From a virus, in IMG/VR virus record IMGVR_UViG_3300027365_000020, positions 1 to 51,284 of that record: a DNA stretch of 51,284 nucleotides; one strand, written 5' to 3'. Below are positions 1 through 51,284 of the stretch, one piece after another (the first letter of the stretch is position 1; the number at the start of each line of letters is the position of its first letter). Below the pieces are notes generated by a model. The model saw only the letters and a program-made list of their open reading frames with translations. It ran no database searches and was not told the DNA's origin. The position numbers and the translations under genes are program-made.

Positions 1-2
1 GG

Positions 3-2015
3 TATTCTGAAGCTATGAAGACTAAGATGATAACCGGCAAAGGTTATTTCTGGTTTGATGATAAAGTCAATGCAAAGAATCCTCAATGGTATAAAGACAA
101 AGGACTCTCGGTAAAGTCAAGTCAACTCTGCGTAGCACCTGAAACTGTGGTCTTGACAGACCAAGGCCACGAGATCATTTCAGAGTTAGAAGGACAGATT
201 GTAAAAGTTTGGAATGGCGAGAGCTTTACAGACACAGTAGTACACAAAACAGGCGTTGACCAACAACTTGTTAAGGTGGTCACTGACTGTGGCTTTGAAT
301 TGGACTGTACGCGCTACCACAAATTCTACGTAATGGAAGGTTTTAGTCGTACAGGAAAAGTGGTAGAAAAACGTGCATGTGATCTGGTAGAGGGTGATAA
401 ACTCATCAAGCTCGACACACCTGTGATCCAAGGTGAGAAAGTATTGAAAAAAGCTTACCAGAACGGCTTCTATAGTGGTGATGGGTGTTGTGTGAAGGCC
501 AATTCCCGTGTTTATCTTTACGGGGATAAGAGAAAACTTTCTTATATGTTTACAGATACTCGGCAGTACGTCACTCAAGACGCTCAGGATAGGGAATATT
601 TCTATGTAGATGGGCTTGAAACAAAGTTCTTTGTACCTACTGCTGAGTATACTGTAGAGAGTCGTGTAGAATGGTTTGCGGGGTTGATGGACGCCGATGG
701 ATGTTTGTTGACTAACGGTAAATCTCAAACATTGCAGATTGCATCTACGCAGCCGGGGTTTTTAGAATCCGTACAGTTGATGCTTCAGACGCTAGGTATC
801 CAGTCCAAAGTAAAACACGCTAGGGATGCTGGTAAATATCCTCTCCCAGCGAATGATGGCACAGGGACTCTGAAAGAGTACGATTGTAAAAAAGTTGAAC
901 GTCTCTTGGTTAACGGTATGGGTATTGTGAAGTTGTTGAATATGGGCTTAAATCCACAACGTCTGAAACCTACCTCGCACATCCCTAACCGAGACGCTTC
1001 AAACTTTGTTAAAATTAAGGAGGTGATCGACGATGGGCGTGTAGATGATACGTACTGTTTCACTGAGTCTGAAAAAGGAATGGGTGTCTTTAATGGTATT
1101 CTGACAGGACAGTGCTCAGAGATAGCTCTCCATTCTGACGAGGAACATACCTTCACATGCGTACTGGCAAGCATGAACCTTGCAAGATATGACGAGTGGG
1201 CTGGAACAGATGCTGTCTATAATGCAATATTCTTCTTAGACGCGGTTTGTCAGGAATTTATCGAGCGTGCTAAGAATATTGAAGGTCTTGAGAAGGCTGT
1301 GCGGTTCACTCGGAAGTCTCGTGCATTAGGTTTGGGGGTGTGTGGTTATCACACGTATCTTCAACAGAACATGATGCCTTTTGGATCAATGGAAGCACAC
1401 TTCTTCAATATCAAGGCTTTCAAGTTTATTCGTGAAGAAGCTGAGAGAGCTACGGTTGATCTAGCAAAGCATTGGGGGGAACCTGAGTGGCTTAAAGGTT
1501 ACGGAAGAGCCAATACACATTTGATTGCAGTTGCTCCTACAAAATCAACTGCTTTGATTATGGGAGGCGTATCAGAAGGTATTAATCCAGATACCGCAAT
1601 GGTTTATACTCAAAGAACTCCTGCTGGCGAAGTTGATAGGGTTAATCCGGTACTTCTAAAACTAATGAAAGAACGTGGAGTGTATAATAAGCAAACAATG
1701 GAAAGGATTCGTGTGGATAACTTCGGATCAGTCCAAAATGAAGATTGGTTGACTGATGAAGAGAAGGAAGTGTTCAAGATTGCATTTGAAATCAATATGC
1801 ACGACGTGATTAGGTCCGCTTCAGTACGATCTAAGTACATTGATCAATGGCAATCTTTGAATCTATTCTTTGCTTCTGGAGATGACCCTAAGTACATTAA
1901 CGAGGTTCATAAACAAGCGTTTAATGATCCTGAAATCAAAGGTCTGTACTATGTATACTCTCGTGCTGGTATCCAAGCATCAGTAGACAAAGATCAGTGT
2001 TCGGCTTGTATGTAG
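3..2015 (+). CDS. nrdA: Ribonucleoside-diphosphate reductase large subunit, 3' part, intein-containing
   Basis: Class I RNR alpha chain, which reduces ribonucleotides to deoxyribonucleotides for phage DNA synthesis. The frame is open to the left window edge, so the Met at base 15 is internal and the N-terminal half is missing. The extein reads SSQL/CSEIAL around the splice point, matching the E. coli NrdA SNLCLEI block whose Cys439 becomes the thiyl radical. A second redox-type Cys follows in FTCVLASMNL. The C-terminus CSACM supplies the thiol pair that re-reduces the active site. An in-frame intein occupies 129-1112. The stop at 2013-2015 is followed by a strong terminator. The family call is firm; the 5' extent is unknown. 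Confidence 0.93.
   Translation, partial: YSEAMKTKMITGKGYFWFDDKVNAKNPQWYKDKGLSVKSSQLCVAPETVVLTDQGHEIISELEGQIVKVWNGESFTDTVVHKTGVDQQLVKVVTDCGFELDCTRYHKFYVMEGFSRTGKVVEKRACDLVEGDKLIKLDTPVIQGEKVLKKAYQNGFYSGDGCCVKANSRVYLYGDKRKLSYMFTDTRQYVTQDAQDREYFYVDGLETKFFVPTAEYTVESRVEWFAGLMDADGCLLTNGKSQTLQIASTQPGFLESVQLMLQTLGIQSKVKHARDAGKYPLPANDGTGTLKEYDCKKVERLLVNGMGIVKLLNMGLNPQRLKPTSHIPNRDASNFVKIKEVIDDGRVDDTYCFTESEKGMGVFNGILTGQCSEIALHSDEEHTFTCVLASMNLARYDEWAGTDAVYNAIFFLDAVCQEFIERAKNIEGLEKAVRFTRKSRALGLGVCGYHTYLQQNMMPFGSMEAHFFNIKAFKFIREEAERATVDLAKHWGEPEWLKGYGRANTHLIAVAPTKSTALIMGGVSEGINPDTAMVYTQRTPAGEVDRVNPVLLKLMKERGVYNKQTMERIRVDNFGSVQNEDWLTDEEKEVFKIAFEINMHDVIRSASVRSKYIDQWQSLNLFFASGDDPKYINEVHKQAFNDPEIKGLYYVYSRAGIQASVDKDQCSACM
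129..1112 (+). other. Intein with LAGLIDADG homing endonuclease domain, in RNR
   Basis: A 328-residue intein starting with Cys (CVAPETVVLTDQGH, block A) and ending NGILTGQ before the +1 Cys of the host protein. The block-B-like TRYHKFYV motif and two LAGLIDADG-type motifs (FYSGDG, and FAGLMDADG about 68 residues later) show a splicing domain plus endonuclease. The last residue is Gln, not Asn, and the one before it is Gly, not His. Atypical C-terminal Gln inteins are known in RNR proteins, and some still splice. The insertion places the RNR radical cysteine as the +1 nucleophile, so splicing should be needed for enzyme activity. Confidence 0.92.
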
Positions 2016-2025
2016 AGTATTTCAA

Positions 2026-2046
2026 GGGGTCTTCGGACCCCATTTT
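2026..2046 (+). terminator. Rho-independent terminator after RNR gene
   Basis: Perfect 6-bp stem GGGGTC/GACCCC with a TTCG tetraloop followed by ATTTT, 11 bases after the RNR stop codon. Confidence 0.88.
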
Positions 2047-2060
2047 AAAAGGAGTAGTTA

Positions 2061-2336
2061 ATGACAAACACTAATCAACATGATATTGTAAAAAACCCTT
2101 CTCATTATGATCTATTACCGGGACACCAAGTAAAGGACATTACAAAGATTGTCCTAGATCGTATCCAAGAATCTGATATGAACATCCCTCTAAGTAGTGC
2201 TGGATGGCTACAACAGTCTCTCCAGTATCTTCTAAGGTGTTATGAAAAAGGAGGTATAGAAGATTTGAAGAAGGCTCATGAGACATTGGGATTTGCTTTG
2301 AAGGATATTGAAGAAAATAATGAAAATAGCAATTGA
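2061..2336 (+). CDS. DUF3310 family protein (nucleotide-kinase-like)
   Basis: A 91-aa protein opening with the NPSHYDLLPG motif and continuing with HQVKDI and a helical LQQSLQYLLRCYEKGG segment, the pattern of the DUF3310 family found in many phages and often labelled SaV-like nucleotide kinase. The activity is not well established. It has a good ribosome site (AAAGGAG) before ATG and lies just downstream of the RNR gene, which suits a role in nucleotide metabolism. That role is inferred from family and neighbourhood. Confidence 0.8.
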   Translation: MTNTNQHDIVKNPSHYDLLPGHQVKDITKIVLDRIQESDMNIPLSSAGWLQQSLQYLLRCYEKGGIEDLKKAHETLGFALKDIEENNENSN

Positions 2337-2502
2337 AGGTAAACTGTACGAACTAATACCTACCGGGGAGGACTATATATTTATTGAATCCTGTATAGAT
2401 ACGTGCATCCTACCCTCAAATACTGATCAATGGAATATTCCCAAGGAGGTTCTAGAAGATCAGAGAGTCTGGATGGAAGAGATTTACAAGTGCTTTAAAT
2501 AA
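2320..2502 (+). CDS. Small hypothetical protein
   Basis: A 60-aa protein starting MKIAIEGKLYELIP and ending EEIYKCFK. The ATG at 2320 overlaps the end of the DUF3310 gene by 17 bases, so the two are probably translationally coupled; a TTG at 2308 would add four residues. No family is recognised. It is followed at once by the terminator closing this rightward unit. Confidence 0.6.
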   Translation: MKIAIEGKLYELIPTGEDYIFIESCIDTCILPSNTDQWNIPKEVLEDQRVWMEEIYKCFK

Positions 2503-2505
2503 AGA

Positions 2506-2557
2506 AACCCCTGTCAAGATACTTTGGAATCCTCCATAGCGTCTTGCAGGGGTTTTT
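2506..2557. terminator. Bidirectional terminator between convergent units
   Basis: Stem arms CCCCTG (2508-2513) and CAGGGG (2547-2552) extend inward with CAAGA/TCTTG. The right side ends in TTTTT for + transcription; the left flank reads GGGGTTTCTTT on the - strand. It separates the rightward RNR unit from the leftward late module. Confidence 0.85.
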
Positions 2558-2569
2558 AGTTTCTACAAA

Positions 2570-2982
2570 TTAAACTTCTTCAGGTTCTTCCATACCAAAC
2601 TTGTTAATCTCTTGTACAATCACTAGCGCATCGTCAAGAGTCACCATTGCATCAATCTGTTCATGTACTCCACGACACCATGTAAAGCACTTCTGAACAT
2701 GCCTTGAGACAGCCTTACCAATCTCGATAGCTTCTTGTGCAGAGATAGTTGACCAAGTACCCGGAACAGATTCAAAGTCTACTGAGACAAGTTCAGGATC
2801 ATTGTTTACAGAGGCTACTAAGGACGTGACACGGTTCTGGGAATCAATGTCAGTACGGATATAGGAACCGTCTGTAAGGGTTAATCCTGAGTGTTCTACT
2901 TGCTTCTTCTTCTTTGAAGCACGTTTCTTTAGTTCGTCTCGGAAGCGAATGTAGATTCTTTATCGACGTAAATAATTGGCAT
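2570..2982 (-). pseudogene. Decayed duplicate of the DUF4376 gene
   Basis: A ribosome site (GAGGA) and ATG at 2982 open MPIIYVDKESTFASETN and then stop. One frame over, an uninterrupted reading frame from about 2960 to 2570 encodes residues close to the C-terminal two thirds of the intact protein at 4719-5312: shared blocks include IDSQNR, SLVAS.NNDP, PGTW and QKCFTWCRG.HEQ.DA. The N-terminus also resembles the start of the intact copy. An internal, frame-breaking deletion of a tandem-type duplicate explains this best. The retained frame suggests the decay is recent, or that the 3' part was useful until recently. Confidence 0.85.
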
Positions 2983-2989
2983 ATTTTCC

Positions 2990-3169
2990 TCAAGATTTAA
3001 ATTCAGAAATTAACATTAAAATAATCCCTACCATTGCAGTAGCAACTTCAGGAGGGATAATTAATCCGAAGAATGTTGTAGAAGTCCATGTAAGCACTGT
3101 AGCAATAGCTGTACCAATACCTAAAGAATTTCTCTTAGCAGATTCTTTAACTTTATTGTTACTTTCCAT
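2990..3169 (-). CDS. Holin-like two-helix membrane protein
   Basis: A 59-aa protein with a charged N-terminus (MESNNKVKESAKRN) and two hydrophobic segments (about residues 17-37 and 41-55) separated by a PPE turn, ending EFKS. Size and layout fit a small phage holin that would permeabilise the inner membrane at lysis. The start at 3169 is chosen because GGAGGTGG lies seven bases upstream; an ATG at 3184 would add five residues. It overlaps the end of the DUF1353 gene. No endolysin is visible nearby, so the lysis role is inferred. Confidence 0.6.
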   Translation of the reverse strand: MESNNKVKESAKRNSLGIGTAIATVLTWTSTTFFGLIIPPEVATAMVGIILMLISEFKS

Positions 3170-3581
3170 TCCAACCACCTCCATTATAATTCAGTCGAAC
3201 GGCTCTATAGAATATTCCAGCAGTCCATTCTGAAGCACCATCATGAAGCATGAACTCCTTAAGAACTAAATCAGCAACTTCCTTAGGGTATTGTGTGTAA
3301 AGATGACTATAGAAGTAATCGTGTACACAACTCGCCCACCGCGCTTCAGTATAAAAAGGTGAATAAATGCGCCAAAAGATTCTAGGGATAGTTGAACCGT
3401 CTGTTATGTAGTTCTTCGGAACAGTAATCTTTTGATATACACCATCAAGTAGAAAGGATACTATAAAGTCTTCTACAAGCTGTACCTTATCAGTATCCTT
3501 ATCTAAATAACTTACTGGTGTATTACGAGGTATTGGTTTAACGATTAATTCTGAATGATACTCAATACCTGTAATATTCAT
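3159..3581 (-). CDS. DUF1353 family protein
   Basis: A 140-aa protein with the DUF1353 core: ITDGSTIPRIFWRIYSPF, then ARWASCVHDYFYSH, including the conserved HDY. DUF1353 proteins are widespread in phage and prophage lysis or tail regions, but their biochemical role is unknown. The gene has a ribosome site (AAGGA) and starts two bases after the lipoprotein gene, in the same leftward cluster of membrane and envelope-type proteins. Confidence 0.8.
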   Translation of the reverse strand: MNITGIEYHSELIVKPIPRNTPVSYLDKDTDKVQLVEDFIVSFLLDGVYQKITVPKNYITDGSTIPRIFWRIYSPFYTEARWASCVHDYFYSHLYTQYPKEVADLVLKEFMLHDGASEWTAGIFYRAVRLNYNGGGWNGK

Positions 3582-3583
3582 TG

Positions 3584-3928
3584 TTATTCCTTAGCAAACT
3601 TCTGTTGATCTTTAACAGCTTGTTCAATATCTACATCAGAAACCTTCTCAGCAAGACTGTCTACAGTATCTTGACCAACTAGACTGATAAGACTTGAGCA
3701 AGCACCGCTAGAAGGATACTCAGGAACAGCACTCTTAATTAGTGCAAGAACTACTGCACGTTTTACAGGATCAGCTTCTGCACAATATTTAGCTTGGAGA
3801 TGAAGAATTGAAGTAGTAGTATCTCCAAATTCATAACCTTCATCAAAGATGGTTTTAACAGGAGTATTCACACAACCTGTTACAGCAATCAACATCAAAC
3901 CTGCAATAGCATATTTAAACATAATCAT
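3584..3928 (-). CDS. Lipoprotein of the lysis-like cluster
   Basis: A 114-aa protein with a signal peptide (MIMFKYAIAGLMLIAVTGC) and lipobox AVTGC, so it should be lipidated at Cys19 and sorted to the envelope. The mature part has two more cysteines (YCAEAD, SGACSS), which could pair, and an acidic C-terminal helix. It directly follows a membrane/coiled-coil protein, the arrangement of a two-component spanin pair. The mature domain is not proline-rich like typical Rz1 proteins, so the o-spanin assignment is tentative. Confidence 0.7.
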   Translation of the reverse strand: MIMFKYAIAGLMLIAVTGCVNTPVKTIFDEGYEFGDTTTSILHLQAKYCAEADPVKRAVVLALIKSAVPEYPSSGACSSLISLVGQDTVDSLAEKVSDVDIEQAVKDQQKFAKE

Positions 3929-3931
3929 CCC

Positions 3932-4288
3932 TCATTGTGATTGAATAGCATTACTCTGAATATTGATAAAAGAACTGCCTTTGGAGTTTTCTTCGAGTAT
4001 TTTTACACGGTTTTCTAAAGACTCTATGCGCTTCCCTGTTATATACTGATATTCGTTTAAATTTTTATTGATTTTTGAGTATCTATCGTATAACTCATCC
4101 TTGTACCTGTCAGACTGATCTTGTAATTGTTTTTCTGTAGCTTGTCGCCATAACATATTATTAACAGATTTATTTGTTGTCATAAATTCTGATCCGCTCC
4201 ACATGATAGTCAGAGCGCATAGAGTAATTATAAGTGCCGCAAGGACAGTGCAAGATAACTTAGTAATAAACTCTTTAAAGTCTTTCAT
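3932..4288 (-). CDS. Membrane-anchored coiled-coil protein, possible inner spanin
   Basis: A 118-aa protein with one N-terminal membrane helix (about residues 12-32) followed by a mostly charged helical stretch with a heptad-like segment (RIESLENRVKILEEN). This N-in, C-out layout is that of Rz-type inner-membrane spanins, and the next gene encodes a lipoprotein three bases away. No sequence family is recognised; the spanin role rests on topology and neighbours only. Confidence 0.6.
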   Translation of the reverse strand: MKDFKEFITKLSCTVLAALIITLCALTIMWSGSEFMTTNKSVNNMLWRQATEKQLQDQSDRYKDELYDRYSKINKNLNEYQYITGKRIESLENRVKILEENSKGSSFINIQSNAIQSQ

Positions 4289-4323
4289 TGTAATATCTGC
4301 CCTGCGTATCTTGTGGGGAGAGT

Positions 4324-4704
4324 TTATTTGTTACTATTTTTAATAGATTCTATGATTGTTTGACGAATTTGATCCTTGAATTTGTCATTAGCATCACGTT
4401 GATCTTGTAGGGAATTTGATACTACATCTAATTGACGTGTGATTATATCAAGTCTTCCATTAACACTTTGGAGTTTCGTATCAACTAACTGAATAATATC
4501 ATCCATTGATCTATTGAGTTTATCTTCAGTTACGGCTACTTTTTGTTGTTCCCAAATACGGTTGGAGTTGTTATCTACACGATTTTCAATTGATTGTAAT
4601 TGATATTGTAGAAGACCTAACCCTGCAATCATAATAGGGACCGCTAAAGTTCCTACCCATTTCACCCATGAGCCATTGCTGTCTGCGAGTGAAGTATTTG
4701 ACAT
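4324..4704 (-). CDS. Membrane-anchored coiled-coil protein
   Basis: A 126-aa protein with one hydrophobic segment (WVGTLAVPIMIAGLGLL, about residues 16-32) and then a long predicted helix with heptad character (LQSIENRVDNNSNRIWEQQ, VNGRLDIITRQLDVVS). It lies between the DUF4376 gene and a second membrane/coiled-coil gene. It could be a spanin-like or exclusion-type membrane protein. Function is not recognised. Confidence 0.6.
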   Translation of the reverse strand: MSNTSLADSNGSWVKWVGTLAVPIMIAGLGLLQYQLQSIENRVDNNSNRIWEQQKVAVTEDKLNRSMDDIIQLVDTKLQSVNGRLDIITRQLDVVSNSLQDQRDANDKFKDQIRQTIIESIKNSNK

Positions 4705-4718
4705 ACATCACCCATTAA

Positions 4719-5312
4719 TTATTGAACAGATTCTTCTTGACCAAAAGCTTGGATTTCCTGAATAATAGGAAGATAATCATCAAGAACAGTTGCTGCATCT
4801 ACTTGTTCATGGATTCCACGACACCACGTAAAACATTTTTGAATATGGTTCGATACTGCTACACCAATTGATAAACCTTGATCGCGAGTCAATGTTGTCC
4901 ATGTACCGGGAGTTGCTTCGAAATCAATACTAACAAGATCAGGGTCATTATTAATAGATGCTACAAGTCCACTGATACGGTTTTGAGAATCAATTGAAGT
5001 ATCTACAAGATTTCCATCAGCAAGTGTAATCCCACCTTGCTCAACTTGCTTACGCTTCTTCCTTGCACGATCTTTGAACTCTTCTTTCATGATTTGATAG
5101 AAGGATTCTTCGGTAGTTTCATACATCCAATCTTCAGGTTCAAAAGTATCTTCAGCAATTCCGTAGAATGTCGGGATACCTGATTGGAACGAATCTTCAA
5201 TAGCAAATGTCGGGGAAATACCTTCAGGGTGTAGTGGGCCGTTCTTTGCTGGGGATTGTGAGACAGGTTCTTTAGTTTTTCTGTCGATATATGTGTAACG
5301 GATATATTTCAT
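4719..5312 (-). CDS. DUF4376-type protein, possible tail-fibre accessory
   Basis: A 197-aa protein. The N-terminus (MKYIRYTYIDRKTKEPVSQSP) resembles tail-fibre assembly-type proteins, and the C-terminal half (ERISG-like SQNRISGLVAS, PGTWTTLT, QKCFTWCRGIHEQ) has the DUF4376 pattern seen beside phage tail fibres. Its ATG overlaps the reverse transcriptase stop codon (ATGA), so it is translationally coupled to the DGR. A decayed duplicate lies at 2570-2982. A chaperone or accessory role for the diversified fibre is inferred from position, not shown. Confidence 0.65.
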   Translation of the reverse strand: MKYIRYTYIDRKTKEPVSQSPAKNGPLHPEGISPTFAIEDSFQSGIPTFYGIAEDTFEPEDWMYETTEESFYQIMKEEFKDRARKKRKQVEQGGITLADGNLVDTSIDSQNRISGLVASINNDPDLVSIDFEATPGTWTTLTRDQGLSIGVAVSNHIQKCFTWCRGIHEQVDAATVLDDYLPIIQEIQAFGQEESVQ

Positions 5313-6415
5313 TTCATCTCTCCTTGGTTTAGGACGATATTACGGTTACGATCAATTTCATAACCGTGTAATGATAGGTCGTGTAAAAGTCTATTGAGTA
5401 AATTGTATGAATTAGGTGCTTGTTTTATATAAGATATTGTGCAATTTATATCAGATTGCTCACCTCCGAATATGTTATCATAACACTTCCAATAAGTATT
5501 CTTCAGAGGGACCCTTCTGAAAGGGTATATAGTCTGACCTACAAAACTAACCCCTCTCTTTATAGGTTGTATGATAGTCTTCTTGTCGTTCAGTTCCACA
5601 CCTAAGTCATTTAAGGTAGGTTGTATCGCATGGTGTATTTCTATAAGATCGCGTGTAGTTTTACCTAAGAAAATAAAATCATCTACATAACGTATATACT
5701 TTTCCACCATCAATACGTGTTTGACAAATTTATCCAATACATCCATAAGTACATTAGCGAAGAACTGGCTTGTGAGATTTCCAATGGGTAATCCTCTGTT
5801 GCCAGAAGTCAATAGTAACCTCTTCCTTAAAGGGACTTCTTCCATTTCTTCTGGTGAAGAATTAAACACCACATTTTCTCTTGGGTCATGGTAGAGGATG
5901 TACCTAACCATACCCTTAACCCAATCATTAGGGAGTTTTGGTTCAATGATTCCCCACAGCACATCTTTATTTATCGACACAAAGAAATTCGCAAGATCAC
6001 ACTTCATATAATAATAGTCGCAATCCCAATTATTTGTGAATGATCTTATGTGCTTTTCCAATCTCTTTGCACCGTACAAAGTACCTCTTCCCGGAATACA
6101 AGCACAACTATCTGCCGTAAAGGAACGATTGAATTTGTCCTTAATGCGATTGTAAACGAGATGGTGGACTATTCTATCTCTAAAATCAGCAGCCCAAATT
6201 TCCCTTATTCTCGGTTTCTTTACTACAAAGCAAATAGAATACCCTATTCGATAATTTCCAGAAAGCAAGTCATTGTAAAGGTTGCATAAGTTATCTTCCA
6301 AGTTTAATTCAAAAAGAAGTGCGCTATCAGAATTTCTTTTGTTCTTTCTACAATCATAGTAGGCAGCGCACAATTCACTGAAAGTAATATCGCAAGGAGA
6401 TGGTTCTATAATCAA
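5309..6415 (-). CDS. DGR reverse transcriptase
   Basis: Reverse transcriptase that should copy the template RNA into mutated cDNA. Numbered from TTG at 6415 (368 aa): KCDLANFF at 138-145 (motif A, first catalytic Asp), IGNLTSQ at 211-217 (the SQ ending marks DGR enzymes; group II intron enzymes have SP) and RYVDDF at 242-247 (catalytic YxDD). There is no upstream in-frame ATG. TTG at 6415 is preceded by AAGGA at good spacing. A TTG at 6511 would give 400 aa but lies inside the template repeat without a ribosome site. The order fibre-avd-TR-RT is that of the Bordetella phage BPP-1 DGR. Confidence 0.93.
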   Translation of the reverse strand: MIIEPSPCDITFSELCAAYYDCRKNKRNSDSALLFELNLEDNLCNLYNDLLSGNYRIGYSICFVVKKPRIREIWAADFRDRIVHHLVYNRIKDKFNRSFTADSCACIPGRGTLYGAKRLEKHIRSFTNNWDCDYYYMKCDLANFFVSINKDVLWGIIEPKLPNDWVKGMVRYILYHDPRENVVFNSSPEEMEEVPLRKRLLLTSGNRGLPIGNLTSQFFANVLMDVLDKFVKHVLMVEKYIRYVDDFIFLGKTTRDLIEIHHAIQPTLNDLGVELNDKKTIIQPIKRGVSFVGQTIYPFRRVPLKNTYWKCYDNIFGGEQSDINCTISYIKQAPNSYNLLNRLLHDLSLHGYEIDRNRNIVLNQGEMK

Positions 6416-6444
6416 ATTGAAATCCTTTTCTATAATGTATTTTT

Positions 6445-6534
6445 GCGGACATAGTTCGAGTTCGTCTTGTTGTTGCTGTTCTGGTTGCCATTGTTGAAGT
6501 TCTGGTTCCAAGCGTTAGTCGAACTGTTCTGCGT
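6445..6534 (-). repeat. DGR template repeat (TR)
   Basis: A 90-bp sequence matching 7210-7299 at a constant offset of 765 bp. Read on the - strand it is 30 codons rich in AAC (11 AAC and 1 AAT), the classic TR design in which mutating A in AAC samples many residues without stop codons. All 14 differences from the variable repeat are at TR adenines (to G, C or T). Homology stops abruptly on the 6535 side. On the other side an A-rich run (6438-6444) could extend it by seven bases. It lies between avd and the reverse transcriptase gene and ends 30 bases before the preferred RT start. Confidence 0.95.
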
Positions 6535-6690
6535 CATGCGATCGCATTACATGTGCCAATCAACGGAACTTTATCACAGTAACCGTTAAGGACTGACTGT
6601 TAAGTCTTATCTGTCTTTCGAGAGGGATCACCAAAAATACTTGGTTCAGTGATAGCAGCAAATAACCACTACCAATCAGACCATTCCAGT

Positions 6691-7071
6691 TTAAGTTTTA
6701 TTTACATTGTTCGACTTCTTTTTAGTAGCGTTATACCATTTCCGACATTGATCTCTTACTGAAAGCAGAGGTTCAATAAGTCTCGCGTAAGCACTTTTCG
6801 GAATAATATTAACGTCCCTAGAAGAACGAATAACAACTAGTAGCACCTCTAAGTTGTCTTTAAGTTTCTCCAAAAACTCCATGCGTTTTTCAAGATTATT
6901 TTTAGTTGCATTGGCTTTCTGGATTAAGGTAATATTCTCGCTTGCAGTCAGACGTAACTCTTCACCAATAGTTCTCTTGAAATCCTTTCTGATATGTTTT
7001 GTCGTATGAAGAACTTCGATTAACATTTTATACTGGTCTTTATAAATATTAAGTTCATAATATTCAGACAT
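6691..7071 (-). CDS. avd: DGR accessory variability determinant (Avd-like)
   Basis: A 126-aa, lysine- and arginine-rich, all-helical protein whose pattern fits the Avd four-helix bundle: KHIRKDFKRTIGEEL, ENITLIQKAN, RMEFLEKLKDNLEVLLVVIRSSRD and a C-terminal KWYNATKKK. Avd forms a pentameric barrel that binds the RT and template RNA and is required for mutagenic retrohoming. Its position between the variable gene and the TR matches known DGRs. Identification rests on helix pattern and context. Confidence 0.87.
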   Translation of the reverse strand: MSEYYELNIYKDQYKMLIEVLHTTKHIRKDFKRTIGEELRLTASENITLIQKANATKNNLEKRMEFLEKLKDNLEVLLVVIRSSRDVNIIPKSAYARLIEPLLSVRDQCRKWYNATKKKSNNVNKT

Positions 7072-7109
7072 AAGAGGTACGCCCTTTGTTGTAATTGTTT
7101 AGATAGCAG

Positions 7110-7127
7110 GCTGGCATGTAAGCCAGC
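7110..7127. other. Hairpin downstream of the DGR target gene
   Basis: Perfect 6-bp inverted repeat GCTGGC/GCCAGC with a 6-base loop, between avd and the fibre gene. There is no T-tract on the - strand, so it is not a clear terminator. DGR targets often carry a hairpin just past the variable repeat that aids cDNA integration; this one is about 80 bp away, so the role is uncertain. Confidence 0.5.
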
Positions 7128-7180
7128 ACTGCAAGGTTTTAAGTTTTATGGGTGGGTATTAGCGTTCCACTACACTTCGT

Positions 7181-7205
7181 TTCGGTCACACCGCAACCCA
7201 CCGAA
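7181..7205. other. Inverted repeat at the end of the variable repeat
   Basis: TTCGGT (7181-7186) and ACCGAA (7200-7205) form a perfect 6-bp inverted repeat around a 13-base spacer spanning the fibre stop codon. It begins five bases after the variable repeat ends, where DGRs keep the initiation-of-mutagenic-homing region and its hairpin. Confidence 0.5.
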
Positions 7206-9348
7206 CAGCGCGGACAGAGAACGAGGGCGTCTTGCTGGTGCTGTTCTGGTTGCCATTGTAGAAGCGCTGGTACCAAGCGTTAGCCGAACTGTACTGCGAC
7301 GAAGACCAATAATAACTTGTAGAAAAATCTTCCCCTCCTCCGCTTCGAAAAATAGCAACGCTTGTTTGGGAAGGATTATTGCTGGTATAAGCGGCACCGA
7401 CTGGATCACTCTGAGGGTTAGTACCATTGCCTCCGGTTTCCGGCCCATAACTGCTGTTAACGTAGTTACTTTGAGTAGTTGGTTTCAAATAACGGTAACA
7501 AATCTCAAGTTCGTCAGCACTAGGTAAGTGCCAATCAGTATACCCATTGATGGTCAAGTTATTGCAAAAATTAGCAGCAGGGTGTACGGAAGCACCTGCG
7601 GAAATCATTGCAGCAGTATTTGACTTACCATCATAAGTAGAGTCAGGGCCGGATGTTGTTGTATTAGAAGCCTTCCAAGCAAGAGAACTATTTTCACCAC
7701 CTTGAGATTTCGGAGCAACAACAAGCGCATAAGTAGTACCGTTTACTACAATATTTGCACCTGCATAGTAACCGCCGCCATAAGCCTGCCCAGCACTACT
7801 AGAATCGAATTTAAAGAACTGTGCTTCAGTAGTGAAAGTAGAAGTTCCCCAAGCACTCACTCCAAGCTGACTTCCATAATATCTTACTCGGATTTGGTAC
7901 TCAGTAGATTCGGCTAAATTTCCAGAAGGTACATCAATAGATGTTAGGTTTATAGTGTCATTATAACTTGACCACACAAGAGTATTGTCACTTGTTTGGC
8001 GAATTTCCCAATCAGATGATTGGTGAGTCTCAGAAACAGGACTTGAGAAAGCACTTGAAGTAATTGTAAACCCATCTCCAACATCTGTAGCACCATTGGC
8101 CGGTGAAGTAACACTTGGAGTGTTAGGGGCATTAGCAGTTGTGAATTGTATAGCTTGCGACCACGCGGATGTTCCCAACGAAGCGCCTGTATACCTCACA
8201 TGAACATAGTAAACTGTCCCAGCAGAAAGTTCAGGGGTAACTTGCCATTGAGTAAGGTTACTTGTATCAGTATAAGAGCTAGCAACAATATTTGAGAAAC
8301 CACTATCGGTAGCAACTTCCCAATCAGATGATTGGTGAGTATCACCAAAATCACTTGGAGTTGTTTTAAATGATGTGGATGTGAAAGTTACATTAGTCGT
8401 GATTGCAGTGGAACCATTCGAAGGATACGTCAAAGACGGACGATCTACTTGAGATGCTCCAATTGCAATATTGAAATTATAATCAACGCCTGATTTTGTA
8501 ACAGTAAGTACAAGAGAACCTGTTGAACCTGAGTCAACAGTAATAGATACTAAATCATCTGTAATTGATACAGACCCAGTGGCAGTAGCGTCAAATGTAG
8601 CGTTGACTTGATATGTGTCAAATGAAGAATAGTTCGTAATTTGGTAATTCTCCACAGTACCTGCTGTTACAACAGAATTACCCTGTAAAGCTACACCAGC
8701 AGTAGTTGCCTTAATACCATCTGAGATAGATTTAAGCTGGATAGGGTTGACATAACGTGTTGCACCAGTGCCATTATCAATATCTTGTTGACGTGCTTTT
8801 TGAACAGCGCCTTTAGCATCAACTGTAGCATCGGGAAGGAAAATAGAGCCGATAGTTCCTGACTTAATGCTATCTGCTTTAAGATTTTCAACAGCAGTTT
8901 TAAGTTGACCTGCAACGACAAATCTAGCACCTTCAGTGCCTACATCGATATCTTGTTGGGTTGCTTTAAGAACAACGCCTGCATAGTCTTCTGTAGCAAG
9001 TTTCTTGATAGTGTCAAAATCAAAAGGTTTTTCCCAAATGTTTTGATCGTCAAACTTGGGGTTAATACCTGAATTCGTCTGCAATGCCCTCCAGATTTCA
9101 CCGTCTTCATCTTGCACGTAAGAAGTATTTGCCTGATACTCAGTATTAGCATCCCAAGCTGAAATACCATGCTGAACAATATGAGCAATAGCTTGTTCAT
9201 TTTTATTCTGGAGGTAGTTTTCAAACTGGAAAGGTGGGATTTCAGCAGTCCACCCTTGTTGCTTTTTAGTATCTGAAGGTTCTACAATTTCCCCGCCAGA
9301 TGCCCAAAGATTTTCTGTCAAACCACTAGGCTTACTAATATCTGCCAT
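7186..9348 (-). CDS. Tail fibre / receptor-binding protein, DGR target
   Basis: A 720-aa protein. The N-terminus (GGEIVEPSDTKKQQGW, then EIPPFQFENY and GISAWDANTEYQANTSYVQ) is a phage tail-fibre attachment type. The middle has two similar beta-sandwich repeats with the shared phrase THQSSDWE, fibronectin-III-like. The last 190 residues are a DUF1566/Lcl-type C-type-lectin fold (ALVVAPKSQGG, GYTDWHLPSADELE, YYWSSSQYSS, SVRAVRWVAV). The variable repeat encodes residues 684-713, in the ligand-binding part. The diversified tip should change host receptor specificity. The gene is last of the tail set, after the DUF2612 baseplate gene. Confidence 0.93.
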   Translation of the reverse strand: MADISKPSGLTENLWASGGEIVEPSDTKKQQGWTAEIPPFQFENYLQNKNEQAIAHIVQHGISAWDANTEYQANTSYVQDEDGEIWRALQTNSGINPKFDDQNIWEKPFDFDTIKKLATEDYAGVVLKATQQDIDVGTEGARFVVAGQLKTAVENLKADSIKSGTIGSIFLPDATVDAKGAVQKARQQDIDNGTGATRYVNPIQLKSISDGIKATTAGVALQGNSVVTAGTVENYQITNYSSFDTYQVNATFDATATGSVSITDDLVSITVDSGSTGSLVLTVTKSGVDYNFNIAIGASQVDRPSLTYPSNGSTAITTNVTFTSTSFKTTPSDFGDTHQSSDWEVATDSGFSNIVASSYTDTSNLTQWQVTPELSAGTVYYVHVRYTGASLGTSAWSQAIQFTTANAPNTPSVTSPANGATDVGDGFTITSSAFSSPVSETHQSSDWEIRQTSDNTLVWSSYNDTINLTSIDVPSGNLAESTEYQIRVRYYGSQLGVSAWGTSTFTTEAQFFKFDSSSAGQAYGGGYYAGANIVVNGTTYALVVAPKSQGGENSSLAWKASNTTTSGPDSTYDGKSNTAAMISAGASVHPAANFCNNLTINGYTDWHLPSADELEICYRYLKPTTQSNYVNSSYGPETGGNGTNPQSDPVGAAYTSNNPSQTSVAIFRSGGGEDFSTSYYWSSSQYSSANAWYQRFYNGNQNSTSKTPSFSVRAVRWVAV
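7210..7299 (-). repeat. DGR variable repeat (VR)
   Basis: Partner of the TR at 6445-6534 and encodes residues 684-713 of the fibre. Compared with TR there are 14 substitutions in 90 bp, all at TR adenines. Template AAC codons have become TAC, CGC, ACC, AGC, CCC and TTC, while non-A bases are unchanged. The invariant GTCCGC at its 3' end is the likely start of the homing region. Confidence 0.95.
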
Positions 9349-9361
9349 GATTCATTTCCTC

Positions 9362-10300
9362 TTAATTAACAATAGATGAGTAATATCCCCCTTGGGATAA
9401 TGTTGTCACATTAGGATTTTTGTATTTGATTTTCTTTACAGGACCATTATAAAGAATATTATTTACATCAGCGGGTTCTCCTAAAGATTTAAACCTAGAG
9501 CCTACCGATGGATCATTAACGTCGCCATAACTTGCTGCAAATTCTGCTCCTTCAAATCCAAATAATCCGTACGATTCATAATAAGGTACATAATCTGCAA
9601 TCTCTTTTATATCGCCATAACCTTTGGCTCCAGATACACCTTGAAAAGCAAAGAAACTTTCAGGATCAAACTCCCGATAGTTATCAACATTAACACCAGC
9701 AGGTTTAACTATCAGTGTTCTTTTCACACCTTCTTGATAAGCATATTTGATTAGATTCTTTTCTTGTTGAGAAAGCAGTTTACCAACTGATACTGAATAA
9801 CTTGCAGGATTTTCACCTTCAATTAAATGGACTTTATCTGCACTAAATAAAAACTTAACAGATTCAATAACATCTTCTGTAGTGGCAACTGTTGTATTTC
9901 TAATAATCTTTGCTTTAATGAATAGTCTGTATTCTGTATCACTTAGAAGAATGTTACCTGTAGAAGACTCTCCGTAAGATTTATAACGACCACCTTTTGA
10001 AGGATCATTTAAGTCGCCGTAAGAACGTGAAATTGATAATCCTTGAAATCCAAAGAAGGCAATTAAATCAGCATCAATAAGAAGCCTTGGTTGTCCTACA
10101 ATCTCACCGATATTATCAAGTTGTACGCCTGTAGCACGATCAATGTATTTAATATCATCAATACTTGAAAGAGTATCTTGAATACTCAGAGACTGTTGTA
10201 ACCATGTATAGATTAACTTATCAAAATTAATCTTATCCTTAAATTGCTGAGTATATCGGTTACGGGCTATTTTTAAGTAATCCTGTTTTTCAATAGCCAT
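9362..10300 (-). CDS. Baseplate protein, DUF2612 family
   Basis: A 312-aa protein with the DUF2612 pattern: YIDRATGVQLDNIGEIVGQPR, then YRLFIKAKIIRNTTVATTEDVIESVKFLF. These proteins follow baseplate J in simple contractile tails and correspond in position to P2 gpI. The C-terminal half carries internally similar segments (FFGFQGLSISRSYGDLNDPS, FFAFQGVSGAKGYGDI, LFGFEGAEFAASYGDVNDPS), a threefold repeat. It starts two bases after the baseplate J stop and precedes the fibre, so it probably connects fibre to baseplate. Confidence 0.8.
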   Translation of the reverse strand: MAIEKQDYLKIARNRYTQQFKDKINFDKLIYTWLQQSLSIQDTLSSIDDIKYIDRATGVQLDNIGEIVGQPRLLIDADLIAFFGFQGLSISRSYGDLNDPSKGGRYKSYGESSTGNILLSDTEYRLFIKAKIIRNTTVATTEDVIESVKFLFSADKVHLIEGENPASYSVSVGKLLSQQEKNLIKYAYQEGVKRTLIVKPAGVNVDNYREFDPESFFAFQGVSGAKGYGDIKEIADYVPYYESYGLFGFEGAEFAASYGDVNDPSVGSRFKSLGEPADVNNILYNGPVKKIKYKNPNVTTLSQGGYYSSIVN

Positions 10301-10301
10301 A

Positions 10302-11723
10302 TCAGTTCACCGTAATGTTTATGTAACTTGTGGCAGACCTTGCAATCTCATCAAAGTTAACAGTAATGTTGGAAGTCCCTGTAGGATTGCTAGACGTACC
10401 GATAAACATACTTTCAATTTGATGGTTGGGTATACTATTAATTGGAGTGTAGAGCCGAGAATAAACAACATTATCTCCAATAGAATAACTACTATCAATA
10501 TAATCAATAATAGCCTGCTTAATTTGATCTACACCATCTGCTGCAAAACCTTCTAACGCAGTGATTCCAAGATCAACATACACAGAGACTTCTACAGGTC
10601 TAACAAATCTAATATCTTGATTAAACCCTTGTGAATCTGTTATTGTGACAATTGTATTACCAAATGTCTGAATACCTGCTGGTTTATTTCTCCAGATAAT
10701 GTTTGCGATATCTAATGAATTACCACCTTCAACAACTGTTGTAATGGAATGTTCAGGGAATCCTCTTGAATCTGTAGTACCTGTATCATTCTCATATACA
10801 ACTACCTCATCGATATCTTGTAGACCAAGAATATCTGAATAGATTGCTTCCAGAGTATTGCTTGCACGAGTCTCTTTAGAGTTTGCAAATCTAATTCGCA
10901 GTTCTTGATCAGACTCCCTATTTCTCCCGACAGTAGCATCAACAGGGTTGATGACAGAAAACCATCCAGAAATCGGTGAAGCAATCGTATCAATAGTCTC
11001 TAAAGGTTGTTCAATAGGACCAGTATCTTGAGCAATTACACTACCAATCTTCTTAATCTGTCTTGCAACAATATTCGCAGAGAAAGTGAAATTGAATGTT
11101 CTAAACGTATCCAATGAATTAACTTCTGCAATTTTTTTGTCGTTACTATTAACGGAAGATGAAAACAGAGAAGTCCCAGCAAAAAGGTTAGAGATTTGTT
11201 GAGCAATACTTTCTACAGTATCCCCAGTTTGCGCTGTATAAGACACTGTAGAGTTCCCATACGATACACTATAGGTATTCCCCGCTACAGCATTAACGGG
11301 TTCTAATTGTATTGCGACAACGTTATTAGTATTAAAGAATACTGGGGCTTGTGTCTCAAATAACTGTCCTGTAAAGGAACTATTCACAAGTGACTGTGCA
11401 GGGATAGTTGTATCTTTTTCAGCAGTAAGAATGACAGGAGATGTTGTTGCTTGAGATTCAAAACGTGTTAAGCCTGCAAGTGCTGCCAGTGCATCTAATG
11501 AATTACCTGTTGCTCTATCTGGAAAGAAACTATTATAAACTTCTTCGGATGCTTCCCATAAATCGGAAAGGGACGGAGATGTAATCCTTAATGCTCTGCC
11601 AAGGACAGTATTAGCATCTGTTTGAATGTCATTGCCATACTGATTCTTAGCTTCTTGTTCTAATTCAGAGATGATTTGTAGAAGACGTTTTAATTCAAAA
11701 CCTTCATTAGTAACGCCAGCCAT
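10302..11723 (-). CDS. Baseplate J-like protein
   Basis: A 473-aa protein with the Baseplate_J layout: N-terminal helical part (EGFELKRLLQIISELEQEAK), SFFPDRATGNSLDALAALAGL, ESDQELRIRFANSKE and a C-terminal VYVDLGITALEGFAADG domain ending in short beta segments. It forms the baseplate wedge that transmits sheath contraction. It lies between the gp25-like and DUF2612 genes with intergenic gaps of two or fewer bases, as in P2- and Mu-like tails. Confidence 0.9.
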   Translation of the reverse strand: MAGVTNEGFELKRLLQIISELEQEAKNQYGNDIQTDANTVLGRALRITSPSLSDLWEASEEVYNSFFPDRATGNSLDALAALAGLTRFESQATTSPVILTAEKDTTIPAQSLVNSSFTGQLFETQAPVFFNTNNVVAIQLEPVNAVAGNTYSVSYGNSTVSYTAQTGDTVESIAQQISNLFAGTSLFSSSVNSNDKKIAEVNSLDTFRTFNFTFSANIVARQIKKIGSVIAQDTGPIEQPLETIDTIASPISGWFSVINPVDATVGRNRESDQELRIRFANSKETRASNTLEAIYSDILGLQDIDEVVVYENDTGTTDSRGFPEHSITTVVEGGNSLDIANIIWRNKPAGIQTFGNTIVTITDSQGFNQDIRFVRPVEVSVYVDLGITALEGFAADGVDQIKQAIIDYIDSSYSIGDNVVYSRLYTPINSIPNHQIESMFIGTSSNPTGTSNITVNFDEIARSATSYINITVN

Positions 11724-11725
11724 AA

Positions 11726-12091
11726 CTACCCTCCAATATCTAATTCAATAGGGATGTTTTCATTGTTGTTTGCACTTCTAACGACAAAATTCAAAGAGTA
11801 GGTACGGTATTGATTATCAAAAGAAGATGAGAATGAAGTGATGCCTAAGACATCTTCCTCTTCAAGAATTGCGTTTTTGAAAATAATGTCGATTGATTCC
11901 TTAGAGCGATTCTTACGAAGTATAGACTGGTAGTAAGGGACTCCAAGGTTTTCATTTAAAAACCATTCATTTTTGAATGTTAAAAGTTTAATTGTCAATC
12001 GCTGCTTTAATGACTCACTCTTGTTTGTCGTCAGAGAAAAATCAGAGTTATCTATTAGTAGATCATAATTATTACCAAGAAGTAAATCCAT
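11726..12091 (-). CDS. gp25-like baseplate wedge protein
   Basis: A 121-aa protein starting MDLLLGNNYDLLIDN with SLTTNKSESLKQRLTIKLLTFKNEWFLNENLGVPYYQSILRKN. It has the LxxxxxEWFLxxxxGxxY pattern of gp25/lysozyme-like wedge proteins that join the sheath initiator to gpJ. The start at 12091 follows AAGGTGA; a longer frame to 12157 would overlap the spike gene and has no ribosome site. Confidence 0.78.
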   Translation of the reverse strand: MDLLLGNNYDLLIDNSDFSLTTNKSESLKQRLTIKLLTFKNEWFLNENLGVPYYQSILRKNRSKESIDIIFKNAILEEEDVLGITSFSSSFDNQYRTYSLNFVVRSANNNENIPIELDIGG

Positions 12092-12101
12092 ATAATTCAC
12101 C

Positions 12102-12989
12102 TTATTTTGGAGGACTTGTATTACCTCCACTGTCACCAGTATGGGTATGGTTAACAAGAGATATACCAGATGCGGTCACATCATCAGAGACTTGAATAGA
12201 ACCACTAATAGTCGCTGTAGAACCTCCAGCACTTCCTGACCCAACCATTCCTGAAGTGTATGTAAAAGTGCCTTGGACTAACATATTCCCAGTAACTGTT
12301 GTGTTAGGAGAGTCTATAGTGGTGCTTGATGACGCATTAATAGATGCTGTAGAAGTATTTACAGTAGAACTATCAGATGCATTTACTGTAGATGTTGTAG
12401 TGTTAACCGTAGCAGAATCTTCAGCATTAATAACAGATGTTTGACAGTTAACTTCAACCTTGTTCCCCGGTGCATTGATAACAATATCACCAGAGCTTTT
12501 CAATCTTACTTCACATTCTGCTTCAGTCCCAATATTATGAACCATTACTGTATCGTTAATATCATGACTTAGAGAGTGTTTAGATGGATTATTGACAGCA
12601 ATATCAAAAGGAAATAAACCGGGGATAGCCATTGCGTCATTACGTGAATACTTACGAAAGTCTATAGGTCTATGCGATTCAACAGCACCAAGTTTAAACC
12701 TGTCCAAAGACCTTTGTGAGAAAATACAAAGAACAGTATCACCAACTCTTACTGGAAATGAAAATTGGGAGGATCGTGAACCCGGAAATATCAAAGGTAC
12801 GTTAAGGATAACAGGATGCTCAAGAATGTCATTGTCAGGAGTTACACGTTCAATAAGTGGTTTTACATCGAGCCTCTGTTGATCCAACATAGTAACATTG
12901 ACAATCTTACAAGGCATTGCCGTAAACATGCCGTTAATTGTATTTGTAATATACTGTCTCAGAAGACCTTCTAAACTAACATCTTCCAT
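12102..12989 (-). CDS. Baseplate central spike, Gp138 N-domain type
   Basis: A 295-aa spike. The N-terminal domain (MPCKIVNVTMLDQQRLDVKP, then PLIFPGSRSSQFSFPVRVGD) is the Gp138/gpV OB-fold type. The middle is a Ser/Thr/Asn-rich low-complexity beta-helix region (TVNTTTSTVNASDSS). The C-terminal NHTHTGDSGGNTSPP motif is typical of spike tips that bind iron through HxH. It should be the membrane-piercing tip under the hub. Confidence 0.88.
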   Translation of the reverse strand: MEDVSLEGLLRQYITNTINGMFTAMPCKIVNVTMLDQQRLDVKPLIERVTPDNDILEHPVILNVPLIFPGSRSSQFSFPVRVGDTVLCIFSQRSLDRFKLGAVESHRPIDFRKYSRNDAMAIPGLFPFDIAVNNPSKHSLSHDINDTVMVHNIGTEAECEVRLKSSGDIVINAPGNKVEVNCQTSVINAEDSATVNTTTSTVNASDSSTVNTSTASINASSSTTIDSPNTTVTGNMLVQGTFTYTSGMVGSGSAGGSTATISGSIQVSDDVTASGISLVNHTHTGDSGGNTSPPK

Positions 12990-12994
12990 AGTAT

Positions 12995-13891
12995 CTACTC
13001 CGTATTAATCTTTGAACACAGACATTCTACTTCCCACTTATTACCTCTCCAATCACCAGAATACTCACAAGAATCTACTCTAAAAACCCCATTTATTTGA
13101 GTATTTTTAATTGAAATAGCTGAACCGGGGATAATCAAAGGATTCATCAGAGTAGTGAATTTGACTCCATTTTTCTTTTGAACATCTGATTTAAGTTTCT
13201 TTGAATCTCCTGAAGAATACGTAGGAACACCAATCAACCCTGTTGTTGGGGATATTACAAAAGCCTTTTCTACGCTATTCTTTGATTGATATTTGTTAGG
13301 ATCATTGATATACAATCTTTTACCATCAATTCTATAGACAAAGTTAAAATCCCTTGCAAGTTCATTGAGAATAGTTTTAATAGTGCCTTGCACTGGATAA
13401 CCAAAAGGAAAAGGATCATCGATATTATCACTATTAAAAGATGCCCTAGTAAGTGCTGTAGATTGACCTACAAGGTAATTGATAATTTGTCTTGGTGTAG
13501 TTTCAGCAGGAAATGTTTTAGATAGAGTAGGCTGATAAACAAGAGTTTCAGCAGGAACGCATTTTAAAGTTGTTTTACGATCTGTTCTACCAGTATAATC
13601 GTCTGTCCTTATCTCGTTAATCATTCCAGTAAATAATACCTTGTTATCTCCTTCATAACCAACTTTGAAGACTACTGCCATATTATCTCTTTGAATATAC
13701 TTGATTGAGTCTTCGGAAAGATTGTAAATGTCAATAATACAAGTGTTACTGTTTTCTTTGTTATCTATGTTCTTTTTTATTCTGAATGAAATCTGCAAAC
13801 CTTGATTCTTTTGCTCATCGCCGATTAAACGTAGACCTTTACTAGAATCCGGTTCACCTAAGATCAATTCATAAGTTCTTCTGAATAGCAT
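12995..13891 (-). CDS. Baseplate hub protein (gp27/gpD-like)
   Basis: A 298-aa protein with ISFRIKKNIDNKENSNTCIIDIYNLSED, the beta-strand start common to hub proteins, followed by VGYEGDNKVLFTGMINEIRT, TPRQIINYLV and LARDFNFVYRIDGKRLYI. It sits between the plug and the spike, the place of the hub that links tube and spike. The assignment is by pattern and position. Confidence 0.8.
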   Translation of the reverse strand: MLFRRTYELILGEPDSSKGLRLIGDEQKNQGLQISFRIKKNIDNKENSNTCIIDIYNLSEDSIKYIQRDNMAVVFKVGYEGDNKVLFTGMINEIRTDDYTGRTDRKTTLKCVPAETLVYQPTLSKTFPAETTPRQIINYLVGQSTALTRASFNSDNIDDPFPFGYPVQGTIKTILNELARDFNFVYRIDGKRLYINDPNKYQSKNSVEKAFVISPTTGLIGVPTYSSGDSKKLKSDVQKKNGVKFTTLMNPLIIPGSAISIKNTQINGVFRVDSCEYSGDWRGNKWEVECLCSKINTE

Positions 13892-13910
13892 ACCGGATAC
13901 CTCTTAAAGA

Positions 13911-14246
13911 TTATTGTAATGTTTCATCGTAAACAAGGAAGTGTGTTTTATAAATCTCTCGGGGATTTATCAGAGGTTGTGAAAATGATGCGTCACTAGA
14001 GTTATTCACTGGAACCAACAGGAAGTCACCGATAGGTTTTTCAATAGAGTATTGTCGAATCAGTGGGTAGTTAGGTGCTAATGGTACACCACGAATAATC
14101 ATATTATCGTCAGCATCTTCAATATTCATTAACCATTGTTGTGACCTATTAGACCATCTAAATGTTAATGTATAAGCATCCCCGGATAAATCTATGGAGT
14201 AGAAATAGTAAGGATCAGAATACAGTGGACAAATGATAGCCATCAT
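13911..14246 (-). CDS. Baseplate plug protein (Pam3 gp18-like)
   Basis: A 111-aa protein with AYTLTFRWSNRSQQWLMNIEDADDNMIIRGVPL, the pattern of the small cyanophage Pam3 gp18-type plug domain found in simple contractile baseplates. Its start overlaps the Dit-like stop (TGATG). Confidence 0.72.
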   Translation of the reverse strand: MMAIICPLYSDPYYFYSIDLSGDAYTLTFRWSNRSQQWLMNIEDADDNMIIRGVPLAPNYPLIRQYSIEKPIGDFLLVPVNNSSDASFSQPLINPREIYKTHFLVYDETLQ

Positions 14247-15004
14247 AAATCTCCCGTAATTAAATCAAGAAATTTCCCACTGTAACGATCATAGACGCTT
14301 AACTGTTCTTGATCCTGACCAGTAGTAGTTTGATCCCCTTTACTAGATGCTTCTGCTACATCATCAGAAACTTGCGGAGAGGTTTGTTGAGATACATTTA
14401 CTTCAGTTTCTTTTAGATACGCAAATCTTACTCGTTGGAAAGTGATTGTAAAACTAAAGGAATCACCAGTCTCGACTGATTCAGAGTCAGTATAACGAGA
14501 GATTAAGCAATTTTGAATTGATTGTACAGAAACACTTCGTCCTGTAAATGGGTCATAATCATAATCAAGAATAGTAATGACTTCTGACTTTTCCCAAGCT
14601 TTATTCAACCTATCTCTTGCAATTTGATGACTGTATCCTCTAAAAGCATCAGAAGATATACTTGCTGAATTACCTGAACCAATGAACTGTTGAACAGAAC
14701 CTGGCAGATAACTCAAGAATGATGATTGATCTTTAATAGATACTGTATCAACTGGATTATTATATTCTGAAGCTACTGTATTATTCCCTAAGTCAAATTC
14801 AGGTGATCTATAATTGTTAAAGTCTGCTGAAGAGATAATTCCCTTAATGGTAAAAGAAGGATTATCCTTAGAGACATGATCAGTAATGTATCCAGAACCA
14901 TCAATCGGATGATTCGAAATATTACTTGAATATCCTTTTGAATAATTCTGTACAGCATCGATATACATCACTGTATCATCTTCAAATAAAAATGCTAAAG
15001 CCAT
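14243..15004 (-). CDS. Dit-like tail protein
   Basis: A 253-aa protein with GYITDHVSKDNPSFTIKGII near residues 38-57 and ETGDSFSFTITFQRVRFAYL near 180-200, the pattern of Dit-like N-terminal domains that follow the tape measure in simple myoviruses. It should join tube end to hub. The acidic, Gln/Ser-rich stretch after residue 200 looks like a flexible tail. Ribosome site AAGGAT. Confidence 0.7.
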   Translation of the reverse strand: MALAFLFEDDTVMYIDAVQNYSKGYSSNISNHPIDGSGYITDHVSKDNPSFTIKGIISSADFNNYRSPEFDLGNNTVASEYNNPVDTVSIKDQSSFLSYLPGSVQQFIGSGNSASISSDAFRGYSHQIARDRLNKAWEKSEVITILDYDYDPFTGRSVSVQSIQNCLISRYTDSESVETGDSFSFTITFQRVRFAYLKETEVNVSQQTSPQVSDDVAEASSKGDQTTTGQDQEQLSVYDRYSGKFLDLITGDL

Positions 15005-15021
15005 AGGATAATCCTTATTAA

Positions 15022-16619
15022 TTATCTTTCAGTAATTGGATCGTTACCAGATGTAGTGTTGAACATATCATTAACAACTCTCAAAACTTCTGGTTCAATA
15101 CTTGGAATATCCCCGCCATCAATTGTAATGTTAATGTCGCCATACATATTTTTATTAGTAATTGGGGATTGTGTTGTACCAGTTTGTGATTTAAGATAAG
15201 CATCAATATTCTTATCTGTAATCATTTGATAGGGTTTTTGTTGAGACTTCAACCAAGCATCAATATTCTTATCTGTAATCATTTGATAGGGTTTTTGTTG
15301 AGACTTCAACCAAGCATCAATATTCTTATCTGTAATCATTTGATAGGGTTTTTGTTGAGACTTCAACCAAGCATCAATATTCTTATCTGTAATCATTTGA
15401 TAGGGTTTTTGTTGAGACTTCAACAAAGCATCAATATTCTTATCATTAATCATTTGATAGGGTTTTTGTTGAGACTTCAACCAAGCATCAATATTCTTAT
15501 CTGTAATCATTTGATAGGGTTTTTGTTGAGACTTCAACAAAGCATCAATATTCTTATCATTAATCATTTGATAGGGTTTTTGTTGAGACTTCAACCAATC
15601 ATCAATATTCTTATCATTAAGAACACCAAAAGACTTGTTTGTAGACTGTGAAAGCGCTTGTTGACTAAAGTTATCAATAACAGTTCTCAGTACATCAGGA
15701 TTGAGATTATAACGTTCAGTCAAATTACCAAGCTTCTCACCGTTACTTAGTGCATCAAGAACTTGACCAACGGTTAAAGCACCTTTCCCTGTCTGGATTT
15801 CATAATTTCTTACAGAATCTTTTTGAAGCATTGCTCCTGCAATCGACATCAAAACACTCGCTGCAATACCTATGATTGTTACCCGCAAGGCACCTTTTGC
15901 GAATGCTCCCATCATACTACCAGCAGCGGATGCTTTACCCATCGTTGGAACTTTAGTTTTACCGAACACTTTCCCAATCCCTTTTATCGAAGAATATAAT
16001 GAAGCAGCGGTAGCTGCCCAGATAGCCATCTTCGTAAAGAAGTCATTCCAGCTATCAAACCCATTATCAAGTGTATCAGTAACGGCAGAAATTGCAAGTG
16101 GGTATAAGAAGAATACTGCAAAGAGTTTTCGCAGAGGTCTGAATGCAGCTATTACCGCTGCTGTAATAAGTTTTAATTCTGTATTGAACTTGAAACCTTT
16201 GTCAGTTACAAACCCAAGTTTTTCTCCAAGTTCACCAAACAGTTCAATAGGTGCTTCAAGAGCAAGTCCGAGATATTCTGATGCTTTGCCCAACATGATC
16301 CAAACAGGTTCAGCTTTTTGGATTGCATCAGACATGGTATTAAAAAGATCACGAACAGTCTTATCAAAACCAGATTGGTTGAACGTAGCATTAGCTAGCC
16401 AGACATTATTTTTGAAACGATTAATTGCAGAGTTAGTATTAGTTAATGATGCGGCAAGCTGGTCACCGTTGTTTGCTAACTTTAATAACTCAATACTTAG
16501 TTTTGGAAATAACTCTTCTGCTGTAACTTGACCTAACGAAGTAGCTTTACGCAGTTCAGCAGTAGTCATTCCCATTGCTCTAGCGGCAGCCGCGTAAGCG
16601 CCGGGCAATCTTTCACCAA
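15022..16619 (-). CDS. Tape measure protein, second exon (C-terminal part)
   Basis: Exon 2 of the tape measure. Taken with exon 1 (17691-18885) it gives an in-frame 930-aa protein, and the joined sequence ELSQQ/FGERLPGAYAAAARAMG restores a motif conserved in phage tape measures. The exon has hydrophobic segments (AVFFLYPLAISAV; TIIGIAASVLMSIAGAML) typical of tape measures that cross the host membrane, then eight 19-residue repeats of the type KNIDAWLKSQQKPYQMI. A Met at 16608 is internal, not a real start. Confidence 0.9.
15204..15632. repeat. 57-bp tandem repeat inside the tape measure gene
   Basis: Copies begin every 57 bases at 15204, 15261, 15318, 15375, 15432, 15489, 15546 and 15603. 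Bases are almost identical, differing mainly at one Trp/Leu codon and one Thr/Asn codon. Each copy encodes 19 residues and keeps frame, so copy number could change tail length or lumen content without breaking the gene. Confidence 0.95.
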
Positions 16620-17690
16620 CGAAAAAATGTTCAACAGGGGTCGCTACACCTCTGCCAGTTCTCTTATGAACTTCTACGTATTTCTACGTAGTCCAGATCA
16701 TATCTTACTCTACAGCATAACCTGTTTAGAGCCTCACCATTTCCCCTATCAATCGCTTATAGGGTACGTGCATTGCACTGACCGTTGGACGTTTTACTTA
16801 CCAATCATACTCACATGAAATAGAAGAATGACATTTTCTTCTTTTGATATCTTCTATCTGATGGATAGTTACAGATAGATTATTTGACATACTGTAGACT
16901 TCTACAGAAGAATACCCTTCCACAAATTTTCTACAAATCCACCGAACAGTATCTTCAGATAATTTATTACTTCTTTGTCTAATCGGGATATCTGGTAAAT
17001 CTTGTAACAAATATTTCCAATTAGTTTTATTTTTAATGCAAGTCAAAGTACCACTGCCTATATCATACTCGCGTCTTATGTCAATATTCCGAGCACCTTC
17101 ATAAAGTCTCCAATAGATACTCAGTACATCCTCTTCAGATAACCTGTTTCTACCGTTACTTTCACCTCTAGGGATATTCTTCAAACCTGTTGAATAAGCA
17201 TGTCTTTGGTTATCCCCAGAAGTAACCCATTCCAAATTAGAAAAGTGGTTATTGAGTTTATCTCCGTCTTTATGGTTGACGTATTCTAAACCCTCTGGAT
17301 TATCTATATATGCTTTAGCTACAAGACGGTGAACTAAGAAATTTTTATTTTCACAGTTCTCCATGACAAGACAAACTCGATAATATTTACTAGTATCAAG
17401 TTTTTGCTTAAGCTCACGCAAACCTTTTCCTTTGGAATTGGTATAAACAACTCCGTTTTCAGTGATATAGTAGTACTTTGACTCTTCAATTCTCTTCATG
17501 TGTAATCTCCTACTAATATTCGGTAGATTGGTAAGCAACTTCGCTGCTGATCATCCAATCTTGACAATTTTTAAACCTTCACGCTTATATTCGCATATTA
17601 CGTTGTGGTTTGTCAAGCTCTAAGGATGTTCCAGACAGTTAGATGAGTTATTCACTAGTATATTTCTACACTAGGCAGCCTGTAAAATTG
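16620..17690 (-). ncRNA. Group I intron in tape measure gene
   Basis: About 1071 nt. The - strand shows conserved group I core elements: a GATGATCAGCAGCGAAG-type Q element near 17540-17555 and an AAGATATGATC S-like element near 16690-16700. Boundaries are proposed from exon T / intron-terminal G and restoration of the tape measure frame. It contains an HNH gene at 16798-17499. Confidence 0.85.
16798..17499 (-). CDS. Intron-encoded HNH homing endonuclease
   Basis: A 233-aa nuclease. An N-terminal NUMOD4-like part (YYYITENGVVYTNSKGKGLR) is followed by the HNH core FLVHRLVAKAYIDNPEGLEYVNHKDGDKLNN, then NLEWVTSGDNQRHA; the C-terminal half looks like DNA-binding helices. Such enzymes cut intronless alleles to spread the intron. 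The ATG at 17499 has AGGAG upstream; a longer frame to 17538 lacks one. Confidence 0.9.
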   Translation of the reverse strand: MKRIEESKYYYITENGVVYTNSKGKGLRELKQKLDTSKYYRVCLVMENCENKNFLVHRLVAKAYIDNPEGLEYVNHKDGDKLNNHFSNLEWVTSGDNQRHAYSTGLKNIPRGESNGRNRLSEEDVLSIYWRLYEGARNIDIRREYDIGSGTLTCIKNKTNWKYLLQDLPDIPIRQRSNKLSEDTVRWICRKFVEGYSSVEVYSMSNNLSVTIHQIEDIKRRKCHSSISCEYDW

Positions 17691-18885
17691 ACTGTTGTGA
17701 AAGTTCCTCGGCGTTAACGACTCCTTTAGACTGCATCTGCACAAGGCTTCGAAAAACACCTTTAACATCTTCAGCACTTAAATTCAAAACTTTAGAATAA
17801 CTAGATACGGCTTCAAAAATCCTTCTAGTTTCTTTACCTTGTAAGTTTGAGTCTTTAGTCGCTGCGGTTAATGCAGTAAATCCTTGTGAAGCGTCTGTCA
17901 AAGAAATACCAAGTCTTTGCGAAGTCCGGATGAGGTATTCTAGCTCTTTCCTACCTTGTTCAACACCTCCAGTAGCAGCACTAAGTCCTTGTTGGACCCC
18001 TACAAATTCCTGATAAGACCTTGTAGAGGCATATCCACCAATAGATACTGCACCTGCCCCCAAAACAGCATCAGAATGTAACGCAGAAATTAATCCATGA
18101 TTACCACGTTTAACACTTGCCGCAGAACGTGTAGCAGAACTTGTCTCAGCCATTTGCAACTGACGATATTTTGCAATAAGACCTGTAAGGATTCGTTGAC
18201 GTTCTTCGAGAGTAACGTTCCCCTGTTTGTATTGCTGATTGATAAAGGAATATTGCTGCCTGAGATTCTTTAGTTCAAAACTCGTCTTATCATATTTCCG
18301 AGCGATACCATCAATGCTTCTCTGAAGTTGTTTAGCAGCAGCTTGTGCCTTCTTCCGCATCTGTTCTTCAGCAGAAAATAGTTGGCGAGATTCTTTAGAA
18401 GCTTGCTTGCGATTATTCAGTATCTTATTATCAGCAGCTTTAGACTCTGCTACTCGCTTCTCTTCAGCTTGTTTAAACCATTGTTGAAGTCTTTCCTCTT
18501 CACCGAATTGACCAGACTTCATTTGTCGGTATCTTTCAGCAATAGGTCTTAAAAGTTCATTACGTTTTTCAGCAGAGATTCTATTCTGTTTAAACTGCTT
18601 ATTGATCCTTTGGTAGTCTTCCCTGACTTGTTGTAATGAACCACCTAACTTATCATACCTTTTTTGAATACTTGCTACAGAAGCTTCTTGTTTCTTTAAG
18701 GATTTAGTAGAAGACTTTACAGATTTATCAGTGCCTTTAAAAGAATCATTAACAGTCTTAGCAGTACCTGTCATTGATTGCTTTATGGACTTTAGCTGAT
18801 TCTCAAACTGTTTAAGTTTTCCATCTTGGATGTTAAAACCCAGAGTAGCAAATAATTTTGCGATTTCCTGGCCAGCCATAAGCAA
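17691..18885 (-). CDS. Tape measure protein, first exon (N-terminal part)
   Basis: N-terminal 398 residues of the tape measure, which sets tail length. It has long, charged coiled-coil stretches (RYDKLGGSLQQVREDYQRIN; a second similar block near residues 195-235) and then the tape measure domain GQSALTR-like ASTRSYQEFVGVQQGLSAAT and SQGFTALTAATKDSN. It runs into the intron after SQQ, where unspliced RNA would stop 20 bases later. It sits just after the G/GT chaperones. Confidence 0.9.
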
Positions 18886-18889
18886 TACC

Positions 18890-19174
18890 TTATTGTTTAT
18901 TCATCTTGTTGATTCTCTCTTGATCCTTATACTGTGCTTTTTCCAAGTCGGACTCTAAATCAATAATTTCTAGTAAATCATAGATATCATTTACAGAATA
19001 CTTTTCATCCAACTCTTTCAAAGTTGCATATTTCTTTGTCACAATAAGATAGACTTCAGGGTCAAGATCAGAACTTTCTGTAAAGTTTCTCCAAACCCTT
19101 GAGACATTACTTCTGCCCACACCACCTGAAGATTCTTCTTTACTTAGTTCTCTTCGGTATCGGCGTGGGCCTCG
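18890..19174 (-). CDS. Tail chaperone T extension (via -1 frameshift)
   Basis: A 94-residue reading frame lying -1 to the upstream chaperone gene and open from the slippery site: RRYRRELSKEESSGGVGRSN..., then EVYLIVTKKYATLKELDEKYSVNDIYDLLEI. Fusing it to the G protein gives a 207-aa GT form, as in lambda and most long-tailed phages, placed directly before the tape measure. A separate start (GTG at 19120) would give 76 aa but has no clear ribosome site. Confidence 0.85.
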   Translation of the reverse strand, partial: RGPRRYRRELSKEESSGGVGRSNVSRVWRNFTESSDLDPEVYLIVTKKYATLKELDEKYSVNDIYDLLEIIDLESDLEKAQYKDQERINKMNKQ

Positions 19175-19512
19175 AAAAAAAGATCAGAGAAATTGAATTG
19201 TACGATTTCCCAAAGAAGAACACACAAGGTTCTATAGTTACCAGCAAATTCTTTATCAAAATCAATTTGCATTTTATTCTTGGTAGTATAAGAAAGAAGT
19301 TCAAAGATTGTTTCGTCATCAAGATCATCAAGATGATCGGCAACAACTTCCATCAGACTTCCCATTGAACTATTTTCATCTTCACTGAATGCCTTTCCAA
19401 TAGCTGGTAAAGCTACCTTAGCAACTTTCTTACCTAACTTCAGACCCTTTCTTCCGGGAAATTGTTGAATCTGATATTTGTCATTCTTGATCGTTACTTC
19501 TTTCTGTTCCAT
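19144..19512 (-). CDS. Tail assembly chaperone G
   Basis: A 122-aa protein (MEQKEVTIKNDKYQIQQFPG, then DDLDDETIFELLSYTT) with the size and place of a phage tail assembly chaperone that coats the tape measure before tube growth. It is the zero-frame product; part of the ribosomes should shift at 19174-19180 to make GT. ATG at 19512 preferred; GTG at 19521 is possible. Confidence 0.82.
   Translation of the reverse strand: MEQKEVTIKNDKYQIQQFPGRKGLKLGKKVAKVALPAIGKAFSEDENSSMGSLMEVVADHLDDLDDETIFELLSYTTKNKMQIDFDKEFAGNYRTLCVLLWEIVQFNFSDLFFEAHADTEEN
19174..19180 (-). other. Programmed -1 ribosomal frameshift site
   Basis: On the - strand the zero frame reads CTT TTT TTC, giving the canonical slippery heptamer T TTT TTC near the 3' end of the G frame. 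A -1 slip enters a frame that stays open for 94 codons. Confidence 0.85.
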
Positions 19513-19535
19513 AATAAGCACCCCACTTATTTAAT

Positions 19536-19988
19536 TTAGATAAAGTCAAAAACTGATTTTTTATTACCACCAACATAATACGTGGTGATATGTTCATAGT
19601 TGATATTCCATTCAATAGGACTTGTTGAAGTGGATTGGTAGCTAACGTTAGGGAATCCCTCAAGATACGCATTGGTAAACTGAATACCTGTATCTCCGCC
19701 AACATCTCTTAGAGTTACTAATAACAACCCAGTTTGGTTGATCTTATCATCAAGAGCAATTTCCGATAGGACATTATTCTGATGAGAAGTCTGCATCATT
19801 CTAAACTTTAATGTACCAGAATTATCTCTCTGGTGTACTCTGGTATGCTTGCCACGAATACCTTTAACAGCGCGATAGCTTGGAGAATTTTGCAAGACTT
19901 CTATAAAAGTCCCATCGGTAAAATCTTTAATTTGGTAGTCATTAATAGAGAGGACTATATCTTTTGGAGAGAATGTACCAATTAACAT
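19536..19988 (-). CDS. Tail tube-like protein (DUF3277 type), copy 3
   Basis: A 150-aa protein with FSPKDIVLSINDYQIKDFTDGTFIEV, RAVKGIRGKHTRVHQRDNSG and SHQNNVLSEIALDD, following the DUF3277 tube pattern (GFAEGTFI..., A.KG..G...R, QTS.SND.L). It is related to the two proteins encoded upstream. It may be the tube proper or a specialised initiator or terminator ring. Ribosome site AAAGGGGG. Confidence 0.75.
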   Translation of the reverse strand: MLIGTFSPKDIVLSINDYQIKDFTDGTFIEVLQNSPSYRAVKGIRGKHTRVHQRDNSGTLKFRMMQTSHQNNVLSEIALDDKINQTGLLLVTLRDVGGDTGIQFTNAYLEGFPNVSYQSTSTSPIEWNINYEHITTYYVGGNKKSVFDFI

Positions 19989-20000
19989 AAAACACCCCCT

Positions 20001-20507
20001 TTAGAATAATCCATAGTTTCCACCAAATTGACCAATTAGATTTGTCAGTTGTCCCATTTTCTCAAGAGCATTCCTGTCTTCACTATTACCAGCAAGATTG
20101 AAGATCATGTTGGAACAACGAATACGCCAAACTCTCGATTCGATATTAGTTGTATAACGTGTTTCGGGAGGATTCTCTATCCAACAGGAGTCTGCAATGA
20201 AATTGGAATTACCTGAAGAATCTTTAGCGAAAATTGGGAAAACGCCATATCCACTAAGATTATCTAAAGTCGCCAAGGCATTTAGAATACTATTAGTAGG
20301 AGAAGTTTGGGAGAGGGATACCTCTAACGTATAAGTGTTATCGGTAATAAGTGTTCTTTCTACTCCACCAGAAACACCTTTGGAAGTGTTGAAGTATCCT
20401 TGATCTTTAGTAATTGTGATCAAAGAATCTGGTGAAAATCCCGTTGCAGGATAGAGAATTGCAAGATAAAGATCAACTTGAGAAGGATCGTAAGTTTGAA
20501 TTGCCAT
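20001..20507 (-). CDS. Tail tube-like protein, copy 2
   Basis: A 168-aa protein (MAIQTYDPSQVDLYLAIL...) with the tube-type landmarks GVSGGVERTLITDNTYTLEVSLSQTSPTNSIL and IESRVWRIRCSNMIFNLAGN. It shares the start AVQ/AIQTY and the IESR.W......NIGGN tail with the gene upstream, so the two arose by duplication. The ATG at 20507 follows AAAGGAG; the longer frame does not. Confidence 0.72.
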   Translation of the reverse strand: MAIQTYDPSQVDLYLAILYPATGFSPDSLITITKDQGYFNTSKGVSGGVERTLITDNTYTLEVSLSQTSPTNSILNALATLDNLSGYGVFPIFAKDSSGNSNFIADSCWIENPPETRYTTNIESRVWRIRCSNMIFNLAGNSEDRNALEKMGQLTNLIGQFGGNYGLF

Positions 20508-20552
20508 AACAATCTCCTTTAAGTAAGGGGCCAATTACGGCCCCAATATTTA

Positions 20553-21068
20553 TTAGGAAGATTGCCACTGTGAAGGAATATCCCCACCAATCTTTTCATA
20601 CGCACGTTGAACATCCGAAGTGAACTTCCCATTACCACCAATATTATAACTCGGATTAGGAAGATGTAGAGTCCACTCACGAGACTCAATAGAACCACCA
20701 CCTGAAAATGCTTGCGAAGGTTCTTGACCAATATATGCTGATTCTTCGGTAAAGATAGTTGTGCCTGAAGAATCTTTGAAAGTCAGTGTAAAAGTTCCGT
20801 CAAGCGACTCGCGATCATTCTGAAGAAGAAGTGTTAGAATGTCGTTTGAGTGAGAAGTCTGAGAAAGAGTCATTGTCATATCAAATGCTTTAACGGCACT
20901 TGCAGCCCGATAAGACTCACCTTTAGCGCCATAAACAGGTGTGAAACGATCTTCAAAAGGATCAATGCTAATAAAAGTACCTTCAGCAAAACCTGTAACT
21001 ACATGGTTAATGTCTCCATTAGAGATGATTACATCTGTAAACTCTGGAGAATAAGTTTGAACTGCCAT
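20553..21068 (-). CDS. Tail tube-like protein (DUF3277 type), copy 1
   Basis: A 171-aa protein with SPEFTDVIISNGDINHVVTGFAEGTFISI, AVKAFDMTMTLSQTSHSNDIL and SIESREWTLHLPNPSYNIGGNG. It is the best match of the three to DUF3277 phage tube proteins, and it lies directly after the sheath gene, the usual place of the major tube protein. Confidence 0.82.
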   Translation of the reverse strand: MAVQTYSPEFTDVIISNGDINHVVTGFAEGTFISIDPFEDRFTPVYGAKGESYRAASAVKAFDMTMTLSQTSHSNDILTLLLQNDRESLDGTFTLTFKDSSGTTIFTEESAYIGQEPSQAFSGGGSIESREWTLHLPNPSYNIGGNGKFTSDVQRAYEKIGGDIPSQWQSS

Positions 21069-21094
21069 ATTTAAATATCCTCTTTAAATCAGTG

Positions 21095-21397
21095 TTAAAT
21101 AGTAAGAGTTCCTGCAATAGAAACAAAGTGTACAGCGCCTGCGAGACGACCAGTGAAGGTGAAACCAGTGGCGACACGATTAGCCCTATCGTTAGGATCA
21201 GCGGAAAGAGGATTAGGTACATTAATACTAAAGTCCGCAAGACCACCAACAGTCACGCCTTGATTAAGAACTTCACGCATACGACCTTCGATAATTGCAA
21301 AACCAGCGGACGTATAAGGAATCTTTTCAGAGTTCACAAGCGTCAGATAGATACGCTCACGCATCCGTGCTTCAAGCCAATCTGCAAATCTAATTAC
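21095..21397 (-). CDS. Tail sheath protein, second exon
   Basis: C-terminal 101 codons of the DUF3383-type sheath: VIRFADWLEARMRERIYLTL, then YTSAGFAIIEGRMREVLNQG and a C-terminal beta strand VHFVSIAGTLTI. Joining GTA at 21397 to GAT at the end of exon 1 gives EFLD/VIRFADWLEARM, the sequence expected in this family. The joined gene is 349 aa. Confidence 0.9.
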   Translation of the reverse strand, partial: VIRFADWLEARMRERIYLTLVNSEKIPYTSAGFAIIEGRMREVLNQGVTVGGLADFSINVPNPLSADPNDRANRVATGFTFTGRLAGAVHFVSIAGTLTI

Positions 21398-22590
21398 CGT
21401 TTATGTTCAGCATGGATCGCTAATCCATACCCGTTAGCTTAACTACCTTTCTACTATTTCTCGGTGCCAACCGTGGTGTTCTCTTTTACACCAATTTTGT
21501 ACATCTGTATTTTTGATATTTCCGTAGTAGTTTGCGGCGGCTACAGAAGTACCAAATTTTAATCCTTCGGGCGATACAAACCAAAATTTACCCCGAGGCT
21601 TAACCGCTAAGTATTCTTCGTTTCTCTCTGCGTTGAGGATAGCGTCTTCTGACCTTTTCCTAGATGAATCCTGCCTGTTTTTAACAGAGACCTTCTGCGC
21701 TTTACGCATATGTTCTTTCTGTTTGGGGCAAGTAGCCATCTTAGCATTGTGCTTTACGAGAGATGCCCTGCGTTTTTCCGAAGGACCGTTTATGGCTAAA
21801 TTATTAAGAGCGATCTGCCTAACTCTGTCTAAATGACCAGACTCAACGTTACGTCTTCCCAATTTACTAGCCCAAGCACGCTGCTCCTCGTTGTTAGCGA
21901 GATGTCGTATTTCATCTAACCAACCACTCTCTACACAACGCTTACCGTGGATCGGTCCGTAAATTTTACCGACTTTAGACATGTGACCAGAATTTCGATT
22001 CTTTGCTCCGCCGATTAATCCTGCCATCTGGCATAGGGCAAACTTCTTATCATCTTCTATTGCACTCATCATTCTCAAGCACATTAAGTCTTGAGGTCTT
22101 CCATACGCCTTCCAAAGAAGCCTATGTGCAAAAGTGTGCTGACGATAAGTTAACTTCACCAAATTACTATCTTCATCCGTACCGCCGCAATGCTTCGGGA
22201 TGATGTGGTGTTTTTCAATATAAGTCCCTTCCGGGATATGTTGGCACTTCCAATTCTCAATGAATTTGAAATAGAGTTTTTCGTAGTTCAATTTATCCCC
22301 TTGTTAAGCTAACTGCTTACAGTTTCCTGTAAGACCAGACTATATCTTAGCCTTCAATATTATTGATAAGGCTCCCTGCACTTCGGATCGCTTGATCCTA
22401 CGTAATAGTCGTTGAACCTTCCCTTACGGGCTTGGCTGCTGATTACCCAATCCGACTTGTTTTTGAACTCTCACGCTCACTTCTAAAGATTAATTCTGTA
22501 GAAATCACGTTGTAGTCAAGTTGGCTATTAGGGCGTCCCAGCAATTCACAGGGTTTTCACTGAAAGATTTCTCTCTCAGGCGACCAATTG
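21398..22590 (-). ncRNA. Group I intron in sheath gene
   Basis: About 1193 nt. The - strand has a GAATTGCTGGGA-type P element (near 22535-22550), AATCAGCAGCCAAGC (Q, near 22432-22447) and AAGATATAGTC (S, near 22331-22341). The exon ends in T and the intron in G; removal restores the sheath frame. It encodes an HNH protein. Confidence 0.9.
21443..22291 (-). CDS. Intron-encoded HNH homing endonuclease
   Basis: A 282-aa nuclease with the HNH core YIEKHHIIPKHCGGTDEDSN, then LVKLTYRQHTFAHRLL near residues 24-60. The middle is a set of short basic repeats (GHMSKVGK, ESGWLDEIRHLA, ESGHLDRVRQIA), and the C-terminus (SPEGLKFGTSVAAANYYG) is a NUMOD-like DNA-binding helix. It lies in the 3' part of the sheath intron. 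Confidence 0.9.
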   Translation of the reverse strand: MNYEKLYFKFIENWKCQHIPEGTYIEKHHIIPKHCGGTDEDSNLVKLTYRQHTFAHRLLWKAYGRPQDLMCLRMMSAIEDDKKFALCQMAGLIGGAKNRNSGHMSKVGKIYGPIHGKRCVESGWLDEIRHLANNEEQRAWASKLGRRNVESGHLDRVRQIALNNLAINGPSEKRRASLVKHNAKMATCPKQKEHMRKAQKVSVKNRQDSSRKRSEDAILNAERNEEYLAVKPRGKFWFVSPEGLKFGTSVAAANYYGNIKNTDVQNWCKREHHGWHREIVER

Positions 22591-23337
22591 ATCGAGGAAT
22601 TCAGAATTTACTACACGGCCTTCTGCAAAGATTGTCCGTCCGCCAGTTGGCTCATAAGTATTGTAACCTTTGCCATAATCGTACTTAGAACCCTTAAGAG
22701 TCAGACTTTGAGTAGTGGTAAGGTTGGAAGGTGTTACACCTGAAACTTCTTTGAATTTCCAAGTAGTAGAGCCGGGGTCTTTTGGTGCTTGCAGGCCAAT
22801 AAATGCACACTCAGGATACTCAGTTGGGTCTTCGGCATAAACAAGGAATGTCCTTGCATAGTTAAGACCTTGAAGAGTTGAACCAATGTCTGAAGAATCT
22901 TGTGCATCAGTTGCGTCAGTACCATTGTAAGATGCGCCATAAATACGTGACTCAGTTTCAACTACAGCGGCCAATGCTTCAATATCAGCAGGATCGTGAC
23001 TATAAGTAGTTACAAAATAGAAGTCAGAGTCTTGCTCTTTAATAGCATTGTATGCTTCGGTAATCGTTTCTGTTGCAGAAGTATCGTGGAAACCGATCTT
23101 AATATAAGTAGGTTCGAGTTCTTGACCAAAGAACCTAAGCGCTGCAATATACTCGGGGTCAGTTTCTGTAAAGTCATTCAGAACTGCTTCAGCAGAACTA
23201 TAAGTTCTCACACGATCAGTTGCACTAAGAACACCTGCGGTAGAACCAATAAAAAGTGGTGTACCAAAACCTTGACGGGATACACCGCGAGTTTCACGAG
23301 AAATATTAATCTCGATAATGTCTTTAACGCTTGCCAT
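22591..23337 (-). CDS. Tail sheath protein, first exon
   Basis: N-terminal 249 codons of a DUF3383-family sheath protein: SVKDIIEINISRETRGVSRQGFGTPLFIG, RVRTYSSAEAVLNDF, AALRFFGQELEP. The contractile sheath surrounds the tube and drives DNA injection. Unspliced RNA would add QLVA and stop inside the intron. Confidence 0.9.
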
Positions 23338-23351
23338 TGAGTAAATCTCCT

Positions 23352-23894
23352 TTAAGGATTATCATTTGCTGATACTGTTTCAGATTCATGAAGAACAATA
23401 TTACCTTCAGAATCTTTGTAATCCCCTTCATAAGAAACAGTGTTAAACCAATCGATATCTTGGATATAATCAAAACCAATCAAGAGATTCATATCAAAAG
23501 ATGCTTTTTGAATATACTGCGTCTCTCTTAATTCAGGGATTCGTCTAATCTGTGTAATATCTACAACAGAAATATCATTATAATAATGTAGATTTTGTTG
23601 GGTAGTATTCATGGATAAGATTGCTTGAATCTTCATTGCATTATCATAGCAACTATCACCATAAAATCTGAAAGTAAACATCACTTCATAATCTTGTTTT
23701 AATTGTTCTTCAAAACCTGTAGGTGTCGAATAAAAATACTTTGAATCTCTATTCAATTTCGTTAGTAATGTCATTCCCAGTACACAGTAATCAACTGTTG
23801 GTTCTGGACCATTTGAATAATCAAAAATAACTGGGATATTTAAATTTGAAGAGACTACTTGGTAAAGAGCATCCTCCATATCTGTAATAAACAT
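23352..23894 (-). CDS. Neck/tail terminator protein
   Basis: A 180-aa protein (MEDALYQVVSSNLNIPVIFDYSNGPEPTVDYCVLG..., YEVMFTFRFYG, QIRRIPELRETQYIQKASFDMNLLI) matching the pattern of phage neck terminator proteins (LIC_12616-like). It caps the tail tube before head joining. It lies between the connectors and the sheath. The C-terminal 25 residues are acidic and probably disordered. Confidence 0.75.
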   Translation of the reverse strand: MFITDMEDALYQVVSSNLNIPVIFDYSNGPEPTVDYCVLGMTLLTKLNRDSKYFYSTPTGFEEQLKQDYEVMFTFRFYGDSCYDNAMKIQAILSMNTTQQNLHYYNDISVVDITQIRRIPELRETQYIQKASFDMNLLIGFDYIQDIDWFNTVSYEGDYKDSEGNIVLHESETVSANDNP

Positions 23895-24268
23895 TATGAT
23901 GCTCCTGCTGAAATTTCTTTTTTCGTCAGGGTATATTCAAAGTGATCTACAACACCCATTGAGTAATGTTCTTTTTCTTGTACTTCAAATCTAAAGCCAT
24001 CAATCTCTACTTCATCAGGTTCTTGTTGAGCAGTCCCTTCAATAATTGAATAAAGTTCAGAAGTAGTAGAAAGTTTAATTGTGTATTTACTTCTAAAGGA
24101 CTCTGGCATCATCATCTTGTCGTAACCTTTGATCGGTTGCCAATTACCTTTAATAGTTATTGGTGATTCTGTTCCTTCAACCCATCTTCCATTGACATAT
24201 TGTCCAGATGTCTTTCTATAAACAGCAAGAGGTTTATAGCCAACTAATTTATAACGAGCAATTGACAT
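23894..24268 (-). CDS. Head-closure-type connector protein
   Basis: A 124-aa protein (MSIARYKLVGYKPLAVYRKT..., GNWQPIKGYDKMMMPESFRSKYTIKLS, EVEIDGFRFEVQEKEHYSMGVVDHFEYTL). Size, beta-rich make-up and position between the gp10-like neck protein and the tail terminator fit a head-closure or stopper protein. Good ribosome site AAAGGAGG. The family call is from context. Confidence 0.6.
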   Translation of the reverse strand: MSIARYKLVGYKPLAVYRKTSGQYVNGRWVEGTESPITIKGNWQPIKGYDKMMMPESFRSKYTIKLSTTSELYSIIEGTAQQEPDEVEIDGFRFEVQEKEHYSMGVVDHFEYTLTKKEISAGAS

Positions 24269-24279
24269 ATAAACCTCCT

Positions 24280-24771
24280 TTAAGTAATTTGATATTTAAC
24301 GTTTTGAACAAGTTCTCCAGTATCAACAAAAGGCATATCAAAACCTTTGATCTCAATAGTTATTGGTGAGTTATGTTTATATTGAGAACCAGAGCTAATC
24401 CAACTTGTCATTGTATCTTTATGAAGACTAGTAGCGAATTTACCAGTTTCATTTAATAGATAATTTGCAGTGACTTTTCCATACATGAAATTAGAGATGT
24501 CTTTCTGCATCTCATAATCAAACAATTTAGTATTCTTGATTGTTGAGATAGTAGATTTAAAAGCAGGTCTTGGAGGGATTGACCAGCCTCCAAAATTACT
24601 TCTAACACCTTCTTCAAGCATCCACGCGAGAGCCGCGTATGAAAGATCAGCTTTAGAATGAGTACCGTAAAGAAAACCCCATTCAATTTCTTTGGCTTCA
24701 AGTTTCTTTAGGTGAGTTTTAAGTTTCTTTAAGCCTGATAAATCTACTTTAACGGATGAGTGGACTTTCAT
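24280..24771 (-). CDS. Neck protein, HK97 gp10-like
   Basis: A 163-aa protein with KLEAKEIEWGFLYGTHSKADLSYAALAWMLEEGV, the signature of gp10-like neck proteins whose Y/H-A-x-x-x-E-x-G segment is widely conserved, followed by PPRPAFKSTI and PFVDTGELVQNVKYQI. It overlaps the upstream connector gene. The start at 24771 is chosen; 24786 is possible. Confidence 0.75.
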   Translation of the reverse strand: MKVHSSVKVDLSGLKKLKTHLKKLEAKEIEWGFLYGTHSKADLSYAALAWMLEEGVRSNFGGWSIPPRPAFKSTISTIKNTKLFDYEMQKDISNFMYGKVTANYLLNETGKFATSLHKDTMTSWISSGSQYKHNSPITIEIKGFDMPFVDTGELVQNVKYQIT

Positions 24772-25207
24772 AGAAATATCTCTCATCGTATTTATAAATG
24801 CGTCCGTGATAAAATCTTGTCGGAGTATACTCAGGGTTGTGTCTATTGCTTACAGTTTCAGCTTTATAAACACCACCAAATGATGGTGAAGCAAACCCCA
24901 TAGATTCTTCAATTTCTTCTTCAAGAACTTTGATGAATAACTGAAGAGAATTAGCGTCCGATCTGTATACTTCAAAAGTACCCGACCTTTCCCTTGAAGG
25001 TGTTAATAGAATTTCACGAAGGATATTCTTAAGTAACGTAACAGATACTTTCTTTAGATTTCTTTCGGAGATTGGAGAAGGATATTTACTAATAAAGAAT
25101 TGAATTTCTTCATCTTCAAATACATGTCCTTCATCAGTCTTATCTCCGATAGTAAAACGAATGTAATCAATAGGATTACTTAAATCTCCTGTATAAGTGA
25201 AAGACAT
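24749..25207 (-). CDS. Head-tail connector protein
   Basis: A 152-aa protein (PIDYIRFTIGDKTDEGHVFEDEEIQFFISK, then helical LLKNILREILLTPSRER). The DPIDYIRFxIGDT...F.DEEI..F pattern is usual in phage head-tail connectors that bind the portal. Good ribosome site AGAGGTAC. Confidence 0.75.
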   Translation of the reverse strand: MSFTYTGDLSNPIDYIRFTIGDKTDEGHVFEDEEIQFFISKYPSPISERNLKKVSVTLLKNILREILLTPSRERSGTFEVYRSDANSLQLFIKVLEEEIEESMGFASPSFGGVYKAETVSNRHNPEYTPTRFYHGRIYKYDERYFYESPLIR

Positions 25208-25297
25208 GTAGTACCTCTATAATTTATTAATAGGTGACGGGCAAGATGGAGGGCGGCATCTCGTTAATCCCGTCATTAGATACCCCACACTAAAAAC

Positions 25298-25684
25298 TTA
25301 ATCTTTAAAAGCTTTCAGACCACCTTTAGTAAGTGTTCCATCTTCACGATATTGATTACGTGAGATTTCACGTACTTTACCTTGGTATTCTACTTTGAAA
25401 GATTCTTCTGTATCTTCTACGACTTTTGCAATGTCTTCTTTAGGTTCTTCTTCAGCGGAGGTAACGTTCTTATCTTCATACTCAACTTCTGTCATAGAAG
25501 TCTTGTTGTATTTAAAATCAGAAGAGTAACCTACAAAACCATTCTGGAAAAACTTCAACAATTGCTTGTTTGTCATATCCCGAGAAGGGAATTTATCCCC
25601 TCGAATATATTCTCTACCAGAGTACTTAAATTCTTTCAGAGCGTAGAAGATTTCATTAGGTTTAAACATTTTTTCTGTTCGCAT
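25298..25684 (-). CDS. Hypothetical virion-region protein
   Basis: A 128-aa protein (MFKPNEIFYALKEFKYSGREYIRGDKFP..., an acidic linker EDKNVTSAEEEPKEDIAKVVED, then KVREISRNQYREDGTLTKGGLKAF). Two small ordered blocks joined by an acidic linker. No family is recognised. It lies between the capsid gene and connectors, so it may be a head accessory protein. Confidence 0.6.
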   Translation of the reverse strand: MRTEKMFKPNEIFYALKEFKYSGREYIRGDKFPSRDMTNKQLLKFFQNGFVGYSSDFKYNKTSMTEVEYEDKNVTSAEEEPKEDIAKVVEDTEESFKVEYQGKVREISRNQYREDGTLTKGGLKAFKD

Positions 25685-25703
25685 AAAATCTCCTTAATGA
25701 ATT

Positions 25704-25729
25704 ACCCCTCAAGATATTTCTCAAGGGGT
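25704..25729. other. Hairpin after the major capsid gene
   Basis: CCCCTCAAGA and TTCTCAAGGGG form an imperfect stem 17-40 bases after the capsid stop codon. The T-run is on the + side, so on the - strand it may slow polymerase or protect the capsid mRNA rather than terminate fully. Confidence 0.5.
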
Positions 25730-25744
25730 TTTCTTCACAATGTA

Positions 25745-26722
25745 TTATGCGATAGCATCTGCAAGATACACACCAAGATCAGGTGCGGTAATACGATAAT
25801 CAAAGGCAGATTTGACTTCGTGGCGCACGGTCCCTTCAGCCAGAGGATGCTCATAACGAAGAACAGTGTTGCCGATAGTCATGAACTGGTTCAGACGTGA
25901 CCATTCAAAACGAACACCGGCAGTGACACCTTCCATACCAGCCATACCGTCAAGGTAAACCAGCAGGATACCATTACCGCCAAGCATCTCGTTAGAACCA
26001 GATTGATCAACAACAGCATCAATAACAACTACACGTTCAAGACCGAAGATAGCTGCCAGAGATTGTTCGTTAGCAATAGCCGGACCAGTAGTTTGACCAC
26101 GGTTAATACGATCAACAATATCAGGATGCTCAACCAGAGTATCAAAGACAACACGAGACATAACCATAGTGTTGACTCGGAAACCACCAGAAAGAATTTG
26201 GTTCTGAGTAATGGCAGACTTGATAGTCCCAATCGGATCAGAAGCGGCATCATTGAATTGCAGGAACTCGCCAGCACTCGGAGTAGCAGCAACACCAGTC
26301 AGATCAGTAGACCATTTGCCAGTACCGAAGAAGGCATTGTGCCACTGAATTTCTTCGTGCAGCATAACCTGACGGGTCAGAGCAGCAACAGTGCGACGAT
26401 CAAGATTCAGGTCAGAATCAGCATTAGCATAAGCCATCGGACCAGTATCTTTATGAACACCCCATACCTTAATTGCATAAGTGCCTTCGGTGTAGTCGTA
26501 TTCCATTGCAGCAGTCTGAGTCCCATCAGCAAGCGGCTTCATCTGCGGCTTCAGGAAAGCACCTTGGTCATAGATGCGGTAGAAATCAGCTTGGTTCTGG
26601 ACAGGGACAGTCGGCATAATAGACCGTGCACGGAATACAGAATCATTCTGCATCAGGTCCAGAGAGAAATTAGTCAGGTACTTATCAAAACGTTTTACGT
26701 CAGTTGCAGTATTAAGCGGCAT
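25745..26722 (-). CDS. Major capsid protein
   Basis: A 325-aa protein with the HK97-fold, E-type major capsid pattern: QADFYRIYDQGAFLKPQMKPLADGTQ, YAIKVWGVHKDTGPMAYANADSDLNLDRRTVAALTRQ split around the E-loop region, MVMSRVVFDTLVEHPDIVDR, and RFEWSRLNQFMTIG. It follows decoration and scaffold genes, in standard order. Codon usage is more GC-rich than in neighbours, as expected for a very highly expressed gene. Confidence 0.93.
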   Translation of the reverse strand: MPLNTATDVKRFDKYLTNFSLDLMQNDSVFRARSIMPTVPVQNQADFYRIYDQGAFLKPQMKPLADGTQTAAMEYDYTEGTYAIKVWGVHKDTGPMAYANADSDLNLDRRTVAALTRQVMLHEEIQWHNAFFGTGKWSTDLTGVAATPSAGEFLQFNDAASDPIGTIKSAITQNQILSGGFRVNTMVMSRVVFDTLVEHPDIVDRINRGQTTGPAIANEQSLAAIFGLERVVVIDAVVDQSGSNEMLGGNGILLVYLDGMAGMEGVTAGVRFEWSRLNQFMTIGNTVLRYEHPLAEGTVRHEVKSAFDYRITAPDLGVYLADAIA

Positions 26723-26744
26723 TTATATTTCTCCTAAAATTAGA

Positions 26745-27128
26745 TTAAACAGCGGTATTAGCGCCATCGAAGAACTTGATTCGTGCTTCAAAAGTATCAG
26801 CAGCACCTTCTTGAACAACTACACCAACAATAGTGTCACCAGTAGTTGCTACAGCAGCACCGCCGTTAGCACCAACAGCAACATAATCGCCGAAAGAAAG
26901 TGCTTCTTCTGCCAGAACGTAAGGGAAACCGCCCATAGTTACAGCAGGAGAAAAGCCAGTGGTAACGCCTGCACGAAGAACGCCATGAGGACGTGAGCCG
27001 GCGGCTGCAACTGCAACTTGACCAGTTGATTGAATAGTTACGAACTTACCGCGATTATCTGCATTGGTATTATCAGCAGCGAACGGGAGATTACCAAAGT
27101 CATGAACAATATCAATGTTGTAAGACAT
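26745..27128 (-). CDS. Capsid decoration protein (DUF2190-like)
   Basis: A 127-aa, glycine/alanine/valine-rich beta protein: GKFVTIQSTGQVAVAAAGSRPHGVL, FGDYVAVGANGGAAVATTGDTIVGVVVQEGA. This is the DUF2190/RecA/RadA-like decoration protein pattern. Directly upstream of the capsid gene in transcription, as usual. Confidence 0.82.
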   Translation of the reverse strand: MSYNIDIVHDFGNLPFAADNTNADNRGKFVTIQSTGQVAVAAAGSRPHGVLRAGVTTGFSPAVTMGGFPYVLAEEALSFGDYVAVGANGGAAVATTGDTIVGVVVQEGAADTFEARIKFFDGANTAV

Positions 27129-27156
27129 TTATATGTATCCTCTTATATATTTTAAA

Positions 27157-27867
27157 TTAAGCAGTTTTAACTTCTTCGTAAGCTTTCATATAAGCTTTTT
27201 GAGCGCTAAGACCTTCTTCTTTCTGATAAGATTTAGCCAGTTCTTCAATCTTAGCTTCTTCGGTATTCGGCTGATCAGAAGTAGCAGAAACACCTTTCTC
27301 AACGAGAAGTTCTTCTTTAGAAACGGTATCTTGAAGTTCCCCAAAAGCTTTCATCAGAGGAGCAAGTTCTTCGTCCATTTCCGCTTTACGGAGAGATTTA
27401 GCCAGAGCTTCTTTATCAGTTTCTTCACCAAGATACTTAGAAACTTTTTCAGCTTTGGTCAGATATACTTGAGATGTGCGAGCTTCTTCAGCAGCTTTAA
27501 GAACTTCAAGTTCCTTGTTACGCTCAGCATCTTTATCGGCATATTGTTTCTCAAGAGTTTCAAGACGCTCTTTGACAATATCTTCAGCAGCCTTATTGAT
27601 CATGGTCTGAAGTTCTTCAGCACTCATTTCTTTCTTTTCTTTAGACATTGATTCAATACCTTTATTAGTTAGTTTTTCATCTTCGGCTTTTACAACATCT
27701 CCGTCTTGGCTTTCTACCGAAGACGAAAGATTCTGGGATGGCTCTTCTGGATCGAGAGCTTTCATTGTCAGAACGGTTTGCTGATTAGCTCCAGCAGTCA
27801 CCAAAGCACAATGTGCTCCTTCTGACTCAAAATTAAATTTAGTAATTCTTCGTTTAGCTTTAGTCAT
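27157..27867 (-). CDS. Scaffold-like protein
   Basis: A 236-aa, Glu/Lys-rich helical protein (MSAEELQTMINKAAEDIVKERLETLEKQYADKD...; KAEKVSKYLGEETDKEALAKSL) with the make-up of a capsid scaffold. The N-terminal 30 residues (RRITKFNFESEGAHCALVTAG) resemble the C-terminal end of XkdF-type proteins, suggesting that protease and scaffold were once one chain. The start overlaps the XkdF stop by eight bases. Confidence 0.7.
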   Translation of the reverse strand: MTKAKRRITKFNFESEGAHCALVTAGANQQTVLTMKALDPEEPSQNLSSSVESQDGDVVKAEDEKLTNKGIESMSKEKKEMSAEELQTMINKAAEDIVKERLETLEKQYADKDAERNKELEVLKAAEEARTSQVYLTKAEKVSKYLGEETDKEALAKSLRKAEMDEELAPLMKAFGELQDTVSKEELLVEKGVSATSDQPNTEEAKIEELAKSYQKEEGLSAQKAYMKAYEEVKTA

Positions 27868-28324
27868 CAATTTTCTCCGTTTTCGCCATACAACCTACAG
27901 AAAATGCTGCAAACTTACCCTCTTTGCACATTTCCCAAAGTTCTTTATCATGAATCTTCATACTCATGACCCAATCTCCAGCAAGAACCTGACCATCCCC
28001 TAACTCAAAATTGGTTTTCGCAATATAGGACTCAACAGGAGTTGCTAATTCAGTTTGAACAAGATGCTGAAGATTAGCTTTACGACAGAATGAATTGTAT
28101 GAATGACACGCATCTTCTACAGTTTCTGCGTCGTAAATATCTCCATGTGCATCTGTTACGTCAGGGCGAAGAACTACAGCAGTGAAGATTTGCTTTTCAA
28201 TATCTACTGCTTTAGCAATACCTTCGTAGTCACCTTCATGGTCTTTTGAAGAACCACCAAAATTTTTATCTAACCATTCTGAAAATGAATCAAGTAGTTT
28301 CTTCTTTTCCACATCTTTAGTCAT
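27860..28324 (-). CDS. XkdF-like prohead protease
   Basis: A 154-aa protein: KQIFTAVVLRPDVTDAHGDIYDAETVEDACHSY, LVQTELATPVESYIAKTNFELGD, GDWVMSMKIHDKELWEMCKEGKFAAFSVGC. This is the phage-like element PBSX XkdF domain, thought to be a serine peptidase maturing the prohead; the conserved His (DAHGD) and Ser (FSVG) are present. Confidence 0.87.
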   Translation of the reverse strand: MTKDVEKKKLLDSFSEWLDKNFGGSSKDHEGDYEGIAKAVDIEKQIFTAVVLRPDVTDAHGDIYDAETVEDACHSYNSFCRKANLQHLVQTELATPVESYIAKTNFELGDGQVLAGDWVMSMKIHDKELWEMCKEGKFAAFSVGCMAKTEKIDD

Positions 28325-29166
28325 TAAATATTCCTCTTAGTCAGCGCAATTGATGAGCGACATTCATGTACAGGAGGATACGCAGGAGGATGATATAATC
28401 CGTTAGGGAATCTTCCACCAATCTCTGCGATAGTGTTGTTAGAACTCAAACAGATATCAGTGGTTACATCATCAATTAGACTGGACCACTGCTTAACGTA
28501 TTCATTTCTATCAATTTGACTGGTATCTACAAGGTATCCAAATGACTCATCTTTAGAACCTTCAATAATCGCTGTACTAATTCTTTCAGCAATTAAATTC
28601 ATACGCCATTCAAGTAATTGATCAATACGTTTTTGGATTCTTTGTTCTAAAACTTTCTTAGAAACGCCTTCAGACATTAATGCAGATTCTAACGTAAGAA
28701 CCGTGTTAATGTATCTTGGTGTTAATCCATAATACTTCTTTAAACGTCTCGCTAATTCTTCTTGTGACCAACCTCTTTCATTAGCAATATTTTGTAGTTC
28801 TTGATACATCTCTCGATTAGTATCTAAAATAAACTCAAAATTATCGTTAAAAACTTTGGTCACTAAATCAGTAAAACGCGAGTCTGAATAATCAATAGTT
28901 AGATTATCAAACCCCAATTCTCGTTTAGTTCTATCAAGACCTATTTGAATAGCTTTATGAGAAGTATTATTCAAGAAAGGAAGAACTTCTGATGACTTAC
29001 TTTTCAATTGACTTTGGATAACATTAAATGTGTTATTGTTAAACTCAGAAATAACAATTGAATTTTGTGCTTGAATTAAAGCAAGTAGTAATACACTCAA
29101 AAGTTCTTGTGAAGTGTCATTCTCAAGATTATTCTCTTCTTCAAAAGGAGATTGTTCTGTTGCCAT
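28324..29166 (-). CDS. Minor head protein (SPP1 gp7 / Mu gpF type)
   Basis: A 280-aa, mostly helical protein whose C-terminus has the head morphogenesis motif DDVTTDICLSSNNTIAEIGG, then HPPAYPPVHECRSSIALT, the Cys/His-containing PPxHxxCRS block. These proteins sit inside the head near the portal. Stop/start overlap TAATG with the protease gene. Confidence 0.85.
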   Translation of the reverse strand: MATEQSPFEEENNLENDTSQELLSVLLLALIQAQNSIVISEFNNNTFNVIQSQLKSKSSEVLPFLNNTSHKAIQIGLDRTKRELGFDNLTIDYSDSRFTDLVTKVFNDNFEFILDTNREMYQELQNIANERGWSQEELARRLKKYYGLTPRYINTVLTLESALMSEGVSKKVLEQRIQKRIDQLLEWRMNLIAERISTAIIEGSKDESFGYLVDTSQIDRNEYVKQWSSLIDDVTTDICLSSNNTIAEIGGRFPNGLYHPPAYPPVHECRSSIALTKRNI

Positions 29167-29168
29167 AC

Positions 29169-30596
29169 TTAACCTCCCTGTTGTTGATTTTGAGAATTAT
29201 TTTGATTCGTATTTATATCATTACCTTGAGAAATTTCAGCTTGTTGTCTGGCACGTTCTACAGCACCACCATTACCATCATGTTGATAAGGTTTAAGACC
29301 AACAGAATTACGAAGATATTCTTCAACATTCTGATCAGGAGTAATTGCACCAACTTCAATAGTCTTCTTGATAAAGTCAGCGATAACACCAGTGTCGATC
29401 TTATCAATTCCTGTATGCTTGAGTTTAGGACACTTTGTAGAATCCCAACCATTAATTTCCCAAAGCATAGGAATAGCTTTCTCGTTAAACTGAGCAGCAA
29501 TAGTATCAAGATAAGAACTAATGGCGGTCTTGAAAGCGTCTACTTTAGTAGAACTCAAAGCATATGAACCAACACTTTGACCACCTACCAAAAGGAAGTC
29601 TGCAAGCATTGATTGCATAATACGTCTATCCCAACGTTCAATTACTGGACCTTGGTTAGAGTTATTTGAGCCATCACTTCTAAGAAGTTCAATATCGTAA
29701 TGATATTTACCATTACCTGAATCATTAGCGTCCTGAGTATCAGAAGGCAGAAGAACATAGGACTGATCATTTTTCTTGATCATTTGTCCCATAACTTCAT
29801 ACATTCTACGTAACTTTTGCTGACCTTCATCAGCATCAGGAGACATCAATTCAGAAGGAATGCGGATAATAGGAATACCTGCAAGATTCCTCTCAATACC
29901 AATCGCTTCAACTACTTCAATATTCTTTCGGAAGTAATATGAACGATATGCTGCATAAAGAATTGAACGCCCATAAGGATTATCTTTGTAAGAAGTGGTT
30001 CTAAACAATAGATAACGTTCTTCAGGAATATACGTATCAATACCAGCAATTAAATCCTTCTGATGGACTCTATAAATTTCTCCATCTGAATCAAAACACT
30101 TCTTATTGAACTCTAGAGTATCTTGAGCACGAATAGGGAATTTTCTCCAGCCATAAAGACCATCATTATATTTTGAACGGTATTTTTTACTGGATTGATT
30201 CATCCCAAGACGTTTCTTGTAAACGATCTCGTGAAGGCTGAATCCATAAGTAAGGAACGAAAGAATATCAATCATCGTTTCTTCCCAAGGTTTGTCCAAA
30301 TCTTTAAGACAACTTCTTAGGAAATCAGCTTGATCTCTAGTATCTGAAGGTGCATTTTCACCTTTGTATTCTTCAACTTCCCATTCAGCACTTCTAATAA
30401 ATTGTTTGATAGCAAATAATGCTCCAGCAATAAGAGCATCAGCTTCCATTTCACGATAGCGATTAATTGAATAAGGCCATTGAAGGTCTTTTACAACTTC
30501 ATCTTCGTTAAAATATCCTGAGTAATTTCTTAGCCCTGTTCCTCCGAGTTCACTTAGAGGCGGCGTTTTATCATTTGTGATTTCTGGTGTCGCCAT
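29169..30596 (-). CDS. Portal protein (DUF935-like)
   Basis: A 475-aa protein with the DUF935-type portal pattern: EMEADALIAGALFAIKQFIRSAEWEVE, DILSFLTYGFSLHEIVYKKR, RYLLFRTTSYKDNPYGRSILYAAYRSYYF and VVGGQSVGSYAL-like LLVGGQSVGSYALSST. It forms the dodecameric ring for DNA entry. The C-terminal 35 residues are Gln/Asn-rich and disordered. It lies between TerL and the minor head protein. Confidence 0.92.
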   Translation of the reverse strand: MATPEITNDKTPPLSELGGTGLRNYSGYFNEDEVVKDLQWPYSINRYREMEADALIAGALFAIKQFIRSAEWEVEEYKGENAPSDTRDQADFLRSCLKDLDKPWEETMIDILSFLTYGFSLHEIVYKKRLGMNQSSKKYRSKYNDGLYGWRKFPIRAQDTLEFNKKCFDSDGEIYRVHQKDLIAGIDTYIPEERYLLFRTTSYKDNPYGRSILYAAYRSYYFRKNIEVVEAIGIERNLAGIPIIRIPSELMSPDADEGQQKLRRMYEVMGQMIKKNDQSYVLLPSDTQDANDSGNGKYHYDIELLRSDGSNNSNQGPVIERWDRRIMQSMLADFLLVGGQSVGSYALSSTKVDAFKTAISSYLDTIAAQFNEKAIPMLWEINGWDSTKCPKLKHTGIDKIDTGVIADFIKKTIEVGAITPDQNVEEYLRNSVGLKPYQHDGNGGAVERARQQAEISQGNDINTNQNNSQNQQQGG

Positions 30597-30616
30597 TAAA
30601 AGACCTCGTTAAAATT

Positions 30617-30687
30617 AAAAGTTGCAAGGCTAATCGTTAATTAGTATCTACTTCTAATAGTAGCAGTAACTTATTAGTCCTTGCAAC
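30617..30687. terminator. Hairpin/terminator between TerL and portal genes
   Basis: GTTGCAAGGCTAAT (30621-30634) and ATTAGTCCTTGCAAC (30673-30687) form a long stem with one mismatch. On the - strand it is followed by TTTTAATTTTAAC, so it may partly end transcription of the packaging genes; on + it is followed by CATATTTTT. Confidence 0.7.
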
Positions 30688-30729
30688 CATATTTTTAATA
30701 AAAAGTCAAATAAATTTTAGTTATTTAAT

Positions 30730-31224
30730 TTATACTGACCATCTGTTTTGGGAATACATTGCTGAAGGGTCTATTGAGATATTTGTGGGGGATACAATGG
30801 ATTTGGAAAGGTTATTAAAAGCATCACTTGTAGCATCAACTTGGTCATCGTGACCTTTACCGTCTCCTACAAAGTTCTCCAGCTCCCTTACATATTCATC
30901 ATTCCAATCACCTTTTACAATCTTTATAAGACCAGCTTCAGCGGCTGCTGAGAACGGTTCAAAGCGTTCTAACTTGGATTTAGTGGTTTTACACTTTTTG
31001 AACTTAAATCCTGCTAGGTTCTTTGCATGGTCTTCAAAGACTGCCTTTCCCGCCCCGCCAGCGTCTAGTGGTATTCCCACTGTACACTTAGTACCATCAA
31101 TCCCTGCATATTTACGCATCATCTGCTTAACGCCAGAAGGTCTTTTACGATCTCTAACAGCGTGCATAATGTAGTAATAACCATCTGTAGCGAGACGAAT
31201 CTTTACACCTGCTGTATAATCTGG
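30730..31224 (-). CDS. terL: Terminase large subunit, exon 4 (nuclease C-terminus)
   Basis: Last exon, 165 codons: PDYTAGVKIRLATDGYYYIM, then PLDAGGAGKAVFEDHAKNLAG and the RNase H-fold nuclease motif GDGKGHDDQVDATSDAFNN. With exon 3 it reads SEVNPD/PDYTAGVKI, the family consensus. The four exons total 1413 bases (470 aa) in frame. Confidence 0.92.
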   Translation of the reverse strand, partial: PDYTAGVKIRLATDGYYYIMHAVRDRKRPSGVKQMMRKYAGIDGTKCTVGIPLDAGGAGKAVFEDHAKNLAGFKFKKCKTTKSKLERFEPFSAAAEAGLIKIVKGDWNDEYVRELENFVGDGKGHDDQVDATSDAFNNLSKSIVSPTNISIDPSAMYSQNRWSV

Positions 31225-31478
31225 CAAGAGTTCAGTGCAGTTCGCTAAACTACACCCGGTACGAAACCAGCTTATGGTTTCCCATAAGATCGGATCATAT
31301 CATCATCCTCTAAGGATGCCCCCCGTTTCGATTCCGCTTGGAACCTACGTGATGACCTCTGAACGTTCAAGATTCTTAGAATCAAGCTTCGCTGCTGATT
31401 AGCATATCTGAAAAAGACTTAGCTTTCCAGCAATTAAAGGGGTTATTCGATATACGTTACCGTATAAAGCGACCATTG
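31225..31478 (-). ncRNA. Group I intron A in terL
   Basis: About 254 nt without an ORF. The - strand has AATTGCTGGAAAGC (P), AATCAGCAGCGAAGC (Q), GTTCAGAGGTCATC (R) and GATGATATGATCC (S-like). The last exon base is T and the last intron base is G. Confidence 0.88.
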
Positions 31479-32023
31479 ATCGGGATTAACTTCTGATGGC
31501 TCAGTCGAGGCGGTATCCCATGCTCTCATCTCTGCTTTAGCTGGGGGCACATCTTTTATATCAACAAATTCACACCAGTCCTTTTGAAAATATGTACCTG
31601 AATTTGCTTTCACATTCCAATTACCAAGGTAGAGTGCTTCACGCTCTACGCGAGTAAGTGCTTTAAGGTTAGCTTCATATGCCGGGTCAATCTTCTTGTT
31701 ATCCTTAACTGTAGCATTTATAAAAGTAAAGGACTTAGGCATGGAATCTTCTCCCCAAATCCTTTCAGCTTCTTCTTTAGTATCGTACCAATGTGTATCT
31801 TCACCTCGCCTTACAAACCACCTTATAACACCGCATCTACTCTCGATAGGAAATCCTGTTTCTGGATCAATCCACCAGTCGACAAGTTTTCTTACCCATC
31901 CCTCGGACACTGGATTACATGTTGCGCGAATGTACGGTTTCACCCCTGTACTTGAGCGGTTACGAGATAAAAGATACCAGAACATTCGTTGGGTAAAGCC
32001 TGTTAACTCATCAAAAATGATTA
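31479..32023 (-). CDS. terL: Terminase large subunit, exon 3
   Basis: Begins within the Walker B region, IIFDELTGFTQRMFWYLLSR (the conserved acid pair DE), and continues to the first nuclease aspartate in MRAWDTASTEP. Exon 2 to exon 3 joining gives GSQVPLIIFDELTGFTQ, close to the typical QFPYIGFDELTHFT. Confidence 0.92.
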
Positions 32024-32223
32024 CAATTTGGACTATATCACCATCCTATTAGGATGCCGGACGCTAATGGCGTATTACATGATAAGATCGTATCATACCG
32101 CCTAGTCTCTGCACCTTCCTTATACGCTTATAAGGCTTGGCTCAGGATTGTCTCACTTAGAGGTTTCCCCTGAATTCATCCAGTTATTCGATAAAGATTA
32201 CTCTTTAAAGCCGCTAATCAATA
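32024..32223 (-). ncRNA. Group I intron B in terL
   Basis: A 200-nt minimal intron. The - strand carries CAATCCTGAGCCAAGCC (Q) and GATGGTGATATAGTCC (S). It shares a run of at least 20 bases near its 5' end (AAAGAGTAATCTTTATCGAA) and a hairpin (GGCATCCTAATAGGATG) with intron C, so the two are recent relatives. Confidence 0.88.
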
Positions 32224-32529
32224 ACGGAACCTGTGAACCTTTAAAGTTTTCCAAATCTTTCTCTAATTCAATACCAGCGAATTGAACACGAGCATTGGAG
32301 TCTTTAAAAACCCACTTCATTGTTGAGTCATAAGCTTCTGCATCTGGGAAATTAGAAAATATATTAAAACTTTCGTCCCATGGTCCTCCCGGATAGCGGT
32401 GTTCATTCTTTGTACGACGAAGAAAGAAAGTGAAGAAATTTGGAACGTTTTTATGTCTAAGACATTCTAAAAGAAGACTGAAGGTTTTGCCTGAACCTGC
32501 GCCACCACCGTAGAGACATATCAGATAAT
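32224..32529 (-). CDS. terL: Terminase large subunit, exon 2 (Walker A)
   Basis: About 102 codons with the ATP-binding P-loop GGGAGSGKT, then FSLLLECLRHKNVPNF, FFLRRTKNEHRYPGGPW and ELEKDLENFKGSQVP. It has no start codon of its own and would be missed by ordinary gene calling. Confidence 0.92.
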
Positions 32530-32751
32530 CCCGATATTTCTACCGGACCTCGACTATATCATCATCCTATTAGGATGCCGGACGCTATTCATGTATTACA
32601 CGCAAAGATCGTTGCGAACCATGTAGTCTGTGAACCTTCCTTATACGCTTATAAGGCTTGGCTGCTGATTGGCATAGGTTAATAAACCCTTAGCTTTCCA
32701 GCAATTCATCCGGTTTTCGATAAAGATTACTCTTTAAAGGGACTATGTTCT
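32530..32751 (-). ncRNA. Group I intron C in terL
   Basis: A 222-nt intron. The - strand has GAATTGCTGGAAAGC (P), AATCAGCAGCCAAGCC (Q) and GATGATATAGTC (S). Boundary assigned so that ETEAD joins YYLICLYGGGAGSGKT in frame; the exact 3' splice base is less certain than for introns A and B. Confidence 0.85.
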
Positions 32752-32818
32752 AATCCGCTTCTGTCTCAAGGAACATTGTTTGCTTACCGGGTTGCGGCTC
32801 TAATCTTTCATATGTCAA
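32752..32818 (-). CDS. terL: Terminase large subunit, exon 1 (short first exon)
   Basis: A 22-codon exon encoding (M)TYERLEPQPGKQTMFLETEAD, the conserved terminase N-terminus just before the Walker A segment. The start is TTG at 32818 with GGAGG eight bases upstream; it overlaps the last 11 bases of the nuclease gene. Without splicing a stop follows at once. Confidence 0.85.
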
Positions 32819-34193
32819 AACAAACCTCCAAAATTTCATCTATGTCTTCATAAGACTCTAAAGAAAAACATTCAGTATATCCTTGGAACATTTGTTCAGG
32901 TACATATTTAACAAGTTCCTTATTACTTAATATGTACTTTTCAATATCGTATACTGAAACACCCGATGCTTTATGGCATCGCAATACTTCAATTTTATAA
33001 TCTGAATCTCTTTGTATCCGAGCGTGCCTTACACTCGGTTTACGTGCTAAGCCAATCTTCAAAAATTCTTCAGAGGAATTGCATAGACGGGTGAAGTAGA
33101 TATGGGAATATTCTTCAAAACTTCTATAAATTGGACTTCTTCCAAAACCTTTACGGAGATTGGCGCACTCTGGACACCCTTGTCCGAACAAGTGGGCACT
33201 AGGTGTGATCTGGAACACACCGTGCTGAGTACAACAAACATCAATTTTAGTGAAACTACCGATGTATTCCACATGATCGTAGTTGTAGTGGGACCCATGT
33301 ACTGAGAGGGCTTTTTCTACAAATATTTCATTGTTATACCTATGAGACTCAGCAACACGTATTTTTGAACATTCGTAGCACCCACTCCCCTGAAGATGGG
33401 AGTCAGGAGATTGAAAGAAATCCCCATGCTCTGGACATTTAATAGAAATTTTGCCATGGTTATTGATGTATTGAACATCAGAATAATTATAGTAGTCTCC
33501 ATGTATAGCGGTAGCACGTTTAATAAACTCCTGAGTGTTAAGGCTACTTCTCAGCGCATGTTGCTCACCTTTACACTTAGGGCAACCGTGACCTAATCTA
33601 ATATGATTGCTTGCATACTGATGGAAACTTCCATGTCTCCTGCACACAATTTGAACTTTATCTTTCATACCATTTAGTTTTTGATAGGGATAAATATACT
33701 TATCACCATGCACTTCCTTGCATCTTCGAAGGATATCTTCAGATGAAATAGATTTTTGTTCTACATGCATTACATATTTACAGGACCTGCACCCCCTCCC
33801 TTGCATGTGACTTCCAGCCCTTTGCCAGAAATTCCCGTGATCTGGGCAAACAATCTTTACTTTATCTTCTTTGGTTTTATACTCAACAAATGAGTAATCA
33901 TATTTATCCCCATGTATCTCTTTTGATTTAGAGATAAAATCTTCGGTAGAGTACCTTAGAGTGCCTGAATTCCCTTCATACTGACACTTGCGACATCCCT
34001 TTCCTTGTAGATGATTCGCAGCCCGTTGTTCAAAAATACCATGCGTTGGGCATATAATTTTTACCGTATTATCAGAACCCATATAAGAAGTAGCAGAGTA
34101 ATCATATTTACCGCCATGCATCCAGACAGATTTTTTAATAAAAGTTTCTGTGTCATGTACTCTTGGTCCAATATACTTCTGCTTACTACTCAT
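32808..34193 (-). CDS. Putative homing nuclease with zinc-ribbon repeats and GIY-YIG-like end
   Basis: A 461-aa protein wedged between terS and terL. Five repeats of about 65-70 residues share GxxYxY, a C-P-x-H-G-x-F core and H-x-x-x-G-x-G-C-x-x-C, as in DUF723-type DNA-binding repeats. The C-terminus (YFTRLCNSSEEFLKIGLARK..., DYKIEVLRCHKASG, YDIEKYIL) resembles GIY-YIG/T5orf172-type nucleases with a late Glu. It could act as the free-standing nuclease moving the ORF-less terL introns. GTG at 34196 is an alternative start. Confidence 0.78.
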   Translation of the reverse strand: MSSKQKYIGPRVHDTETFIKKSVWMHGGKYDYSATSYMGSDNTVKIICPTHGIFEQRAANHLQGKGCRKCQYEGNSGTLRYSTEDFISKSKEIHGDKYDYSFVEYKTKEDKVKIVCPDHGNFWQRAGSHMQGRGCRSCKYVMHVEQKSISSEDILRRCKEVHGDKYIYPYQKLNGMKDKVQIVCRRHGSFHQYASNHIRLGHGCPKCKGEQHALRSSLNTQEFIKRATAIHGDYYNYSDVQYINNHGKISIKCPEHGDFFQSPDSHLQGSGCYECSKIRVAESHRYNNEIFVEKALSVHGSHYNYDHVEYIGSFTKIDVCCTQHGVFQITPSAHLFGQGCPECANLRKGFGRSPIYRSFEEYSHIYFTRLCNSSEEFLKIGLARKPSVRHARIQRDSDYKIEVLRCHKASGVSVYDIEKYILSNKELVKYVPEQMFQGYTECFSLESYEDIDEILEVCFDI

Positions 34194-34195
34194 CA

Positions 34196-35083
34196 CTATC
34201 TCCTATTACTAGGTATAAAAAATCCCTCAGATTCATTGTATTCCCCGGCTTCTTCGTCGATCTGTTCAACCTCATCAGGTTCTTTATACGCTTCTTTAAA
34301 GTAATTGTCAAGACTTTCTTGAGTTTCATGCGTCAAAACATGCTTACCTAACTCCCTAGAATTACTCGGCAATGTGACATGAACAACCGGACCTTGATTA
34401 TTCTGTTGCTTTTGTTTCTCAATAGCTGCATGATCAATCGGCTTGGGTTTTGCCCAACTGTATGATGCTAATATCTCCAAACATTTAATTCTTTGTGCAT
34501 TGGTAATGGGCTGCTTGGTGTTTAGTTTTTCTTCATCGCCTTGCGCCCAAGCGATTAGTTGCTCTGCTGGATTAAAATTAAGACGTTTACTTGCCCGTTC
34601 AATATTCTCCAATCGACGCTTACGTTCTTCTTTGGCTTTCTGTGAAGCCTTTCTAGCATAATCTTTGTCCTGCATTTTAGGATTGCCTTGCGGTCTTCCA
34701 GTAATCCTTGAAATAGCAGCGACACTTTTGAACTTTTTAGTCCAATACGCTTGAAAAGTTCTGATGACCTTCTTTGTCTCAGGATCACGCTCACCATTAG
34801 GAAGTTTTTCTACAGCTAACCAAGCATGTTCATCAGGTTTCTTAAAAAGATTCTTACGTTCATATTGAACACCCTTCTTTAACTTCCACTTCTCTCCAAT
34901 CTGACGAAGAGTATCTTCAGTTTCAAATTTAACTTGTAATTCAGAACCATCAATAATATTCGGATCAGAAGTATCTTCAGTCCAATAAAGTCCAGATGAA
35001 GGTGCTACAGCAAGGTATTGTGTATTCCATGTTCCATCAGGACCATCCCATTCAATCCAATATGAATCTTTATTATTACTCAT
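34196..35083 (-). CDS. terS: Terminase small subunit
   Basis: A 295-aa protein. An acidic WIEWDGPDGTWNTQYLAVAP start is followed by a basic middle (FQAYWTKKFKSVAAISRITGRPQG, helix-turn-helix-like) and a long basic helix (KASQKAKEERKRRLENIERASKR), then an acidic C-terminus. Position directly before the nuclease and TerL supports a DNA-recognising packaging subunit, but the sequence is not a textbook match. Confidence 0.7.
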   Translation of the reverse strand: MSNNKDSYWIEWDGPDGTWNTQYLAVAPSSGLYWTEDTSDPNIIDGSELQVKFETEDTLRQIGEKWKLKKGVQYERKNLFKKPDEHAWLAVEKLPNGERDPETKKVIRTFQAYWTKKFKSVAAISRITGRPQGNPKMQDKDYARKASQKAKEERKRRLENIERASKRLNFNPAEQLIAWAQGDEEKLNTKQPITNAQRIKCLEILASYSWAKPKPIDHAAIEKQKQQNNQGPVVHVTLPSNSRELGKHVLTHETQESLDNYFKEAYKEPDEVEQIDEEAGEYNESEGFFIPSNRR

Positions 35084-35104
35084 AAATCACCTATAAATAA
35101 ATAC

Positions 35105-35166
35105 AAGTCGGCTTGATATAGGAATTCTCGGGAAAGAATTACCGAACATATCAATGATACCGACTT
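35105..35166. other. Extended inverted repeat upstream of terS
   Basis: AAGTCGG/CCGACTT outer arms and TTGATAT/ATATCAA inner arms flank a 28-base loop. On the - strand it is followed by TTGTATTTATTT, so it may act as a weak terminator between tRNAs and terS, or as an mRNA processing or packaging-site structure. Confidence 0.5.
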
Positions 35167-35252
35167 AAGTTTCAGGAGGGTTTAATATTTATTGTTTAAT
35201 CGGAATATTATTCCTGTTTTGTGTTGATGTTTAAACTGGTAAATATTCTTTA

Positions 35253-35338
35253 TGGAGCCCTGTAGGTGAATCGAACACCGAACCTTCCATCCCAATTTTA
35301 AAGGATCAGTTTAGAAGACTGATTTGGGGTTACAGGGC
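35253..35338 (-). tRNA. tRNA-like gene, anticodon TCT (Arg), unusual D arm
   Basis: 7-bp acceptor stem GCCCTGT/ACAGGGC with encoded CCA, a T loop TTCGATT, and a 6-bp anticodon stem (ATCAGT/ACTGAT) around CTTCTAA. The segment between acceptor and anticodon stems is too short for a normal D arm, and a long variable region follows. It may be an atypical or decayed tRNA. Confidence 0.45.
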
Positions 35339-35356
35339 AATGTAAAGAATACTTGA

Positions 35357-35431
35357 TGGTGGGACCGACAGGTAATGCTCCTGAATCTTTCCGGTTATGA
35401 GCCAGACCGCTTTACTTTAAGCTACAGTCCC
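35357..35431 (-). tRNA. tRNA-Met (CAT)
   Basis: Acceptor GGGACTG/CGGTCCC with one G-U pair, discriminator A and encoded CCA; D stem GCTT/AAGC; anticodon stem TCTGG/CCGGA around CTCATAA, anticodon CAT. The T loop lacks the usual TTCRA, so it is somewhat degenerate. It could also be Ile (k2C), which cannot be told from sequence. Confidence 0.7.
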
Positions 35432-35432
35432 G

Positions 35433-35518
35433 TGGTGAGGGTGGTGGGCCACGATCCCACACGCCATTTCGGCAAGAGATTTTAAGTCTCTCATGTCTAC
35501 CAATTCCATCACACCCTC
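35433..35518 (-). tRNA. tRNA-Leu (TAA)
   Basis: Acceptor GAGGGTG/CACCCTC, discriminator A and encoded CCA; typical Leu D arm (ATGGAATTGGTAGACA); anticodon stem AGAGA/TCTCT around CTTAAAA, anticodon TAA; long variable arm TGCCGAAATGGCG; T stem GTGGG/CCCAC. One base separates its CCA from the next tRNA, so the pair is processed from one transcript. Confidence 0.9.
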
Positions 35519-35691
35519 ATAAAAGCCTTTTCTCATCTTGCTCAGGATGCCTTGGAATATATTTTAAGGTAGCGTTCCAAGGAATTCCTTGCGGAATATT
35601 CTTCAAATCACCTGATAACTCAAGACATAAAGATAACAAAATGTCTCAATAATCTTTCCAAACTTTACCATATCAAAATAATCAATATAAC

Positions 35692-35760
35692 TTACTTGAT
35701 CTGAATCCATTGGTCAGTACCTTTCTTACGATAATATGCACGAATAATTGTAGAACCCAT
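35692..35760 (-). CDS. Possible 22-aa peptide
   Basis: A short frame, MGSTIIRAYYRKKGTDQWIQ plus IK, whose ATG shares a base with the stop of the gene before it (TAATG), suggesting coupling. Basic and hydrophilic. Its size makes it uncertain. Confidence 0.35.
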   Translation of the reverse strand: MGSTIIRAYYRKKGTDQWIQIK

Positions 35761-35963
35761 TACACAGCCTCCTTTAGATTACCTTTTCCATCGTACTTAG
35801 AAGTTTCACCATAAAACCTTGCATGTTGTTTCCGAATAGCTTTCTCAGCTTTATCTTTATCAAATACTGGAAATCCAAGTTGTGTATTATTCTGAACTAC
35901 TTCCCAATATCCTTTCATGAATTCTACACGCTCTTCTACGTTACCGAAATATTGTTTATTCAT
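35760..35963 (-). CDS. Small hypothetical protein
   Basis: A 67-aa charged protein (MNKQYFGNVEERVEFMKGYW..., AEKAIRKQHARFYGETSKYD) with ribosome site GAAAG. No family is recognised. It lies in the tRNA-upstream operon fed by the promoter at 36130-36158. Confidence 0.6.
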   Translation of the reverse strand: MNKQYFGNVEERVEFMKGYWEVVQNNTQLGFPVFDKDKAEKAIRKQHARFYGETSKYDGKGNLKEAV

Positions 35964-36025
35964 AATCTTTCTTCCATCAAATATTCTTTAGGAAAGGTTT
36001 TTATCGGGAACCTTTAGAAACCCGG

Positions 36026-36112
36026 TTAGTAAGATTTCCAACAATCAACACCATACGGAGGATTAGGATATGAATGCTGACTTGGATAATCTTTACTAAC
36101 AATTCTTTTCAT
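36026..36112 (-). CDS. Possible 28-aa peptide
   Basis: MKRIVSKDYPSQHSYPNPPY..., ending CWKSY. It is the first frame after a strong promoter; AGGAG lies immediately before the ATG, closer than ideal. Proline/tyrosine-rich. Uncertain because of its size. Confidence 0.4.
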   Translation of the reverse strand: MKRIVSKDYPSQHSYPNPPYGVDCWKSY

Positions 36113-36129
36113 CTCCTGCCGTACTTCTG

Positions 36130-36158
36130 ATAGTATCACTATGCTAACACCTTGTCAA
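36130..36158 (-). promoter_or_regulatory. Sigma-70 promoter
   Basis: TTGACA (36153-36158), 17-bp spacer, TACTAT (36130-36135). It should drive the small genes and tRNAs and perhaps feed the late module. Confidence 0.85.
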
Positions 36159-36176
36159 CTATAGTTCTTCATAGTT

Positions 36177-36428
36177 TTAATAGTCATCACTACTTCCATT
36201 GTAATCCATCTCTACATCTTCACTAAAAAGTTCACCGCCCATAGGATTCTTCCAAAGTTTATTTTCTACGTAAGCATTGTCCTCAGCAATATATCTTGGA
36301 TTACTTGCTTTATTGATAATATAAGAACATTCACTACAAGTTCCTACGGTTTGATAATGTTTTGCCAGTGTGTCATTGCACACAACACAACGAATGAAAT
36401 ATCCATTAACAGGTTTCTTCTCCGACAT
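36177..36428 (-). CDS. Small zinc-ribbon protein
   Basis: An 83-aa protein with two Cys pairs, CVVCNDTLA and CSECSYI, 18 residues apart, typical of a zinc ribbon, then an acidic tail (EDVEMDYNGSSDDY). Good ribosome site AAGGAG. It may bind nucleic acid or a host protein; no family is recognised. Confidence 0.7.
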   Translation of the reverse strand: MSEKKPVNGYFIRCVVCNDTLAKHYQTVGTCSECSYIINKASNPRYIAEDNAYVENKLWKNPMGGELFSEDVEMDYNGSSDDY

Positions 36429-36496
36429 GATTATTCTCCTTCTTAAAAATATTCATTAGTAATCTCCTTTGATTAAATTTCAAAGCCAGTAAGATC

Positions 36497-36526
36497 AATA
36501 TACCAAACCTTACACTGTCATGTCAA
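36497..36526 (-). promoter_or_regulatory. Sigma-70 promoter
   Basis: TTGACA (36521-36526), 18-bp spacer, TATATT (36497-36502), upstream of the zinc-ribbon gene. Confidence 0.75.
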
Positions 36527-36529
36527 CAT

Positions 36530-36978
36530 ATTTCTACAAATATTCTTCAAAGTACACACCTAACATATTTCCCTATAAAATATGCCTTTAAAATCCTTTC
36601 CGATACCCTACCCAGTACCTACGCATTACTTACACGTTTAAATCGTTTTTAGACTTAAAATTCCATAGAGAAAATAATGTTTCAGTTGATTTTTGAATAA
36701 AGGTTGAGGTGGTATATTCAAAACACATGTCATGATGGACACAACACAGAATATCTAACTCAAATATCCTATTCTAAATATCTTATAAGAATAATATTAT
36801 TATAAGAGAGTATCTTATAAGTAAGTATATTATTAAAAGAATATATCCTTAAAGAGAATCTTAAAAGATATTCTATTAAATATATTATTAATAATTCTTT
36901 TACTAAATTACTCGATTTCATCACCTTGTGTCAATACCTCCTACAAAATATTTTCTACAACCATTTCTAAAATTCTTC
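36530..36978. other. AT-rich divergent intergenic region
   Basis: About 450 bp without genes between divergent arms. Bases 36770-36900 are extremely AT-rich and contain repeated TATCTTATAAG (36779-36789 and 36811-36821), with palindromic CTTATAAG, and related ATCTTAAAAGATAT-like words. It may hold regulatory sites or an easily melted element; nothing else is recognised. Confidence 0.55.
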
Positions 36979-37008
36979 TTGACTCGTGTCTATCACCTGT
37001 GCAATACT
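36979..37008 (+). promoter_or_regulatory. Sigma-70 promoter of rightward block
   Basis: TTGACT (36979-36984), 18-bp spacer, AATACT (37003-37008), about 40 bases before the first small frame of the rightward genes. Confidence 0.65.
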
Positions 37009-37045
37009 ATCACTGTTGATTTGGAAATAACTTGGAGGAACCCTA

Positions 37046-37093
37046 ATGACCAATGACACTACACTAGAATATCTTAAAGGAGAATCAAAATGA
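37046..37093 (+). CDS. Possible 15-aa leader peptide
   Basis: MTNDTTLEYLKGESK, with GGAGG upstream and a stop overlapping the phosphatase ATG (ATGA). It may couple translation of the next gene. Confidence 0.4.
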   Translation: MTNDTTLEYLKGESK

Positions 37094-37476
37094 TTGAAGC
37101 AACAAAGAATCAACTAACAAACATCGGCAATCCTTATCAAACATTCACTAAACGTGTTCTTGTAGTGTGTTCGGCAGGGTTACTCAGAAGTCCGACACTT
37201 GCAAATGTTCTTCACAAAGAACTTGGATACAATACTCGTGCTTGCGGTTCAGCCTTGAACTTTGCTCTAATCCCTATCTCAGAAGCATTGGTTCATTGGT
37301 GTGATGAACTAGTGTTTGTTGATGAGGATTGCAAGGACTATCTCGATCAAGAAATCAAGGAAGAAATTGCTCTGGCGGATTGTCGAGAAATTACCTTGAA
37401 TCTTCCTGATCAATATGATTGGATGGACGATGAATTACAAATGATTGCACTTGAACAATATATGAGGTCACAATGA
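37090..37476 (+). CDS. Protein tyrosine phosphatase-like protein
   Basis: A 128-aa protein with the low-molecular-weight PTP-type P-loop VCSAGLLRSPT (Cys-x5-Arg-Ser) after a beta strand (KRVLVVCSAG) and later LVFVDEDC and NLPDQYDWMDDEL, where an Asp could be the general acid. It resembles the compact predicted PTPs of bacteria and phages. It would remove phosphate from tyrosine; a host-signalling target is likely but unknown. ATGA overlap with the next gene. Confidence 0.8.
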   Translation: MIEATKNQLTNIGNPYQTFTKRVLVVCSAGLLRSPTLANVLHKELGYNTRACGSALNFALIPISEALVHWCDELVFVDEDCKDYLDQEIKEEIALADCREITLNLPDQYDWMDDELQMIALEQYMRSQ

Positions 37477-37709
37477 CTAAAGAAACTTACCATGTGTCAA
37501 ATAAGGAATATAAATTATTCCAAAGAATGAATCAGTTGTACTTACAACAAACTGAATATATCCTTGTGTCCTTGTATCATCGTGTGTTGCATGACAATAT
37601 CACCCTAAATGATATTGAGGATATTGGTGAAAGATATGGCTTGAATATCTCAGAAAGCTATGGTAAGATGATGGACACGCTCATTGATGAAGAGGATATT
37701 GAAGAATGA
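37473..37709 (+). CDS. Small hypothetical protein
   Basis: A 78-aa helical acidic protein (MTKETYHVSNKEYKLFQRMN...). ATGA overlaps on both sides, so it is part of a tight operon. Not recognised. Confidence 0.65.
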   Translation: MTKETYHVSNKEYKLFQRMNQLYLQQTEYILVSLYHRVLHDNITLNDIEDIGERYGLNISESYGKMMDTLIDEEDIEE

Positions 37710-37933
37710 TTAACCGTACACATAAACCTGTATCAACTCAACAAGAAGTTTCAGATATGCTTAAACGTCTTAAACTTCTCCGAGATACTTATGGATATAA
37801 TATCCAATATTTCATCAGTAGTGTTGGTACAATCAAAGTCCCTGTGTATAAATCTGGAAAAACTCAATGGATGATGTACAATGAAGCTGAGAAATACATT
37901 CCAATGCTAAGGTTGAATAACAATGAAAACTGA
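37706..37933 (+). CDS. Small hypothetical protein
   Basis: A 75-aa basic protein with helix then strand pattern (SDMLKRLKLLRDTYGYNIQY, FISSVGTIKVPVYKSG). ATGA overlap with the gene before. Not recognised. Confidence 0.65.
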   Translation: MINRTHKPVSTQQEVSDMLKRLKLLRDTYGYNIQYFISSVGTIKVPVYKSGKTQWMMYNEAEKYIPMLRLNNNEN

Positions 37934-38009
37934 CATTCTGCTCTTAATCATCTTCATGATTCTAATGATCATCGCAGATAAATATTCAGAAGGATTATCC
38001 CTATGGTAA
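37923..38009 (+). CDS. 28-aa membrane peptide
   Basis: MKTDILLLIIFMILMIIADKYSEGLSLW: one strongly hydrophobic helix. It overlaps both neighbours, as is usual for real phage micro-genes. Confidence 0.5.
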   Translation: MKTDILLLIIFMILMIIADKYSEGLSLW

Positions 38010-38176
38010 ATTGTAATTTCAGATATTACGTGTGGGGAATTGAAGAAAACAATACTCACCATTTCCTGATGACATTTCTATCAGAACGTGAGTGTAAAGT
38101 TTACATTGAACATCATAAGAAAGCATTCCCAAATAGGTTTGTTGATTATGTGTATAAAACTTCAGGAGATATTTGA
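38003..38176 (+). CDS. Small hypothetical protein
   Basis: A 57-aa protein (MVNCNFRYYVWGIEENNTHH..., HHKKAFPNRFVDYVYKTSGD I). Starts inside the previous gene and its stop overlaps the next ATG (TGATG). Not recognised. Confidence 0.5.
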   Translation: MVNCNFRYYVWGIEENNTHHFLMTFLSERECKVYIEHHKKAFPNRFVDYVYKTSGDI

Positions 38177-38415
38177 TGACAAATGAACAAATAATTGAAG
38201 AATACATGTACCCAATAGTCATCTATGTAGTCCATGTAGAATATCTCGATGGTACTCATCAGTATTTCACATTTGAATTCGAAGAAGATCAACAATCATT
38301 CGTAGAATATGTTTCAGAGTATATGATTGAACTTGGTATCTTGACAGCACACTTCGCAGAGTCTATATTGAATAGCGACCCAAGAAGTGACAAACAACTT
38401 TATATTGAACATTGA
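38176..38415 (+). CDS. Small hypothetical protein
   Basis: A 79-aa acidic, aromatic-rich protein (IVIYVVHVEYLDGTHQYFTF) with alternating beta pattern and GGAGAT upstream of ATG. Not recognised. Confidence 0.6.
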   Translation: MTNEQIIEEYMYPIVIYVVHVEYLDGTHQYFTFEFEEDQQSFVEYVSEYMIELGILTAHFAESILNSDPRSDKQLYIEH

Positions 38416-38425
38416 GGAAATACTA

Positions 38426-38632
38426 ATGAACAACAATGAATCTAACCGTGTAATGACCGAGCAAGAAATGTACTTGCATGAACATATTGAAAGTTTCCAA
38501 CAAGCACCTAATGATGGTTTGCTTACACTGTACTTTCCAAATCTTCCACAAAGAGTTGCAGAAGGTATTGCAGATATGATTCAAGAACTAATCGAAGAAG
38601 AATTTCAAACACAATTTATTGTAGAATATTGA
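38426..38632 (+). CDS. Small acidic hypothetical protein
   Basis: A 68-aa protein (MNNNESNRVMTEQEMYLHEH...) with helix FPNLPQRVAEGIADMIQELI. The ATG at 38426 follows GAGGAAA; the longer frame from 38387 has no ribosome site. Not recognised. Confidence 0.6.
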   Translation: MNNNESNRVMTEQEMYLHEHIESFQQAPNDGLLTLYFPNLPQRVAEGIADMIQELIEEEFQTQFIVEY

Positions 38633-38642
38633 TGAGGTATTC

Positions 38643-38849
38643 ATGAGTAAATACGTATTCAGTCTTTACAAAGATGTAGACTGCATCTTCACAACACTAT
38701 CAGAATCCCGTGTTTATAAGATTGCAGAAGGATTGCAACAAGACCCTACAATCTGGATTGCTGTAGATACTTTGAATTCATGGCCAAATGATTGTAAGGT
38801 TTATGATTGGGATGAACTGGATAACTTTAAGGAGGATTTTGGGGTATGA
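38643..38849 (+). CDS. Small hypothetical protein
   Basis: A 68-aa protein (MSKYVFSLYKDVDCIFTTLS...) with acidic end. Its TGA overlaps the methylase ATG (ATGA). Not recognised. Confidence 0.6.
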   Translation: MSKYVFSLYKDVDCIFTTLSESRVYKIAEGLQQDPTIWIAVDTLNSWPNDCKVYDWDELDNFKEDFGV

Positions 38850-39559
38850 GATACTTTGGTGGAAAGCAGCGTATCAGCAAACCTATGGCAGAATTTATTA
38901 ACTCAATTTTAAAAGATGATCAACCTTTCGTCGATGCTTTCTGCGGAAGCTGTAACGTTATATCAAAAATTAACCCTGACAGGCACAGGGTGGCCAATGA
39001 TTATCACCATGAACTTATTGAGATGTGGAAAGCATTACAAGCTGGTTGGGAACCGCCAGAGAATGTTTCTGAACAAGAATATTATACGATCAAGGAAGGT
39101 GGGTTCCCGGAAGAAAAAGCATTTGTAGGGTTCGGATGTAGTTATTCTGGGAAATACTGGGGTGGTTATGCTAGAGGCGGCGAAAACCGGAATTATGCGA
39201 AGAATGCTTACAACTCTACCATGAAAAAGATGAAGACTCTTTTTGATGTTGAATTCACACATGGTTCTTATCAAGATATAATTTTACCGGCTGATGCACT
39301 TGTTTATTGCGATATCCCTTACAAAGACACAACAGGTTATTCTACAGGTTCCTTTGACCATGAAGAGTTCTACGAGTGGGCAAGGAACACACCTAACGTG
39401 ATTGTTAGCGAATATGCAAAGAATGTTCCTGAAGGCTCTACTATAATTTGGGCACACAAAAGTAAAAAAGATATTAGAAATAAACAAGGTGTCCAAGAAC
39501 CTACTGAGGAAGTTATTTTCACATTCGATAACAATATAAACCGTGAGGTACAAAAGTAA
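38846..39559 (+). CDS. DNA adenine-N6 methyltransferase (D12 class)
   Basis: A 237-aa enzyme: MRYFGGKQRISKPMAEFI (motif X), DAFCGSCNV (motif I, SAM binding) and VYCDIPYKDTTGYSTG (motif IV, here DIPY rather than DPPY). It should methylate adenine in DNA, probably to protect phage DNA from restriction. The Pro-to-Ile change keeps the catalytic Asp and Tyr, so activity is plausible. ATGA overlap with the previous gene. Confidence 0.87.
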   Translation: MRYFGGKQRISKPMAEFINSILKDDQPFVDAFCGSCNVISKINPDRHRVANDYHHELIEMWKALQAGWEPPENVSEQEYYTIKEGGFPEEKAFVGFGCSYSGKYWGGYARGGENRNYAKNAYNSTMKKMKTLFDVEFTHGSYQDIILPADALVYCDIPYKDTTGYSTGSFDHEEFYEWARNTPNVIVSEYAKNVPEGSTIIWAHKSKKDIRNKQGVQEPTEEVIFTFDNNINREVQK

Positions 39560-39654
39560 TGAACAACTACCATAACTTCACTCTAAAAGAACTTATAGGA
39601 ATTATGTTCTTTATACTTACTGCTGAGAGTCTTTATAAATCACTGAGAGGTTGA
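39559..39654 (+). CDS. 31-aa membrane peptide
   Basis: MNNYHNFTLKELIGIMFFIL..., with one hydrophobic helix and a basic end (KSLRG). Its ATG follows the methylase TAA with one base shared (TAATG). Confidence 0.5.
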   Translation: MNNYHNFTLKELIGIMFFILTAESLYKSLRG

Positions 39655-39656
39655 AT

Positions 39657-39830
39657 ATGAGTAAGAATAACGATGTCACCGGAGATCGTATCGTAAACAC
39701 TAAAGGTGATTCCAAGAAGTACAAAGAGAATTGGGATAAGATTTTTAGTAAGAAAGATGTTCTTGATGAGATGTCAGAACTTGATCAGGAGCTTGGTTTG
39801 TACGATGAATATACTGAGGATCATAAATGA
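39657..39830 (+). CDS. Small charged hypothetical protein
   Basis: A 57-aa protein (MSKNNDVTGDRIVNTKGDSK, then KYKENWDKIFSKKD). The TGDRIVN and NWDKIF phrases look like a short conserved phage protein, but no function is known. ATGA overlap downstream. Confidence 0.6.
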   Translation: MSKNNDVTGDRIVNTKGDSKKYKENWDKIFSKKDVLDEMSELDQELGLYDEYTEDHK

Positions 39831-40024
39831 AACACTATAAGATTATCTATCCAAATGAACACGGAGAACGTATCGAAGAAACTCTATCTGAACAAGACAT
39901 TCTTGATTATTATTGGGATTACTGGTATGAACAAATGGTAAGGGTAGATAAACGACATCTGATTTCTATTAAGAATTGTATTGATGATTGGGTTATAGTT
40001 CATTGGGCAGCGGAGGTAACATGA
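39827..40024 (+). CDS. Small hypothetical protein
   Basis: A 65-aa acidic, Trp-rich protein (MKHYKIIYPNEHGERIEETL..., LDYYWDYWYEQMVRVDKRHL). ATGA overlaps at both ends. Not recognised. Confidence 0.6.
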   Translation: MKHYKIIYPNEHGERIEETLSEQDILDYYWDYWYEQMVRVDKRHLISIKNCIDDWVIVHWAAEVT

Positions 40025-40278
40025 AAATCTATTTAGTGACTGCACATGGTGGATATTATGAGGATGCTTGGAAGCAAAATATTAAAGCATTCTCCACCAA
40101 AGAATCTGCTGAGAAATTTAAACAACAATGTGAAGCAGAGGATAAGGAGTATATTGATAAGCTGACAAGGATTATTGATGAATTTACAGGGAAGTCATAT
40201 CGAGTAGTAGACTTGGAAATGACTCTGAGTGAAATTGCTAGTTTTTATGATATTGAGAGCGTTGATTATGAATGTTGA
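40021..40278 (+). CDS. Small hypothetical protein
   Basis: An 85-aa protein starting MKIYLVTAHGGYYEDAWKQN with a ferredoxin-like beta-alpha pattern (AFSTKESAEKFKQQ). ATG at 40021 overlaps the previous stop; the in-frame extension to 39988 is not needed. Not recognised. Confidence 0.62.
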   Translation: MKIYLVTAHGGYYEDAWKQNIKAFSTKESAEKFKQQCEAEDKEYIDKLTRIIDEFTGKSYRVVDLEMTLSEIASFYDIESVDYEC

Positions 40279-40552
40279 TGAATTGACACCGCACCAAGCA
40301 CTTCAATGTTTCCTCCAATGCAGTTACCAATACTATCACAGATTTACAAGTCTTATTGATGATACTGAATATGACGCCCTTGCAAAATTCCTCCTGAAGA
40401 CCTATGATGAATGGCAAGACCATCAACATTCATATCTTGTTAGTAAAGATGACTTAAAAGCTGGTACACTGTATGCACTAAATTATTATAAGTACCAAAC
40501 AATGGTAGTTCAAGCATCAGAAATATGGTCAAGGGAGAAATATTATGAATGA
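40268..40552 (+). CDS. Small protein with ligase Ia-like segment
   Basis: A 94-aa protein (MNVDELTPHQALQCFLQCSY..., YHRFTSLIDDTEYDALAKFL). The YY..SLIDDxEYDxL phrase resembles the NMN-binding Ia domain of NAD-dependent DNA ligases, but no catalytic ligase core is present. It may be a stand-alone remnant or a chance likeness. Confidence 0.55.
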   Translation: MNVDELTPHQALQCFLQCSYQYYHRFTSLIDDTEYDALAKFLLKTYDEWQDHQHSYLVSKDDLKAGTLYALNYYKYQTMVVQASEIWSREKYYE

Positions 40553-40622
40553 GGTTGATGTTATTATTGCAGTAGTATTCATTGCTATGGCTCTGGGTGG
40601 AATGTATTATTTGTTTGTGTAA
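40545..40622 (+). CDS. 25-aa membrane peptide
   Basis: MNEVDVIIAVVFIAMALGGMYYLFV: a single membrane helix, overlapping the previous gene by eight bases. Confidence 0.5.
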   Translation: MNEVDVIIAVVFIAMALGGMYYLFV

Positions 40623-40639
40623 CTGTAAAGGAGGTTAAG

Positions 40640-40876
40640 ATGATCATTCCCTTCAAACGTTACCAGAGATCAGAAAAAGAATGGTGTTTGATCTCATTTC
40701 TATACCCTAACTGTAAAGACCTTTCTCTAAGGCTTTATCAAGCATATTCCATGACAGAGAAAGGTTACACAGATAAGCGTAGAGCAAAGCCTTTGAGGGA
40801 TATTGAATATAGATTTCCAAGGTATTTTGAAGAAAGGATTTTTACTTGTTATAATCGTAAAGGAGATTGGAAGTGA
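40640..40876 (+). CDS. Small basic hypothetical protein
   Basis: A 78-aa basic protein (MIIPFKRYQRSEKEWCLISF..., YTDKRRAKPLRDIEYRFPRY) with a strong ribosome site AAAGGAGG. Not recognised. Confidence 0.62.
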   Translation: MIIPFKRYQRSEKEWCLISFLYPNCKDLSLRLYQAYSMTEKGYTDKRRAKPLRDIEYRFPRYFEERIFTCYNRKGDWK

Positions 40877-41178
40877 AGCCACGTATAACAAAACTTCCCT
40901 ATGAAGATACACCTTGGATGTGTACATTTGAAGGGGATATTGCAGTAATAGCTGGATATGGTCAATCACCCGAGGACGCTTATGAGGATATGGTGAATAA
41001 TTTTGATCATTGTGTTATGTATGATTTCTCAACAGAATCTATCCAGAAACCTATTATCCAGAAAACTAAAGATGGAGAATACTGGATATGTTCTTATGGG
41101 GAAATTCCGGGTAGGTTTATTATTGGATATGGTAAGAGTCCTATAGAAGCTTGGGAAGATTATTTGGAGGGGATTTAA
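40873..41178 (+). CDS. Small two-repeat protein
   Basis: A 101-aa protein made of two similar halves: TPWMCTFEGDIAVIAGYGQSPEDAYEDM and EYWICSYGEIPGRFIIGYGKSPIEAWEDY. The GYGxSPxxAxEDx phrase recalls small phage domains related to HicB-like folds. GTG start (GTGA overlap) after AAAGGAG; TTG at 40867 is an alternative. Confidence 0.62.
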   Translation: MKPRITKLPYEDTPWMCTFEGDIAVIAGYGQSPEDAYEDMVNNFDHCVMYDFSTESIQKPIIQKTKDGEYWICSYGEIPGRFIIGYGKSPIEAWEDYLEGI

Positions 41179-41197
41179 AATGAAGAAGTGTTCATGG

Positions 41198-41227
41198 TTG
41201 ACAATACAATGAAGGATTCTGTAGAAT
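41198..41227 (+). promoter_or_regulatory. Sigma-70 promoter before C5-methyltransferase
   Basis: TTGACA (41198-41203), 18-bp spacer, TAGAAT (41222-41227), 34 bases before the methyltransferase start. Confidence 0.8.
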
Positions 41228-41260
41228 AACTTTACATTGGATATTTGGAGGATTTGTTAG

Positions 41261-42091
41261 ATGAACGTATTGAGTGTATTTGATGGGATGTCTTGTGGAC
41301 GTATTGCACTAGAACGTGCAGGTATTAATGTCGAAAATTATTTTGCGAGTGAGATTGATAAATGGGCTATCAAGGTAGCACAGAAAAATTATACTGAAAC
41401 AATGCAGTTAGGTAGCATTACAGAATGGGAGTCCTGGGATATACCTAAAATTGATATGCTGATTGGAGGCAGTCCTTGTCAGTCCATTTCCAATCTTGGA
41501 GATAAGTCAGGGTTGGAAGGCAAGAGTTCATTGTTTTTCAAATATCTAGAATGTCTACACTATTTTAAACCTAAGTATTTCATTCTTGAAAATGTAGTGG
41601 GTAACAAGAAAGCAATCGAGAAAATTTCAGAGTTGGTAGGTGTAGAACCTATTGAAATTAACTCCAATCTTGTGTCAGCACAGAATCGTAGAAGGTTGTA
41701 TTGGACAAATATTGATGTAAAGAGTATGCCTCAAGATCGTGGTATTTATCTCAAAGATATTCTTGAAAACGGTGTACCTGAAAAGTCTATCTTGACGGAA
41801 TCACGTAAACGATGGTTGTTGTCAGATAAAGGTCAACAAACTATTGCAAAAAAATATGCAGTAATTGACCCACTGAAAGCTAATTGTTTAACAGCACGCT
41901 CAGATGCTTCTTGGAATAGTAACTATGTGACACGCAGCGGAGAAATTACTAAGCTGACACCTATCGAGTATGAACGATTGCAGACCGTGCCTGATAACTA
42001 TACAGATTGTGTAAGTGATTTTCAGCGATATAAAATGCTTGGGAATGGGTGGACAGTAGATGTGATTAGTCATATTTTGAAGAACATCTAA
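41261..42091 (+). CDS. DNA cytosine-C5 methyltransferase
   Basis: A 276-aa enzyme: SVFDGMSCGRIALERAGI (motif I, SAM), GGSPCQSIS (motif IV with catalytic Cys), ILENVVG (motif VI, ENV), QNRRRLYWTN (motif VIII) and MLGNGWTVDVI (motif X). Close to the DNMT3-like phage enzymes starting MNVLSxFDGMSCG. It methylates cytosine in DNA, likely as anti-restriction. It has its own promoter and a terminator after it. Confidence 0.92.
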   Translation: MNVLSVFDGMSCGRIALERAGINVENYFASEIDKWAIKVAQKNYTETMQLGSITEWESWDIPKIDMLIGGSPCQSISNLGDKSGLEGKSSLFFKYLECLHYFKPKYFILENVVGNKKAIEKISELVGVEPIEINSNLVSAQNRRRLYWTNIDVKSMPQDRGIYLKDILENGVPEKSILTESRKRWLLSDKGQQTIAKKYAVIDPLKANCLTARSDASWNSNYVTRSGEITKLTPIEYERLQTVPDNYTDCVSDFQRYKMLGNGWTVDVISHILKNI

Positions 42092-42110
42092 AGAAAATTT
42101 GTAGAATATT

Positions 42111-42130
42111 GCCCCGGAAGGGGCTTTTCT
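42111..42130 (+). terminator. Rho-independent terminator
   Basis: GCCCC GGAA GGGGC followed by TTTTCTT, 20 bases after the methyltransferase stop. Confidence 0.88.
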
Positions 42131-42146
42131 TATTAGGAGAATATCT

Positions 42147-42356
42147 ATGTATTGTGAAATTTGTAGAATCAAAGAAGCACAAGATAACCTTTACAAGTGG
42201 TGTCTTAGGAATTTACCTGTAGGTAGACACACAACAAAAGAAGAGGTGAATGTGTTCAATATCCTTAAGAAGGATAACCAACAAGATAGAGAAAGACTGT
42301 TTGGACATAAAGAATATGTTTGGTATTTGAAGGTGTGCAATTATGATTGTAGATGA
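42147..42356 (+). CDS. Small hypothetical protein
   Basis: A 69-aa protein with an N-terminal MYCEICRIKEAQ (CxxC) and C-terminal VCNYDC, so it might bind zinc. Ribosome site AGGAG. Overlaps the next gene by 14 bases. Confidence 0.62.
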   Translation: MYCEICRIKEAQDNLYKWCLRNLPVGRHTTKEEVNVFNILKKDNQQDRERLFGHKEYVWYLKVCNYDCR

Positions 42357-42912
42357 AGAAACTGGAGAGATTCTTACACGAAACTATGAAGTAGCACAGT
42401 ACAGGCACAAAGATGATATTAAACCTGTTGTCTATATTTCAGATATACGATCTGTAGATGACATGGAAAAATTCATGGCTTTGATGATAGACAAAAGAAA
42501 GATTAGAGGATCAAACAGGAATGATTTGCTGAGATTCTTTGAAGGTTGTCTTGGGTACAAAGTTCTTAAACACGATATATTCAGTGATAAACACAGTATG
42601 TCAGTACCTCAATACAAACTATTGGAGAAACTTGGTAAGCTTGTTGAATACAAGAATATTATCATGATCACGAGAGACGATTTATGTGAATATCTAAACT
42701 GTAAAGACAATAACCTGATGAAGAAATTGAAGCCTGTCAGTCCTTATCTTAAAGTATACACACAGGAAGATGGTATTCGTAAAGGGGAGATTAAGATACT
42801 CATTAATCCTAAATTCTTCTATATTTACGAGTATGGATACTATGACATGAGTAGAGAACAAGAGATTAACAAGTGGTATGCAGAGAAACTACGTGAACAA
42901 AGTAAACTTTAG
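42343..42912 (+). CDS. Possible replication-initiation/winged-helix protein
   Basis: A 189-aa basic protein. ITRDDLCEYLNCKDNNLMKKLKPVSPYLKVY looks like a helix-turn-helix, followed by a wing-like KGEIKILINPKFFYIYEYGYYD, the pattern of RepL/RepA-like plasmid and phage replication proteins (helix-turn-helix, then INPxxxxxG). It is followed by a weak terminator and, about 1.5 kb on, by a region with a DnaA box. The replication role is inferred. Confidence 0.6.
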   Translation: MIVDEETGEILTRNYEVAQYRHKDDIKPVVYISDIRSVDDMEKFMALMIDKRKIRGSNRNDLLRFFEGCLGYKVLKHDIFSDKHSMSVPQYKLLEKLGKLVEYKNIIMITRDDLCEYLNCKDNNLMKKLKPVSPYLKVYTQEDGIRKGEIKILINPKFFYIYEYGYYDMSREQEINKWYAEKLREQSKL

Positions 42913-42935
42913 AAGTATTCTCACATACTTTTTTC
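42913..42935 (+). terminator. Possible terminator
   Basis: AAGTAT/ATACTT stem with TCTCAC loop, then TTTTC, starting just after the stop codon. The stem is AT-rich and weak. Confidence 0.55.
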
Positions 42936-43033
42936 AAAAAAGTTATGGGTAAATTGAGCTACAGGCACCATGAATATTGGAAGTCTGTAGTTTTCTTTAT
43001 ATAAAAGAAATTTAAAAGGAGGTTTTAAAGAAT

Positions 43034-43777
43034 ATGTTATCTGGAATCTACAAAATTAGTAATGAATCTAATGGAAAGGTTTACATTGGTTCAAGTATAG
43101 ATATTGATAAAAGACTAAGAACACATTTCAATAATCTATCTCGTGGAAAACATCATAACTTAAGTTTACTATCAGACTTTAAAGAAGACTCTTCGGTATT
43201 TAAATTTGAAGAAATTGAGAAATGTTCAATAAATGATATGATTACCCGTGAAGACTACTGGATAGATTACTTTAATAGCGTAGACGATGGTTATAATATC
43301 TTAAGAAAGTCTGCCAATACTGGTAAAAGGAAAAGTAGTAAAGGAAAACGTTCAAAGGCATCTATTCAACGTCAAGAAATGGAAGATCGGCAATTCTTTT
43401 GTGACACCATGAGGGAGTTTGTTAAATTTAAAGATTGGGATAACCCCGAAGGAGTACACATTGCTTTAAAAACTTTCCATCTACAAGGACGTAAAGGGTT
43501 TAACACAAAACGCGTTAGAAAGTTCTCAGAAATAATTTTAGATGTAATGGAGACATGTTTTACATTAGAAGAAGGAATTTATCATATCGACCATTTTAAT
43601 TATCTCAATGGTCAGTGCAATTATATGATAAGCCCTGTAGAGGAAACAAAATATGAGATCACTGACAATATTTATGAACATATAGCTAATATTATCATCG
43701 ATGAACTGAGTTTCCCTTTGGGTAGGAAGTTCCTTAAAGACCTCTACATTAGAGATATAATCCTTCTAGATGAGTAG
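43034..43777 (+). CDS. GIY-YIG homing-type endonuclease
   Basis: A 247-aa nuclease with GIYKISNESNGKVYIGSS (GIY...YIG), DIDKRLRTHFNNLSRG (catalytic Arg and conserved His) and ITREDYWIDYFN (Glu). The basic linker KRKSSKGKRSK leads to a DNA-binding C-terminal part. It is free-standing, with a strong ribosome site AAAGGAGG. Confidence 0.9.
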   Translation: MLSGIYKISNESNGKVYIGSSIDIDKRLRTHFNNLSRGKHHNLSLLSDFKEDSSVFKFEEIEKCSINDMITREDYWIDYFNSVDDGYNILRKSANTGKRKSSKGKRSKASIQRQEMEDRQFFCDTMREFVKFKDWDNPEGVHIALKTFHLQGRKGFNTKRVRKFSEIILDVMETCFTLEEGIYHIDHFNYLNGQCNYMISPVEETKYEITDNIYEHIANIIIDELSFPLGRKFLKDLYIRDIILLDE

Positions 43778-44671
43778 TCATAGAGGTTTTAGGTCTTTTA
43801 CACATAATCTGACAAAAGTTTGTCAAAAAAGGTAAAAAACTTTAATAAAATCAATATATTACGAGCCATTTCCTTAGAATAAAGGAGGGAAAAGTACTTC
43901 TAAAGAGGACATCATCAAAGGTGTCCTTTTATTTTATCTGTTAATTATAACTATATCCATAAGTATAGTATCTATTATCATAGTAATTATTGTATCAATA
44001 GTATTTTGTAATAACTATGGTAGAAAAACCTTAAAATTACTAAAAAATTATATCGAGATTGGATTCAGGGGGTACTTTCTGAGAATAGCCCAGAAAAAAT
44101 TTTAGAAGATCAATTAAGGGGTAAAATCTGAAAATCTACTTGGGTTCTTAATAAGACCCACCGGACATCCTACCGGGTATGCTTGAAATTTTCATTTGCA
44201 AATCCTTCTCATAATCATTCATATTCCTATTATCATTCATCCTAACACCCTTGCCAGATACCCTGTCAGAATCCTAGTTCACAGAATATACATTATGTTC
44301 AATGAGTAAGAACATATATGAGAATGAATATTACTTGTAAATAATCCTATTATAATACTACCTATCCAATGCACGCCTAAAGGTCTTCCCTACCCTACCG
44401 GATATGACGGTCAGAATATCTGTTGATAGTCTTGTGAATATGTGGATAAGTCATTCGAGAGAATATTGATAGAGGTATGGGGGTATCTGGAAGGATGTTG
44501 TGGGGAACACTTCTTAGGATGATCTTGAAGGGGATTGATAGGGAATTTTTGTGGAATTGTGAGTGTGTTTGTGGGTGACAATCAAATAAGATGTTTTTAA
44601 GAGAATATCGGCTATATACTAAACAATAATCCTTACCAAATAGTAATAATAATATTCTCACTTGCATTATA
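43778..44671. other. Gene-poor region with DnaA box, possible replication origin
   Basis: About 0.9 kb with no credible gene. It has a perfect palindrome TGACAAA-AG-TTTGTCA at 43810-43825, a perfect DnaA-box match TGTGGATAA (44441-44449) next to a near match (TGTGAATAT), imperfect repeats of the CCTACCGG/CCCTACC type (44156-44178, 44388-44402), and GT-rich then AT-rich stretches. An origin is plausible; nothing proves it. Confidence 0.4.
43916..43934 (+). terminator. Terminator after GIY-YIG gene
   Basis: AGGACA/TGTCCT stem followed by TTTATTTTAT. Confidence 0.7.
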
Positions 44672-44714
44672 AAAATAAATCCCTCCAGAGCATATCTTAG
44701 AGGGATATTTATTT
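44672..44714. terminator. Bidirectional terminator between convergent blocks
   Basis: AAATCCCTC and GAGGGAT(A)TTT arms flank about 14 bases; both sides are A/T-rich, so it can stop the rightward block and the leftward small genes. Confidence 0.75.
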
Positions 44715-44773
44715 ACTAAATCTGATTATTAATATATTGACCACCATACACTAAATATGCTGTTATCTGATAT

Positions 44774-45004
44774 CTAACATAACGGCCATTCTTTAGAAGA
44801 ATGTGGGAGACCTTTCACAACAGTGTACCCACGACCTTTATGTTTTACGATATGGAAGCCTTGTTCGTTATTTTCAGCATTACAAAAGCCTATCAACTTC
44901 ACGCTATTGAGCATTATCCTAATTTCTGATAGTGATAATGAATCATTCAAGAACTCGATAATTTCCTTTTGTGTGAAGCACGTCAGGCGTTCTGTATTTA
45001 CCAT
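44774..45004 (-). CDS. Small hypothetical protein
   Basis: A 76-aa protein (MVNTERLTCFTQKEIIEFLN..., then GFHIVKHKGRGYTVVKGLP), helix then beta pattern. Ribosome site GGAG; driven by the promoter at 45054-45081. Not recognised. Confidence 0.65.
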   Translation of the reverse strand: MVNTERLTCFTQKEIIEFLNDSLSLSEIRIMLNSVKLIGFCNAENNEQGFHIVKHKGRGYTVVKGLPHSSKEWPLC

Positions 45005-45053
45005 TTCGATTCACTCCAATTCGTTAGGTCTGTTGCTTAACTCTATGTAAGTA

Positions 45054-45081
45054 ACTATAGCACACTGGACAAGCATTGCAA
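45054..45081 (-). promoter_or_regulatory. Sigma-70 promoter
   Basis: TTGCAA (45076-45081), 16-bp spacer, TATAGT (45054-45059). Confidence 0.75.
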
Positions 45082-45151
45082 GGATTTTTTCAAAGAATTT
45101 TTGAAGACACACATTATTGATAATTATTCTTGTTTAGAAATTGGTAGGTAA

Positions 45152-45190
45152 ATAAAAACACCTATCGACCTGTAATAGATCATAGGTGTT
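45152..45190 (-). terminator. Rho-independent terminator
   Basis: 9-bp stem AACACCTAT/ATAGGTGTT followed on the - strand by TTTTATTT, downstream of the gene pair at 45258-45694. Confidence 0.8.
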
Positions 45191-45257
45191 ATCTAAGGTA
45201 TTCTATAGGTTTTCTTAATGATGAATATAACACCTGTGAATGCAGCCTGTAGAATGC

Positions 45258-45479
45258 TTAGTAAGAATATGACCAATGCAAACAGTCAATATCACCATTA
45301 TTCAATATAAGATTCCAAATCATACCTTCATGTTCGATAGTGTATTCTCGCCAGTGTCCTTGATCATCTTCGTTAGAATCATCCATAATAATCTTTCCAT
45401 AGCGTAGTAACTCTTTCCTTATGACTTGATCCTTATCACCTTCATAATATGCTTTATATAATTCTCTTTTAGTTAGCAT
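45258..45479 (-). CDS. Small hypothetical protein
   Basis: A 73-aa acidic protein (MLTKRELYKAYYEGDKDQVI..., GMIWNLILNNGDIDCLHWSY). ATG overlaps the previous stop (TAATG). Not recognised. Confidence 0.65.
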   Translation of the reverse strand: MLTKRELYKAYYEGDKDQVIRKELLRYGKIIMDDSNEDDQGHWREYTIEHEGMIWNLILNNGDIDCLHWSYSY

Positions 45480-45694
45480 TAGAACATCCTTGAAACTTTA
45501 GACTTAATAGTATTGCTATTACGTACTGTCAATGAATAATCGGTATCATGCTCCATAGCAGAACATTTAATCACAAATGAAGCTTCTTCAAAAGTCAAGT
45601 TGTGTTCTGATTGAACTTTACGAACATCGCATACATTGTACTTTTCTTTATATTCTTGAATAAGACCCAGTTTAACAACGTCGCTGTATTTCAT
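45479..45694 (-). CDS. Small hypothetical protein
   Basis: A 71-aa helical protein (MKYSDVVKLGLIQEYKEKYN..., EEASFVIKCSAMEHDTDYSL) with ribosome site AGAGGA. Not recognised. Confidence 0.65.
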   Translation of the reverse strand: MKYSDVVKLGLIQEYKEKYNVCDVRKVQSEHNLTFEEASFVIKCSAMEHDTDYSLTVRNSNTIKSKVSRMF

Positions 45695-45735
45695 CTTTAA
45701 ATCCTCTTTAGTGTGTTACTCAACCTTATGTGTTC

Positions 45736-45764
45736 AGTATATACCCTGAGCATCAATCTTGCAA
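45736..45764 (-). promoter_or_regulatory. Sigma-70 promoter
   Basis: TTGCAA (45759-45764), 17-bp spacer, TATACT (45736-45741). The spacer is nearly identical to that of the promoter at 47003-47031. Confidence 0.8.
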
Positions 45765-45774
45765 GTGTTATTTA

Positions 45775-46074
45775 TCAGAATCCTGTCCAGAGACTCAGAA
45801 CATAATCATTCTTTGTATTACCTGTGAAGAAACGCTTGAGAGACTCTTTGATACCTTTGGCTTGAAAGAGGATGTCATTAACCTTGCCAAACATTGTTTG
45901 GCGTGCTTTGACAGTGACTTTAAAATCACTTGTCAGTAGACGTTGGGCAATGGTCAGGTTATTGTTAACCTGCTTCCATGCGTACTTAAGGGCCGTTTTA
46001 AAGGCCATTTTAGGGAATGCTTTAGCGATCTTATGAGCCAGTTTCATTGCGATGGTGGACTTGATGTTTTTCAT
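45775..46074 (-). CDS. Small basic hypothetical protein
   Basis: A 99-aa strongly basic protein (MKNIKSTIAMKLAHKIAKAF, PKMAFKTALKYAWKQVNNNL). ATG at 46074 follows TAGGAG; the longer frame overlaps the promoter. It may bind nucleic acid or membrane; not recognised. Confidence 0.62.
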   Translation of the reverse strand: MKNIKSTIAMKLAHKIAKAFPKMAFKTALKYAWKQVNNNLTIAQRLLTSDFKVTVKARQTMFGKVNDILFQAKGIKESLKRFFTGNTKNDYVLSLWTGF

Positions 46075-46115
46075 TGCATTTTCTCCTATGGGGTAACCTT
46101 TAACCTTATGTGGTA

Positions 46116-46143
46116 AGTATATCAAAGATTCTTCAGGATGCAA
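46116..46143 (-). promoter_or_regulatory. Sigma-70 promoter
   Basis: TTGCAT (46138-46143), 16-bp spacer, TATACT (46116-46121). Confidence 0.75.
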
Positions 46144-46146
46144 GGA

Positions 46147-46383
46147 TTATTTTCCATCAATTTTTGACATGCCCTGATAACGCAAAAGAATATCATTTTC
46201 GAATTCTTGCCATTCATCATTGCGTTTTAATTCCCGCATCATAAACCTAAACATCAGGTATAATGTTTCACTATTAATTTCTAATGAATTATTTTTGTCA
46301 TCAATGAATGTGCAGGATGTTTTGCTACCACGACATGCTTTATAATCTTGCATATATACTGATAGGTTTTTAGTCGTCAGCAT
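46147..46383 (-). CDS. Small hypothetical protein
   Basis: A 78-aa protein (MLTTKNLSVYMQDYKACRGS..., LYLMFRFMMRELKRNDEWQE) with ribosome site AAGGAG. Not recognised. Confidence 0.65.
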   Translation of the reverse strand: MLTTKNLSVYMQDYKACRGSKTSCTFIDDKNNSLEINSETLYLMFRFMMRELKRNDEWQEFENDILLRYQGMSKIDGK

Positions 46384-46396
46384 TACAATACACTCC

Positions 46397-46575
46397 TTAA
46401 ATATAGTTAACTAGTCTTTTCAAAGCATCCATGGCTTTCTCCCTTGCATGGTATAAATACAATTCACCATCGTTGCAATGTGTTTCTACCTCTGAAGAAA
46501 ACCTATATAAAGATTTTCCAATGCTTGGGCATCTTTTCTGGCAAGTTTTGCCGATTTTTTCTTATATTCATTCAT
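46397..46575 (-). pseudogene. Frameshifted small gene
   Basis: Starts MNEYKKKSAKLARKDAQALE and then runs into a stop. From the GGAAAA run near 46513-46520 the -1 frame continues as coherent coding sequence (KSLYRFSSEVETH..., HAREKAMDALKRLVNYI) to a stop 13 bases before the next gene. A single-base indel in the A-run explains it: a broken gene or a sequencing error, restoring about 59 aa. Confidence 0.7.
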
Positions 46576-46793
46576 CACATCATCCTCTCTTCTAGTACAT
46601 CACAAGTATTATAACAGAATGCTTTACGTGATGCAAAAGTATTCCTATTAAGCCTATAGGGTCTATCTTCTCCAGTAGGAGCTAAAGGTAAACTTTGGAT
46701 ATAATCTTTTGCATCCTTTAATCTATCAAAATGTTTAACATTAAATAGGTGTGAATTGTTAGGACCAGACTCTACGCTATACGTCTTAAACAT
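46575..46793 (-). CDS. Small hypothetical protein
   Basis: A 72-aa protein (MFKTYSVESGPNNSHLFNVK..., RLKDAKDYIQSLPLAPTGED). Overlaps the start of the broken gene downstream. Not recognised. Confidence 0.62.
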   Translation of the reverse strand: MFKTYSVESGPNNSHLFNVKHFDRLKDAKDYIQSLPLAPTGEDRPYRLNRNTFASRKAFCYNTCDVLEERMM

Positions 46794-46796
46794 GAT

Positions 46797-46964
46797 TCAA
46801 ACCTCCTCCTGCTTCATGTTGGACATCAATTTACAAGGTGTCCCATAGGCTTCTGCAATATCCTTTGCCGCAGATTGAGCATCGGTTGCAACAATGTTTT
46901 CAAACATACGGTTAATATCTTCCCCTTCAAACATTACCAAAACTGTAAATTTGTAGTATTTCAT
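46797..46964 (-). CDS. Small hypothetical protein
   Basis: A 55-aa protein (MKYYKFTVLVMFEGEDINRM..., ATDAQSAAKDIAEAYGTPCK) with a ferredoxin-like beta-alpha pattern. Ribosome site GAGGG. Not recognised. Confidence 0.6.
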   Translation of the reverse strand: MKYYKFTVLVMFEGEDINRMFENIVATDAQSAAKDIAEAYGTPCKLMSNMKQEEV

Positions 46965-47002
46965 TTGGTCTACCCTCTAGGTTTCCCTTATCTGATATCC
47001 AT

Positions 47003-47031
47003 AGTATATACCCTGAGCATCAACCTTGCAA
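47003..47031 (-). promoter_or_regulatory. Sigma-70 promoter
   Basis: TTGCAA (47026-47031), 17-bp spacer, TATACT (47003-47008). Confidence 0.82.
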
Positions 47032-47044
47032 GGATTATTTTGAA

Positions 47045-47347
47045 TCAATCCTCTTCAATTTGCTCCGCATAATACTCTGCCAATATTTCAGAGACTCGTT
47101 TCCTATCATCCACACTAAACATTGTCAATCCATCGTTACCAGTAGAAAACTCTTTGGAATATTTCTTAGCGCCTTCGGTAGCTACCTGATACCAGACCTT
47201 CAAAGACTTGTCATAATCAAATGTTCCTTTTTGATATTTCTTTGAAAGGTTATTAATAATAGATTGAGTACGTGTTGTGTACAGTTGACCATCATTGACG
47301 ATATAGAGTGACAGTTCACGGACATTGGTTTCGTTGAAATTGGTCAT
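47045..47347 (-). CDS. Small hypothetical protein
   Basis: A 100-aa protein (MTNFNETNVRELSLYIVNDG..., LYTTRTQSIINNLSKKYQKG, DDRKRVSEILAEYYAEQIEE). It resembles small early proteins of T4-like phages in layout, but no function is recognised. The start at 47347 is chosen because upstream codons lie in the promoter. Confidence 0.68.
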   Translation of the reverse strand: MTNFNETNVRELSLYIVNDGQLYTTRTQSIINNLSKKYQKGTFDYDKSLKVWYQVATEGAKKYSKEFSTGNDGLTMFSVDDRKRVSEILAEYYAEQIEED

Positions 47348-47379
47348 GGTCAGGTATCCTATCGAATGAATGTACAGGT

Positions 47380-47408
47380 AGTTTAGAGTGTTACCTAGCA
47401 CTTGTCAA
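47380..47408 (-). promoter_or_regulatory. Sigma-70 promoter
   Basis: TTGACA (47403-47408), 17-bp spacer, TAAACT (47380-47385). Confidence 0.78.
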
Positions 47409-47417
47409 CCAATCCCT

Positions 47418-47756
47418 TTAGAAATTCTGATAAAGAATCTTATCACCGCAAGTATGCCAAGCAATGGTTTGTTCGTTCAATGCTTCAACAATTCGTTTGA
47501 TAGTGTCTTCATCATCTTCAATATCTTGAACAATGTCATGGAGAGAATAGTTCTCGATAATGTCGTCTACAGTGTCTTCGGAGAAATCACAGCAAATGGC
47601 GAGTGCATCCAGTTCAAAAGGCTGTCCAGTATCGTCGGAAAGACTATTGAAGTATTCAAAAAGCTCTCGCCGTGCTTCAAATGAGAAGTTATCTTCACGT
47701 CCCACGATGTCGAATTCTTTGATGAACATGGTTTCGCTAACGGCTTGAACGATCAT
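47418..47756 (-). CDS. Hypothetical acidic early protein
   Basis: A 112-aa, very acidic protein (SFEARRELFEYFNSLSDDTG, PFELDALAICCDFSED, IIENYSLHDIVQDIEDDEDT). The FEARRALFEYF...CDF phrases look like a conserved small-phage-protein family, but its role is unknown. Own promoter at 47801-47829. Confidence 0.72.
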   Translation of the reverse strand: MIVQAVSETMFIKEFDIVGREDNFSFEARRELFEYFNSLSDDTGQPFELDALAICCDFSEDTVDDIIENYSLHDIVQDIEDDEDTIKRIVEALNEQTIAWHTCGDKILYQNF

Positions 47757-47800
47757 GGTGATATCCTTTTGATAATGCTTTGTGTGATCTTGCAGTGTTA

Positions 47801-47829
47801 ATTCTAGATGATCTTGGTCAGTCTGTCAA
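47801..47829 (-). promoter_or_regulatory. Sigma-70 promoter
   Basis: TTGACA (47824-47829), 17-bp spacer, TAGAAT (47801-47806). Confidence 0.82.
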
Positions 47830-47838
47830 GTATGCAAT

Positions 47839-48006
47839 CTATGATTCCAAAGGTTTTTCTTCAAAGTTATAGAAAAGTTCCTTTGCTGCGCTGTAAGGGA
47901 TTTCTAATGTAGTCGAAAGATGATGGATGGCGAATGCATTTGTGTTGAATTGCTTAGCATATTCCCTGGCACAATGCACAGCATAATTAACAGTTGGTTT
48001 AATCAT
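47839..48006 (-). CDS. Small hypothetical protein
   Basis: A 55-aa helical protein (MIKPTVNYAVHCAREYAKQF, IHHLSTTLEIPYSAAKELFY), perhaps a helix-turn-helix. Start at 48006 after AGGAAAGG; a longer frame begins at 48036. Confidence 0.58.
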   Translation of the reverse strand: MIKPTVNYAVHCAREYAKQFNTNAFAIHHLSTTLEIPYSAAKELFYNFEEKPLES

Positions 48007-48039
48007 TTCTAAGTACCTTTCCTGATGTCTGTACAATCT

Positions 48040-48068
48040 ATTCTAGCTTCTACTGGTGCTGCTGTCAA
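48040..48068 (-). promoter_or_regulatory. Sigma-70 promoter
   Basis: TTGACA (48063-48068), 17-bp spacer, TAGAAT (48040-48045). Confidence 0.82.
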
Positions 48069-48127
48069 AGGATTTTTCAGGATTTTGCATCAATTCTTTA
48101 AGGTATTCTAGATATTCTTTCATTGGT

Positions 48128-48580
48128 TTATACCTTTTCAACGTATAGATAACCACCGCTGGGAATATGGTATTCGACATTGCAAGTCTTGTCAATCGCC
48201 ATTTCCTTTAGAATTTCCTCGCATTCTTCATCGTCAATGTCAATCATGGAACTCGACCAAAGATAATCGGAAATTGCTTCCACCGGATACACTGTGCAAG
48301 GATCAATTGCCATATGCTCAACAATGTATTTCCTAACACTGTTAACAGAATATGCACAATCACCAGAACTATCTTTTCTTACGATGCAATCAATAAAGCA
48401 ATTGTAACCTTGTTTGCTTAGATATTGGTATTCAATTGTAGCGTTGTCTTTTGTCATCGAAAGGAATTTACAGGCATCGTCCAGTGACTCACCATAAATA
48501 AACTTATTCTTTTTCTTGTTAAAGATTCCACCCCTATAGAATCCATTTTCAATCAATTTAATCAGGTATACGCTTTCCAT
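48128..48580 (-). CDS. Hypothetical early protein
   Basis: A 150-aa protein (MESVYLIKLIENGFYRGGIF, ESLDDACKFLSM, QGYNCFIDCIVRKD, EEILKEMAIDKTCNVEYHIP) with a Cys-containing acidic second half that could be a winged-helix-like fold. ATG at 48580 follows GGAGA. Not recognised. Confidence 0.68.
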   Translation of the reverse strand: MESVYLIKLIENGFYRGGIFNKKKNKFIYGESLDDACKFLSMTKDNATIEYQYLSKQGYNCFIDCIVRKDSSGDCAYSVNSVRKYIVEHMAIDPCTVYPVEAISDYLWSSSMIDIDDEECEEILKEMAIDKTCNVEYHIPSGGYLYVEKV

Positions 48581-48597
48581 GATCATTCTCCAATCTA

Positions 48598-48687
48598 TCA
48601 ATATGGCAAGGTTTCAAGATGCCCCACAATGCCCATCCCTACAACAATAATAGCAAAGGTTAGCCAGCCCTGCAAAGATTTATTCAT
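48598..48687 (-). CDS. 29-aa membrane peptide
   Basis: MNKSLQGWLTFAIIVVGMGI..., one membrane helix. The ATG overlaps the stop of the previous gene (TAATG). Confidence 0.5.
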   Translation of the reverse strand: MNKSLQGWLTFAIIVVGMGIVGHLETLPY

Positions 48688-48887
48688 TAAATCATAACCT
48701 CATCTGAAAAGTATGCTTTAGAACTATTGAATTTATCAATGGTTTTCAGCGTACCATTTTCAGTTGAATGAATAAAGTACTCACCATTAGGTTTCCTGAC
48801 AACATTATAACCTTTATGCATCCAATAGACTGTAACGCCATGGGATACAGATTGCTTAATCTCTACCATGGATTTATAAGTTTTCAT
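48687..48887 (-). CDS. Small hypothetical protein
   Basis: A 66-aa basic protein (MKTYKSMVEIKQSVSHGVTV, GYNVVRKPNGEYFIHSTENG), beta-rich. Promoter at 48920-48948. Not recognised. Confidence 0.65.
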   Translation of the reverse strand: MKTYKSMVEIKQSVSHGVTVYWMHKGYNVVRKPNGEYFIHSTENGTLKTIDKFNSSKAYFSDEVMI

Positions 48888-48919
48888 TGGTTTGTACCTT
48901 TTGCTTAACCTTTAAAGAC

Positions 48920-48948
48920 ATTCTAGGCCATCCATGGCCATCTTGCAA
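48920..48948 (-). promoter_or_regulatory. Sigma-70 promoter
   Basis: TTGCAA (48943-48948), 17-bp spacer, TAGAAT (48920-48925). Confidence 0.8.
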
Positions 48949-48966
48949 GGGATTTTTAAAAGAATT

Positions 48967-49140
48967 TTACTTGGCATACGTTAGACAATACTTAATAAAC
49001 TTCTTCCCACACTTTGTGGTCAATGTTTGGGAATCCACACTCTCGACAATATAAACAGGCGCATTAATAATGAATGTTTCTTTTACCCTATCTCCCTTTT
49101 TAAATGGTTTATTATCCCATTCATACTTGAATTTACCCAT
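48967..49140 (-). CDS. Small basic hypothetical protein
   Basis: A 57-aa protein (MGKFKYEWDNKPFKKGDRVK..., QTLTTKCGKKFIKYC). The KKGDRV phrase suggests a small beta-barrel. Ribosome site AAAGGAGG lies within the previous gene. Confidence 0.62.
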   Translation of the reverse strand: MGKFKYEWDNKPFKKGDRVKETFIINAPVYIVESVDSQTLTTKCGKKFIKYCLTYAK

Positions 49141-49267
49141 GCTTAGACCTCCTTTTAAACTCTGCTAATGCTTCCTCTTTAGTCTTTCCAAACACTGTTA
49201 ATAGTCCATTGCTAGCGACCCATTCACCTAATACATTTTCGAATACTTCAATTTTAGGTTTAGCCAT
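49133..49267 (-). CDS. 44-aa hypothetical protein
   Basis: MAKPKIEVFENVLGEWVASN, then GLLTVFGKTKEEALAEFKRR. The strand-strand-helix pattern with a terminal KTKEEALAEF is common in small phage proteins. Overlaps the next gene by eight bases. Confidence 0.58.
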   Translation of the reverse strand: MAKPKIEVFENVLGEWVASNGLLTVFGKTKEEALAEFKRRSKHG

Positions 49268-49268
49268 T

Positions 49269-49448
49269 TCAAAATACCTTTTTATAGTGTATTATTTCAA
49301 TCAATTGCTCTGGATTATCTTTGTATCCTAATACAATGTTAATCGCATCATCCAAAGACTCGCATGGCACTTGCAGCCTTCTAAATTCAATACTTCTAGA
49401 CTCTAAGTCTGTTTTTTCATATTCAATTTCGTACATATGTTTAACCAT
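49269..49448 (-). CDS. Small hypothetical protein
   Basis: A 59-aa protein (MVKHMYEIEYEKTDLESRSI, CESLDDAINIVLGYKDNPEQ). ATG at 49448 after GAGG; a longer frame starts at 49475. Not recognised. Confidence 0.6.
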   Translation of the reverse strand: MVKHMYEIEYEKTDLESRSIEFRRLQVPCESLDDAINIVLGYKDNPEQLIEIIHYKKVF

Positions 49449-49452
49449 GGTA

Positions 49453-49575
49453 TCAAACCTCATCAATATTAACAATTGTCCAACCTAATGCTTTGGACCG
49501 TAATGAAATATCAGAGCGGCTTTTGTGATACTCAACAAAGTCTGAATATCCACCGTTAAAAGTCACTTTAAACAT
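49453..49575 (-). CDS. 40-aa hypothetical protein
   Basis: MFKVTFNGGYSDFVEYHKSR, then SDISLRSKALGWTIVNIDEV. First gene after the promoter at 49608-49635, with ribosome site AGGAAG. Confidence 0.58.
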   Translation of the reverse strand: MFKVTFNGGYSDFVEYHKSRSDISLRSKALGWTIVNIDEV

Positions 49576-49607
49576 TGGTGCTTCCTCTTTCCTGTTTGTC
49601 TAAATAC

Positions 49608-49635
49608 ATTATAGCACCCATGGCGAACCTTGCAA
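49608..49635 (-). promoter_or_regulatory. Sigma-70 promoter
   Basis: TTGCAA (49630-49635), 16-bp spacer, perfect TATAAT (49608-49613). Confidence 0.82.
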
Positions 49636-49690
49636 GGGATTTTCAAAAGATTTTTCAATTCTTTTTATCGATAATAATTATCATTCACCA

Positions 49691-49706
49691 TGTTTCATGT
49701 GAAACA
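49691..49706. promoter_or_regulatory. parS-like palindrome
   Basis: TGTTTCATGTGAAACA differs by one central base from the bacterial chromosomal parS site TGTTTCACGTGAAACA bound by ParB. It lies just after the stop of the gene at 49709-50044. Confidence 0.45.
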
Positions 49707-49708
49707 CT

Positions 49709-50044
49709 CTACCTTAGACTTTTCCATTGCCTTCTATTAATCACCAGTCTCGCCACCCCTTCTAATCGTTCCTTATCATCAATCTGATAATATCCATAAT
49801 AAAGATAACCATTAACACCATACATATAACAATGTTGTGCTTTACAATTAAACGTGTCAATCTCTCCAACTATCTCTAAAGACTCTGGACAATACCCTAT
49901 CCCTAACACCAAGTCTACAATTGCCTCATACCTCTTAGCAGGTTTATTAAGAAATAACCAATACTCTAACAATCCTCTCTCTTGTGGTGATATTGTGTTG
50001 TAGTGTCTTTGCCAGTGATTGATAGTTTGAATTGGGATATTCAT
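49709..50044 (-). CDS. Hypothetical protein
   Basis: A 111-aa protein (MNIPIQTINHWQRHYNTISP..., KRYEAIVDLVLGIGYCPESL, GVNGYLYYGYYQIDDKERLE) with a helical start and beta end. It follows the clamp-like gene by 12 bases. Not recognised. Confidence 0.65.
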   Translation of the reverse strand: MNIPIQTINHWQRHYNTISPQERGLLEYWLFLNKPAKRYEAIVDLVLGIGYCPESLEIVGEIDTFNCKAQHCYMYGVNGYLYYGYYQIDDKERLEGVARLVINRRQWKSLR

Positions 50045-50056
50045 AAGCGTATCCCT

Positions 50057-50623
50057 TTAGACACGCCACGGCATAACAACACCTTGAACCAACTCACCAG
50101 GATTGTCAATCTTCACAGCAGCGCAATTTTTAGCGCCATTATGATGCAACTTAAAGGCTCCATTGTTACTAGGATATAGTGCCTTAACAGATTTCTTGAA
50201 CTTCACCAATAGCTCAGGATCAAACTGACCAACCTCACCAGAACAATCGTCAGGATTTACAAGGATACGTGATACGTCAGGATAACGACCCCTGACACAA
50301 TCCGCACTTGAACCAAAAGCTTTACCATCTGTGATATAGATAATCGAACTTAAATCCTTAACCTTAATCCCGCTGCAAATATACTTCACAGTATCCACTG
50401 ATATAATCCCTTCAAAGTCATCCTTCACAAGAATATCAGGAGATGTAATCCTCATTGCAACATGTCCGTCAGATGCCTCAATCATGCCGTTTTTGATATG
50501 GATACCATTTAAATAATATCTAACATCATTTGTCGCCATCATATAAGACAATGCCTTAATATAACGTGCAGGGATTGTAGCATTAAGTTCATTAGACTGG
50601 AAAGTGTAGTTTGACATATTCAT
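50057..50623 (-). CDS. Beta sliding clamp-like protein (DnaN-related, short)
   Basis: A 188-aa protein. DGHVAMRI early and the C-terminal end VVMPWRV match DNA polymerase III beta-clamp features (E. coli DnaN ends VVMPMRL); a middle SGIKVKDLSSIIYITDGKA stretch fits clamp beta sheets. It is half the usual 366 residues, so it may form a higher-order ring or act as a decoy for clamp-binding proteins. Start could be the Met at residue 1 or 3. Confidence 0.7.
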   Translation of the reverse strand: MNMSNYTFQSNELNATIPARYIKALSYMMATNDVRYYLNGIHIKNGMIEASDGHVAMRITSPDILVKDDFEGIISVDTVKYICSGIKVKDLSSIIYITDGKAFGSSADCVRGRYPDVSRILVNPDDCSGEVGQFDPELLVKFKKSVKALYPSNNGAFKLHHNGAKNCAAVKIDNPGELVQGVVMPWRV

Positions 50624-50655
50624 GATATTATAACCTTTTAAAGTTTAACCTTTAC

Positions 50656-50684
50656 AATATGGCATCCTTGCCGAGATGTGTCAA
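50656..50684 (-). promoter_or_regulatory. Probable sigma-70 promoter
   Basis: TTGACA (50679-50684), 17-bp spacer, CATATT (50656-50661), or TATTGT with a longer spacer. It precedes the clamp-like gene. Confidence 0.65.
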
Positions 50685-50842
50685 GACTCCAATTCCCACA
50701 GTTTCTGTTGGAGTTCATTAATCTCTTTTGAGATATCTTTAACCATATCAGAATCAAAGTAAGCCGGGTTGTTGGCATTACACTCTGAAGAAATTTCTTC
50801 CATACGTTCTTTGATTTGATCAACAATATCTTGTGAAACCAT
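50681..50842 (-). CDS. Small acidic hypothetical protein
   Basis: A 53-aa coiled-coil-like protein (MVSQDIVDQIKERMEEISSE..., VKDISKEINELQQKLWELES). Start at 50842 chosen; the upstream part of the longer frame overlaps the promoter. Confidence 0.58.
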   Translation of the reverse strand: MVSQDIVDQIKERMEEISSECNANNPAYFDSDMVKDISKEINELQQKLWELES

Positions 50843-50877
50843 CTCTAATTCATCCTTCCCGTTGTGTTGATACCTAC

Positions 50878-50905
50878 ATCTTAGCAGACCTACTGAACCT
50901 GTCAA
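50878..50905 (-). promoter_or_regulatory. Sigma-70 promoter
   Basis: TTGACA (50900-50905), 16-bp spacer, TAAGAT (50878-50883). Confidence 0.75.
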
Positions 50906-50913
50906 TACCTATT

Positions 50914-51093
50914 TTAAAAAGGATTTACCCAATTATCATATTGCTTTTGTGTGATAATCCCATCCTTGCAAAGCATATCGGTATAATCATTCCAAGCCTC
51001 TGCCTTCATGATACGATCATCTTTCATTCGAGAATCATTCTTGATTTGTTCTTTAAAATCTTTGAGTGCTTGTGCTTTGGTCATAGTGGTCAT
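50914..51093 (-). CDS. Small hypothetical protein
   Basis: A 59-aa charged helical protein (MTTMTKAQALKDFKEQIKND..., AEAWNDYTDMLCKDGIITQK). The C-terminal KDGxITxxQYDNW phrase is common in small T4-like early proteins. Start at 51093 with AAGGATA upstream. Confidence 0.65.
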   Translation of the reverse strand: MTTMTKAQALKDFKEQIKNDSRMKDDRIMKAEAWNDYTDMLCKDGIITQKQYDNWVNPF

Positions 51094-51127
51094 CTGAAGA
51101 TATCCTTTGCTGTGTTGGTATGTGTTC

Positions 51128-51155
51128 ATTATAGCATTTGGTGTTGTGGTGTCAA
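51128..51155 (-). promoter_or_regulatory. Sigma-70 promoter, full consensus
   Basis: TTGACA (51150-51155), 16-bp spacer, TATAAT (51128-51133). Confidence 0.88.
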
Positions 51156-51284
51156 GTGGATTTGATAGGTGACAATTCCATAACATTTACCTGACATCGT
51201 TTTCCATTGTACCAAATCCAACAATAGGACTCACCATCACCTCTAAGAGACATTTTAATGAATATCACTTCAGAGCCTTGGAAG
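51152..51284 (-). CDS. Partial small gene at window edge
   Basis: The frame is open from the right edge: FQGSEVIFIKMSLRGDGESY, then CWIWYNGKRCQVNVMELS and a stop at 51152. A Met at 51252 could be a start, but no clear ribosome site precedes it, so the gene probably begins outside. Not recognised. Confidence 0.4.
   Translation of the reverse strand, partial: FQGSEVIFIKMSLRGDGESYCWIWYNGKRCQVNVMELSPIKST

What the first reader, a model, noticed from the sequence alone, without database searches (positions are those of the whole stretch)
5309..9348. Complete diversity-generating retroelement acting on a phage tail fibre
Seen: fibre gene with a C-terminal DUF1566/lectin-like domain, avd-like gene, template repeat and a reverse transcriptase with YVDD and the DGR-type GNLTSQ motif, in the BPP-1 order. 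TR and VR differ at 14 of 90 positions, all at template adenines. Known: this pattern is unique to adenine-mutagenic retrohoming. Inferred: the phage varies fibre residues 684-713 to change receptor choice, with up to 12 AAC/AAT codons as targets.
Basis: partly seen in the sequence, partly recalled or inferred. Interest (0 to 1): 0.95.

Follow-up and report, generated by a model that had tools for sequence, protein, structure and literature searches.

The report
Phage tail-fibre diversity-generating retroelement
This phage carries a complete, well-preserved copy of a known machine (a diversity-generating retroelement) that rewrites the tip of its tail fibre, and two sister phages show the same rewriting of their fibre although no such machine can be found in the sequence held for them.

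Summary
Fibre (7186-9348), avd (6691-7071), template repeat (6445-6533) and reverse transcriptase (5309-6415) lie on the minus strand in BPP-1 order. TR and VR differ at 13 of 89 positions (14 of 91 extended), all at template adenines and none at 56 other positions. The RT has the DGR motif GNLTSQ and YVDD, matches the solved BPP-1 RT, and groups with DGR RTs away from group II introns (100/100). The fibre tip is an Lcl-type lectin domain. So this is a new member of a known kind.

Corrections: the RT probably starts at TTG 6415, just after the TR; the TR/VR 3' exact match is only 7 bp (median 29 in relatives); the BPP-1 GRNA hairpin is absent, as in nearly all relatives of this RT.

Unexpected: two sister phages (L217, a 72.8 kb near-complete record, and L218) carry a homologous fibre whose VR differs between them at 19 sites, none in third codon positions and mostly at TR-adenine positions: the DGR fingerprint. 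Neither record holds an RT, Avd or TR; different HNH-endonuclease genes occupy the slot. Either the DGR core was lost recently or it acts in trans; this is unresolved.

The parts
5309..6415 (-). DGR reverse transcriptase, 368 aa from the probable TTG start at 6415 (open frame reaches 6511, inside the TR)
   Evidence: phrog_1423 E 2.5e-90; PDB 8ub7 RT E 5.7e-27; GNLTSQ and YVDD motifs; tree; start codon and SD
6445..6533 (-). Template repeat (TR), 89 bp; extends to 6535 if one more A>T difference is counted; ends 29 nt before the probable RT start
6691..7071 (-). avd, accessory variability determinant, 126 aa
   Evidence: phrog_3206 'Avd protein of DGR' E 5.8e-16; bAvd 24.8 bits, below the Pfam cut-off; 26-31% identical to Avd of Magia, QDWS and Haboob phages
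7186..9348 (-). Tail fibre (DGR target), 720 aa
   Evidence: tail-fibre PHROGs at the N-terminus, Ig-like repeat and Lcl_C
7201..7689 (-). C-terminal Lcl_C lectin-like domain of the fibre (residues 554-716)
   Evidence: Pfam PF07603 E 2.4e-11; AlphaFold model pLDDT 84; only significant PDB fold match is Legionella Lcl C-terminal domain 8q4e, TM 0.43/0.59
7210..7298 (-). Variable repeat (VR), fibre codons 684-713
7151..7202 (-). Inverted repeat GGTGGGT/ACCCACC (arms 7196-7202 and 7151-7157) flanking the fibre stop codon; conserved in sister phages with one G-C to A-T compensatory change; possible target-site structure
   Evidence: chance about 0.09 in the window alone; the GRNA-loop hairpin of BPP-1 type is absent
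4719..5312 (-). DUF4376 gene directly downstream of the RT; marks the far border of the exchangeable slot shared with sister phages

Best explanation
A complete diversity-generating retroelement of a contractile-tailed phage. Shown: fibre with lectin tip, avd, TR and RT lie together in BPP-1 order, and VR equals TR except at adenines. Inferred from the BPP-1 system: the TR transcript is copied by the Avd-RT complex with errors opposite adenines, the cDNA replaces the VR, and the 12 AAC/AAT codons vary without creating stop codons. This gives phage progeny different fibre tips and so different host-surface binding. Activity was recent relative to ordinary drift, because no non-adenine position differs.
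For: TR/VR: 14/14 changes at template A, 0/56 elsewhere. RT in the DGR clade with branch support 100/100 and DGR motif in place of the group II QG motif. The DGR RT structure 8ub7 is the best PDB match. Avd profile. Lcl-type lectin tip. Related loci show the same design, with conserved scaffold residues and variable adenine-coded residues. A contig from another metagenome, 99.95% identical over 7981 bp, stops 42 bp before the VR, as expected if the VR is mixed in the population.
Against: No population reads were available, so present activity is not shown. The 3' exact TR/VR run is 7 bp, against 19 or more in all relatives whose 3' end aligns cleanly, and the RT has a long branch (1.19); either could mean weakened function. 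No GRNA hairpin after the VR. The contig stop near the VR may be an ordinary assembly break.
Confidence: 0.95

Rival explanations
1. A DGR that has recently lost function: the TR lost its 3' end (the part encoding AVR in relatives), so cDNA can no longer enter the VR well, and the VR is a recent fossil.
For: 3' exact run of 7 bp versus a median of 29; long RT branch; sister phages have lost or lack the core.
Against: RT and avd are open with catalytic motifs intact; zero non-A differences between TR and VR. In BPP-1, identity of 8 bp or more suffices to complete homing, though at the upstream end (PMC3240598).
Confidence: 0.15
2. A duplicated lectin exon fragment with A-biased differences produced by something else (selection, another mutator) and an unrelated RT such as a retron or defence RT.
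For: NCBIfam's best hits for the RT are group II and retron models.
Against: Those hits are far below their cut-offs and NCBIfam showed no DGR RT hit; tree, motif and best solved structure all place it with DGR RTs; the same TR/VR design occurs in related loci.
Confidence: 0.01
3. Chance similarity of two AAC-rich stretches.
For: AAC-rich repeats are low in complexity.
Against: 0 of 56 mismatches at non-A positions; the next best place in the record has 24 non-A mismatches; hypergeometric 2e-7.
Confidence: 0.001

Closest known systems
Bordetella phage BPP-1 DGR (mtd-avd-TR-brt)
   Same: Gene order, adenine-only TR/VR differences, Avd, C-terminal lectin-like target in a tail fibre, tail-module location.
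   Different: RT about 27% identical; TR 89 bp versus 134; TR lies 29 nt from the RT start versus 144 nt; 7-bp 3' exact run versus 21; no GAAA-loop hairpin after the VR.
DGRs of Burkholderia phage Magia, Shewanella phage QDWS and Pseudomonas phage Haboob
   Same: Closest cultured relatives of the RT (about 48% identical) and Avd; shared TR scaffold.
   Different: There the DGR lies in a non-tail region with recT or integrase genes nearby and short lectin targets; here it lies in the tail module with one long fibre.
Fibres of sister phages L217 and L218 (IMG/VR)
   Same: 62-63% identical fibre with a DGR-style VR and a shared 3' flank; same gene order around it.
   Different: No RT, Avd or TR found in the records; an HNH_3 endonuclease gene in the slot, different in each.
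Legionella pneumophila Lcl C-terminal domain
   Same: Same fold as the fibre tip by profile and model.
   Different: A bacterial surface adhesin; only moderate structural overlap (TM 0.43/0.59).

Membership tests
Diversity-generating retroelement | RT of the DGR clade with the GxxxSQ motif and YxDD | tested here: met
Diversity-generating retroelement | TR/VR pair with differences confined to template adenines | tested here: met
   14/14 at A, 0/56 elsewhere
Diversity-generating retroelement | VR in the C-terminal ligand-binding part of a C-type-lectin-fold protein | tested here: met
   Lcl_C; model and Lcl match
Diversity-generating retroelement | Avd or other accessory factor | tested here: met
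   phrog_3206 E 5.8e-16; Pfam bAvd below cut-off
Diversity-generating retroelement | Mutagenic retrohoming activity | not testable with these tools
   Needs reads or a homing assay; indirect support only
BPP-1-type phage DGR target site | GC-rich hairpin with GRNA loop 4-34 bp after the VR (PMC3240598) | tested here: not met
   Scan finds it in BPP-1 but not here and in almost none of the related loci; a longer inverted repeat with one compensatory change is present instead
BPP-1-type phage DGR target site | Long 3' TR/VR homology with GC-only stretch (IMH) | tested here: not met
   3' exact run is 7 bp, TGTCCGC
Group II intron RT | QGxxxSP motif and grouping with maturases | tested here: not met
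   TIGR04416 81.7 bits versus cut-off 300

The most novel reading that the evidence does not exclude
In this phage family the DGR core (avd-TR-RT) is an exchangeable module in a slot after the fibre gene that can be replaced by homing-endonuclease genes, while the diversified fibre target stays; phages without the core may have their fibres diversified in trans by the core of a co-infecting relative or of the host.
Probability: 0.25. Interest if true: 0.7.

Novelty: new member of a known kind. Interest (0 to 1): 0.42.

Why it matters
The DGR itself is ordinary. What could matter is the comparison with its sister phages. They offer a natural case of fibre tips with a clear DGR fingerprint in phage records that contain no DGR enzymes or template, with homing-endonuclease genes in the vacant slot. 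If confirmed by reads, it would show whether DGR function is shared among phages of a population or is gained and lost as a module, and it makes the question of trans-diversification in nature testable. [quoted passage not shown] Roux et al. [quoted passage not shown]

Tried and rejected
1) An apparent nucleotide-invariant TR core (TTCAACAATGGCAACCAGAAC) in the related loci was an artefact: the first scan used the peptide QQWQPEQQ, which is the TR read in the RT frame. An independent degenerate scan gave AAT at the key codon in only 25 of 119. 2) RT read from TTG 6511, so that the TR encodes the RT N-terminus: rejected in favour of TTG 6415 because relatives align from about residue 37, the frame over the TR differs among relatives, and there is a good ribosome-binding site. 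3) Loss of the GRNA hairpin as a special defect of this element: rejected, since nearly all loci of this RT clade lack it. 4) Exact scans for VR variants or near copies in viral contigs: none. 6) Retron and DRT outgroups for the tree were not obtained; those families were excluded only by low profile scores.

Full report
Observation. On the minus strand of this 51,284-base IMG/VR phage record lie, in order, a tail fibre gene (7186-9348), avd (6691-7071), a template repeat (6445-6533) and a reverse transcriptase (5309-6415 or to 6511). The TR and VR (7210-7298) align without gaps; 13 of 89 positions differ, or 14 of 91 if the match is extended by two bases, and every difference is at a template adenine. 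None of the 56 non-adenine positions differs; the hypergeometric chance is 2e-7. The eleven changed codons all change the amino acid. Within the TR the adenines lie in first and second codon positions only, in 12 AAC/AAT codons among others. The next best TR-like place in the record has 24 non-adenine mismatches, so there is one TR and one VR.

The enzyme. The RT matches PHROG 1423 (E 2.5e-90), Pfam RVT_1 and, as best solved structure, the reverse transcriptase 8ub7 (E 5.7e-27), which I take from my own knowledge to be the BPP-1 DGR RT. It has GNLTSQ where group II RTs have QGxxxSP, and YVDD. A maximum-likelihood tree separates it with BPP-1, BalMu-1, ANMV-1 and other DGR RTs from five group II RTs and one phage retron-type RT with 100/100 support, and groups it with RTs of Burkholderia phage Magia, Shewanella phage QDWS and Pseudomonas phage Haboob and related metagenome contigs. 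Its end branch is long (1.19). NCBIfam shows no DGR RT hit, and its group II, retron and DRT hits are all far below cut-off. Avd is below the Pfam cut-off but matches the PHROG Avd profile (E 5.8e-16) and is 26-31% identical to the Avd proteins of those phages.

Start of the RT. The listed ORF starts at TTG 6511 inside the TR. In relatives the alignment begins at about residue 37, the reading frame across the TR differs among relatives, and TTG 6415 has AAAGGA seven bases upstream, so I place the start at 6415, 29 nt after the TR. In BPP-1 this gap is 144 nt.

The target. The fibre has a tail-fibre N-terminus, an Ig-like domain and a C-terminal Lcl_C domain. An AlphaFold model of the last 184 residues (mean pLDDT 84; the other four models ranged from 45 to 72) has one significant PDB match, the C-terminal domain of Legionella Lcl (E 2.5e-4, TM 0.43/0.59). 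In 27 aligned target domains W145, W156, F160, G163, Q165, R177, A178 and R180 (domain numbering) are invariant while the adenine-coded residues vary.

Relatives. 54 IMG/VR loci encode RTs of 31-60% identity (best segment), most 45-51%. Most have one to four VRs with differences almost wholly at template adenines. In Magia, QDWS and Haboob the cassette lies outside the tail module, near recT or integrase genes, with short lectin targets. Here it lies in the tail module with one long fibre. Two local features differ. The 3' exact TR/VR run is 7 bp (TGTCCGC), whereas all relatives whose 3' ends align cleanly have 19 or more, median 29 over the set; the part of the TR that encodes AVR in relatives is missing. 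And no hairpin with a GRNA loop, shown to be needed in BPP-1 (PMC3240598), follows the VR; the same scan finds the BPP-1 hairpin, but almost no locus of this RT clade has one, so its absence is a trait of the clade.

Same-family phages. The baseplate gene finds L215, a 7981-base contig from another metagenome, 99.95% identical to 15320-7340; it ends 42 bp before the VR and at its other end inside a tandem repeat. This is what VR microdiversity would do to an assembly, but it is not proof. L217 (record G001, 72,839 bases) and L218 (G002, 50,141 bases) carry full fibre homologues, 62-63% identical. Between L217 and L218 the fibre VR differs at 19 sites: 10, 9 and 0 in codon positions 1, 2 and 3, with no synonymous-only codon among 12. 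The rest of the fibre has 34, 26 and 101, with 88 of 131 codons synonymous-only. By my arithmetic from those proportions, no third-position change in 19 has a chance near 1e-8. Over the 91 bp TR range, 17 of 20 differences fall at positions that are adenine in the window TR (Fisher p 2e-6). Ordinary selection on a receptor-binding tip could give amino-acid changes but not this confinement to template adenines and NNC codons; these VRs were written by a DGR.

Yet no RT (PF00078; a profile of DGR RTs with all filters off), no Avd and no TR (pattern; base-by-base scan) is found in either record; the window served as positive control in each of these searches. In the slot between the fibre and the DUF4376 gene, where the window has avd-TR-RT, L217 and L218 have different HNH_3 endonuclease genes, although the flanking DNA of the two is about 92-98% identical. 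G001 begins and ends inside the tape-measure gene and holds matches to window genes all the way round, so it is probably complete except for a small gap there; G002 lacks about 22 kb. A non-coding stretch after the fibre stop codon is conserved between the window and both sisters, with an inverted repeat GGTGGGT/ACCCACC in the window and GATGGGT/ACCCATC in the sisters, one compensatory change. On its own the repeat is not significant in any one sequence (p 0.07-0.13), and the two sisters are nearly identical there, so it is a lead only.

Interpretation. The window element is a complete DGR and most likely works as in BPP-1: error-prone reverse transcription of the TR at adenines and replacement of the VR, giving variant fibre tips. 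That is inferred from anatomy and established DGR biology; adenine-only differences without any drift show that it worked recently. Change of host range is inferred, not tested. For the sister phages there are two readings: the core was present until recently and was replaced by HNH genes, leaving fossil VRs; or the fibres are diversified in trans by a core elsewhere (co-infecting relative, host, or the small unsequenced part). Trans supply of avd, TR and brt works in the laboratory with BPP-1 (PMC3240598). The data do not separate these.

Verdict. Observation confirmed, interpretation supported, a new member of a known kind. The element alone would deserve about 0.3; the sister-phage comparison raises it.

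Noticed in passing
window 31271-32762 (-): Three group I introns (31271-31505, 32009-32233, 32530-32762) lie in the terminase large-subunit region, whose coding sequence is in pieces (30730-31227 and 31443-31985 match terL).
   Followed up: partly
window 21443-23337 (-): A fourth group I intron (22316-22600) lies between the tail sheath piece (22576-23337) and a homing-endonuclease-like ORF (21443-22291).
   Followed up: partly
window 15-2015 (+): Ribonucleotide reductase alpha subunit with an in-frame LAGLIDADG intein; its N-terminal half is cut off by the left end of the record, so the record is incomplete.
   Followed up: partly
L217:13151-13898 and L218:16909-17628: Different HNH_3 endonuclease genes occupy the slot between fibre and DUF4376 in two sister phages, where the window has avd-TR-RT.
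   Followed up: yes
window 15022-18885 (-): The tape-measure region is split into several ORFs and holds 57-bp tandem repeats (about 15198-15615); L215 ends there and G001 begins and ends in the same gene.
   Followed up: no
window 35357-35518 (-): Two tRNA genes, Met (CAT) and Leu (TAA).
   Followed up: no
L001-L054 TRs: In many related loci an ATG inside the TR (ACAATGGCAACC) is in frame with the RT, so the RT may start within its own template repeat; the frame differs in other relatives.
   Followed up: partly
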